Source: Pseudomonadota bacterium
GTDB taxonomy: Bacteria; Myxococcota_A; UBA9160; PR03
DNA: 54,486 nucleotides
Direction of reading: 5' to 3'
NCBI GenBank assembly: GCA_003576805.1
Contig: QEVM01000009.1
Span: forward strand, 1 to 54,486
Below are positions 1-54,486 of this stretch, in pieces (the first letter of the stretch is position 1; the number at the start of each line of letters is the position of its first letter). The position numbers and the translations under genes are program-made. The notes under the pieces were generated by a model. It searched no databases, was not told the origin of the DNA, and saw nothing but the letters and a program-made list of their open reading frames with translations.

Positions 1-1
1 C

Positions 2-667
2 GGCGCGGTGGCGCGCGCGCTCGCCGCGGCGGCGCTGCCGGCGGCCCTGCTGCTCGCGCCGGTGTACGGGCCGCGCGTCGTCGAGAGCGGCTCGCTGCTC
101 TCGATCGTGCGCGGCGGCGATCCCTCCGACGCGCAGGGCAGCGAGATGGCGGCGCAGCCGCCCGGCGTGCGGCACGTCGCAGACTACTTCCTGGTGCCGA
201 TCGCGACGTTCCTCGCGCCCTTCAAGGACGCGCCGGGCATGGTGCGCTCCGTGCCGGGCCTCCTCTACGCGTCCACCTGGGCGGACGGCCACGGGCAGTT
301 CCTCCCGGTGCGCGTGCCGGCCGTGGTCGGCGCGGCCGCGGTCGGCTCGCTGCTCGGCCTCTTCCCGACGGCGCTCGCGATCGCGGGCCTCGTGCGGATC
401 GCGCGGCGGCGCGCGTTCGCGGGCACGGCGCCCGCGCTCGCGTTCGGCGCGCTGCTTGTCGTCGCGCTGCTGGTGCAGACGTGGGTCGTGCCGGTCTACT
501 CGGCGGTGAAGGCCAGCTACCTGCTGTCGGCGTCGATCGCGGCGGCGATCGCGCTCGCCGCGGGTCTCGCCGCGCTCGCCGGTCGCGGCCGCGCAGCCGC
601 ACGCGCGGCGCTGCTCGGAGTCGGCGCGTACGCGACCTTCCTCACCTGGTACGGGTGGTGGTCGTGA
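2..667 (+). CDS. Integral membrane protein, C-terminal part (possible PMT/ArnT-like glycosyltransferase tail)
   Basis: The reading frame is open to the left edge of the window, so only the C-terminal part of the gene is present. The visible 220 or so residues carry about four hydrophobic segments, including one ending in a short basic loop (RIARRRA) and a terminal pair of Ala/Leu-rich helices. The segment around VPVYSAVKASYLL resembles the last loop of polytopic membrane glycosyltransferases that use lipid-linked sugars, but no catalytic region is visible, so this is a weak family guess. Its stop overlaps the GTG start of the downstream lipoprotein by four bases (GTGA), so the two genes are probably co-transcribed and translationally coupled. 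Confidence 0.6.
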   Translation, partial: GAVARALAAAALPAALLLAPVYGPRVVESGSLLSIVRGGDPSDAQGSEMAAQPPGVRHVADYFLVPIATFLAPFKDAPGMVRSVPGLLYASTWADGHGQFLPVRVPAVVGAAAVGSLLGLFPTALAIAGLVRIARRRAFAGTAPALAFGALLVVALLVQTWVVPVYSAVKASYLLSASIAAAIALAAGLAALAGRGRAAARAALLGVGAYATFLTWYGWWS

Positions 668-1224
668 GGCGCCGCGCGGCGATCCTCGCCTGTGTCGCGC
701 TCGCGCTCGCCTGCGGCGGTGCGCCGTCCGAGCCGGGCGCCGTGGCGGACGCGTACTTCCGCGCGCTCGGGCGCGATCCGATGCGGACGCTCCCGCTCCT
801 CGCCGCCGCGTTCCACGCTTCGCACGGCCTGCACGTCGTCACGGCCGGCGAGGCCGCCGCGCTGCGCAGCGGCGCGACCGCGCCGGAGGCGGCGCCGGGG
901 GAGGCCGCGCTCGACCGCTTCCAGCTCGGCTGGCTCGGCGTGCAGGCGCGGCCCGGCTATCGCGAGGCGGCGGCGGCGCTCCGCGTCGAGCCGACGCCGG
1001 CGCGCGTCGCCGGCAATCGCGCCGAGGTCGCGGTGCGCGTGCGGAGCGCCGAGGGACCGCCGTTCGAGCAGCGCTTCACGCTCGCGCGCGGAGCGGACGG
1101 CGCCTGGCGCATCGAGGCGATCGCGCAGAGCGGCGTCGTGGCGGCGAACGAGATGGCGGCCTTCGTGGCGAGCCCGAGCGAACGCGCCCGGCGCGCGCTC
1201 GAGCAGCGGCTCAAGCGCCGTTGA
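664..1224 (+). CDS. Predicted lipoprotein, unknown function
   Basis: About 186 residues. The GTG at 664 is chosen because it overlaps the stop of the upstream membrane protein gene (GTGA) and gives a classic lipoprotein signal: RRR, a hydrophobic stretch, then LALAC as lipobox. Two GTG codons just upstream (655, 658) are alternatives. The mature part contains a helical AVADAYFRAL start and a C-terminal strand pattern (RFTLARGADGAWRIEAI) reminiscent of NTF2-like or DUF4878 lipoproteins; this is a fold-level impression only. It is likely anchored in the inner or outer membrane. The 3' end overlaps the convergent glycosyltransferase-methyltransferase gene by 14 bases. Confidence 0.65.
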   Translation: MRRRAAILACVALALACGGAPSEPGAVADAYFRALGRDPMRTLPLLAAAFHASHGLHVVTAGEAAALRSGATAPEAAPGEAALDRFQLGWLGVQARPGYREAAAALRVEPTPARVAGNRAEVAVRVRSAEGPPFEQRFTLARGADGAWRIEAIAQSGVVAANEMAAFVASPSERARRALEQRLKRR

Positions 1225-2629
1225 CGGAGTCGTCGGCGCGGCGCGCGACGGCGAGCATCGACATCCCGACGCGCAGGCCGAGGCGCTGCTCGAAGCGCAC
1301 CCACGGCACCAGCCAGTCGTTGAGGCGCGCCTGGAGGCCGGGCACCGCGCGGCGCCGCAACACCACGGAGTTGAGCCACCAGCCCGGGATCCCGAGCGCG
1401 TTGAGCGCGGCGAACTCTTCGAGCGCGAAGCCCGCCTTCGCGAGCTTCTCTTCGATCTCCGCGCGCTCGTAGCGGCGGTGGTGATGGATCGCGCGGTCCA
1501 TCTCGCCGTAGAGCGCCCGCAGCATCGGCACGACCAGCACGAGCCGCCCGCCCGGCGCGAGCAGGTCGTGGATCTGGCGCAGCGCCGCGACGTCGTCCTC
1601 GACGTGCTCCAGCACGTTGGCGCACACGACCGTGTCGAAGCGCTCGCCCGCCAGCTCCGGCGCGGGCTCGCCCAGCGTGAGCGGGCGCACGGCGACGTGC
1701 TCGTAGTTGGAGAACATGCGCGCCAGCATGTCGCGGTAGTCGGCGCGCGTGTCGGTCACGACGAGGCGCTTCGCGCCGAGCAGGTTCCGGCTGATGCCGC
1801 CGGTGCCGGACCCGATCTCGAGCACGCGGCCCGACACGTGCGGGCGCATCTTCGACCACAGGAAGCCGTTGTAGCGCTGGAGCGAGTCGACGCGGCGCAG
1901 CGTCGTGAGGCCCGGGTCGTCCGACGCCATCGAGTGTCGGAGGATCAGCCAGAGCGCCTGCACGCCGTCGCGCCAGCCGATCTTCTTGCCTTCCCAGTAC
2001 TCGCGCCCGTGGTACGAGATCGGCACCTCGTACACGCGGCAGCCGCGCTGCGAGACCTTGACGGTCACCTCGGCCTCGAAGCCGAAGCGCTCCGAGCTCA
2101 ACGGGATGGATTGCAGCAGCTCGGTGCGGAACGCCTTGTAGCAGGTCTCCATGTCCGTGAGGTTCAAGTTGGTGAACATGTTGGAGAACAGCGTCAGCAG
2201 GCGATTGCCGACCGTGTGCCAGAAGAGCAGGACGCGCCGTTCGGCGCCGAGGAAGCGCGAGCCGTACACCACGTCCGCCTTCCCCTCGACGATCGGCTTC
2301 ACGACCTTCGGGAACTCGGCCGGGTCGTACTCGAGGTCGGCGTCCTGCACGATCGAGATGCGGCCGCGCGCCTGCGCGATCGCGGTGCGCAGCGCCGCGC
2401 TCTTGCCGCGGTTGTGCTCGTGGAAGAAGACGCGCAGCCGTGGGTCGTTCTCCGCTGCGAGCTCGCGCAGCCGCTCGCGCGTGCCGTCGGTGGAGCCGTC
2501 GTCCACGACGACGATCTCCTTGTCGATCGGCACGGCGCGCACGCGCGCGAGCAGCTTGTCGAGCGTCGCGATCTCGTTGTAGACCGGGATCAGGACGGAC
2601 AGCAGCGGCGCCTGGGTCGGGGCATCCAT
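1211..2629 (-). CDS. Fusion of family 2 glycosyltransferase and SAM-dependent methyltransferase
   Basis: 472 residues in two domains. Residues about 8-240 are a GT2/DPM1-like glycosyltransferase: SVLIPVYNE at the start, the nucleotide-binding VVVDDGSTDGT (DDG 43-45) and the metal-binding DAD at 96-98, followed by GSRFLG and an ETCYKAF segment typical of polyprenol-phosphate sugar transferases. Residues about 250-470 are a class I methyltransferase with motif I VLEIGSGTGG (269-278) and an NVLEHVEDD motif. The glycosyltransferase half probably loads a sugar on a polyprenyl phosphate or transfers it; the methyltransferase substrate is unknown. There is no C-terminal membrane anchor like that of GtrB proteins. 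ATG start at 2629. It lies downstream of, and probably in one transcript with, the kinase-isomerase fusion, 96 bases away. Confidence 0.85.
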   Translation of the reverse strand: MDAPTQAPLLSVLIPVYNEIATLDKLLARVRAVPIDKEIVVVDDGSTDGTRERLRELAAENDPRLRVFFHEHNRGKSAALRTAIAQARGRISIVQDADLEYDPAEFPKVVKPIVEGKADVVYGSRFLGAERRVLLFWHTVGNRLLTLFSNMFTNLNLTDMETCYKAFRTELLQSIPLSSERFGFEAEVTVKVSQRGCRVYEVPISYHGREYWEGKKIGWRDGVQALWLILRHSMASDDPGLTTLRRVDSLQRYNGFLWSKMRPHVSGRVLEIGSGTGGISRNLLGAKRLVVTDTRADYRDMLARMFSNYEHVAVRPLTLGEPAPELAGERFDTVVCANVLEHVEDDVAALRQIHDLLAPGGRLVLVVPMLRALYGEMDRAIHHHRRYERAEIEEKLAKAGFALEEFAALNALGIPGWWLNSVVLRRRAVPGLQARLNDWLVPWVRFEQRLGLRVGMSMLAVARRADDSVNGA

Positions 2630-2725
2630 GGATGGGGAATCCTATCGGTCGGAGGGCCGGGGCGGTGAACCCGCCGGACGCGTGCGGACGAGGCCGCGCC
2701 GAAGCTGAGACGGCGTGTCCATCGG

Positions 2726-4357
2726 CTAGCGCGTTCGCTTGGAGATCTGGCCGAGCGTGCCGGCCGGATGACGCGCGTGGTACTCCTCGCGCGTGAAGCC
2801 GCGGGCGACCTCGAGGCCAGCGGAGAGCGTCGCGAGCACGAGCAGCTCCGCCGCGATGCTGGCGCGCGGCGCGAGCCCGAGCCCGCCGCCCTCGCGGCCG
2901 ACGCGCGCGTCGAGCACGACGTGCGACTCCTTCGCGAGCGGCGACTCGAGATCGCCCGTGATGCCGATGATCTTGGCGCCGAGCGCGCGCAGCGCGGCGA
3001 CCGCGATGAGGAGCTCCTGCGTGCGGCCGCTGTTGCTGATCGCGATCACGACGTCGCCGGGCACGATCTGCCCGGCGCTGCCGTGCACCGTCTCGGTGGC
3101 GTGCAGGAACGCGGACGGCGTGCCGGTGGACGAGAGGATCGACGCGCCGTAGCGCGCCAGGTGCTCGGGCTTGCCGACGCCGGTGACGTGGACGCGGCCG
3201 CCGCCCGCCTCCGCGTCGCGGATCAGCGCGAGCGCCGCGAGGTAGCGGCCGGTGTCGGCGCGATCGCGCAGCGCGACCAGCTCGTCGATCATCACGCCGA
3301 GCGCGCCCTGCATCGCGCGGCCGGTGGGATCGGGCGGCGACTCGCGCGGCGCGAACGGCGCGCCGTCGTAGAGCTCGAGCGCGCGCTGGCGCGCCCAGGC
3401 GAGGTCGGCCGGGAACGCGCCGAGCCGCTCGACGCACGCGGCGCCGGCGGCGTTGCCCAGGCGCGCGGCGTCGGCGATCGAGAGGCCCTGGTGCAGGCCC
3501 GCGTGGAGCCCGCCGAGGAAGGCGTCGCCGGCGCCGGTCGCGTCGACCGCGTGCACGCGCGGCGCGGCGATCGCGCCCTCGAAGTCGGCGCTCGAGATCG
3601 CGCAGCCGGTGGCGCCGTCGGTCACCACGACCGCCTGGCTGCCGAAGCGCTGGCGCAGCCGGCGCGCGAGCACCAGCGCGTCGGCGTCGGGCGCGTCGAG
3701 CAGCTCGCGCGCCGCGCGCTTGGAAGGCTTCAGCAGGTCCGCGGCGCCGAGCACGGCGGCGAGCGTCTTCTCGTCGCCGAGACTCGGCACGGCCTCCGAC
3801 GGCGGCACGTCGAGATCGACCGTCGTGGCGAGCCGGTGCGACTTCGCGATGCGCAGCGCCTCGTGCACCGCGTCGAGCGGCACCTGGTGCACCTCGGTCG
3901 AGAGCCGGCGTGCGCGCGGGATGTACGCGGCGTGGTGTTCGCGCACGTGCGCGGCGGTCGTCTCGGCGGTCGCGGCGGGATCGAAGTAGATCGCGCGCTC
4001 GCCGCCCGGCTCGACGAAGATCGCGGCGACCGCGCTCGCGGAGCCGTCGAGCACGAGCTGATGCTCGATGCCGGCGCGGTCCATCGCCGCGCGCAGCAGA
4101 CGCCCGTTCTCGTCGTCGGCGCCCTTGCCGAAGATGCCGGTGCGCAGTCCGAGCGCGCTCGACCAGCCGAGCTGGTTGAGCACGACGCCGCCGATGAAGG
4201 TGCGCATCGACGCGCCGCCGTCGATCGGCTGCAGCGGCCCCTTCTGATCGGGACCCACGATGCGCGCGGCGCGGTGCACGCGGTCGACGACCATAGAGCC
4301 GAGGCCGACGACGTCGAGATCGCCGGCGTCCCGCGCGCCCGGCTGGCCTCGGCTCAC
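2726..4357 (-). CDS. Fusion of PfkB-family sugar kinase and SIS-domain sugar-phosphate isomerase (KdsD/GutQ-like)
   Basis: 543 residues from a GTG whose last bases form the stop of the upstream aldolase gene (GTGA overlap), implying translational coupling. Residues about 13-330 are a ribokinase/PfkB fold: IGGVVLNQLGW for the substrate loop, a GKGADDENG motif and DATGAGDAF at 272-280 with catalytic Asp278. Residues about 350-543 are a SIS domain very like arabinose-5-phosphate isomerase. The four residues known as catalytic in E. coli KdsD (K59, E111, E152, H193) align with K396 (GVGKPEH), E448 (SNSGRTQE), E489 (GREGGGLGLAP) and H530 (HPAGTLG). The CBS pair that follows SIS in KdsD is missing. 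The kinase substrate cannot be read from sequence. A role in making an activated sugar acid or heptose for surface glycans is inference from both domains and the neighbours. Confidence 0.85.
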   Translation of the reverse strand: MSRGQPGARDAGDLDVVGLGSMVVDRVHRAARIVGPDQKGPLQPIDGGASMRTFIGGVVLNQLGWSSALGLRTGIFGKGADDENGRLLRAAMDRAGIEHQLVLDGSASAVAAIFVEPGGERAIYFDPAATAETTAAHVREHHAAYIPRARRLSTEVHQVPLDAVHEALRIAKSHRLATTVDLDVPPSEAVPSLGDEKTLAAVLGAADLLKPSKRAARELLDAPDADALVLARRLRQRFGSQAVVVTDGATGCAISSADFEGAIAAPRVHAVDATGAGDAFLGGLHAGLHQGLSIADAARLGNAAGAACVERLGAFPADLAWARQRALELYDGAPFAPRESPPDPTGRAMQGALGVMIDELVALRDRADTGRYLAALALIRDAEAGGGRVHVTGVGKPEHLARYGASILSSTGTPSAFLHATETVHGSAGQIVPGDVVIAISNSGRTQELLIAVAALRALGAKIIGITGDLESPLAKESHVVLDARVGREGGGLGLAPRASIAAELLVLATLSAGLEVARGFTREEYHARHPAGTLGQISKRTR

Positions 4358-5418
4358 TGCTCGCTCTTGGGCGGGACGCTCACCCACGGAGGGCGGATGC
4401 GGCGCGCGGCGAGGTCGCGCACCTGGTCGAAGACCTCGTCGAAGCGCTCGGCGTCGGGCCGCGTGAGGAACGGCGTGCCGGGCGCGACGAGATCGCTGCT
4501 GATGACGCCGAGCCGGCGCAGCGCGCGCTTCAAGCACGCGATCGTGCGGCGCCCGCCCGCCGCGCGCGTGCCCTGGCGGAAGGCCTCGAGCACCTCGCGC
4601 GCCTGCTCCATCCGCTCGAGGTCGCCCGCGCGGCAGGCCTGCCAGGCGCGCGCCCACTCGCGCGGCAGCACGTTGGCGGGCCCCGCGACGACGCCGGCCG
4701 GCAGCTCGCCCGAGAGGCGCCAGCGGTTCCAGTGCTCGACCAGCGTGCCGACCAAGCCCGAGCGCGGCCGGAAGACGTCGAAGATCAGCATGGCGTCGCC
4801 GACGTAGATCGCGAAGTCGCCGCGCTCGTTGAAGCTGGCCGCCGCCTTCGTGTAGTTGCCGAGCACCTTGCGCGGCGCCGACACCTTGATCCCGCGCACG
4901 AAGTCGAGGCGCGAGAGCGCCTTCACCTGGCGGGTGCGGATGTGCGGCACCTTCGGGTCGATCGCGATGTCGGCGTTGTCGTAGAGATAGATGGGGATGC
5001 GGCGCGGCTGCGCGTCGAGCACGTCGGCGACGTCGCGCGCGACGAAGCGCACCGGGTCGTCGACGCCCTTGATCGAGAGCGGGGCGAGCACCGCCGCCGC
5101 GGCGCCGCAGGCGACCGCGACCTCGAGGTTCTCGAGCGTCTCCTCGGGGCTCGGGGCCGTGATGCCCGCCCACAGCTCGACGCCGCGCTCGACGCGCCCC
5201 GCGAGCTCGGCGTTGCAGGCGGCGACCTCCTCGGCGCAGACCTCGATGACGCGCTGGCGCACGCCGTTGTGCACGCGGTCCCACTCGCCGGTGGTGCCGG
5301 CCGCGAACACCACGTCGGCGCCGTAGCCGTCCTGGATCACGTAGCGGACGAGCGCGCGCTGATCGGCCTCGATCAGCTCGCCCTGCTCGTCCACCACCGT
5401 GATGACGGGGACGGACAA
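4354..5418 (-). CDS. DapA/N-acetylneuraminate lyase-family aldolase
   Basis: About 354 residues, longer than the usual 290-300. Class I aldolase family marks are present: GTTGE (41-45), a LYDN segment with Tyr146 in place of the usual YN-x-P tyrosine, and GIKVSA with the probable Schiff-base Lys178. The rest of the active site is divergent, and residues 200-354 include a long helical C-terminal part. Lysine synthesis by this gene is unlikely given its context next to a sugar kinase-isomerase; a 2-keto-3-deoxy sugar-acid aldolase or hydratase is more plausible. The start is uncertain: TTG at 5418 lacks a Shine-Dalgarno and leaves almost nothing before the first strand, while an in-frame CTG at 5454 is preceded by GGAGGA at good spacing and the frame stays open beyond it. 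Confidence 0.8.
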   Translation of the reverse strand: MSVPVITVVDEQGELIEADQRALVRYVIQDGYGADVVFAAGTTGEWDRVHNGVRQRVIEVCAEEVAACNAELAGRVERGVELWAGITAPSPEETLENLEVAVACGAAAAVLAPLSIKGVDDPVRFVARDVADVLDAQPRRIPIYLYDNADIAIDPKVPHIRTRQVKALSRLDFVRGIKVSAPRKVLGNYTKAAASFNERGDFAIYVGDAMLIFDVFRPRSGLVGTLVEHWNRWRLSGELPAGVVAGPANVLPREWARAWQACRAGDLERMEQAREVLEAFRQGTRAAGGRRTIACLKRALRRLGVISSDLVAPGTPFLTRPDAERFDEVFDQVRDLAARRIRPPWVSVPPKSEQ

Positions 5419-5535
5419 GCCCTTGCGGGGGTGCGTCTCCTCGACCGAGCGCAGTGTGGCGTCCTCCGTGCGGGCCGCCGTGAGGCGTGCAAGTGATGGA
5501 TGCGGCTCGGAAGATGCCTCAGCCCGCGGCGGCGG

Positions 5536-7607
<2,072 letters not shown>

Positions 7608-8408
7608 CTAGAGCGCGCTCCCGTCCGGCACCACCGCGCGCGGCACGACGACCGGGACGCCGTCGGGGCCCGCGAACACGTCGGCGTCGATGCCGTAGGC
7701 CGCGCGCAGCGGCTCGGGACGCAGCACTTCGGCCGGTCGTCCCACCGCCAGCACGCGACCGCCCGCGAGCAGCGCGACGCGGTCGCAGAAGCGGGCCGCG
7801 ACGCCGAGGTCGTGCGACACCACCAGCGCGCTCGCGCCGGCCGCCGCGCGCTCGCGCACCACCGACAGCACCTCGAGGCGATGGCGCAGATCGAGGAAGG
7901 CGGTCGGCTCGTCGAGCAGCAGCAGGCGCGGCTCCTGCGCGAGCGCGCGCGCGACGATCGCGAGCTGGCGTTCGCCGCCCGACAGCTCGAGGATCGAGCG
8001 GTCGGCGAGCGCGGCGATGCCCATCCGCTCCATCGCTGCGCGCGCCACCGCGAGATCGTGCGCGCCCTCGAAGCCGAGCGGACCGAGGTGCGGCGCGCGC
8101 CCCATCAGCACGATCTCGGCGACCGAGAACGGAAAGGGCACCTGCGTGTCCTGCGGCACGAGCGCGACGGCGCGCGCGCGCGCGCGCCGGTCGAGCGCAT
8201 CGAGCGACGCGCCGTCGAGCAGCACGCGGCCCGCGTCGGGTCGCAGCGCGCCGGCGGCGACGCGCAGGAGTGTCGTCTTGCCCGCGCCGTTGCGGCCGAG
8301 CAGGCCCACGATCTCGCCGGGCGCGACGTCGAGCGACGCGCCGCCGAGCACCGCGCGCGGGCCGAGCCGCACCGCGACGTCGCGCAGCGAGAGGCGCGGC
8401 GCGCTCAC
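7608..8408 (-). CDS. ABC transporter ATP-binding protein, FecCD/BtuCD type importer
   Basis: 266 residues from a GTG overlapping the permease stop (GTGA). Walker A LLGRNGAGKTTLL, signature LSGGERQ, Walker B LLLLDEPTAFLD and the H-loop SHD are all present, with the IVLMGRAPHLG and LRHRLEVL segments typical of BtuD/FhuC/HmuV ATPases. It powers uptake of cobalamin, heme or ferric siderophore together with the adjacent permease and binding protein. Substrate cannot be told apart from sequence alone, and no cobalamin riboswitch or Fur box was recognised upstream. Confidence 0.93.
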   Translation of the reverse strand: MSAPRLSLRDVAVRLGPRAVLGGASLDVAPGEIVGLLGRNGAGKTTLLRVAAGALRPDAGRVLLDGASLDALDRRARARAVALVPQDTQVPFPFSVAEIVLMGRAPHLGPLGFEGAHDLAVARAAMERMGIAALADRSILELSGGERQLAIVARALAQEPRLLLLDEPTAFLDLRHRLEVLSVVRERAAAGASALVVSHDLGVAARFCDRVALLAGGRVLAVGRPAEVLRPEPLRAAYGIDADVFAGPDGVPVVVPRAVVPDGSAL

Positions 8409-9427
8409 GCGACGAGGCCGCGCCGCTGCTGTCTGCGCAGCAGCAGCAAGAAGAGCGGTCCGCCCGCGAGCGCGGTGATGGCGCCCACCGGGAGCTCGCG
8501 TCCGGGCAGCACGCTGCGCGCAGCGGTGTCGCACAGCACGAGGAAGGCGGCGCCCGCGAGCGCGGAGGCGGGCAGCAGCAGCCGGTGGTCGGGCCCGAGC
8601 ACGAGCCGCAGCGCGTGCGGCACGATCAGCCCGACGAAGCCGATCAAGCCGGAGACCGACACGGCCGCGCCGACCATGAGCGCGGTCGCGAGCAGCAGCA
8701 GCCGCTTGGCGCGCTCGACCGCGACACCGAGGTGGGACGCGGTCTCGTCGCCCAGCGCGAGCAGGTCGAGCGCGCGCGCGTACGGCAGCGCGCAGGCGAG
8801 GCCGAGCGCGAACAGCCCCGCGAGCGGCGCGAGCAGCTCCGCGCGCGCCGCGCCGAGGTTGCCGATCAGCCACAGGAAGATGCTCGTGCCCTCGGCCATG
8901 CCGCCGAGCGAGGCGAGGAAGACGATCGCCGCGGACGCGAACGCGTTGAAGACGACGCCGGTGAGGAGCAGCGTCGTCGCGACGAGCCGCCCGCGCGCGC
9001 CGGCCGCGGTGAAGAGCAGCGCCGTCGCCGCGATCGCACCGGCGAACGCCGCGATCGGCACCGCGCCCGCGCCGAGCCCGAGCGAGGCGCCGAGGCTCAG
9101 CACCGCGACGCCGCCGAGCGCCGCGCCGCCCGAGATGCCGAGCACGAACGGGTCCGCGAGCGGATTGCGCAAGAGCGCCTGGAACACGACGCCCGCGACG
9201 GAAAGCGCCGCGCCGACCAGCGCGCCGATCGCGACGCGCGGCAGCCTGATGCGCCGCACGATGTCGGCCGCGGGCCCGGCGGCGTCGCGGTCGAAGAGCA
9301 CGCCGAACGCCTCGCGCGGCGACACCGCGCTCGGGCCCCACGCGAGCCCCGCCGCGATCGAGGCCGCGAGCAGCGCCGCGAGCGCGGCCGACACCGCGAC
9401 GAGTCGGGCGGGGCGCAGCACCTTCAC
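8405..9427 (-). CDS. FecCD/BtuC-family ABC permease
   Basis: 340 residues, about ten transmembrane helices. The family motifs LRNPLADPFVLGISGGAALG, FLWLIGNL and GFVGLIVPHALRLVLGPDHR are clear. Start is a GTG at 9427 overlapping the binding-protein stop (GTGA). It forms the inner-membrane channel of a vitamin B12/heme/siderophore importer with the ATPase downstream and the periplasmic protein upstream; the three genes are linked by 4-base overlaps, so stoichiometric translation from one mRNA is likely. Confidence 0.94.
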   Translation of the reverse strand: MKVLRPARLVAVSAALAALLAASIAAGLAWGPSAVSPREAFGVLFDRDAAGPAADIVRRIRLPRVAIGALVGAALSVAGVVFQALLRNPLADPFVLGISGGAALGGVAVLSLGASLGLGAGAVPIAAFAGAIAATALLFTAAGARGRLVATTLLLTGVVFNAFASAAIVFLASLGGMAEGTSIFLWLIGNLGAARAELLAPLAGLFALGLACALPYARALDLLALGDETASHLGVAVERAKRLLLLATALMVGAAVSVSGLIGFVGLIVPHALRLVLGPDHRLLLPASALAGAAFLVLCDTAARSVLPGRELPVGAITALAGGPLFLLLLRRQQRRGLVA

Positions 9428-10329
9428 GGTGCGGGCTCGGAATCGAGCGCCAGCGCATCGCCGTGCAGCGCGCGCGCGATGCGCAGCAGCGCGCGGTCGA
9501 GATCGGGACCCGGCAGCGTGACGTCGCCCGCGTCGAGCGCGACCACGCGGCCGCGCGCCACCGCGGGCAGCGAGGGCCAGCGCGACCAGAAGCGCACCGC
9601 CGGCTGCGGGTCGGAGTCGCTGTCGAGGATCACCTCCGGCGCGGCCGCGACGAGCCACTCCATCGACGCGCGCGGCCAGGGCTCGGCGAGCTCGGCGCCG
9701 ACGTTGCGCGCGCCGGCGATCGCGAGCATCTCGTCGAGGAACGAGCCGCGGCCGACCAGGAAGAGCGGCTCGCGTTGCAGCACGAGCACGCTGCGCGGCG
9801 GCGTGCGGCCGGCGGTCGCGCGGCGCACCGACTTGCGAACCCGCTCGATCGCGGCGATCCGTGCGCGCGCGGTGTCCTCGCGCCCGACGCGGGCGCCGAG
9901 CGTGCGGATCGTCTCCAGCACCTGGTCGAAGCTCACGGGGTCGAGCTCGAGGACGGGCAGCCCGAGCTCTTCGAGACGGGCGCGGAAGTCGCGCTGCTCG
10001 ACGGTCGGCACGAGCACGACGAGGTCGGGCTCGAGCGCGGCGACCGACTCGAGGCTCGGCGAGTAGAGCCCGCCGACGCGCGGCAGCGACGCCACGCTCG
10101 GCTCCGCCTTGGCGGAGAAGTCGTCGACGCCGACCAGCCGGTCCCGCGCGCCGAGGGCGACCAGGATCCGCGTCAGCGAAGGGTTCATCGAGACGATGCG
10201 GCGCGGCGGTCCGGCGGCGGCGGCCGCCGCGGCCAGCAGCGCCGGCGTCAAAAGCGCCGCGGCCAGCGCGACGCGCCCGAGGAGCGCGCCGAGGGCGGGA
10301 GGGAGTCGGAGCGCCGGCCGGCCACGCAC
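9424..10329 (-). CDS. Periplasmic binding protein of cobalamin/iron-siderophore ABC importer (BtuF-like)
   Basis: About 301 residues from a GTG at 10329. A signal peptide of about 35 residues (LGRVALAAALLTPALLAAAAAAAG) precedes the first mature strand RIVSMNPSLTRILVALGARDRLVGV, the standard opening of BtuF/FhuD-type class III binding proteins. Further family segments are LPRVGGLYSPSLESVAALEPDLVV and RFWSRWPSLPAVARGRVVALD. It captures a corrinoid, heme or ferric siderophore and hands it to the permease. An in-frame ATG at 10404 would extend the protein but would run through an inverted repeat and lacks a Shine-Dalgarno. Confidence 0.88.
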   Translation of the reverse strand: MRGRPALRLPPALGALLGRVALAAALLTPALLAAAAAAAGPPRRIVSMNPSLTRILVALGARDRLVGVDDFSAKAEPSVASLPRVGGLYSPSLESVAALEPDLVVLVPTVEQRDFRARLEELGLPVLELDPVSFDQVLETIRTLGARVGREDTARARIAAIERVRKSVRRATAGRTPPRSVLVLQREPLFLVGRGSFLDEMLAIAGARNVGAELAEPWPRASMEWLVAAAPEVILDSDSDPQPAVRFWSRWPSLPAVARGRVVALDAGDVTLPGPDLDRALLRIARALHGDALALDSEPAP

Positions 10330-10377
10330 GGCGGGCCAAGGTAGCGGCGGCGCCCGGACGCTGCGCCGCGCGGAAGG

Positions 10378-10404
10378 GTGCCGGGAGCGCAGCGCTCCCG
10401 GCAC
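10378..10404. repeat. Perfect 13-base inverted repeat between ComEA-like and binding-protein genes
   Basis: GTGCCGGGAGCGC at 10378-10390 and its exact complement at 10392-10404 are separated by one base, so any hairpin would open a few bases to form a loop. It lies 11 bases past the stop of the minus-strand ComEA-like gene, where a terminator or mRNA-stabilising hairpin would be expected, and upstream of the importer operon. There is no T-run after it, so intrinsic termination is uncertain. Confidence 0.6.
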
Positions 10405-10414
10405 CGAGCGGCGG

Positions 10415-10771
10415 CTAGGGCGTCGCCGGCGCGTTGCCTGCGCGCAGGTACGGCCGGAGCTTCTCGAGGTTGGCGGGCCCGATGCCCTTCACCTCCGTCA
10501 GCTCGTCCACGCTCTTGAAGCCGCCCTTCTGCTTGCGCGTGTCGATGATCGCCTGCGCCCGCTTCTCGCCGATGCCCGGCAGGGCCGTCAGCTCTTCCAT
10601 GCTCGCGGTGTTGACGTTCACCGACGCCGGCGCCGGCCCCGGCTTGGGCTCGGCGGCGCGCGCAGCCGGCGCCCCGAGCGCACCGGCCAGGACCGCCCCG
10701 AGAGCCAGGGCGGCGATCCACGCGCGGGCCGACGAGCGGCCCGCCGCGCGGGTCATGGGGTTTCGGTTCAT
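10415..10771 (-). CDS. ComEA-like exported helix-hairpin-helix DNA-binding protein
   Basis: 118 residues. A signal peptide or N-terminal anchor (about residues 14-40, ending ARA) is followed by one competence-type HhH pair: VNVNTASMEELTALPGIGEKRAQAI and then VDELTEVKGIGPANLEKL. Such proteins bind double-stranded DNA outside the inner membrane during transformation, although many short copies have no proven competence role. Start is set at the ATG at 10771 because GGGAG lies eight bases upstream; a GTG at 10786 is in frame. It lies 28 bases past the polyprenyl synthase on the same strand if the upstream GTG is used, 43 from the ATG. Confidence 0.85.
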   Translation of the reverse strand: MNRNPMTRAAGRSSARAWIAALALGAVLAGALGAPAARAAEPKPGPAPASVNVNTASMEELTALPGIGEKRAQAIIDTRKQKGGFKSVDELTEVKGIGPANLEKLRPYLRAGNAPATP

Positions 10772-10814
10772 TTCGGAGACTCCCACGGGACCGTGGGGTG
10801 AGAAGGCGTGCGCG

Positions 10815-11831
10815 CTAGCGATCCCGCACCGCGGCGAACTCCGCGGCGGCGAGCATCGCCTGCTTGGCAGCGTTGTCGGGGAACGGCGCGATCGCCGCGC
10901 TGGCGCGCTCGACGTGCTCGACCGCGCGGCGCACCGAATCCTCGACGCCGCGGTAGCGCGCGACGATCTCGAGCGCGGGCGCGAGGTCGCCGTCCGCCGG
11001 CGCCTGGCGCTCCTCGTGATCGTGGCGGGCCGCCGTCTTGAGCACGCTCTCGATCGCCTCGCGCTCGGCGGCCGTGCAGCGCTTGAGGCTCAGCAACAGC
11101 GGGAGCGTCACCTTGCCCTCGCGCAGGTCGGTCCAGCGCTCCTTGCCGAGCACCTCGGAGCCGGCCTCGTAGTCGAGCGCGTCGTCGCGGATCTGGAAGG
11201 CGAGGCCGAGCTCGCGGCCGAAGTCGGCGAGGCGGCGCCGCTCGGCGCGCGTGACGCCGCCGAGGATGGCGCCCGCCTCGCTCGCCGCGGAGAGCAGCGC
11301 GGCGCTCTTGCGCTCGATCACCGCGTAGTAGTGCGCCTCGGTGACGCTCGGGTCGAAGCTCCGCTGGAGCTGGAGGATCTCGCCCTCCGCCATCAGCCGA
11401 ATCGTGTTCGAGAACACCCAGAGGACGTCGAGGTCGCCGTCCTCCACGATCATCGAGGAGGCGCGCGCGTAGAAAAAGTCGCCCGCGAGCACCGCGCGCC
11501 GGTTGCCCCAGAGCGCCATCGCCGACGGGCGGCCGCGGCGCAGCGGCGAGTGGTCGACGACGTCGTCGTGGAGCAGCGTCGCGGTGTGCAGCAGCTCGAC
11601 GGCCGCGGCCACCTGCACCCGACGCGGTCCCGTGTAGCCGCACAGCTCCGCGGCGAGCAGCAGCAGCGCCGGCCGCACGCGCTTTCCGCCCGACGAGAGC
11701 ACGTGGTCCCCGACCGCGGCGATCACGTCGCTCTCCGACGCGAGCTGCTCGCGCATGGCGCGTTCGACGAGCTCGAGCGGCTCGTCGACACGCTCGAGCG
11801 CTGCGGCGAACGCGGCGGGAGGGGCCGACAT
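10815..11831 (-). CDS. ispB: Trans-polyprenyl diphosphate synthase (octaprenyl/heptaprenyl type)
   Basis: 338 residues. Extends farnesyl diphosphate with isopentenyl diphosphate to make the quinone side chain. The first Asp-rich motif LLHDDVVDHS (DDVVD at 89-93), GGKRVRP (48-54) and the second Asp-rich motif QIRDDALD (216-220) are intact. Small residues just before the first Asp motif (HTATLLHDD) fit a long-chain product, but chain length is not predictable here. ATG at 11831. The gene symbol reflects family placement. Confidence 0.92.
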   Translation of the reverse strand: MSAPPAAFAAALERVDEPLELVERAMREQLASESDVIAAVGDHVLSSGGKRVRPALLLLAAELCGYTGPRRVQVAAAVELLHTATLLHDDVVDHSPLRRGRPSAMALWGNRRAVLAGDFFYARASSMIVEDGDLDVLWVFSNTIRLMAEGEILQLQRSFDPSVTEAHYYAVIERKSAALLSAASEAGAILGGVTRAERRRLADFGRELGLAFQIRDDALDYEAGSEVLGKERWTDLREGKVTLPLLLSLKRCTAAEREAIESVLKTAARHDHEERQAPADGDLAPALEIVARYRGVEDSVRRAVEHVERASAAIAPFPDNAAKQAMLAAAEFAAVRDR

Positions 11832-11916
11832 CGCGCGGCAGGCTAGCCACGGGGTCTTGGGGCGTCAAACCCGAGAACGCGCGGAAACGGCCGAAACACA
11901 AGCGAAATCCCGCGAT

Positions 11917-13308
11917 TCAGCGATGCGCGCGTGAAGCGTCCTGGGCGAGTAGCCACGCGACCGCGTCGGACACCGACTCGACCGGAACGAGCGTCGCGCC
12001 GGCGATCGCTTTCTCGTTCGCGCTCGCGCGCGGCACCAGGATGCGCGTGAAGCCGAGGCGCGCGGCCTCGCGCACGCGCGGCTCGAGCCGTGCGACGCGC
12101 CGCACCTCGCCGCCGAGTCCGACCTCGCCGATCGCGGCGGCGTCGCCCGGCAGCGGCAGGTCGAGCCGGCTCGACGCGACCGCGAGTAGCACGCCGAGAT
12201 CGGCGGCCGGCTCGGTGATGCGCACGCCGCCGGTCGCGTTCAGGTAGACGTCGCTGGCGAGGGCGTCGATGTCGCCGCGCCGCGCGAGCACGGCGAGCAG
12301 CAGTGCGAGACGTCCCTCGTCGAAGCCGATCGCGGTGCGACGCGCGGTGCCGTAGCTGGCGGGCGCCACGAGCGCCTGCACCTCGAGCAGGATCGGGCGC
12401 GTGCCCTCGAGCAGCGGCACGACGCACGATCCCGGCGATCCCGCGCGCCGCTCCGCGAGGAACAGCTCGCTGGGATTCTCCACCGTCTCGAGTCCGTTCT
12501 CGCCCATCGAGAAGACGCCGACCTCGAGCGTCGAGCCGAAGCGGTTCTTCACCGCGCGCAGCACGCGATAGGCGTGGCCGCGATCGCCTTCGAAGAGCAG
12601 CACGACGTCGACCAGGTGCTCGAGCACGCGCGGGCCCGCGAGCGCGCCGTCCTTCGTCACGTGGCCGACGAGCACGACCGCCGTGTGCGTCGCCTTCGCG
12701 GCGGTGGCGAGCAGCGCCGCGCACTCGCGCACCTGCGACACCGAGCCTGCCGCCGACTCGACGCGCTCGGTCTGGAGCGTCTGGATCGAGTCCACCAGCA
12801 CCAGCGCCGGCTTGCTCGCGCGCCACGGCTCGGCGATCGCCTCGGCGCGCGTCTCCGCGAGCACGAGGAGGTCTTCGGGCAGGTCGGCCAGGCGCTCGGC
12901 GCGCAGTCGGATCTGCTCGGCGCTCTCCTCGCCCGTGACGTAGAGCACGGGCGTGCCGCGCTGCTGGAGGCTGGCGGCGAGCTGGAGCGCGAGCGTCGAC
13001 TTCCCGATGCCCGGCTCGCCGCCGAGCAGCACGACGGCGCCGGGGACGAGGCCGCCGCCGAGCACGCGGTCGAGCTCGCCGATGCCGGTGGGGATGCGCG
13101 GGGCGCCGCCGCCCGCGACGTCGCGCAGCGCGACCGGCTTGGCCGCGGCCGCGCTCGGCGTGGCGACGAACTCGGCGGCGCGCGCCGGCGCCGCGTCGGG
13201 CTCCTCCATCAGCGTCGACCAGGCGCCGCACTGCGGGCAGCGGCCGAGCCAGCGCGGCGACTGTGCGCCGCACTCCGTGCAGTGAAAGACGGATCGGCGC
13301 TTCGCCAC
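11917..13308 (-). CDS. radA: DNA repair protein RadA
   Basis: 463 residues, typical length. N-terminal C4 zinc finger with Cys10, Cys13, Cys24 and Cys27, then a RecA-like ATPase with Walker A GEPGIGKST (97-105), the RadA-specific KNRFGS motif near residue 255, and a C-terminal Lon-protease-like domain. It is a hexameric helicase that promotes branch migration during recombinational repair. ATG at 13308. The first 105 bases upstream separate it from the divergent biotin operon and must hold promoters for both. Confidence 0.97.
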   Translation of the reverse strand: MAKRRSVFHCTECGAQSPRWLGRCPQCGAWSTLMEEPDAAPARAAEFVATPSAAAAKPVALRDVAGGGAPRIPTGIGELDRVLGGGLVPGAVVLLGGEPGIGKSTLALQLAASLQQRGTPVLYVTGEESAEQIRLRAERLADLPEDLLVLAETRAEAIAEPWRASKPALVLVDSIQTLQTERVESAAGSVSQVRECAALLATAAKATHTAVVLVGHVTKDGALAGPRVLEHLVDVVLLFEGDRGHAYRVLRAVKNRFGSTLEVGVFSMGENGLETVENPSELFLAERRAGSPGSCVVPLLEGTRPILLEVQALVAPASYGTARRTAIGFDEGRLALLLAVLARRGDIDALASDVYLNATGGVRITEPAADLGVLLAVASSRLDLPLPGDAAAIGEVGLGGEVRRVARLEPRVREAARLGFTRILVPRASANEKAIAGATLVPVESVSDAVAWLLAQDASRAHR

Positions 13309-13413
13309 GGGCGCCGATTCTAACGGCGGCCGCCGTCAACCCGCAGCGCGAACCCGAGTTGACAGGCCCGGCGGCGCGCGGGACCGTCCCGCCCGACCTG
13401 GAGGTGACCCGCC

Positions 13414-14568
13414 GTGTTCGACCGCTACGCCCGCCTCGCCGAGCGCGCCCTGCGCGACGAGCCCGCCACCCGCGACGACGCGCTCTGGGTGCTCGATGCG
13501 CCCGAGGTCGCGCTGCTGCCGCTGCTGCACGCGGCCTTCGTCGTGCGCGAGAAGCACTTCGGCCGCAAGGTCCAGGTCCACATCCTGAACAACGTGCAGA
13601 ACGGCTTGTGTCCCGAAGACTGCGGCTACTGCTCGCAGTCGAAGGACTCGGCGGCGCCGATCCGGAAGTACCCGCTGAAGTCCACCGACGACATCCTCGC
13701 CGAGGCCGAGCGCGCCGCGCGCGCCGGCGCGACCCGCTACTGCATGGTGCTCTCGGGCCGCGGTCCGACGCTCGAGCGCACGCGCGAGATGGCCGGCCTC
13801 GTGCGCGAGATCAAGTCGCGCTTCCCGATCGAGGTGTGCGTGTCGTGCGGCCTGCTCGACGAGGAGAAGGCGCGCATCCTGGCGGACGCCGGCCTCGACC
13901 GCCTGAATCACAATCTCAACACCAGCGAGCGGCACTACGCCGAGATCTGCTCGACGCATTCGTACCAGGACCGCTTGCGAACGCTGCTCGCCGCCAAGAA
14001 GAACGGCATCGAGCCGTGCAGCGGCTTCATCCTCGGCATGGGCGAGACGAGCGAGGACGTGCTCGACGTGGCGTTCGCGCTGCGCGAGCTCGAGGTGCCG
14101 TCGATCCCGGTCAACTTCCTCGTGCCGATCGACGGCAACCCCGTCGTGACCGACGGCTCGCTCTCGCCCGAGCGCTGCCTGCGCGCGCTCGCGCTGATGC
14201 GGCTCGTGAATCCGCGCGCCGAGATCCGCGCCGCCGGCGGTCGCGAAGGGCACCTGCGCTCGCTCGGCGCGCTCGTGCTCTGGCCGGCGAACTCGCTCTT
14301 CGTCGAGGGCTATCTGACGACGCGCGGCGACGCGGTGGACCCGACCTACCAGATGATCGCCGACGCCGGCTTCGAGGTGGACGGCAACCCGCTGTACGCC
14401 GAGCACGCGAAGCCGGTCGTGCACTTCGAGATCCCGGGCGGCGGCGACGAGGTGCTGCGGCCGGAGATCGCGGCCGGCAAGCGCGGACGCGGCGTCCGCC
14501 CGCGCAGCGAGCCGGAGCCGAGCGGAGCCGATCGGGACCGCCGCGGAGTGGCGCCGCGGGCGAGCTGA
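13414..14568 (+). CDS. bioB: Biotin synthase
   Basis: 384 residues. Radical SAM enzyme that inserts sulfur into dethiobiotin. The Fe-S ligands sit in CPEDCGYCSQS (Cys66, Cys70, Cys73), followed by conserved GATRYCMV and LNHNLNTSERHY segments. GTG start at 13414 with a strong GGAGG at 13400-13404. The last 35 or so residues (AGKRGRGVRPRSEPEPSG...) are basic and low-complexity, beyond the usual end of the family. First gene of a bioB-bioF-bioD operon. Confidence 0.96.
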   Translation: MFDRYARLAERALRDEPATRDDALWVLDAPEVALLPLLHAAFVVREKHFGRKVQVHILNNVQNGLCPEDCGYCSQSKDSAAPIRKYPLKSTDDILAEAERAARAGATRYCMVLSGRGPTLERTREMAGLVREIKSRFPIEVCVSCGLLDEEKARILADAGLDRLNHNLNTSERHYAEICSTHSYQDRLRTLLAAKKNGIEPCSGFILGMGETSEDVLDVAFALRELEVPSIPVNFLVPIDGNPVVTDGSLSPERCLRALALMRLVNPRAEIRAAGGREGHLRSLGALVLWPANSLFVEGYLTTRGDAVDPTYQMIADAGFEVDGNPLYAEHAKPVVHFEIPGGGDEVLRPEIAAGKRGRGVRPRSEPEPSGADRDRRGVAPRAS

Positions 14569-16458
<1,890 letters not shown>

Positions 16459-16543
16459 GTTGCGACACCTTTCGGCCCAGCCGGGCACTCACGGTGGGGA
16501 ATCCCGGCCCCAGATCGCCGGCCCCTTGCTCGAGGAGAGTCCC

Positions 16544-17581
16544 GTGCGAATTGCCGCCTCCTTCCTGTGCTCGCTCAGCTTTGGTGTTCTGTCGCTCGCC
16601 GGGCCGGCTGCGGCCGCGATCCTGCCGGGCGACGTCCTGGTGCTCGACCGCGCGAACGACCGCGTGCTCCGGATCGACGCCACGACCGGCGCCGCCTCCA
16701 CGCTCTCGCCGCGCAGTGGGACGAACTTGCTGGACGCGCCGCTCGGAATCGCGACGCGGCCCGACGGCGAGGTGCTGGTGCTGAACGGCGCCGAGCCGCG
16801 CATCGTGTCGATCGACCCGGTGACCGGCGCACAAACGGACGTCGGGAACGGCGCGGCGCTCGATCTGGGAACCGGTCCGGCCGCCATCGACGTGACGCAG
16901 CGCGATCCCGCGCCGGACACCTTCGCCACCGCGTACGTGGCGGCGGACGGCGAGCTCGTCGAGGTGACGCGCGACGCCGACTCGGCGACCGGGGCGCCGT
17001 TCTCGGCGTTTCCCGCCGGAATCACGGAGTCGCCCGTCGCGCTGGCGATCCGCACGCCGAGCACCGGCCCGATCGACCTGTTCGTGGCCACGGCCACGGA
17101 GCTGCTGCGCTACGACGGCGACGCCGAGATGACGACGCTCTTCTGGCCGTCGCCGGCGGGCGTCATCACGGGCGTGGACATCGCGGGCTCGCTCTTCATC
17201 GCGCGGCGCGCCGCCGAGTGCCCGTCGCAAGAGAACGGCGTTTACCTCTACTTCTCCACCGAGACCGACTTCCAGGCGTACGCAGTGGGCGACGACCTCT
17301 CTTGCCCCGGCGCGATCGCGGTGAACCCGCCGTCGTCGGGAATCGGCTCGCCCACGCTCTACGCGATCCAGGACGCGGAATCGGACGCGGTGGTCGAGGT
17401 CACGATCGAGGCGTCGCCCCAGGTCGCCGTCCTCGCCACGCCGACCGGCGCGAATCCGCCGGAGCTCGTCGACCTCGCCGTCTACCTGCCCGAGCCCGCC
17501 TCGGCGGCGACCGGCCTCGGTGCGCTGGCTGCGCTGGCGGGCGTCGCGCGGGCGAAGCGCCGGGCTCAATCGGCGGCGTAG
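16544..17581 (+). CDS. PEP-CTERM-anchored exported protein with NHL/beta-propeller-like repeats
   Basis: 345 residues. GTG start at 16544, with GAGGAG at 16532-16537; the signal peptide runs to about residue 25 (FLCSLSFGVLSLAGPAAAA). The body has repeated four-stranded blade patterns such as GDVLVLDRANDRVLRID and GEVLVLNGAEPRIVSIDPVTG. The C-terminus is a PEP-CTERM sorting signal: PEP at 316-318, a hydrophobic helix GALAALAGVA and a basic end AKRR. Such proteins are processed by an exosortase and are often surface or exopolysaccharide-matrix proteins; the exosortase is not in this window. The 3' end overlaps the convergent nagA by 16 bases. Confidence 0.85.
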   Translation: MRIAASFLCSLSFGVLSLAGPAAAAILPGDVLVLDRANDRVLRIDATTGAASTLSPRSGTNLLDAPLGIATRPDGEVLVLNGAEPRIVSIDPVTGAQTDVGNGAALDLGTGPAAIDVTQRDPAPDTFATAYVAADGELVEVTRDADSATGAPFSAFPAGITESPVALAIRTPSTGPIDLFVATATELLRYDGDAEMTTLFWPSPAGVITGVDIAGSLFIARRAAECPSQENGVYLYFSTETDFQAYAVGDDLSCPGAIAVNPPSSGIGSPTLYAIQDAESDAVVEVTIEASPQVAVLATPTGANPPELVDLAVYLPEPASAATGLGALAALAGVARAKRRAQSAA

Positions 17582-18753
17582 ACGCGGCGGCCGGCGACCC
17601 AGGTCGCGCGGACTTCGCCGGCGGCGTCGAGCTCGACGAGATCGGCGCGCGCGCCGACTGCCAGCGTGCCGCGCGTTCGCTCGATTCCGAGCAGCCGGGC
17701 AGGGCGGACGGTGCACGCGGCGATCGCCTCGGCCCGCGTCATGACGCGCCAGGTCTCGACGTTGCGGGCGGCGACGTCGAGCGTCAGCAGACTTCCTGCG
17801 AGGCGACCGTCCGGCAGGCGCCAGGCGACGCCGTCGCTGCGCATGCGATCGGCGCCGAGCCATGCGTCGCGGCCGCTCGCCGGCACGTCGATGCGATCGC
17901 TGATCAGGACGGTGCGCTCCCGCTTCGCGCGCGCCGCGATGCGCAGCCAATCGGGGTGGACGTGCGCGCCGTCGGCGATCAGGTCACAGCCGAGCGCCTC
18001 GTGTGCGAGCGCGACGGCGGCGAAGCCGTCCGGCGCGTCATCGGGACGCGCCGGATCGCGATGACGCGTGCAGCCCATCGCATTGAAGAGATGCGTCACA
18101 TGGCACGCGCCGCGCTCCACGGCGGCTCGCACGTCTTGCTCGCCGGCGAGCGTGTGGCCGAGCGCGACCACGACGCGCCGCCGGGCGAGCTCGGCCTGGA
18201 GCGCCGCGGCGCCGGGCAGCTCGGGCGCGAGCGTCACCATGCGGAGCAGCGACCCCGCGCGATCGAAGAGCGCGGCGCCCTCGCGTGGGTCGTAGGGCCG
18301 GATGCCGGCGGGAGGCTGCGCGCCCGCTGCGGCGGACAAGATCCACGGCCCCTCCAGGTGGAGGCCGAGCGGAACCGCGCCCGGCCATTCGCTGCGTGCG
18401 ATGGCCGTCGCGATGTGTTCGACGCGCGCGAGCAGCTCGGGCGCGGGCCAGGCGATGGTCGTGGGCAGAAAGGCGGTGACGCCGTGACGCACGAGTGACG
18501 CGGAGGCGCGGCGTAGCGCGCCTCTTGCGTCATCGATCTGGCAGGCGGCCAGCTCGCCGTGATGGTGGACGTCGAGGAAGCCGGGCGCGAGGCGCGCGCC
18601 ATGGAGCGAGGTGGGACGCGCGGACTCGGGCGCGGGTGCGTCGGGCCCGCAGCGCGCGGCGATGCGCTCGCCCTCGAGGAGCAGGCAGCCCGGTGCTTCG
18701 GAGCCGGATTCCGGGTCCACGAGGATCGCGTCGTGCAGCCAGCGCCGGATCAT
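17566..18753 (-). CDS. nagA: N-acetylglucosamine-6-phosphate deacetylase
   Basis: 395 residues, normal length. Amidohydrolase-family metal enzyme of amino-sugar recycling. GFLDVHHHG (His63-65), LEGPW (Glu134), GHT (His200), HLFNAM (His221), DGAHVHP (residues 261-267) and the catalytic Asp in ISDRIDVPA (Asp286) are present. Note that the second His pair is retained even though the first motif differs from the E. coli type (DVQVNG). ATG at 18753. It is a single gene here, with no nagB or PTS neighbour. Confidence 0.9.
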   Translation of the reverse strand: MIRRWLHDAILVDPESGSEAPGCLLLEGERIAARCGPDAPAPESARPTSLHGARLAPGFLDVHHHGELAACQIDDARGALRRASASLVRHGVTAFLPTTIAWPAPELLARVEHIATAIARSEWPGAVPLGLHLEGPWILSAAAGAQPPAGIRPYDPREGAALFDRAGSLLRMVTLAPELPGAAALQAELARRRVVVALGHTLAGEQDVRAAVERGACHVTHLFNAMGCTRHRDPARPDDAPDGFAAVALAHEALGCDLIADGAHVHPDWLRIAARAKRERTVLISDRIDVPASGRDAWLGADRMRSDGVAWRLPDGRLAGSLLTLDVAARNVETWRVMTRAEAIAACTVRPARLLGIERTRGTLAVGARADLVELDAAGEVRATWVAGRRVYAAD

Positions 18754-18850
18754 GGGCGGCGCAGTCTATCGAGCCGGCCGTGCGGCCGCGCCATGATGTG
18801 CGAGGGGATCCACCCTCAAGCGACGCGCGCGGACGTCCGATCCGCCCGGC

Positions 18851-19465
18851 GTGCCGAGTCCGCCCGCACCGCCCACGACCAGCGACGTCGCGGAAGAGCT
18901 GATCCTCCTCGATACGAAGCTGAAGCAGCTGAAGTTCGAGTACGAGCAGTACTTCATCGGCTCGCGGCCGCGCGAACCCGTGCTGACCCGCGCCGACGTG
19001 AACAAGCTCGTCACCAAGTACTCGAACGTCGGCATCCAGAACACGGCGCTGCGCTTCAAGTTCAACAACCTGTGCGCGCGCTTCTTCGCGATGCGCCGGC
19101 AATGGGACGAGACGCTGCGCAAGATCGAGGCGGGCACCTACGAGCGCCACGTCTTCAAGGCGAAGCTCCACGAGCGGGAGCGGACCGAGTGCGGACCGCC
19201 GGTCCCGCCGACCGGCGCCGCGACCGCGCAGGAGAACGAAACCACCGCGGGCGGCAGCGACCTCTACGCGGCGTACGTGGAGGCGAAGGGCCGCTGTGGC
19301 GAGGACGTGAAGGGCCTCTCGCGCGACAAGCTCGACGATCTGGTCGCGCGCCAGCGCGCCGCGATCCGCGAGAAGACCGGATGCGACGATGTCCGCTTCC
19401 GCGTCGTGGTCGAGGGCGGCAAGGCGAAGCTGAAGGCGACGCCGGTGAAGGCGCGCAGCGCCTGA
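18851..19465 (+). CDS. Coiled-coil protein resembling the MXAN_5187 C-terminal domain
   Basis: 204 residues from a GTG at 18851. Residues about 10-45 form a charged helix (ILLDTKLKQLKFEYEQYF), followed by a second helical block NTALRFKFNNLCARFFAMRRQWDETLRKIEAGTY... with conserved aromatic and basic positions. The C-terminal third (about 140-204) is a small mixed domain, KLDDLVARQRAAIREKTG then RFRVVVEGGKAKLKATPVK, seen at the end of related proteins. The match to a myxobacterial domain is from memory and unverified. No signal peptide. Function unknown. It stands alone between two minus-strand genes. Confidence 0.7.
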   Translation: MPSPPAPPTTSDVAEELILLDTKLKQLKFEYEQYFIGSRPREPVLTRADVNKLVTKYSNVGIQNTALRFKFNNLCARFFAMRRQWDETLRKIEAGTYERHVFKAKLHERERTECGPPVPPTGAATAQENETTAGGSDLYAAYVEAKGRCGEDVKGLSRDKLDDLVARQRAAIREKTGCDDVRFRVVVEGGKAKLKATPVKARSA

Positions 19466-19498
19466 TGCGCGGCGGCGCGGGGCGGCCGCGCCGCGCGC

Positions 19499-19917
19499 TC
19501 ACATTGGACGGTGGGGCTTGCTCGCGACCTGGAGCCGGATCAGCGCGCGCTGCAACGCGGCTTCCTCCAGCCGGAACCCCAGGGCCTCGTCGTGCTGCTG
19601 GCGAAGCTGCTCGATCTCGCGTTCCGCGCGCATCTTGGCGCGCTCCGCGCGGGCCGTGTCGATGTCGCCGGCGAACTCGCACGAGTCGACCATCAGCACG
19701 ACGCGATCGCCGTTCACCTCGGCGAAGCCATCCGACACGGCGGCCCAGCGGCGCCCGCCGCCGTCCACCTCCAGCTCGCCGATGCGGACCGGCGAGAGGA
19801 ATCGCTCGTGGCCGGGCAGCACGCCGAAGTCGCCCTCCGAGCCGGGAATGACGACGCGCTCGACCTGGCCTTCGTAGCGGACGCCCTCGGGCGTGACGAT
19901 GGTGAGCGAGAGCGGCA

Positions 19918-19918
<1 letters not shown>
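19499..19918 (-). CDS. atpC: F1 ATP synthase epsilon subunit
   Basis: 139 residues: N-terminal beta-sandwich (LTIVTPEGVRYEGQVERVVIPGSEGDFGVLPGH) and C-terminal two-helix hairpin. Part of the rotor stalk and an intrinsic inhibitor of ATP hydrolysis. Start ATG shares one base with the atpD stop. Last gene of the F1/b/b' operon. Confidence 0.96.
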
Positions 19919-21471
<1,553 letters not shown>

Positions 21472-22332
21472 TCAGAGCGCTTCCGCGCCCGACACGATCT
21501 CGACCAGCTCCTTCGTGATCGCGGCCTGCCGCGCGCGGTTGTACTGGAGCGTCAGCCGGCTGATCATCTCTTCCGTGTTGCGCGTCGCGCTCTCCATCGC
21601 CGTCATGCGGGCGGCGTGCTCACCGGCCTGATTGTCGAGCAGCGCGCGGAACACCTCGATCTCGATCGCCTTCGGCACGAGCAGCCGCAGCAGCGACTCG
21701 GCGTCGGGCTCGATCGTGAACGGCGCCTTGGCCTCCGGCGACTCGCTCGGCTCCGGCGCGAGCGGCAACAGCCGGACGACGCGCGGCCGCTGGGTCATCG
21801 TGCTCACGAACTCGGAGTGGACGAGCACGACCTCGTCGGTCTCGCCCGAGAGGAAGCGCTCGCTCGCCGCCGCGGCGATGTCCCTCGCGTGTCCGATGTC
21901 GACGCGGGCGATGCCGGAGACGCGAGCGACGATCTGGCCGCCGCGGCGGCGGGCGAAGAACTCGCTCGACTTGCGGCCGACCGCGACGATCGCCACGCGA
22001 TCGACGCCGCTCTGGCGCTGCGCGATCTCGCCCTCGGAGCGCTTGAGCACCGCCGCGTTGAAGGCGCCGCACAGGCCGCGATCCGACGTGATCACGATGT
22101 AGTCGACGTTGCGCACCGACTCGCGCACCGCGAGCAGCGGGTGCTCCGAGCCCTGGCTCGCCGCGACCTCGACCAGCGTGTCGCGCATGCGGTTCGCGTA
22201 CGGGCGCGCCGACTCGATCGCCTCCTGCGCGCGGCGCAGCTTGGCGGCGGCGACCATCCGCATGGCGCGCGTGATCTGCTGCGTCTTCTTCACGCTCGTG
22301 ATGCGGCGCCGGATGTCCTTCAGGCTCGGCAT
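21472..22332 (-). CDS. atpG: F1 ATP synthase gamma subunit
   Basis: 286 residues. Central rotor shaft. The N-terminal helix IRRRITSVKKTQQITRAMRMVAAAKLRRAQ, the SDRGLCGAFN motif and C-terminal NRARQAAITKELVEIVSGAEAL are all typical. ATG start three bases after the atpA stop. Confidence 0.97.
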   Translation of the reverse strand: MPSLKDIRRRITSVKKTQQITRAMRMVAAAKLRRAQEAIESARPYANRMRDTLVEVAASQGSEHPLLAVRESVRNVDYIVITSDRGLCGAFNAAVLKRSEGEIAQRQSGVDRVAIVAVGRKSSEFFARRRGGQIVARVSGIARVDIGHARDIAAAASERFLSGETDEVVLVHSEFVSTMTQRPRVVRLLPLAPEPSESPEAKAPFTIEPDAESLLRLLVPKAIEIEVFRALLDNQAGEHAARMTAMESATRNTEEMISRLTLQYNRARQAAITKELVEIVSGAEAL

Positions 22333-22335
22333 GCG

Positions 22336-23889
<1,554 letters not shown>

Positions 23890-23892
23890 CGC

Positions 23893-24441
23893 TCAACGTT
23901 CTCCCGTGAGTTGCGCGCGGAGCTGCTCGAGCTGGCTGCGCAGGCTTCCGTCGAATACGAGGTCGCCCACGCGGGCGACGAGGCCGCCGACGAGCCCCGG
24001 ATCCACGCGGATCTCGAGGTCGACCTGACGGCCGAGGCGGCGTGCGAGCGCGCTCCGGATGCGTTCGAGCTGCGACTGCTCGAGCGGCGCGGCGGTCACG
24101 ATCTCTCCGCGCACGCGGCCCGCGGCTTCCTCCGCGAGACGCACGAACTCGTCGCGGATCCCGGCGAGGTCGCGCGTGCGTCGCTGATCGATCAGGAACG
24201 CGCAGAAGTTCGCGACCAGCGGCGAGAGGCCGAGCGGCCCCGCGAGCTGCGCGAGCGCGGCGAGCCGCTCGCGCGCCGGGTGGAGCGGGCGGATGAACAC
24301 GTCGGCGAGCCCGGGCACCTCGGCGATCGCGGCGAGCAGGCCGTTCAGCTCGTCGCGCACCGCGTCCACGCGGCCCGTCTCCTGCGCCAGCCCGAAGAGC
24401 GCCTTCGCGTAGCGAACCGATGCCGATCGGCGACTCGCCAT
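23893..24441 (-). CDS. atpH: F1 ATP synthase delta subunit
   Basis: 182 residues. Peripheral-stalk connector (OSCP homologue): RYAKALFGLAQE near the N-terminus, PLVANFCAFLIDQRR in the middle, and the C-terminal DPGLVGGLVARVGDLVFDGSLRSQLEQLR. ATG start two bases after the atpF stop. Confidence 0.95.
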   Translation of the reverse strand: MASRRSASVRYAKALFGLAQETGRVDAVRDELNGLLAAIAEVPGLADVFIRPLHPARERLAALAQLAGPLGLSPLVANFCAFLIDQRRTRDLAGIRDEFVRLAEEAAGRVRGEIVTAAPLEQSQLERIRSALARRLGRQVDLEIRVDPGLVGGLVARVGDLVFDGSLRSQLEQLRAQLTGER

Positions 24442-24443
24442 GG

Positions 24444-25013
24444 CTAGCTCCGCACCGCCGCCGGCGGCGACTCGATGCTCGCGACGAATTCGTCCACGAG
24501 GCGCGCGCGCTCGGCGTCGCCGACCTGCCGTTGCAGCATCTCGGCGGCGAGCCGCACGGCCATCTCGGCGGCCTCCGCGCGCAGATCCTCGCGTGCGCGG
24601 CGACCGACCTGCTCGACCGCGAGCTGCGCGTCGCGGCGGATGCGGTCGGCCGCGACGCGCGCGTCCGCGAGCAGCCGATCGCGTTCGCTCTCGGCCTGCG
24701 CGCGCACCGCACTGCGGATCTCCTCGACCTCGCGGTCGAGCGCGGCGAGCCGATGATTACACTCGGCGAGGCGGTTCTCGGCGGCGGCCAGCTCGCGCTG
24801 CGCGGCTTCGATGCCCTGCTCGATGGTCTGCCGACGATCGGACATGAAGGCGAGGATGGGCTTGCGCCCGAAGTAGACGATCACGCCGAGGATCAAGGCG
24901 AGATTCAGCGCGTGCCAGACGAAGGTCGACTCGCCGTGCGCGCCTTCCTCCGCAGCGCGCGCAACGGCCGGCGCGAGCACGAGAATCCCCACCAGAGCGC
25001 GTCGCGCACGCAT
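24444..25013 (-). CDS. atpF: F0 ATP synthase b subunit
   Basis: 189 residues. A signal-like N-terminal segment (about 1-20) precedes the membrane helix TFVWHALNLALILGVIVYF, then a long charged coiled coil that forms the peripheral stalk. A b subunit with a cleavable-looking leader plus a b' paralogue upstream is the deltaproteobacterial pattern. ATG at 25013, overlapping the b' stop by one base. Confidence 0.93.
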   Translation of the reverse strand: MRARRALVGILVLAPAVARAAEEGAHGESTFVWHALNLALILGVIVYFGRKPILAFMSDRRQTIEQGIEAAQRELAAAENRLAECNHRLAALDREVEEIRSAVRAQAESERDRLLADARVAADRIRRDAQLAVEQVGRRAREDLRAEAAEMAVRLAAEMLQRQVGDAERARLVDEFVASIESPPAAVRS

Positions 25014-25546
25014 CAGGCCGCGCTCCTTCCGAGCAGGCGGGCCGCGATCTCGCGAGCGACCGACTCGGCCTCCGCCCGCAACGAGCCGCGCACGCCGTCC
25101 GCAGCCCGCGAGACCTCCGCACGCGCGTCGGCGAGCTGCCGCTCGGCCTCGCCGCGCGCGGTGCCGACGGCCGCGTGGTGCTCGCTGCGCGCCTGCTCGA
25201 CGACCTGCACCTGCTCGGCGTGCGCCTTCTCGCGCGCCTGGCGGATGGCGTCTTCGTGCCGCGCGAGGAGGGTCGCGGCCTGCTGCGCGAGATCCGCCGC
25301 ACGGGCGCGCGAGCCGGCGATACGGGCGTCGCGCTCCGCGAGGGCGCGGAGCAGCGGCTGGAACAAGAGCGTGTTGAGGATGGGCAGCAGGACGAGGAAC
25401 AGAACGAGCAGCGCCACGAGCCGCGGCACGTCCGGGAGGATCGAGAGGCCGCCTTCCGCGGCGTGCGCCAGCGAGGGCGCGAGCACCAGGACCGCCGCGG
25501 CGACACCCGCGAGGGTCGCGGGCAACGCGTGGGGACGGCGAGGCAT
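25013..25546 (-). CDS. atpF': F0 ATP synthase b' subunit
   Basis: 177 residues from the ATG at 25546, preceded by a strong GGAGGAGAG. N-terminal leader with HAA cleavage-like end, one membrane helix (RLVALLVLFLVLLPILNTLLF) and a long heptad-rich helix. Together with atpF it forms a heterodimeric peripheral stalk. An in-frame start at 25600 would add 18 basic residues and lacks a ribosome site. First gene of the operon atpF'-F-H-A-G-D-C. Confidence 0.92.
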   Translation of the reverse strand: MPRRPHALPATLAGVAAAVLVLAPSLAHAAEGGLSILPDVPRLVALLVLFLVLLPILNTLLFQPLLRALAERDARIAGSRARAADLAQQAATLLARHEDAIRQAREKAHAEQVQVVEQARSEHHAAVGTARGEAERQLADARAEVSRAADGVRGSLRAEAESVAREIAARLLGRSAA

Positions 25547-25855
25547 CGCTCTCCTCCTTCGCTTCGGTCGCGTCGGCCGCTGCGTGCAGGGCGCTCGCAT
25601 CGCGTCGCAGCCGGATCGGATCAGGTCGGTCCGTTCGGTCCCAGTCGGTTCCGCTCGGGTCGCTCGTTCCAGTCGGGACCGGGCCGAGGAAGAACCGGGC
25701 CGCGGACGGCGAGGTCCCGCTGTGAGCCGACTTCGGGCGAATGGGATCGGCCGGCGGAACGGACCGCGGGCCGCGAGGCGCGCGGATTCTTACAAAGATC
25801 GACTGTGTTTCAAGGCGCGGAGACGGTGCCGCACAGCGCCGCGGCGACGGCGTTT
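25547..25855. other. 309-base intergenic region upstream of the F1 ATP synthase operon
   Basis: No gene seen. The half next to atpF' (about 25,605-25,690) is unusual low-complexity sequence made of repeated TCGGTC/TCGGTTC/TCGGGTC words. The half next to the bactofilin stop has a short A/T-rich patch with a candidate promoter on the minus strand. It probably carries the 5' leader of the ATP synthase mRNA. Confidence 0.6.
25787..25813 (-). promoter_or_regulatory. Candidate promoter for the atpF'-C operon
   Basis: Read on the minus strand there is TTGAAA (25813-25808), a 15-base spacer and TAAGAA (25792-25787), in the only A/T-rich patch of this gap. The -10 match is weak and the spacer short, so this is a tentative sigma-70-type site; the leader to atpF' would be about 235 bases. 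Confidence 0.25.
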
Positions 25856-26257
25856 TCAGGCCGCGCTGGCGGCGTGCGAGCCGGCTGCTTCGCCGGTGGG
25901 CCGGGCGGCCGTCATGACCAACCGCCCGTCGAGGCTTCCGCCCTCGGCGAGCACGAGCTTGGGCGTACGAACGGACGCCGTCACGCGGCCGCCCGCCCGC
26001 ACCTCGACGCGCCGGTGTGCGACGACCTCGCCTTCGACGAGGCCCTCGACCACGAGCGCCTCCACTTCGATTCGCGCCGAGACGACGGCCTCGGGGCCCA
26101 CCTCGAGCGTGCCGTCGGCCGCGACCTCGCCGGTCACGCGGCCCTCCACGCGAGCCAGTCCCCAGAAGGCGAGAAGCCCGTCGAAGCTCGTACCGGACCC
26201 GACGACGACGTTCGGGTCGCTCACCGCGATCTGCTCCGCGTCGGCGATGTCCGTCAC
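25856..26257 (-). CDS. Bactofilin
   Basis: 133 residues. The central DUF583 beta-helix is clear from its repeating G/V pattern (GLARVEGRVTGEVAADGTLEVGPEAVVSARIEVEALVVEGLVEGEV). Bactofilins polymerise without nucleotide and serve as cytoskeletal scaffolds; in myxobacteria a bactofilin works with the ParABS system to position origins, which fits its 4-base overlap with parB here. Short disordered tails at both ends. ATG at 26257. Confidence 0.93.
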   Translation of the reverse strand: MTDIADAEQIAVSDPNVVVGSGTSFDGLLAFWGLARVEGRVTGEVAADGTLEVGPEAVVSARIEVEALVVEGLVEGEVVAHRRVEVRAGGRVTASVRTPKLVLAEGGSLDGRLVMTAARPTGEAAGSHAASAA

Positions 26258-27150
26258 GGCTCTCCCAGGATCAGGTCGACGAGCCGCGTGAGCTCGTCGG
26301 CCCCGACGTAGTCGATCTCGAGTCGGCCGCGGCTCGCGCTGCCGCGCAGCCGCACCTGCGTCTGCAGCCGCGACCGCAGGATGTCCACCAGGTTCGCGAG
26401 ATCGGGATCGAGGATCTGCAGCTTCGCGCGCCCGCGTTGCGCAGGGCGCGTCGCGGCGCCGTGCTCGCGCGCGATCTCTTCGGTCTGTCGCACCGACAGG
26501 CCGTCGCGCACGACGCGATCGCGCACGCTGCGGCGCCGTTCGGGGCTCGCGACGGAGAGGATCGCCTTCGCATGGCCGACGCTGAGCGCGCCGCTCTCGA
26601 CGTCGGCCTGCATTTCGCGCGGCAGCTCGAGCAGCCGCAGATGGTTCGCGATGGTCGAGCGTTCGAAGCCGACGCGCTCGCCGATCTGCTCCTGCGTCGC
26701 CCCGCTCTCCGCCAGTGCCGCAAACGCGAGCGCCAGCTCGATCGGATTCAGGTCGTGCCGCTGCACGTTCTCGACGAGCGCGATCTCGAGCCGGTCGCGC
26801 GGCGCCACGTCGGCGACGACCGCCGGGATGGTGGTGCGACCGGCCGCCTGCGCAGCGCGCCAGCGCCGCTCGCCGACGACCAGCTCGTAGCCGTCCGGCA
26901 TCGCGCGCACGACGACGGGTTGCAGGACGCCGTGTCGGCGGATGGAGTCGGCGAGGCGTTCGAGCTCGGCCGGCTCGAAGCGGCGGCGAGGCTGCTCGGG
27001 ATTCGGGCGGATGCGGTCGATGGCGATCTCGGCGGGACCCGCGTCGGCAGCGGGCGCGGGCGGCGGCGGCGCCTCGGCGCGCGCAGGCGCCGCTCCGGGA
27101 ATCAGCGCACCCAGCCCGCGTCCCAACGCGCTGCGCTTCGTCGTACTCAT
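26254..27150 (-). CDS. parB: Chromosome-partitioning protein ParB
   Basis: 298 residues. N-terminal RGLGALIPG (ParA-interacting box, about 11-19), CTPase/ParB domain with VVGERRWRAAQ (about 92-101), a central helix-turn-helix that reads parS (EQIGERVGFERSTIANHLRLLELP), and a C-terminal dimerisation segment. A Pro/Ala-rich linker occupies residues 20-40. Start ATG overlaps the parA stop. Its cognate parS sites lie about 1.5 kb upstream of its start, by rsmG. Confidence 0.97.
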   Translation of the reverse strand: MSTTKRSALGRGLGALIPGAAPARAEAPPPPAPAADAGPAEIAIDRIRPNPEQPRRRFEPAELERLADSIRRHGVLQPVVVRAMPDGYELVVGERRWRAAQAAGRTTIPAVVADVAPRDRLEIALVENVQRHDLNPIELALAFAALAESGATQEQIGERVGFERSTIANHLRLLELPREMQADVESGALSVGHAKAILSVASPERRRSVRDRVVRDGLSVRQTEEIAREHGAATRPAQRGRAKLQILDPDLANLVDILRSRLQTQVRLRGSASRGRLEIDYVGADELTRLVDLILGEP

Positions 27151-27944
27151 CGGCCGTCTCCCGGCGCCGGCGCGCGCGCTGCTTGGCGACGCAGGATCTC
27201 CTCGGCCACCTGCAGATACGCGGTCGAGCCCTTCGATCGCACGTCGTAGAGCAGCGCCGGCCGTCCGTGGCTCGGCGCCTCGGAGAGCCGCACGTTGCGC
27301 GGAATCTCGGTCGCGAACACCCGATCGCCCAAATGACTCCGCACTTCGTCCGCGACCTGGCGACTCAGGTTGTTGCGCGCATCCATCATCGTCAGCACGA
27401 CGCCTTCGAGCTCGAGCGAGGGATTGAGTCCTTGCCGCACCAGCTCGATCGTGTCGAGCAGGCGGGCGAGACCTTCGAGCGCATAGTACTCGGCTTGCAG
27501 CGGCACGAGCACCGCGTCGGCGGCCGTGAGCGCGTTGAGCGTCAACAGTCCGAGCGAGGGCGGGCAGTCGATCAGCACGACGTCGTAGTCGGCACGCGCT
27601 TCGTCGAGCGCTCGCGCGAGCCGATGCTCACGCTGCTCCGCGCCGACGAGCTCGATCTCCGCACCCACCAGATCAGATCCCGACGGAGCGACGCGCAGGA
27701 ACTCGAGCTCCGTCGGCTGCGTCACGTCCTTCAGCGCGCAGCGGCCGATCAGGGCGTCGTAGATCTGTGTCGACGCCGCGGCGATGCCGAGACCACTCGA
27801 GGCGTTCGCCTGCGGGTCGAGGTCGATCAGGAGGGTGCGCCGCTCGGACACCGCGAAGGACGCGGCCAGGTTGACGGCGGTCGTGGTCTTCCCCACCCCG
27901 CCCTTCTGATTCGCGACGACCAACACGCGCGCACGACTTCCCAT
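27147..27944 (-). CDS. parA: Chromosome-partitioning ATPase ParA
   Basis: 265 residues. Deviant Walker A KGGVGKT at 14-20 within VVANQKGGVGKTTTAVNLA, DCPPSLG Walker B and the GTSSREAPSHG-equivalent PRNVRLSEAPSHG. Moves ParB-parS complexes apart. The ATG at 27944 is preferred over an in-frame ATG at 27965 because CGGGGA lies seven bases upstream of it, while the longer version lacks a ribosome site. Confidence 0.96.
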   Translation of the reverse strand: MGSRARVLVVANQKGGVGKTTTAVNLAASFAVSERRTLLIDLDPQANASSGLGIAAASTQIYDALIGRCALKDVTQPTELEFLRVAPSGSDLVGAEIELVGAEQREHRLARALDEARADYDVVLIDCPPSLGLLTLNALTAADAVLVPLQAEYYALEGLARLLDTIELVRQGLNPSLELEGVVLTMMDARNNLSRQVADEVRSHLGDRVFATEIPRNVRLSEAPSHGRPALLYDVRSKGSTAYLQVAEEILRRQAARAPAPGDGR

Positions 27945-28001
27945 GGGGATTCCCCGGGGGACCATTGGTGAGTTGTGGGCTACCTAGCACAACGGCGCGC
28001 T

Positions 28002-28670
28002 TCAGATGGCGTCCGCGCGACGTCCGATCCATATGATTCGGGCCGGTCCCCCCAACGGGACAACGTAGCGCCGAACTGCGACTCGCTCGATTCCAGTCGT
28101 AGCCTCGCCGAGCTCGGGCGCGTTCTCGGAGCGTGGAAGCACGACGAAGCCACCCGGCGCGGCCCACCGGCGCATCCATTCGAGTGCGATCGCGGGTTTG
28201 GCCATCGCCTGCGCGAGGACGAGCCCGTGAGGGGTGGCCGGCAGCTCCTCCGCCCGGCCGCGGAGCGCCACGACGTTGGCCAGCCTGAGCGCGCGAATCA
28301 TCGTGCGCTGGAAGTGGTGGCGCCGTTCCCGCGAGTCGATCAGCGTCACCCGCGCGCCGGGCCACGCGATGGCGATCGGCAATCCCGGAAAGCCTGCTCC
28401 GGATCCGAGGTCCGCGGTGGTCGCAGGCAGCATGTCGCCGAGCGCGACTCCGAGGGCGAGCGCGTCGAGAACGAGCCGTCGCGCGACGGCGGCGGCCCCT
28501 CTGTGGGCCGTCAGGTTCAGGCGCTCCGCCCAGCGCGCGACGCCTTCCGCGAGCTGGGTCAGCGGCTCGACATGCTCTTCCGGGAGATCCAGCTCGGCCA
28601 ACCCGCCCGCGAGGATCGCTCGGACATCGGCGTGTTCCACGTGGAACCCTTTTACCGCGCGCTTCTCCAC
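28002..28670 (-). CDS. rsmG: 16S rRNA (guanine527-N7)-methyltransferase RsmG
   Basis: 222 residues. SAM-binding motif ADLGSGAGFPGLPIAI at about 86-101, plus LNLTAH near residue 51 and the RERRHHFQR segment. GTG start at 28670; an in-frame GTG at 28640 (inside a parS site) would also work and has AAAGGG upstream. The first eleven codons run through one parS, and the other parS abuts the start codon, so ParB binding could affect its expression. Confidence 0.94.
   Translation of the reverse strand: MEKRAVKGFHVEHADVRAILAGGLAELDLPEEHVEPLTQLAEGVARWAERLNLTAHRGAAAVARRLVLDALALGVALGDMLPATTADLGSGAGFPGLPIAIAWPGARVTLIDSRERRHHFQRTMIRALRLANVVALRGRAEELPATPHGLVLAQAMAKPAIALEWMRRWAAPGGFVVLPRSENAPELGEATTGIERVAVRRYVVPLGGPARIIWIGRRADAI
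28633..28648. promoter_or_regulatory. parS: parS site 1 (ParB binding)
   Basis: TGTTCCACGTGGAACC differs only slightly from the universal palindrome TGTTTCACGTGAAACA and contains the invariant CACGTG core with flanking GTTC/GAAC arms. It is inside the 5' end of rsmG, encoding its FHVEH residues. Confidence 0.92.
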
Positions 28671-28685
28671 GTTCCACGTGGAACG
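28670..28685. promoter_or_regulatory. parS: parS site 2 (ParB binding)
   Basis: CGTTCCACGTGGAACG is a perfect 16-base palindrome with the parS core. It begins at the first base of the rsmG GTG start and lies 37 bases from site 1, centre to centre. It falls in the gap between rsmG and jag. Confidence 0.92.
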
Positions 28686-28750
28686 CGTAAAGCAAACGCG
28701 CCGGGAGGGTCGAACCCTACCCGGCGCGTTGTCCCAGGAACGACTGAAAT

Positions 28751-29728
28751 TTAGTCGCGGTCGCGATTCGACGTGTTCTCGTAGCGCTTGGCTTCCTCGT
28801 ACTCGGGAGCGCTGTCCGGCACGACCACGACCTGCCGGTAACGCCCTTCGCCGACGCTCATCGTCGCGATGCCGTCGACCTCTCGCAGGGCCACGTGCAC
28901 GGTGCGCCGATCTTTGGGGTTCATCGCCTCGAGCGCGACCGGTCGTCCGGTTTCCCGCGCGCGCGACGCGGCGCGCTCGGCGACGCGGGTCAGGTAGTTC
29001 GCCCGCTGGTCGGCGTCCCCCTCGACGTCGAGCACGACGCGCTTGGCGTCGTCGCCCCCGCTTTGCATCGACGCCTGGTTGGCGAGGAGCTGGAGGGCGT
29101 CGACCGTCCGGCCTTCGCCTCCGGCGATCCGCTCGGCCGCGGCGCCGCGGATCTGAAGGATCACGAGCTCGTCGTTCTCGCCCGACTCCGCGATCTCGAA
29201 GGGACCGATCTCCATGCGCTCGATCAGCCCCTTCACGAACTCGCCGACCTCACCCAGCGCGCTCGTCGCAGTGCCGACCGACGGCCCGGCTTCGCTAGGA
29301 GCCTCTGCCGCCACACGCTCGGGCGCCCTTCCGCGATCCCGGTCGCCGCCGCGTTCGCGGTCGCGGTCCCGTCCGCGACCGCGCTCTCGGCCGCCGTCTC
29401 GGTCGCGGTCACGATCGCCGCCGCGCCGCTCGCGGCTCTCACGGCCGCCTTCGCGCGGCCCCCGCCCACGCCGCTCGCCGTCGCCCCGGCTCTCGCGACC
29501 GCGGCGTCCTTCCGGAGCGGCGCCGCCTTCGCCCCGCCGGGGCGGCCCGGCGCTGCGCGGATACGCGACGACCACCACCCGACTGCCCAAGCCAGCGATG
29601 GTGCCCGTCTCCGGCACCGCGATCGCGAGCTGGTCCTCGCCGACGCCGTAGAATGCGACGGCCTTCCCGAGCGCCTCCGCGCGATCGTTTCCCACGAACT
29701 CGCGCGCTTCCGAACTGGGGTCGTACAT
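28751..29728 (-). CDS. jag: Jag/KhpB family RNA-binding protein with Arg/Asp/Gly-rich insert
   Basis: 325 residues from the ATG at 29728, with GGAGG four bases upstream. Jag_N domain at about 5-55, an extreme low-complexity R/G/D/E region at about 62-137 (repeated RDRDRDGGRERGRGRDRDR type), a KH-like domain at about 160-230 (RIAGGEGRTVDALQLL, with the usual GxxG loop altered to AGGEG), and an R3H domain at about 240-305 (R274...H278 in DRRTVHVALRE). Likely a cytoplasmic RNA chaperone/regulator; it follows yidC as in most bacteria. Confidence 0.93.
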   Translation of the reverse strand: MYDPSSEAREFVGNDRAEALGKAVAFYGVGEDQLAIAVPETGTIAGLGSRVVVVAYPRSAGPPRRGEGGAAPEGRRGRESRGDGERRGRGPREGGRESRERRGGDRDRDRDGGRERGRGRDRDRERGGDRDRGRAPERVAAEAPSEAGPSVGTATSALGEVGEFVKGLIERMEIGPFEIAESGENDELVILQIRGAAAERIAGGEGRTVDALQLLANQASMQSGGDDAKRVVLDVEGDADQRANYLTRVAERAASRARETGRPVALEAMNPKDRRTVHVALREVDGIATMSVGEGRYRQVVVVPDSAPEYEEAKRYENTSNRDRD

Positions 29729-29751
29729 CTTGCCTCCTGCAACGCCTGAGT

Positions 29752-31428
29752 TCAGGCCGTTTTCGGGCCCATCTGCCGGTTCAAATACACCTGCTGGAGG
29801 ATCGCCAGGAGGTTGCTCACGAACCAATACAGCACGAGTCCCGACGGGAATCCGTAGAACATGAAGAAGAACATGATCGGCATGACGATCATCATGGTCC
29901 GCGCCTGCACCGGATCCATCGACGTGGTCGGCGTCATCTTCTGCTGGAGCACCATGCTGAGCGTCATCAGGATCGGAAGCACGCGGACCGGCCACCCGAC
30001 GCCAGGAATGGTGAAGAGCGTCTCGGGCCGCGAGAGATCGTCGATCCAAAGTCCGAATTCCGCCTGACGGAGATCGATCGAGCTCTGGAGCGCGTAGTAG
30101 AGGCCGATGAAGACCGGAAACTGCAGCAAGATCGGAAGACACCCACCGAGGGGGTTCACACCCGCCTCCTTGTACAGCGCCATCATCGCCTGCGACTGCT
30201 GCTGCCGGTCGTCCTTGTACTTCTCCTGGAGCTCTTTGAGCTTTGGCTGCAGCTCTCCCATCCGCTTCATCGACCGCATCTGCCGCGCGGCGAGCGGCGC
30301 CGTCGCGAGTCGCACCAGCACCGTCAGCAGGATGATCGCCACGCCGTAGTTGGGGATCACCGCGTAGCAGGCCTTCAGCAGCCATACGAACGCGCGCGTC
30401 AGGGGCGCGACCCACGACCAGCCGAGATCGATCGAGCGCTCGAGCTGTGCGCCGGCGAGCTCGAGCCGCTCGGGCTCCTTGGGTCCGGCGTAGACGCCGT
30501 AGTCGCGCGAGAGCGCCGTGCCGGGGAGGATGGCCGCCGGTGGATGCGCGAGCGTGATGTGCGCCTCTTCGCCCGGCTGCGCCGCGAACCACCGGACGCG
30601 CACGTCGCGCGGCGCGTCGGGCATCACCGCCGTGAGGAAGTAGTGGCTGTACGCGCCCGCCCACTCGACGTCGCCGACGAACTCCTGCTCGAGCGCCGGG
30701 TCCCGCGAGAAGAAGCCCGGTTGCCCGAACCCCGCGAGCGGCGCTCGCTCGACGCTTCCCGCCGACAGCGTGGCGAGCGTGAGCTCCCGGAAGTCGGAGC
30801 CCGGCTGCGCGCGCTCGGGCAGCACGACGCCGAACGCGGGGGAGATCGCCGCGGCGGCGCCGTTCTCGATCTCGAGTCGCAGCCGGAAGCGGTAGCTCGC
30901 GTCCTCGAAGCTGAACGTTTTGCGCACGGTGACACTCGACTGCGTATACTCGAACACGACTTCGCGCGCGCTCGACGAGACGACGCGGAAGAGCGCGTTG
31001 CCGAGATCGCCGAAGCCGAGCTCGGGCAGCGGCGTCGCGAACGCTGGCGCCTCGCCCGCGCCCCGGTCGATCAGCACCACCGGCCCGCCGCCCTCGTTGG
31101 CAGCCGCGGAATACTGGCGGAGCTCGTAGCGCTCGATCCCCGCGCCACGCGAGCTGAGGACCGCGTGGAACAGCTCGCTCTCGACGTCGATGTCCTGCTC
31201 GGCCGCGGTCGGCGCCGCTGGGACGGCGGCCTCGGGCTTCGGCGCCTCCGGCTTCGCTGTCGCCGTCGCGGAGGGGGACACGGGATCGACCGCGGGGGCC
31301 GCGGGCGTCGCGCTCTCCTGTGCGACGGCCGGCGGCTGCTGCTCGGCGCGGTGCTGCGCCTCGTAGGTCATCCACAGGCTCAACACCAGGAACGAGAGCG
31401 CGAACGCGAGGAAGGCGTTGCGGTCCAC
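29752..31428 (-). CDS. yidC: Membrane protein insertase YidC
   Basis: 558 residues, Gram-negative type: N-terminal helix (AFLALALSFLVLSLWMTYEA region), a large periplasmic beta-supersandwich (about 55-340), then five membrane helices. The helix with the conserved Arg reads AIILLTVLVRLATAPL and the cytoplasmic hairpin KMGELQPKLKELQEKYKDD is intact; GGCLPILLQFPVFIGLYYAL is diagnostic. A Pro/Ala/Glu-rich linker follows the first helix. ATG at 31428, seven bases past yidD. Confidence 0.97.
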   Translation of the reverse strand: MDRNAFLAFALSFLVLSLWMTYEAQHRAEQQPPAVAQESATPAAPAVDPVSPSATATAKPEAPKPEAAVPAAPTAAEQDIDVESELFHAVLSSRGAGIERYELRQYSAAANEGGGPVVLIDRGAGEAPAFATPLPELGFGDLGNALFRVVSSSAREVVFEYTQSSVTVRKTFSFEDASYRFRLRLEIENGAAAAISPAFGVVLPERAQPGSDFRELTLATLSAGSVERAPLAGFGQPGFFSRDPALEQEFVGDVEWAGAYSHYFLTAVMPDAPRDVRVRWFAAQPGEEAHITLAHPPAAILPGTALSRDYGVYAGPKEPERLELAGAQLERSIDLGWSWVAPLTRAFVWLLKACYAVIPNYGVAIILLTVLVRLATAPLAARQMRSMKRMGELQPKLKELQEKYKDDRQQQSQAMMALYKEAGVNPLGGCLPILLQFPVFIGLYYALQSSIDLRQAEFGLWIDDLSRPETLFTIPGVGWPVRVLPILMTLSMVLQQKMTPTTSMDPVQARTMMIVMPIMFFFMFYGFPSGLVLYWFVSNLLAILQQVYLNRQMGPKTA

Positions 31429-31435
31429 GAGAACC

Positions 31436-31669
31436 TCAGGGAACGGGGTCGAGGCCGCCCGGATGGAACGGATGGCAGCGGGCGACGCGCGCCAACCCGA
31501 GCCGAAGGCCGCTCACCGGGCCGTGACGCCGCACGGCTTCTGCGCAGTAACGAGAGCAGCTCGGCTCGAAACGACAGGTCGGCCCGAGCAACGGAGACAG
31601 CATGAGCTGGTATGCCCTGAGCGCCGCGCGAATCGCGAGCGAGGCGCCCTTCGACAGGAATGCGGTCAT
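31436..31669 (-). CDS. yidD: Membrane protein insertion efficiency factor YidD
   Basis: 77 residues. Conserved [54 protein letters not shown] core with its three invariant cysteines. The ATG at 31669 overlaps the rnpA stop (ATGA), indicating coupled translation. Confidence 0.95.
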
Positions 31670-32049
31670 GTTCGCGGAGCCGCGGCGCTCGAGCGCAGGC
31701 GCCGCGCGACGTCGCCCAGCTCGGCGTCGACCGCCCGTTGATCGAGCTCCGCAGCGCTCGAGCGCGCGATCACCACGATGTCGCGCGCCTCGGGCAGCGC
31801 GTCCCGATGTCGCCGGAACCACTCGCGAATCCGTCGCTTCACCCGGGTCCGCACCACCGCCGAGCCGACGCGGCGGCTCGCCGTGATGCCGAGCCGCGGA
31901 TCCGACCTGCCCGCAACCCGCGTGGGCGCCGTCAGCACGACGAAGGATCGCGAGCTCACCCGAGCTCCTTCGCGCGAGATGCGCTGGTAATCCCGTCGCT
32001 CGCGGACGCGGTCGCCGCGCCGGAGGCGCTGGCTGGCAGCCGCGCTCAC
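31666..32049 (-). CDS. rnpA: Ribonuclease P protein component
   Basis: 127 residues from a GTG overlapping the rpmH stop (GTGA). The region [28 protein letters not shown] is the RNase P protein signature, although the usual RNR motif here reads RTR. The C-terminal helix [13 protein letters not shown] is typical. Binds the RNA subunit and the 5' leader of pre-tRNA. Confidence 0.93.
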
Positions 32050-32195
32050 TTGCTGGCGGTCGTGACCGCGAGCCGCTTGCGCCCCTTGGCGCGGCGGCGC
32101 TTGAGGACGGCGCGTCCAGCTTGCGTCTTCATCCGAGCGCGGAAGCCATGCGTGCGGCGGCGGCGGATGCGGCTGGGCTGGTAGGTGCGCTTCAT
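32046..32195 (-). CDS. rpmH: 50S ribosomal protein L34
   Basis: 49 residues, strongly basic: starts [22 protein letters not shown] and ends [13 protein letters not shown] at 32195. First gene of the minus-strand rpmH-rnpA-yidD-yidC-jag block and the left boundary of the probable origin gap. Confidence 0.97.
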
Positions 32196-32645
32196 GACTC
32201 GTCCAGGTTTGCGGAGGGCGCACCGTAGCCACCCGTCTTCGGAGCTGTCAACCCGACGGCCCTCTGCGCGTATCTGCGGCGGAGAACAGCCGCGCCCGCG
32301 TCATCGCCCATGGTAAGATGCGCGTCGGTGGGGTATCCGCACCGCATTCCGGTCGCGTGGTTCGGTTCGCGCGGTTTCGTTCGGAGCCGTCTCGGGGTCG
32401 CGTCTGCGTGCTTCCGTGCGTTGCGTCGCCGGCGCCCGCATCGACTCGCTCGGTCCGCTCGAATCGATCGCATCCCCGGCGCTCCGCATCGCTGCGCCGC
32501 TTGCTCTGCTCCGAGCTCGACACGCGGTACACACACCATCGAATCGTTCGAGCGTCGCCGATTCACGTACTTGGGCGAGTTTCGTCGCGTTCGTCCGCCT
32601 CTACTCCGATCCCTCCAGATAATGCTCTGACAAGGGAACCAGAAG
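32196..32645. other. Gene-free strand-switch region, probable replication origin (oriC)
   Basis: 450 bases with no credible gene, between divergent rpmH and dnaN. Coding direction flips here for at least 13 kb on each side and parS is 4 kb away, which is how bacterial origins look. The stretch from about 32,300 to 32,640 is visibly less GC-rich than the surroundings. No exact DnaA box (TTATCCACA) was found by eye, so the call rests on context. A GATAAT at 32618-32623, 22 bases before dnaN, could be its -10 element; there is no clear -35. Confidence 0.5.
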
Positions 32646-36427
<3,782 letters not shown>

Positions 36428-36429
36428 CG

Positions 36430-38913
<2,484 letters not shown>

Positions 38914-39039
38914 TGAGGCGCGCCGCTCGCCTGCGGCTCGCTACGCGGGAAACGGAGCTGCTCGACTGCGCTTGCCGTCGGCGCTTCGTGGGACGGCCGG
39001 GCACGGTGCGCGGGGCGGCGTAGCCAGTACCCTGGCGGC

Positions 39040-40335
39040 ATGAAGCGCACCCGCTCGAAGCAGCTGATGGCGCGCGCGCGACGGGTGATCCCCGGCGGCG
39101 TGAACAGCCCCGTGCGGGCATACGGCTCCGTCGGCGGCACGGCGCCCTTTCTCGCGAAGGGCAAAGGCGCGCGCGTGTGGGACGCCGACGGCAACGAGTA
39201 CGTCGACTACGTCGGCTCGTGGGGACCGCTCGTGCTCGGCCATGCGCATCCCGCCGTGCTGCGTGCGGTGCGCGCGGCCGCCGCGCTCGGCACCAGCTTC
39301 GGCGCGCCGACGGAGCTCGAGGTGCGGCTCGCGGAGGAGGTGTGCCGCGCGCTCCCGTCGGTCGAGCGCGTGCGCTTCGTGTCGTCGGGCACCGAGGCGT
39401 CGATGAGCGCGATCCGGTTGGCGCGCGCCGCGACCGGCCGTGCGCGCATCCTCAAGTTCGACGGCTGCTACCACGGCCACGTCGACGCGCTGCTGGTGGG
39501 CGCCGGCAGCGGCGTCGCGACGCTCGGGATTCCCGGCACGCCCGGCGTGCCCGCGTCGTTCGCGGAGCTCACGGTGCAGGCGCCCTTCAACGACCTCGCC
39601 GCGGTCGAGGACGCGCTGCGGCGTTGGCCCGGCGAGATCGCGTGCATCCTGGTCGAGCCCGTCGCGGGCAACATGGGCTGCGTGCCGCCCGAGCCCGGCT
39701 TCCTCGAAGGGCTCGCCGCGCTCGCGCAGCAGCACGGCGCGCTGCTCGTGTTCGACGAGGTGATGACCGGCTTTCGCGTCGCGTACGGCGGCGCGCAGGA
39801 GCGCTACGGCATCCGGCCCGACCTCACGATCCTCGGCAAGATCGTGGGCGGCGGGCTGCCGGCGGCGGCGTACGGGGGTCGCCGTGAGCTGATGGAGCAG
39901 ATCGCGCCGGAGGGACCCGTCTATCAAGCCGGCACGCTCTCCGGCAATCCGCTCGCGATGGCGGCCGGGCTCGAGACGCTGCGCCGGCTGCGCGCGCCGG
40001 GCGTGTACGCGGAGCTGGAGGCGCGCGCGCGCACGCTGGTCGACGGCTTCACCGGGGCCGCGGAGCGCGCGGGCGTCGAGCTCACGACCGCGGCCGTCGG
40101 CGGCATGTTCGGCTTCTTCTTCCATCCCGGCCCGGTGCGGAACTTCGACGACGCCAAGAAGGCGAACGGCGAGCGCTTCCGGGCGTTCTTCCACGCCATG
40201 CTCGATGCGGGCGTCTACCTCGCACCGTCGGCGTTCGAGGCGGGATTCGTCTCGCTGGCGCACCGTCCGGCGGACGTCGCCGCGACGCTCGCAGCCGCCG
40301 AGAAGGCCTTCCGCAAGGCGGCTCGGGCGCATTGA
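39040..40335 (+). CDS. hemL: Glutamate-1-semialdehyde 2,1-aminomutase
   Basis: 431 residues. PLP enzyme making 5-aminolevulinate in the C5 heme pathway. The N-terminal RVIPGGVNSPVRAY and GAGSGVATLGIPGTPGVP are diagnostic, and PLP Lys267 is in ILGKIVGGGLPAAAYGG. ATG at 39040. Together with gyrA it forms part of the plus-strand run away from the origin; the 126 bases before it hold no gene. Confidence 0.96.
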   Translation: MKRTRSKQLMARARRVIPGGVNSPVRAYGSVGGTAPFLAKGKGARVWDADGNEYVDYVGSWGPLVLGHAHPAVLRAVRAAAALGTSFGAPTELEVRLAEEVCRALPSVERVRFVSSGTEASMSAIRLARAATGRARILKFDGCYHGHVDALLVGAGSGVATLGIPGTPGVPASFAELTVQAPFNDLAAVEDALRRWPGEIACILVEPVAGNMGCVPPEPGFLEGLAALAQQHGALLVFDEVMTGFRVAYGGAQERYGIRPDLTILGKIVGGGLPAAAYGGRRELMEQIAPEGPVYQAGTLSGNPLAMAAGLETLRRLRAPGVYAELEARARTLVDGFTGAAERAGVELTTAAVGGMFGFFFHPGPVRNFDDAKKANGERFRAFFHAMLDAGVYLAPSAFEAGFVSLAHRPADVAATLAAAEKAFRKAARAH

Positions 40336-40411
40336 GGGCCATGGGGGGGTCCGCTAGGATGCGCGCCGCTTTGGACCCGGGGCGACGACGCCCGCGTTGC
40401 GCGGCCCGGTC

Positions 40412-40753
40412 GTGACGGATCCGAAGGACGAAGACGAGAGCGTCTCGAGGCCCACCCCACAGGCCAGCCGACCGCCCGCCCCCGAGCCGACTCCGCCGCA
40501 GCGGACCTCGAAGCAACGGATGGCGTCGGCCTACCAGGGGGCGGTCGAGGCCGTCGTCGCCGTCGTGTTCTGCGCGCTCGTCGGCCACTGGGCCGACCGG
40601 CGCTTCGATTCCGAACCGTGGGGCCTCTTCCTCGGCATGCTCATCGGCTTCGCCGCCTTCTTCGTGCGGCTCTGGCGGATGCGCAGCTTGATGGAGACGC
40701 CGCCGGAGAATCCACCGGAGAGTCCACCGGACCGGGGAGACGGCTCCCCGTGA
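40412..40753 (+). CDS. atpZ: AtpZ/AtpI-family F0F1 ATPase-associated protein
   Basis: About 113 residues from GTG 40412 (TTG at 40397 is an alternative; neither has a clear ribosome site). A Pro-rich N-terminus is followed by two membrane helices (AYQGAVEAVVAVVFCALVGHWAD and WGLFLGMLIGFAAFFVRLWRM) with the GxxxxADRRF motif between them, the signature of AtpZ proteins. Together with AtpI these are thought to form an Mg/Ca transporter or to aid c-ring assembly. First gene of the F0 operon. Confidence 0.88.
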   Translation: MTDPKDEDESVSRPTPQASRPPAPEPTPPQRTSKQRMASAYQGAVEAVVAVVFCALVGHWADRRFDSEPWGLFLGMLIGFAAFFVRLWRMRSLMETPPENPPESPPDRGDGSP

Positions 40754-40814
40754 CGCGCGGCGCGAAGGTCGACACGAGGATCCGCACGGAGAGCGGCTGG
40801 GAGACCGACTGGGG

Positions 40815-41285
40815 ATGGGACGAATCGCCAGTGCCATCGAGCTGCACCCGCTCGAGCGCGTGAACCTCGGGTTCTCCGCCGGCGGTCTGGCCGTCGCCGT
40901 CGCGCTCGCGTCGCCCGCCTTCGCGGCCAGCTATGCGCTCGGCGCGGTGCTGGAGGCGATCAACTTCCGCACGCTCCGCATCGCGTCCGGGCGTCTGCTC
41001 TCCGGGCAGCTCGCCGGCGCGCCGCTCTGGTCGGCCTTGTTCGGGATGCGCCTGGTGATCCTGCTGACCAGCATGGGCATCGCGCTCGTCGCCGGCGCGC
41101 ACCCGCTCGGTCTGCTGCTCGGCGTCTCGACGGTCGTGCCGGCGGTGCTCGCCGGCGCCTGGTGGCTGCGGCCGCCGGTCGATCCGACCGCGCCGCGGCT
41201 CGCGGACGACGATCCCGCGTGGGATCACTGGAGCGTGTGGCGCGGCGACGTGGTGCCGGAAGCGGAAGACGAGGAGACGGCGTGA
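40815..41285 (+). CDS. atpI: ATP synthase subunit I (AtpI-like)
   Basis: 156 residues, four predicted membrane helices in a short polytopic protein, with an acidic C-terminal tail (DVVPEAEDEETA). Sequence identity to AtpI is weak, but size, topology and position between atpZ and atpB support it. Probably assists c-ring assembly. ATG at 40815; its stop overlaps the atpB start. Confidence 0.8.
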   Translation: MGRIASAIELHPLERVNLGFSAGGLAVAVALASPAFAASYALGAVLEAINFRTLRIASGRLLSGQLAGAPLWSALFGMRLVILLTSMGIALVAGAHPLGLLLGVSTVVPAVLAGAWWLRPPVDPTAPRLADDDPAWDHWSVWRGDVVPEAEDEETA

Positions 41286-42001
41286 CCATCTACAGCTTCC
41301 TCGAGAAGAGCGCCGGGATCGATCCCATCCTGCAGGCCGCTGCGCTTGCGGTGGTGCTGCTGTTGCTCGCCGGCTGGAGCGTGCGCCGCTCGCTCGCCGC
41401 GACGCACGGCGGCGTCATTCCGGACGCGGGCGTGTCGGTGCGCAACGTGATCGAGGTGATCTTCGAGGGCCTCGCCAACCTGGGTCACCAGATCATGGGC
41501 GACGACTACAAGCGCTGGATGCCGCTCGTCGGCTCGATCTTCTTCTTCATCCTGATCTCGAACCTGCTCGGCCTCGTGCCCGGCGTGGGCGGCGCCACCA
41601 GCGACATCGCCCCGGGCTTCGCCTGGGCCATCATCGTGTTCGTCGTCTACAACTACGTCGGCATCCGCAAGCACGGCGCGCAGTACCTCTACCAGTTCAT
41701 GGGTCCCAGCTTGTTCACGCTGCACATCGGCGGCAAGCATTACCACGTGCGCGCGCTGGCTCCTCTGATGATGCTGATCGAGATCCCGCTCCACTTCGCG
41801 CGCATCTTCACGCTGGCGATCCGTCTCGTCGCCAACATGTTCGCGGATCACACCGTCGTCGCCGTCTGGCTCGGCCTGGTCCCCGCCCTGCTGCCCGGCG
41901 TGTTCATGGGGCTCGGGCTGGTGATCTGCTTCATCCAGGCGTTCGTGTTCTCGCTGCTCACGATGATCTACATCGGCTTGGCGCTCCAGGAAGCGCACTG
42001 A
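41282..42001 (+). CDS. atpB: F0 ATP synthase a subunit
   Basis: 239 residues from a GTG overlapping the atpI stop (GTGA). Five to six membrane helices. The essential Arg is in FTLAIRLVANMFADHTVV and the last helix QAFVFSLLTMIYIGLA carries the conserved Gln/Tyr region. Forms the proton or sodium half-channels against the c ring. Confidence 0.95.
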   Translation: MTIYSFLEKSAGIDPILQAAALAVVLLLLAGWSVRRSLAATHGGVIPDAGVSVRNVIEVIFEGLANLGHQIMGDDYKRWMPLVGSIFFFILISNLLGLVPGVGGATSDIAPGFAWAIIVFVVYNYVGIRKHGAQYLYQFMGPSLFTLHIGGKHYHVRALAPLMMLIEIPLHFARIFTLAIRLVANMFADHTVVAVWLGLVPALLPGVFMGLGLVICFIQAFVFSLLTMIYIGLALQEAH

Positions 42002-42052
42002 CGCTTCCGGACGCGGGCCCATTGGATGCCCACTCGGGCGAGGGAGAGAAGC

Positions 42053-42370
42053 ATGGCTCGATATGCGAAGTTGCTGGTGTACACGGTGATGGCGGCGCTC
42101 GCGCCGGCCGCTGCGTTCGCGCAGGAGGCGGGCGAGGCCGCGGGTGCGGGCTGGGGCCCGGCGCTCGGCGCGGGCATCGCGTTCGGCCTCGCGGCGCTCG
42201 GCGGCACGATCGGCCAGGGCCTGACCGCCGGAAACACCACGGCCGGCATCGCGCGCAATCCGGGCGCGGCGGGCGCGATGAACGTTCCGTTCATTCTCGG
42301 CATGGCGCTCATCGAGTCGATCGCGCTGGTCGGCTTCGTGACCGCGTACCTGCTGATCGGCCGCATCTGA
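42053..42370 (+). CDS. atpE: F0 ATP synthase c subunit
   Basis: 105 residues from the ATG at 42053, with GGGAGAG seven bases upstream; an ATG at 42026 is in frame. Residues 1-24 look like a signal peptide ending AFAQ, as in other c subunits of this group. The two c helices follow: GIAFGLAALGGTIGQG with Gln55, the ARNPGA loop, and MALIESIALVGFV with the ion-carrying Glu88. Gln55 and Glu88-Ser89 match three ligand positions of sodium-type c subunits, but Pro and Thr/Tyr positions of that type are not kept, so the coupling ion is open. Confidence 0.95.
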   Translation: MARYAKLLVYTVMAALAPAAAFAQEAGEAAGAGWGPALGAGIAFGLAALGGTIGQGLTAGNTTAGIARNPGAAGAMNVPFILGMALIESIALVGFVTAYLLIGRI

Positions 42371-42440
42371 TCCCTCGCCGCACGCTCCGGGCGTACTCGC
42401 GAGAGAGCGCCGGAGCGAGCTGGACGCGAGAGCCTCTGCT

Positions 42441-42474
42441 CCGCCCGGTGTTCTCGGAAGAGAACACCGGGCGG
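42441..42474 (+). terminator. Strong hairpin after atpE, possible terminator
   Basis: CCGCCCGGTGTTCTC at 42441-42455, a GGAA loop, then the exact complement at 42460-42474. A GGAA tetraloop on a 15-base stem is very stable. It starts 70 bases after the atpE stop. No T-run follows, so it may protect the mRNA end or work with Rho rather than act as a classical intrinsic terminator. Confidence 0.55.
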
Positions 42475-42633
42475 GAGCGCGGCGCGGACCTCACCCCGTT
42501 GTTGGTTTCCGCGACGCACACTGTGCTCCCGCCCGGTGTCTCCGATCCCGCGCGGCCCCCGGTCCCGTCGAAGGGGCGGTTGCGGGAGGCGTCTCGCGAC
42601 GCCGCCCGAGCGAGAGAGCAAGCGCCGTGCCGT

Positions 42634-42667
42634 GCGACGAGCGCGCTCCGCGGAGCGCGCTCGTCGC
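42634..42667. repeat. 34-base perfect palindrome upstream of tmk
   Basis: GCGACGAGCGCGCTCCG at 42634-42650 is followed directly by its exact complement at 42651-42667, with no loop. It lies about 75-105 bases before tmk. It could be a protein-binding site, a terminator stem or the footprint of a mobile repeat; no T-run is present. Confidence 0.7.
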
Positions 42668-42740
42668 GTTTCGCGCCCGGCGCCGCGCGCCGTCGTGAAC
42701 GCGACGCCTCCGAGTGTCGACGCGCGTGCGCGAGCCCCCC

Positions 42741-43346
42741 GTGAACGGCGGTCGGCTGCTCGTCTTCGAGGGCATCGACGGCAGCGGCAAGTCCACGCAG
42801 CTGCGGCTGCTCGACGAGCACCTGCGCGCGCGCGGCGTCGAGACGGTCGTCACGCACGAGCCGACCGACGGCGTCTGGGGCCGGCGCATCCGCGCGATGG
42901 CGCGTTCGGGCGAGCGCGTCGCGCCCGATGAGGAGCTGCGCTGGTTCGTCGAGGACCGCCGCGAGCACGTCGCGAGCGTGCTGCGTCCGGCGCTCGGCGC
43001 GGGACGCCTCGTGCTGTGCGACCGCTACTTCCTCTCGACGGTGGCGTACCAGGGCGTGCGTGGCTTCGATCCGCAGCGGCTGCTCGAGGAGGCGGAGACG
43101 GAGTTCCCGCTGCCCGATCTCGCGCTGCTCTTCGAGGTCGACGCCGCGGCCGGGCTCGCGCGCGTCGCCGCGCGCGGCGGCGCAGCGGAGCCGGTGTTCG
43201 AGGAGAACGCGTATCTCGCGCGCGTCGCCGCGGTGTTCGCGTCGCTCGACCGCCCGTACCTCGCGCGGGTCGCAGCGAACGCGCCGATCGAGGCGGTGCA
43301 CCGCGCCGTGCTCGCGATCGTGCGGCAGCGGATCGGGATCGCGTGA
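42741..43346 (+). CDS. tmk: Thymidylate kinase
   Basis: 201 residues from GTG 42741, which gives the usual short lead before the P-loop; GTG at 42714 would add nine residues. P-loop FEGIDGSGKST at 10-18, DR(Y/F) motif CDRYFLSTVAYQG, and LLFEVDAAAGLARV are conserved. Makes dTDP. HEPTD after the P-loop lacks the REPGGT sequence of most bacterial enzymes, a mild divergence. Confidence 0.93.
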   Translation: MNGGRLLVFEGIDGSGKSTQLRLLDEHLRARGVETVVTHEPTDGVWGRRIRAMARSGERVAPDEELRWFVEDRREHVASVLRPALGAGRLVLCDRYFLSTVAYQGVRGFDPQRLLEEAETEFPLPDLALLFEVDAAAGLARVAARGGAAEPVFEENAYLARVAAVFASLDRPYLARVAANAPIEAVHRAVLAIVRQRIGIA

Positions 43347-43361
43347 TCTAGCTTTGCGCCC

Positions 43362-44093
43362 GTGACCAGCGAGACGTCCCTGCTCTCGACCCGAGCGGTT
43401 CCGCCGCGCGAGCGCCTCATCGCCGCACTCGACGTGCCGTCGCCGGACGACGCGCGCCGCCTCGTCACCGCGCTCGGCGACGCGGTCTGCTTCTACAAGC
43501 TCGGCTTCGAGCTGCTGATGAGCGGCGCGTACTTCGCGCTGGCGGACGAGCTCGCCGGCGCCGGCAAGAAGCTCTTCCTCGACCTGAAGCTCTACGACAT
43601 CCCCGAGACGGTCGGCCGCGCGATGCGCAGCCTGCGCGCGCGCCGCGCGCAGTTCGTGACCGTGCACTACGGCGCGCGCGTGCTCGAGGCGGCGTGCCGC
43701 GAGCGCGGCGAGCTCGGCATCCTCGCCGTCACCGTGCTGACCAGCATCGGCCCCGACGACCTGCGCGACCTCGGCTATCCGGCCGGCGTCGCCGCCGAGC
43801 AGCTCGTGATCGAGCGCGCGCGTCGCGCATTCGAGATCGGCTGCGAGGGTGTGGTCGCGTCGCCGCTCGAAGCGGCGCGGATCCGCGCCGCGGTGGGGCC
43901 CAAGCTCGCGATCGTGACGCCCGGCATCCGGCCCGCGACGGCTGCCGACGACCAGCGCCGCGTCGCGACGCCGCGCGCGGCCTTCGAGAGCGGCGCCGAC
44001 TACATCGTGGTCGGCCGCCCGATCCGGGACGCCGTGGATCCTCGCGGCGCCGCCCTCGCGATCCAAGAAACGATCGCGAGCGTGTTCGCCTAG
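43362..44093 (+). CDS. pyrF: Orotidine-5'-phosphate decarboxylase
   Basis: 243 residues from a GTG 16 bases after tmk. ALDVPS (Asp24), KLGFEL (Lys46) and the catalytic DLKLYDIP array (Asp74, Lys76, Asp79) are intact; TPGIRP is the phosphate-binding loop. Last step of UMP synthesis. Neighbouring tmk gives a small pyrimidine-nucleotide operon. Confidence 0.95.
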   Translation: MTSETSLLSTRAVPPRERLIAALDVPSPDDARRLVTALGDAVCFYKLGFELLMSGAYFALADELAGAGKKLFLDLKLYDIPETVGRAMRSLRARRAQFVTVHYGARVLEAACRERGELGILAVTVLTSIGPDDLRDLGYPAGVAAEQLVIERARRAFEIGCEGVVASPLEAARIRAAVGPKLAIVTPGIRPATAADDQRRVATPRAAFESGADYIVVGRPIRDAVDPRGAALAIQETIASVFA

Positions 44094-44202
44094 CGGCTGC
44101 CGGCCCACGCCGTCGCGCGGCGGCGCCGTTCTCTCCGCACGGTCGCCCATCGATTCGAAACACCGTCAAGCGCGCCGACCGACGGGTCGACACGCAGCTT
44201 CG

Positions 44203-46137
44203 ATGCAAGAGCTGGCGACACTGCTTCTGGCGGTCGGCGGGGTCGTGTACCTCGCGCTGGCGGCGGCGCTGATGCGGAACCGCCCCGGGCCGGGCGCACG
44301 CACGATCGCGTGCGGGCTCTTCGCGATCGCCGTCTGGGTCGTGATGGCGGTGGTGGAGCTGCGCACCGCGAACGTCGCGGACTTCGTGCTCGCCGCGAAG
44401 GTGAAGTACACCGCGATCGCGCTGGTGCCGCCGCTCCTGTTCCTCTTCCTGCTGCGCTGCACCGAGCGCGTCGGACTCGCGACGACCGCCCGCCTGGCGC
44501 TTCTGTTCGTGATTCCGGTCGCGACGATCGCGGCCGCATGGACCAACGAGCTGCACGAGATCATGTGGGCGCACCCGCCGGTGGACGCCGGCGGGGAGCG
44601 CTCGTCGCGCATGCCCTGGGGTCCGTGGTTCTGGTACGTGCACGTGCCCTACAGCTACGTGCTGACGGGCGCGTCGCTGGTGCTGCTGGCGGACGAATGG
44701 CGCCGCGCGGCGAAGCTGCAGCGCTCGCAGATCGCTCCGCTGATGGCAGGCATCCTGATTCCCTCGGTGGTGAACGTGCTGTTCACGACCGGGCTGCTGA
44801 AGACGCACGGCTTCGGTCCGACGCCGCTCGCCTTCGTCGCGAGCGGCCTGCTGTTCTCGTGGGGCTTCGTGCGCCGCGACCTCTTCCGCCTGGCGCCGGT
44901 CGCGTACCAGGCCGTCTTCGAGCAGATGCACGACGGCGTGCTGATCTCCGACCCCGAGCACCGCGTCGTCAACGTGAACCGCGCCGCGCTCGACATGACC
45001 GCGCGCAGCGCCGACGCCGTGCTCGGCTACCGCATCGAGGACGTGCTGCCCGCCGACGCGCGGATCGCGCGCGCGCTCACCGCGGCGGAACGCGCGACGG
45101 TCGAGTGCGAGACGCCCGACGGCCGGCGGCTGGAGGTGGGCATCTCGCCGGTGACCGGCTCGGCGGGCCGCGCGCGCGGGCGCGTCGTCCTGCTGCGCGA
45201 CGTGACCGAGCGCGAGCGCACCCTCGCTGCGCTGCGCGAGAGCGAGGCGCTCGTGCGCGGCATCGTCGAGCACTCGCCGAACGGCATCCTGCGGCTGCGG
45301 CCGCGACGCGGACCCGACGGCGACGTGCGCGACTTCGACTGCATCTTCGCGAACCCCGCCGCCGCGTCGTTCATCGGGCGCCCCGAGGCGGAGCTGGTCG
45401 GCCGTCCGTTCAAGGGCGCCGTGCACCCGTACACCGCGGGCCTCTTCCAGGCGTTCCGCGAGGTGGTGCGCACGCGCGCGAGCTGCGAGGTCGAGCGCAC
45501 GGTCGTGCGCGGCGGGCGCGAGATCTGGCTGCGCTTCCTCGCCGCGCCGGCGGGCGAGGACCTGATCGTCACCTGCGTGGACGTGACCGAGGACAAGCAT
45601 CGCGAGATAGCGATGGAGGCGGCCGCGTCGCAGGACGCGCTGACGGGCCTCCTCAACCGGCGCGGCTTCGAGACCGACGCGCCCAGCCTGCTGCGCGACG
45701 GCGGCGGGTCGTCGCGCCCGTGCGCGCTGCTCTATGCCGACCTCGACCGCTTCAAGGAGGTCAACGACCGCTTCGGGCACGAGGCGGGCGACCTCGTCTT
45801 GTGCGAGTTCGCGGCGCGCATGCAGCGCTGCACGCGCGGCCCCGACTTGATGGCGCGCCTCGGCGGCGACGAGTTCGTGCTGCTGCTGCTCGACACCGGG
45901 CTCGACGGCGCGCTCTGGGTCGCCGAGCGGCTGCTCACGAGCTCGCACCAGGCGATCCGCGTCGACCAGCACGCGATCGACTGCACGCCGAGCATCGGCA
46001 TCGCGCTGCACCCCGAGCACGCGAGCGAGCTGAAGGCGCTGCTCCAGGCCGCCGACCGCGCGATGTACGACGCCAAGGCCCGCGGCGGCGGCGTCGCCGT
46101 CGCCGGCCGCGCGGCGGTCGGCGCGCGCTCGAGCTGA
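44203..46137 (+). CDS. Membrane diguanylate cyclase with 7TM sensor and PAS domains
   Basis: 644 residues. Seven hydrophobic helices over residues 1-225 resemble the HisKA_7TM sensory module. Two PAS domains follow (about 225-340 and 345-475), then a GGDEF domain (about 480-640). The active site reads GGDEF at 554-558 exactly, with the metal/GTP residues RFKEVNDRFGHEAGD upstream, and the inhibitory I-site RGPD at 545-548 is present at the canonical five-residue spacing. So it should make cyclic di-GMP and be feedback-inhibited by it. ATG at 44203. No EAL domain. A single gene after pyrF. Confidence 0.92.
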   Translation: MQELATLLLAVGGVVYLALAAALMRNRPGPGARTIACGLFAIAVWVVMAVVELRTANVADFVLAAKVKYTAIALVPPLLFLFLLRCTERVGLATTARLALLFVIPVATIAAAWTNELHEIMWAHPPVDAGGERSSRMPWGPWFWYVHVPYSYVLTGASLVLLADEWRRAAKLQRSQIAPLMAGILIPSVVNVLFTTGLLKTHGFGPTPLAFVASGLLFSWGFVRRDLFRLAPVAYQAVFEQMHDGVLISDPEHRVVNVNRAALDMTARSADAVLGYRIEDVLPADARIARALTAAERATVECETPDGRRLEVGISPVTGSAGRARGRVVLLRDVTERERTLAALRESEALVRGIVEHSPNGILRLRPRRGPDGDVRDFDCIFANPAAASFIGRPEAELVGRPFKGAVHPYTAGLFQAFREVVRTRASCEVERTVVRGGREIWLRFLAAPAGEDLIVTCVDVTEDKHREIAMEAAASQDALTGLLNRRGFETDAPSLLRDGGGSSRPCALLYADLDRFKEVNDRFGHEAGDLVLCEFAARMQRCTRGPDLMARLGGDEFVLLLLDTGLDGALWVAERLLTSSHQAIRVDQHAIDCTPSIGIALHPEHASELKALLQAADRAMYDAKARGGGVAVAGRAAVGARSS

Positions 46138-46240
46138 GCGCCGCCGCGCGCGGCGTGCCCGGCGGCGCCCGACGAGACCGCGGCACGCGATCTGCAACGA
46201 AGTTCTCTCGAATGCGGATGCCCCGCACGGAGGAACTGCC

Positions 46241-46447
46241 ATGCACCGCTCCGAGACGCGCGAGCTCGCCAACTGCGCGATCTGCGGCGCCGAGATCGCG
46301 CCCGCCACCGACCGCGCCTTCGCCTTCGGCGTCGACTCGTACCTCTGCTACGCCTGCGCCGTGAAGCGCGGCGGCAGCTGGAACGAGCTGCACGACCACT
46401 GGGACGCCGACCCCGATACCAGCGAGGTCGAGCGCGCCGAGCGCTGA
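46241..46447 (+). CDS. Small zinc-ribbon-like protein
   Basis: 68 residues. Two CxxC pairs (Cys12/Cys15 and Cys36/Cys39) in CAICGAEI and LCYACAVKRGG suggest one zinc site. ATG preceded by GGAGGA at good spacing, and codon use matches neighbours. C-terminal half is acidic. Cytoplasmic; function unknown. It is antisense to the region where the missing half of the CarS-like remnant would be expected. Confidence 0.75.
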   Translation: MHRSETRELANCAICGAEIAPATDRAFAFGVDSYLCYACAVKRGGSWNELHDHWDADPDTSEVERAER

Positions 46448-46449
46448 GC

Positions 46450-46758
46450 GGGCTTCAGCGCGCGGTCGACCAGCTCGATCGCGGCGATCGACGCGAAGTC
46501 GTGCAGCACGCTGCGCTGCACGGCGAACACCGCTGCCGTGCCGATCGCGACGAGGATCGGGCCGCGCCACGTCTTGCTGTGTCCGAAGAGCGGGCGCCCG
46601 CGGAAGCGACGGTCGCCGTCGATCGGCCGCGCCAGGAACGGCAGCCAGTCGTACTTCATGAAGACGCCGTGCAGCGCCGCGGCGCCGAGCAGCGGCAGCA
46701 GCAGCCACGCGAGGCCGGCCAGCTCGGAGGCGAGTCGGCGGCGCGGGTGGCGCGCCGG
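46450..46758 (-). pseudogene. Truncated CDP-archaeol synthase (CarS/DUF46)-like gene
   Basis: The minus-strand frame that begins directly after the CBS gene stop encodes a hydrophobic helix (LAGLAWLLLPLLGAAALHGVF), then MKYDWLPFLARPIDG and RGRPLFGHSKTWRGPILVAIGTAAVF, which is the conserved N-terminal half of CarS-like proteins (PxDGG, FG-KTWRG). Homology fades after about 46,450 and the frame then runs antisense through the zinc-ribbon gene. The C-terminal half with the ELPNSF/KRR region is not there. There is no ATG, GTG or TTG before the first helix; the first ATG (46659) would cut it off. Best read as a decayed or truncated gene. Confidence 0.6.
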
Positions 46759-47328
46759 TCAGCGCTTCTGCAGCCGCTCGCGCAACGCGTCGAGCTCCCG
46801 CAGCAGGACCTGGCGCGTCTTCTCGCCGGCTCGCTCGAGCTGCTCGTTGACGGGCGCGAGGCGCTCGCGAACGTCCTCGAGCAGCCGCTCGAGCCCGGTG
46901 CCGTGCCGCGCGTCGCGATACTGCGTGCGCAGCGCCGTGCCGAGCGTGTCGAGCTCGTCGCCGAGATGGGCCACGAGGTCGTCGAGGCTCACGATCCCGA
47001 CCACCTGCTCGTCGCGCACCACCGGCACGCGGCGGATCCCGTCCGAGCGCATGCGCGCGACGACGGCCTCGATCGATTCGGTGGGCGCGACCGTCGCGAC
47101 CGGCTTCGTCATCACGCGCTCCGCGGTGGTTTCGCGGGCGCGCTTGCCGGCGGCGACCACGCGCAGCGCGAGGTCGCGGTCCGTCACGATCCCGATCGGA
47201 CGCCGCCGCTCGTCGGTGACGACGAGGCAGCCGACCGCGTCGCCGCGCATCTTCTCCGCCAGCTCGCGGACGCTCGCGTGCAGGTCGACGGTCGAGACGT
47301 CCTTCACGAAGTGCCGCGCCTCACGCAT
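46759..47328 (-). CDS. CBS-domain pair protein with C-terminal helix
   Basis: 189 residues. Two CBS motifs: VGCLVVTDERRRPIGIVTDRDLALRV (about 32-57) and RRVPVVRDEQVVGIVSLDDLVAHL (about 98-121), separated by an MTKPVATV strand. A charged helix (LRTQYRDARHGTGLERLLEDVRERL...) ends the protein. CBS pairs sense adenine nucleotides. Its start overlaps the end of the second CBS gene by eight bases, so the two are co-expressed. Confidence 0.88.
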   Translation of the reverse strand: MREARHFVKDVSTVDLHASVRELAEKMRGDAVGCLVVTDERRRPIGIVTDRDLALRVVAAGKRARETTAERVMTKPVATVAPTESIEAVVARMRSDGIRRVPVVRDEQVVGIVSLDDLVAHLGDELDTLGTALRTQYRDARHGTGLERLLEDVRERLAPVNEQLERAGEKTRQVLLRELDALRERLQKR

Positions 47329-47782
47329 GGGACGTGCCTCCCGCGCCGCCGGCCGACTTCGCCTCGCGCGTGAACTGCACGCGCAGCGCCTCGGCGAGAT
47401 CGCCGAGCTCGGTCGCGAGCAGCCGCAGGAAGTCGTCGGCCGCGAACACGCCCGCCGCCTTGCCGGCCTCGTCGGTCACGACGAGCCGCCGCACGCTTGC
47501 CTTGCGCAGCGCCTTCAGCGCCTCCTCGAGCGAGGCGTCCTGGCGCACGCTGACGACGGGGCCGTGCATCGCGTCCCGCACGCGCTCCTTCTCCGGATCG
47601 AGGTCGTCGCAGAGCACGTGCAGCGCGATGTCGCGGTCGGTCACGACGCCGATCGGGCGATCGTTCTCGACCACCACGAGACAGCCGACGTGCTCCGCCT
47701 GCATCCGCCGCGCCGCGACGGCCGCGGTCTCGTCCGGCGCCGCCGTCCGCGTGGCGCGCATGCAATGCGTTCCGATGGCCAT
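47321..47782 (-). CDS. CBS-domain pair protein
   Basis: 153 residues. CBS motifs VGCLVVVENDRPIGVVTDRDIALHV and VRRLVVTDEAGKAAGVFAADDFLRLL. Similar in plan to its downstream partner, so this looks like a tandem duplication or a heteromeric pair. ATG at 47782 with a GGAGG in CCGAGGAGGGC just upstream. First of the pair in transcription order. Confidence 0.88.
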   Translation of the reverse strand: MAIGTHCMRATRTAAPDETAAVAARRMQAEHVGCLVVVENDRPIGVVTDRDIALHVLCDDLDPEKERVRDAMHGPVVSVRQDASLEEALKALRKASVRRLVVTDEAGKAAGVFAADDFLRLLATELGDLAEALRVQFTREAKSAGGAGGTSHA

Positions 47783-48130
47783 GCTTCGAGCCCTCCTCGG
47801 AGGGCGGAGCGGTGCTCCGCGCTCGTCCGTCCGTCACGGAACGAGCTGCATCGTCCGTGCCACGCGCTGCGCGCGCGCGTCGTGGGCCGTCGCGTGGACG
47901 ATCTTGCAGCGCTGTGCGCACGCGCCACGCCCGCAGCCGTGCTGGCGCGCAGCGCCTCATGCGGGGGAGCGCACGACCAGGGCTTGCGATCCCGCTCGCC
48001 ACCGACAGCGCGTGCCCTGCGGGTCCACCCCTTGCGGGCCTGCGACCGTTGGTCCCGCTCGTGCCTCGAAGGACGCGTCCCGTCCGGGTGCGGTTCGGTG
48101 TAGGATTGCGCGTCTGTCACCGGGGTAACG
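47783..48130. other. 348-base divergent intergenic region
   Basis: No gene seen. It lies between the minus-strand CBS genes and the plus-strand metallophosphoesterase, so it must hold both promoters. A small hairpin CCCTCCTCGGAGGG (47790-47803) covers the CBS gene ribosome site and could modulate it. No recognisable riboswitch or RNA gene. Confidence 0.5.
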
Positions 48131-50050
48131 ATGAGAACGCTTCGCCGTGCTCGCAGCTCGGCTCGTCGAGGGCATCGGCTGCAGCGCGGGACCTCGCTCC
48201 GCGTCCAAGCAATGGGATGCGGCGCGCTGCTCTTCCTCGGCGCCTGCTCTTCGCCGATGGAGGCACCTGTCACGCCCGCCGCGGCAGGACCGACGTTGCG
48301 CATCGGTCTGGTTGCGGACAGCCAGCTCCAGACGCGTCACACCCGTGATTCGGTCCGCATGCTGTCGGGAAAGAACGAGGACGAGGTCGTCGACGTCAGT
48401 CTCCGACCTCCCGCGCTGAACGAGCTCGCCGAGGATCTCCTCGACGAGCTGCTCCGCAAGCTGATACGGGATGGGCGTCCGGACGTCGTGCTCTACCTCG
48501 GAGACGCTGCCAACAACGGCTGTGCCGACGAGATCGGCCGCGCGTTTCACGTCCTCGACACCGTGCGAGATGCAACGAAGGTTCCGATCTACTTCGTCCT
48601 CGGCAACCACGACTATCTCGGCGCGGGAAACACGACGCACTTGACGGATCGAACGAGGCTCTGTGACCGGCCGCAGCAATGGTCGGGCAAGTCGCTCGCG
48701 CAATTGAAGAACGATGGCGGGAAGAACGACTCCGTGCCGATGTGGACCTGCAAGCGCGAGCATGCGCAATCCACAACGACGAAGCACACCAGGCGCGGTC
48801 GGCAAATCGGCCTCGACAACCTGCCGGTGACGAAGTTCGAGCTGATGCGGGAGGTGAGCTGCTTCAACCAAACGAACGGACCGAGCGCGTGGGCTTACGC
48901 GGATCACTTCGGGGACCGCGGCGCCGAAGAGGGGGCTCGCAGCCTCGACTGCCTGGGGAAACAGCGGCACAAAGAGGGTTGGATCGAGAGCCAGCACACC
49001 AACGCGGGTTGCTTCTTGTCGGCGACCCTCGTGCGAGACCGTGGCGAACCGCATCAGGTCGACATGCTCCTCGCGGATACCTCCGATTACTTCGACAAGG
49101 GCGTGAAGACCACGTTTCTCGGGGCTCAAGCGTTCGGCTTGCAGGGCTGGATGTCGACCGAGGGTGACACATCGCAGGCTCAGTGGTTCGCCGACCGGTC
49201 GAAGGGGTCGACGCCCGCGCTGCGCATCATCGCATCGCATTATGCGCCCGACCGCCTGGGCACGCTGTTCACGACTTGGAGCCCTTGGCCGATGGTGCGC
49301 GAGCGACTCGCAGCGAAGCTCGGACCGGCCCCGCCGCACGGTCAATACTGGCTTCACGGGCATGAGCACACGTGGAGCGACGTCACCTGCGTGGAGCACG
49401 GCCCTTTCATGAAGTTCGGAGTGGGATCGACCACCGACCACGGGGTGGCGGAGGACGGGACGATCGAGCCACCACACGCCGCGCTCGTGTCGTTCGTCGA
49501 CGGCGCATGGGTCGAGGCACGGCGGATCGAGGTCGAGGGCGAGAGCTTCGACTGCACGGCGGTCGAGGAAGCCCTCGGCTCTTTCACCCGCATCCGCGCG
49601 AACGGGGACACCTATTCGCCCGTGCTGAAGCGCAGCCGGCTCTGGCAACAATGGGGCGGGCCCGTCCCTTACCGTCGCGGTGAGGAGGCGCGCATCTTGC
49701 TGGGGCTCGACAAGTCCTATCGGGATCGAGGCTGGACCGTGTCGGACGAGGTCGCCTCGTTGCAGAACCTCGCGACGTTCATCGACGAGTTCGCCGTCGA
49801 CGCGTCCAAAGGCGCATGCCACGAACGGCCGCGCGAGGGACGCTGTCGCCAAGCGCTGGAGGCTGCCGAGAAGCAGGCACGCGTTTGTCTCGCGCTCGAG
49901 TCGAGCGAGCTCGAGAAGAAGCAGCTGACTCGCTGGTCCACGCTTCCGGTGAAGCCCGGATCGCGGGTTCGCCGCGCGGATCATCCGCGAAGCGCCGCCT
50001 CGCGCTGCGGCTTCGCGAGGACCCGCGCCGAAACATCGCGCCTGGAGTAA
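48131..50050 (+). CDS. Lipoprotein with calcineurin-like metallophosphoesterase domain
   Basis: 639 residues. A basic N-terminus leads to a lipoprotein signal (ALLFLGAC, Cys39). The metallophosphoesterase signature is spread over residues 58-415: VADSQ (Asp63), LGDAANN (Asp125, Asn128), GNHD (159-161, part of VLGNHDYLG), SHYAP near 370 and GHEH at 410-413. The residues between include long insertions, and the last 200 residues are a separate segment of unknown fold. It should act outside the cytoplasm on a phosphoester; substrate unknown. Base composition is less GC-rich and codon use looks more relaxed than neighbours. ATG at 48131; another ATG at 48212 would keep the lipobox too. Confidence 0.82.
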   Translation: MRTLRRARSSARRGHRLQRGTSLRVQAMGCGALLFLGACSSPMEAPVTPAAAGPTLRIGLVADSQLQTRHTRDSVRMLSGKNEDEVVDVSLRPPALNELAEDLLDELLRKLIRDGRPDVVLYLGDAANNGCADEIGRAFHVLDTVRDATKVPIYFVLGNHDYLGAGNTTHLTDRTRLCDRPQQWSGKSLAQLKNDGGKNDSVPMWTCKREHAQSTTTKHTRRGRQIGLDNLPVTKFELMREVSCFNQTNGPSAWAYADHFGDRGAEEGARSLDCLGKQRHKEGWIESQHTNAGCFLSATLVRDRGEPHQVDMLLADTSDYFDKGVKTTFLGAQAFGLQGWMSTEGDTSQAQWFADRSKGSTPALRIIASHYAPDRLGTLFTTWSPWPMVRERLAAKLGPAPPHGQYWLHGHEHTWSDVTCVEHGPFMKFGVGSTTDHGVAEDGTIEPPHAALVSFVDGAWVEARRIEVEGESFDCTAVEEALGSFTRIRANGDTYSPVLKRSRLWQQWGGPVPYRRGEEARILLGLDKSYRDRGWTVSDEVASLQNLATFIDEFAVDASKGACHERPREGRCRQALEAAEKQARVCLALESSELEKKQLTRWSTLPVKPGSRVRRADHPRSAASRCGFARTRAETSRLE

Positions 50051-50064
50051 GCCCTCGCGAACCG

Positions 50065-50089
50065 GTGCCGGGGACGGCGAGCCCCGCAC
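50065..50089 (+). terminator. Imperfect hairpin after the metallophosphoesterase gene
   Basis: GTGCCGGGG (50065-50073), a seven-base loop and GCCCCGCAC (50081-50089) pair with one bulge. It is 15 bases after the stop, where a terminator would sit. No T-run follows. Confidence 0.35.
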
Positions 50090-50157
50090 GTGCCGGAGTC
50101 ACACGCAGCGACTCGTGCGTTGGCCCCAGCCTCGACGATGCGGAAGCGCCGCGCGGG

Positions 50158-50295
50158 CTACTTGCCCTTCTTCGCCGGCGGCCGCGCAGGACTCGGCGGC
50201 GCGGCCTTGGCGGCGGCCGCCGCCTGCTTGCTCTTCTTGTCGGCCGTGTCCTGCTTCTTCGCGCGCTGGATCGCCTTCGGAGACTTGTCGCCCAT
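50158..50295 (-). CDS. Small Lys/Ala/Pro-rich protein (MGDKSPKA-type)
   Basis: 45 residues: starts MGDKSPKAIQRAKKQDTADKK, then an Ala run and a basic Pro-rich end (PARPPAKKGK). Short proteins with this opening recur in many bacteria and are annotated only as hypothetical. ATG at 50295 with GAGGT upstream. Probably disordered and nucleic-acid binding by charge. Transcribed toward, and convergent with, the metallophosphoesterase gene. Confidence 0.7.
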   Translation of the reverse strand: MGDKSPKAIQRAKKQDTADKKSKQAAAAAKAAPPSPARPPAKKGK

Positions 50296-50396
50296 GGTGA
50301 CCTCGTTCGGAGCTCGGGGAGCGACGAAAGATCGCCCGCTCTCGACCCTACCACGATCCGCCGTGCGTCCATGGCGGCAGCCGCGCGTGCGCGGGA

Positions 50397-51464
50397 TCAG
50401 CCGCCGTCGAGCAGCGCCGCTTCGAGCTGCGGCCGCGCGAGGATCCGCTCCGCGACGTCGCGCCGGCAGTAGCCCTCGCTCGCGAACCAGTGCACGGCGG
50501 CGGCGAGGACGGCGCGCGCGGGGCGCGGGGCGTAGCCGAGCTCGCGCTTGGCCTTGTCGATGCGGACGAAGCGGCTGTCGCGCACGTGCATGGCCTGCTC
50601 GGTGCAGGCGAGCGGCGGGCGGTGCGTCAGGTGGTCGGCGATCCACTCGTTGACGACGCCCGCGAGCGAGAGGAGCGGCAGCGGCAGCGGGACGCGCGGG
50701 GCGGGGATGCCGGTCAGATCGGCGAGGATGGCGAGCAGCTCGCGCATCGCGAGGTTGTCGCCGCCGAGGATGTAGCGCTCGCCGGGGCGCGCCTGTTCGA
50801 GCGCGAGCACCTGGCCGGCGGCGACGTCGCGCACGTCGACGACGTTCTGCAGCATGTCGAGATACACGGCCATGTGTCCGCTCACGTACTGCTGGATCAT
50901 GAAGCCGCTCGGCGTGGGGCGGCGGTCGCCGGGGCCGATCACCGTGGTCGGGTGCACGATCACCGCGGGCAGGCCGCGCGCGGCGGCGCGCAGCACCAGC
51001 TCCTCGGCCATCGCCTTCGACATCTTGTAGTGGCCGCGGAAGCGGCGCAGGTCGAAGGCGCCCTCCTCGTCGCCGGGGCGCGTGCGGTCCTCGGCGTTCT
51101 CGAAGACGGGCGAGAGCGTCGCCGTGCTGCTCGTGTGCACGAGCTTCGCGACGCCGAGGTCGCGCGCCGCGTCGAGCACGTGGCGCGTGCCCTCGACGTT
51201 GACGCGGTAGAAGTCGCGCCGGTCGGGCGTCCAGAAGGCGTAGGTCGCGGCGGCGTGCACGATGCGTTCGGCGCCCGAGAGGCCGCTCCGCACGCTCGCG
51301 GCGTCGCGCAGGTCGAAGTCGCGGATCTTGACCGGCAGACCGGCGAGGCTCGCGGTGTCCTGGTCGGCGCCGACCAGCGCGAGCACCTCGTCGCCACGCT
51401 CCAGCAGCGCGCGCACGACGTGCGCGCCGACGAATCCGTTGGCTCCGACGGCGGTGACGGCCAA
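50397..51464 (-). CDS. HpnA-like NAD(P)-dependent sugar epimerase/dehydratase
   Basis: 355 residues. Extended short-chain dehydrogenase: dinucleotide loop VGANGFVGAHV (residues 6-16, VGANG in place of TGATG), HTSS, and the catalytic pair Tyr146/Lys150 in HYKMSKAMAE. The PTTVIGPGDRRPTPSG segment and RPGERYILGGDNLAMRELLA closely follow hopanoid-associated epimerase HpnA. TTG start at 51464, one base after the aminotransferase stop, with GGCGGATAGG before it. Likely makes or modifies a nucleotide-linked or lipid-linked sugar; the hopanoid role is inference. Confidence 0.8.
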   Translation of the reverse strand: MAVTAVGANGFVGAHVVRALLERGDEVLALVGADQDTASLAGLPVKIRDFDLRDAASVRSGLSGAERIVHAAATYAFWTPDRRDFYRVNVEGTRHVLDAARDLGVAKLVHTSSTATLSPVFENAEDRTRPGDEEGAFDLRRFRGHYKMSKAMAEELVLRAAARGLPAVIVHPTTVIGPGDRRPTPSGFMIQQYVSGHMAVYLDMLQNVVDVRDVAAGQVLALEQARPGERYILGGDNLAMRELLAILADLTGIPAPRVPLPLPLLSLAGVVNEWIADHLTHRPPLACTEQAMHVRDSRFVRIDKAKRELGYAPRPARAVLAAAVHWFASEGYCRRDVAERILARPQLEAALLDGG

Positions 51465-51465
51465 C

Positions 51466-52851
51466 CTATCCGCCCGTCTTCATCCGGATGGCGGCGCCGG
51501 CGAGCTGCTTGCCGAGATCCCACACCGCGCCGCCGACCTGGTGCGCGTCGGCGATGGTGCTCTCGCACGCGCGCACGATCCACTCGCGGTCCTCCTGCCC
51601 GATGTTCAGCGGCGGCAGGAACTTCACGACGTGCATGTGGTGGCCGGCGATCTGCGAGAGGATGCGGTGCTTGGTGAAGAGCGGGACGGTGATGAGCTGG
51701 CCGAACAGGCTGTCGTTGGCGGTCTCGAGCAGCCTCCACGCGGTCTTCAGCTTGAAGCTGTCGGGCTTGCCGAACTCGAGCGCGATCATCATGCCCTTGC
51801 CGCGCACGTCCTTCAGGAACTCGTAGCGCGGCACCAACGGCTTCAGGTCGTCGATGATCTGCTGGCCGAGCGACGCGGCGTTCTCGACGAGCTTCTCCTC
51901 GTCGAGCACCTCGAGGAGCGCCAGGCCCGCCGCCATCGCGAGGTTGTTCTTCGAGTAGGTCGAGCCGTGTACGACGGCGCGGTCCATGCGATTGAAGACC
52001 GCGTCGAACACCGAGCGGCGACACGCGACCGCCCCGACCGGCACGAAGCCCGCCGAGAGCGCCTTGGCGAGGCAGATCATGTCGGGCTCGACGCCCCAGT
52101 GCTCGACCGCGAGGAACTTGCCCGTGCGGCCGAGCCCCGTCTGGACCTCGTCGCAGACGAGCAGCGTGCCGTACTTGCGGCAGAGCGCCTGCGCGCCGGG
52201 CAGGTAGTCGTCGTGCGGGATGTGGACGCCGTGGCCGATGATCGGCTCGACCACGAACGCCGCCACGTCGCGGCCGCGCAGCGCGTTCTCGAGCGCCGCG
52301 AGGTCGTCGAACGGGATGCGCACGCAGTCGGGCAGCAGCGGCCCGAAGCCGTCGCGGAACTCCTCCATCCCGTTGATCGAGAGCGGTCCGTAGGTGAGGC
52401 CGTGGTAGCCGCGCTCGACGTACACGATCTTGGAGCGCTTCGTCGCGTAGCGCGCGAACTTCATCGCGGCCTCGACCGACTCCGCGCCCGAGTTGCAGAA
52501 GAACACCTTCTCGAGGCCCGGCGGCAGCTTCGCGACGAGGCGCTCGGCGAGCAGGCCCGCGAGCACCGTCACGTCCATCTGCACCAGGTGCGGCAGGCCG
52601 CCGTGCAGCACGTCCGAGAGCACCTCGATCACCTTCGGGTGATTGCGCCCGAGCGCGAACACGCCCCAGCCCGAGAGCAGGTCGAGGTAGCGGTTGCCCT
52701 GCGCGTCGAAGAGGTACGGACCGCGCGCCTCGGTGTACGCGACGTCGTAGCCGATCGTCTTCAGCACCTTCACGATCTGCCCGTTCAGGTACTGGTCGTG
52801 CAGCGCGTACTTCTCGGGCAGCCGCTGCGCGATCAGCTCGAGGATCTTCAT
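51466..52851 (-). CDS. Class III PLP-dependent aminotransferase
   Basis: 461 residues, somewhat longer than acetylornithine transaminases. PLP features: [32 protein letters not shown] and the Schiff-base lysine in [16 protein letters not shown] (about residue 280). The N-terminus [24 protein letters not shown] is unlike BioA or ArgD and resembles aminotransferases found beside hopanoid or lipid genes (HpnO-like). Substrate undetermined. ATG at 52851 preceded by GGAGG in CGAAAGGAGGCCG. Followed by the HpnA-like gene. Confidence 0.83.
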
Positions 52852-52890
52852 CGGCCTCCTTTCGTCTCGCCGTCCGCGGCGCGCAGCAGG

Positions 52891-54216
52891 CTACCAAACG
52901 CTCGACGGGGGAACGGGTGCGGCCGGCGCACGCGGGTACAGCGCCGGATGCGCGAGGCGCAGCGCGCCGCCGCGTCCATCGAGCGCGCGCAGACGCAGTC
53001 TCACCCGGCCCGCCGGCCGCGGCCCCGTGATCGGCACCAGCACGCGCCGCGGCCGTCCCGGCGCGACGCGCGTCTCGCCGCGCGCGATGACCTCCGCCGC
53101 GCGCACGGCGCCGGCTTCGGACAGCACGCTCAGCTCGACCGGGATCGGCGCGCGGCCCGGCGCGGCGGGGACGACGTCGGCGGCGAGCAGCGCGCCCCGC
53201 GCGTCGATGGCCGGGAGCGCGACCGAATCGCCGGCGCCGAGCGGAAGCGCGCGGCCCGGCGTCTGCGGAAGGTCGGCTTGTACGGGCGGGAGGACGAGCC
53301 GGGGCAGCTCGCCGAGCACGCGCGCGCGCAAACTCGCGAGATCGCCGCGATGAAACGCGATGCGCACCCGCAGCGACGCTTCGCCGCGCGGCGGAACGCT
53401 CGCGTAGGGCGTCACGTGGAGGCAGTCGAGGAAGGCATAGGTGACCCCGAGCGAGTCCTCGGTCGCGACCGCCACCCAGACGCCGTCGTCGCTGGCTGCG
53501 GCGAGGAAGCCGGCCGCCGCGCGTTCCGAAGCGACCCCGAACAGCGCCAGCCCGCGGTTGCTCGCGAGCTCGCGCGCCGACACGCCGGGCGCGGCGAAGT
53601 GCTGCGTCCACGGCGCACGGTCGGGATCCGGATCGGCGTCCCCACTGCGGACCCCGCGTCTCTGCTCGGTGTCGGCGATCCAGCGCCAGCCGTGCTCGGC
53701 CGTCGGCAGGAGCACGTGCTTCGCACGCGACCATCCCTCCCCGCCCGGCTCCGGCTCGTCCCGCTCACGGGGCGGCCCGGTGATGCCCGGCGCGAGCTGG
53801 AAGCACGGAGCGATCGACACGAGGCGGGCGTGCTCGGCGTCGTTGTGGAGCGCGTAGCGCAGCTCGAGGGCGTGCTCCTCGGGCCGCGCCTCCACCTCGA
53901 TGCGGAGATCGCGCGCCGCGAGATCGGCGAGGCGCCAGCGCAGCGCGCCGTCCGGCCCACGTGCGATTGACTCCACCGCGTCGCGCGGTACGCGCTCGAA
54001 GCGGTCCGCCGCGACGCCTTCGTGCGGCCAGAGCGCGAAGCGGCGCCCGTCCCACTCGACGCGCAGCTCCCAGGTCTCGCGCATCGCCGCGCTCGGCTGC
54101 ACGTCCACGACGGCCTGCGCCGCGGGGCTCGTGACCGCGAGGGCCGCCAGCGCGGCGAGCAGGCTCCGCAGCGCGCACCCGACGTGACCGGCGACCGCAC
54201 CGATGCCGCGTTCCAT
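52891..54216 (-). CDS. Exported protein of unknown function
   Basis: 441 residues. A signal peptide ends near residue 35 (LLAALAALAVTSPAAQAVV). The mature part is beta-rich, with long Pro/Arg loops; it opens with a WELRVEWDGRRFALWPHEG segment and has a central VAVATEDSLGVTYAFLDCLHVTPYASV block. No catalytic motif recognised. The start ATG follows the upstream gene's stop with no gap (TAGATG). Acts in the periplasm or on the cell surface. Confidence 0.7.
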   Translation of the reverse strand: MERGIGAVAGHVGCALRSLLAALAALAVTSPAAQAVVDVQPSAAMRETWELRVEWDGRRFALWPHEGVAADRFERVPRDAVESIARGPDGALRWRLADLAARDLRIEVEARPEEHALELRYALHNDAEHARLVSIAPCFQLAPGITGPPRERDEPEPGGEGWSRAKHVLLPTAEHGWRWIADTEQRRGVRSGDADPDPDRAPWTQHFAAPGVSARELASNRGLALFGVASERAAAGFLAAASDDGVWVAVATEDSLGVTYAFLDCLHVTPYASVPPRGEASLRVRIAFHRGDLASLRARVLGELPRLVLPPVQADLPQTPGRALPLGAGDSVALPAIDARGALLAADVVPAAPGRAPIPVELSVLSEAGAVRAAEVIARGETRVAPGRPRRVLVPITGPRPAGRVRLRLRALDGRGGALRLAHPALYPRAPAAPVPPSSVW

Positions 54217-54486
54217 CTACGCGCGTCCCGCCGCGACGTCGTCGAGCGCCTTGCGCAGGCGCGCGACGCCGTCGCGGATGGCGCGCTCGCCGAGCGACGC
54301 GTAGCCGAGCAGCAGCTCGGCGCGCGGCGGCGGCTTCGCGTAGAACGGCGCCGCGGGATAGACGCCGACGCCGCGCGCCCGGCACGCGGCGCGCAGCCGC
54401 GCGACGTCGCGCGCGCCGAGCTCGGGCACGCGCAGGAGCACGTGCAGGCCGGCGTCGCTGCCGACCGGCTCGGCGCGGCCTTCGAG
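54217..54486 (-). CDS. C-terminal end of a MocR/PdxR-type GntR-aminotransferase regulator
   Basis: About 89 residues visible, open to the right edge of the window. The sequence GVGVYPAAPFYA...LLLGYASLGERAIRDGVARLRKAL is the typical end of the aminotransferase-like effector domain of MocR-family regulators, with the LLLGYASL motif. The DNA-binding domain lies outside. PdxR-like regulators respond to PLP; what this one controls is unknown. It ends right at the start of the exported-protein gene. Confidence 0.7.
   Translation of the reverse strand, partial: LEGRAEPVGSDAGLHVLLRVPELGARDVARLRAACRARGVGVYPAAPFYAKPPPRAELLLGYASLGERAIRDGVARLRKALDDVAAGRA

Follow-up and report, generated by a model that had tools for sequence, protein, structure and literature searches.

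The aldolase-fusion locus

The window, which is the whole 54,486-nucleotide stretch of DNA that was analyzed, carries on its minus strand a gene for an aldolase followed by a gene for a protein that joins a PfkB-type kinase to a SIS domain. The features of the region are as follows.

2726..4357, minus strand: kinase-SIS fusion protein (543 amino acids, GTG start, single open frame)
2747..3199, minus strand: SIS domain of the KpsF/KdsD type with K396, E448, E489, and H530 and no CBS pair (TIGR00393; alignment with 5uqi, 2xhz, and 3etn)
3416..4312, minus strand: PfkB (ribokinase-like) kinase domain with DATGAGDAF and catalytic D278 (Pfam, 137 bits; Foldseek; invariant D272 and T274 to D278)
4354..4357, minus strand: GTGA, where the fusion start overlaps the aldolase stop (translational coupling)
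4354..5418, minus strand: DapA-superfamily aldolase with an N-acetylneuraminate lyase (NAL)-like fold (354 amino acids, TTG start; Schiff-base K178, Y146, GTTGE motif)
5536..6273, minus strand: small secreted or lipoprotein-like protein between enolase and aldolase, a neighbor in the class (start uncertain)
6273..7574, minus strand: enolase, a conserved upstream neighbor in the window's class only and probably outside the route proposed below

The first-pass annotation had described kinase and SIS domain as parts of one protein, and the fusion is indeed encoded by a single frame (2726..4357) that begins where the aldolase ends, such that the two frames, with the fusion GTG start codon overlapping the aldolase TGA stop codon, share the four bases 4354 to 4357; that start and stop overlap had also been noticed in that annotation. 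The motif and residue numbers given there were right (DATGAGDAF at 272 to 280; K396, E448, E489, and H530). The upper limit of the interval assigned to the unit, 2726 to 5454, lies 36 bases past the aldolase start at 5418. The possibility raised at the time, that two separate genes had been affected by a frameshift in this assembly, was rejected, as the single-frame fusion is conserved across relatives in dozens of independent assemblies. At one locus elsewhere (L048:2051-3708), kinase and SIS form two overlapping frames, which could be either a natural split or an assembly frameshift. Upstream of the enolase gene, probable BtuF/FecCD/ABC-type cobalamin or siderophore uptake genes occupy 7608 to 10404 of the minus strand, and their order is kept in much of the class.

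The kinase domain has a PfkB fold with the GAGD catalytic motif and scored 137 bits against Pfam PfkB (PF00294). The catalytic D278 was invariant across an alignment of 45 fusions. D272 and positions T274 to D278, GAGD included, were also invariant. The best kinase model was that of ribokinase (TIGR02152), at 107.2 bits and under the equivalog cut-off of 299.65, and ribokinases were also the nearest solved structures of the kinase model (Foldseek, TMt up to 0.90). Weaker matches were to RfaE (heptose-7-phosphate kinase, rfaE domain I; 53 bits against a cut-off of 345), 2-keto-3-deoxygluconate kinase (53 bits), and fructoselysine 6-kinase (33 bits). A Pfam profile search of the fusion found no nucleotidyltransferase domain, and thus the combination that marks HldE, rfaE domain I above its cut-off plus a nucleotidyltransferase, is absent.

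The SIS domain scored 72.7 bits against Pfam SIS, and no CBS domains were found in the Pfam search. Against the KpsF model TIGR00393 it scored 126.5 bits over model positions 1 to 151 of 268, which falls under the curated cut-off of 203.7 for the full-length model, as there is no CBS pair; the protein is thus not a full-length KpsF, in which SIS and CBS pair together exceed that cut-off. All four catalytic positions of KdsD/KpsF (K, E, E, and H) are present: K396 and E448 were found in 45 of 45 fusions, H530 in 44 of 45 (the other having a gap), and E489 in 42 of 45, with D in the remaining three. Moreover, these residues align with the corresponding residues of the solved KdsD-type SIS domains 5uqi and 3etn, which together with the arabinose-5-phosphate isomerase 2xhz are the best solved relatives. 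Pfam search and both alignments therefore uphold the earlier description of a SIS domain that keeps the four KdsD positions without the CBS pair. Judged by its sequence, the domain is clearly of the KpsF type and not of the GlmS/FrlB or GmhA type, and we predict, with good confidence, that it has arabinose 5-phosphate (A5P) isomerase activity.

The aldolase matched Pfam DHDPS at 36.8 bits (cut-off, 22.1), and all 42 aldolase members matched the same family (PF00701), but the score against the DapA model TIGR00674 was 22.3 bits with a cut-off of 206.15, such that the protein does not qualify as DapA. The TIM barrel, lysine, tyrosine, and GxTGE motif of DHDPS/NAL class I aldolases are all present. 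In the 42-row alignment, the Schiff-base lysine K178, within the GIK motif that had been pointed out earlier, was invariant, as were Y146, G41-T42, G44-E45, and R253, and R128 and R175 were nearly so. The AlphaFold model (pLDDT 89) had as its best solved matches mostly N-acetylneuraminate lyases, with TMq values mostly of 0.72 to 0.74, and DHDPS matches were lower (mostly 0.66 to 0.68); TMt against NAL and DHDPS structures was 0.79 to 0.87 (Foldseek). Sequence identity to N-acetylneuraminate lyase was only about 18 to 19%. By predicted fold, N-acetylneuraminate lyase appears to be the nearest relative of the aldolase.

Conservation and gene neighborhood

A scan of public genomes recovered 50 relatives. 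Of these, 44 were full-length fusions in a single frame and five had SIS alone; the remaining one was a split pair. The fusion is also present in Binatota, and the two bacterial groups that carry the module, from soil and sea, have been little studied. The aldolase gene lay immediately before the fusion at all 43 of the 44 other fusion loci with enough upstream contig to be scored, and most relatives had a junction with a 4- or 8-base overlap or a gap of at most 14 bases. Both conservation and reading-frame overlap strongly support the earlier view that kinase, isomerase, and aldolase form a coupled unit. Within the phylum, the aldolase was confined to the window's class (237 genomes sampled), and a plasmid search returned no match to it.

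Within the class, 91 sampled genomes were inspected. About 60 carried the full fusion (one cut by a contig end), two had kinase and SIS as separate genes, seven had SIS without the kinase, and one was undecidable as the contig ends there. The aldolase was present in 65 of the 69 genomes with SIS and in 0 of the 21 without it; kinship among the genomes means that these counts are not independent. The four exceptions are G033, where the contig ends, and G014, G030, and G037, which have intact flanks from which the aldolase is absent; aldolase loss was seen in three genomes that keep the fusion. We conclude that, within the class, aldolase and SIS are hardly ever found apart.

The kinase is dispensable within the module, having been lost in seven genomes of the class that keep both aldolase and SIS. 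In the SIS tree, which was not strongly resolved and in which the SIS-only label includes canonical KdsD and acidobacterial rows, SIS-only rows appeared at several places, with eight label changes, at least three of which were forced by supported branches. The scatter is consistent with repeated loss of the kinase. In G024, the genome of locus L050, the match to the fusion began at residue 273 and contained an internal stop, as would be expected if a leftover piece of the kinase end stood before SIS. In G002, aldolase and SIS are still adjacent (L070), and what is clearly the same kinase is a separate gene on another contig (L071:1821-2822).

The first-pass annotation had placed the unit next to enolase, as a source of phosphoenolpyruvate, and next to a glycosyltransferase-methyltransferase, but neither is a conserved part of it. 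In the window's class the aldolase is preceded by enolase and the small secreted protein, an arrangement not seen in Binatota, for which reason enolase was rejected as a general member of the route. The glycosyltransferase-methyltransferase gene was found beside the fusion in no relative but the closest, L006, and was rejected likewise. We regard both as neighbors only, weakly linked to the module. No Kdo hydrolase or transporter was recognized beside the module. Several relatives have, just upstream of the aldolase, a gene for a receiver domain (response regulator) apparently fused to an XRE-like helix-turn-helix (L083:5218-5823; L075, about 4700 to 5500, minus strand; L076:3-902; L079:1114-1737), and the gene sits upstream of the fusion where the aldolase was lost. 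A role of this protein in regulating the module is possible.

Kdo genes and the missing isomerase

The genome from which the window comes encodes KdsA (340.7 bits; cut-off, 314) and KdsB (208.8 bits; cut-off, 155.2). SIS domains were found there in GlmS (two of them), in MurQ, and in the fusion, and contig C42 gave one further, weak match. A separate kdsD, the check proposed by the first-pass annotation, was not found in the genome, and the fusion is the only KpsF-type isomerase found there. The more distant Binatota-type group showed the same arrangement, as in 17 of 17 genomes KdsA was present and the fusion was the single KpsF-like SIS. KdsA was also present in each of three Acidobacteria-type genomes, whose only KpsF-like SIS is a stand-alone protein of this SIS subfamily. 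The acidobacterial stand-alone proteins at L051 to L054 are 57% identical to the window's SIS domain, and three of the four adjoin a 6-phosphofructokinase-like gene and not Kdo genes. Canonical KdsD was found in four genomes of the class: G013, G045, and G053, which are without the module, and G071, which has the module and in which canonical KdsD has a second kdsA-kdsB set beside it.

The correspondence between module and Kdo genes is incomplete in both directions. Across the class, SIS and Kdo genes showed a modest association (64/5 versus 14/7, p = 0.005, uncorrected for kinship). Neither the module nor any KpsF-type isomerase was found in 11 genomes with KdsA (G038, G042, G044, G046, G047, G048, G061 to G064, and G069), ten of which also have KdsB, G063 being the one without; the module is thus not simply required for Kdo synthesis. 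A search for a replacement isomerase in module-less genomes found, besides GlmS, that the SIS genes in G038, G042, and G044 were MurQ-like or GmhA-like. SIS genes beside kdsA at the four loci L114 to L117 may be MurQ-like, judging from the profile positions they match; these loci were screened only with a gene picker based on GC content by codon position, and the SIS gene itself was not among its picks. Conversely, the module was kept in four or five genomes in which neither KdsA nor KdsB was found (G009, G032, G033, G037, and the very incomplete G026). Both proteins went unfound in every sampled genome of genera g31 (G056 to G060) and g16 (G032 to G035), which suggests that these genera lost Kdo.

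A candidate route for Kdo turnover

One way to account for the module is that its two genes encode three consecutive steps between a 3-deoxy-2-ulosonic acid, with Kdo the likeliest candidate, and the pool of pentose phosphates, in a layout like that of the nan (sialic acid) pathway. The aldolase, as a NanA/DapA superfamily lyase acting through a Schiff base on K178, would cleave Kdo to pyruvate and D-arabinose; the ribokinase-like domain would phosphorylate D-arabinose to A5P; and the SIS domain would interconvert A5P and D-ribulose 5-phosphate. The SIS domain would double as the absent KdsD, as the same isomerase can feed A5P to KdsA for Kdo synthesis. Kdo, an eight-carbon cell-wall sugar, is indicated as the ulosonic acid made of pyruvate and D-arabinose because a NAL-type lyase, a pentose-type kinase, and a pentose-5-phosphate isomerase have D-arabinose or its 5-phosphate in common. 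N-acetylneuraminate lyases can form Kdo from D-arabinose and pyruvate (PMC4016182), and thus the chemistry of the aldolase step has precedent. We infer every substrate, the direction of flow, and the action of the kinase on a free pentose. We put the probability of this reading as a whole, in which Kdo is turned over by a nan-like route and the isomerase serves as KdsD too, at roughly 0.45. The earlier proposal of a complete route for a sugar acid or a heptose is plausible for the sugar acid, given the NAL-like aldolase, ribokinase-like kinase, and KdsD-like SIS, and weaker for the heptose, given the RfaE score and the missing nucleotidyltransferase.

The SIS domain might instead simply be the lineage's KdsD for Kdo biosynthesis, with kinase and aldolase as accessories: the kinase might sense a nucleotide or sugar, as the CBS pair may, and the aldolase might catalyze a separate or side reaction. 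SIS is the sole KpsF-type isomerase in nearly all carriers, nearly all of which have KdsA and KdsB, the kinase has been lost repeatedly, and the acidobacterial relatives have SIS alone, all of which fit this explanation. We nevertheless consider it doubtful, if still a serious contender, as the invariant kinase GAGD and aldolase Schiff-base lysine argue for active enzymes, the aldolase is bound to SIS far more tightly than the Kdo genes are, and some Kdo-less genomes retain the module.

The order of steps could also resemble the Entner-Doudoroff pathway, with the kinase converting Kdo to Kdo-8-phosphate, the aldolase releasing pyruvate and A5P, and SIS producing D-ribulose 5-phosphate. PfkB kinases include 2-keto-3-deoxygluconate kinases, a weak match here (53 bits), and the conserved aldolase arginines R128, R175, and R253 could hold a phosphate, but the kinase scores much higher against ribokinase models (107 bits) and has its nearest folds among ribokinases, and the route would break down the organism's own Kdo-8-phosphate intermediate, such that we find it quite improbable. 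A different sugar altogether is another unlikely reading: Amadori compounds (FrlD kinase and FrlB SIS deglycase), KDN with a mannose-6-phosphate-isomerase-like SIS, or a heptose. In each of these routes, a sugar kinase is combined with either a SIS enzyme or a lyase of the NAL type, and weak fructoselysine 6-kinase (33 bits) and RfaE (53 bits) matches exist. Against them, the SIS domain is plainly of the KpsF type (126.5 bits), keeps the four catalytic positions, and is not GlmS/FrlB- or GmhA-type, and Amadori chemistry is ill-suited to a lyase and a pentose-type kinase.

Returning to the nan-like Kdo route, a search of an incomplete open-access collection for a Kdo aldolase, Kdo catabolism, a D-arabinose kinase, and a kinase-isomerase fusion found no such unit. 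There is a weak indication that the fusion and a dedicated Kdo lyase-kinase-isomerase route are new; each domain comes from a known superfamily. We tentatively suggest an undescribed Kdo turnover pathway, in which the kinase for salvage and the isomerase that also feeds Kdo synthesis are joined, and making and recycling would meet in one protein. If true, the module would fill the place of the arabinose-5-phosphate isomerase that is missing from Binatota and from a large class, so far uncultured, in the window's phylum, point to genes that may encode a Kdo aldolase and a D-arabinose kinase, and extend a sialic-acid-style route to another ulosonic acid.

The module shares features with four known systems. 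With KdsD/KpsF/GutQ and the CBS-less 5uqi and 3etn it has in common the SIS fold, the four catalytic positions, and a C-terminal HPxGxLG motif, and like KdsD/KpsF/GutQ it is found in genomes with KdsA/KdsB, but its SIS domain is fused behind a kinase and is without the CBS pair. Moreover, the module SIS forms a deep branch separate from the canonical KdsD proteins found in the same class (branch lengths, 1.7 and 2.0 changes per site). Ribokinase (RbsK) has the same PfkB signature and is nearest to the kinase by sequence as well as by fold (TMt up to 0.90), but the kinase here scores 107 bits against the curated cut-off of 299.65 and is fused to an isomerase. HldE, of LPS sugar synthesis, is likewise a PfkB kinase fused to a second enzyme, in that case a nucleotidyltransferase (adenylyltransferase) and not an isomerase, and the RfaE match is 53 versus 345 bits. 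Finally, NanA offers the nearest solved folds and is a pyruvate-releasing class I aldolase, and the nan pathway consists of lyase, kinase, and epimerase, an order of steps that the lyase, kinase, and isomerase here would repeat. Unlike in nan, the aldolase is only about 18 to 19% identical to its counterpart, the kinase is PfkB and not ROK, a SIS isomerase takes the place of the NanE epimerase, and kinase and isomerase are fused.
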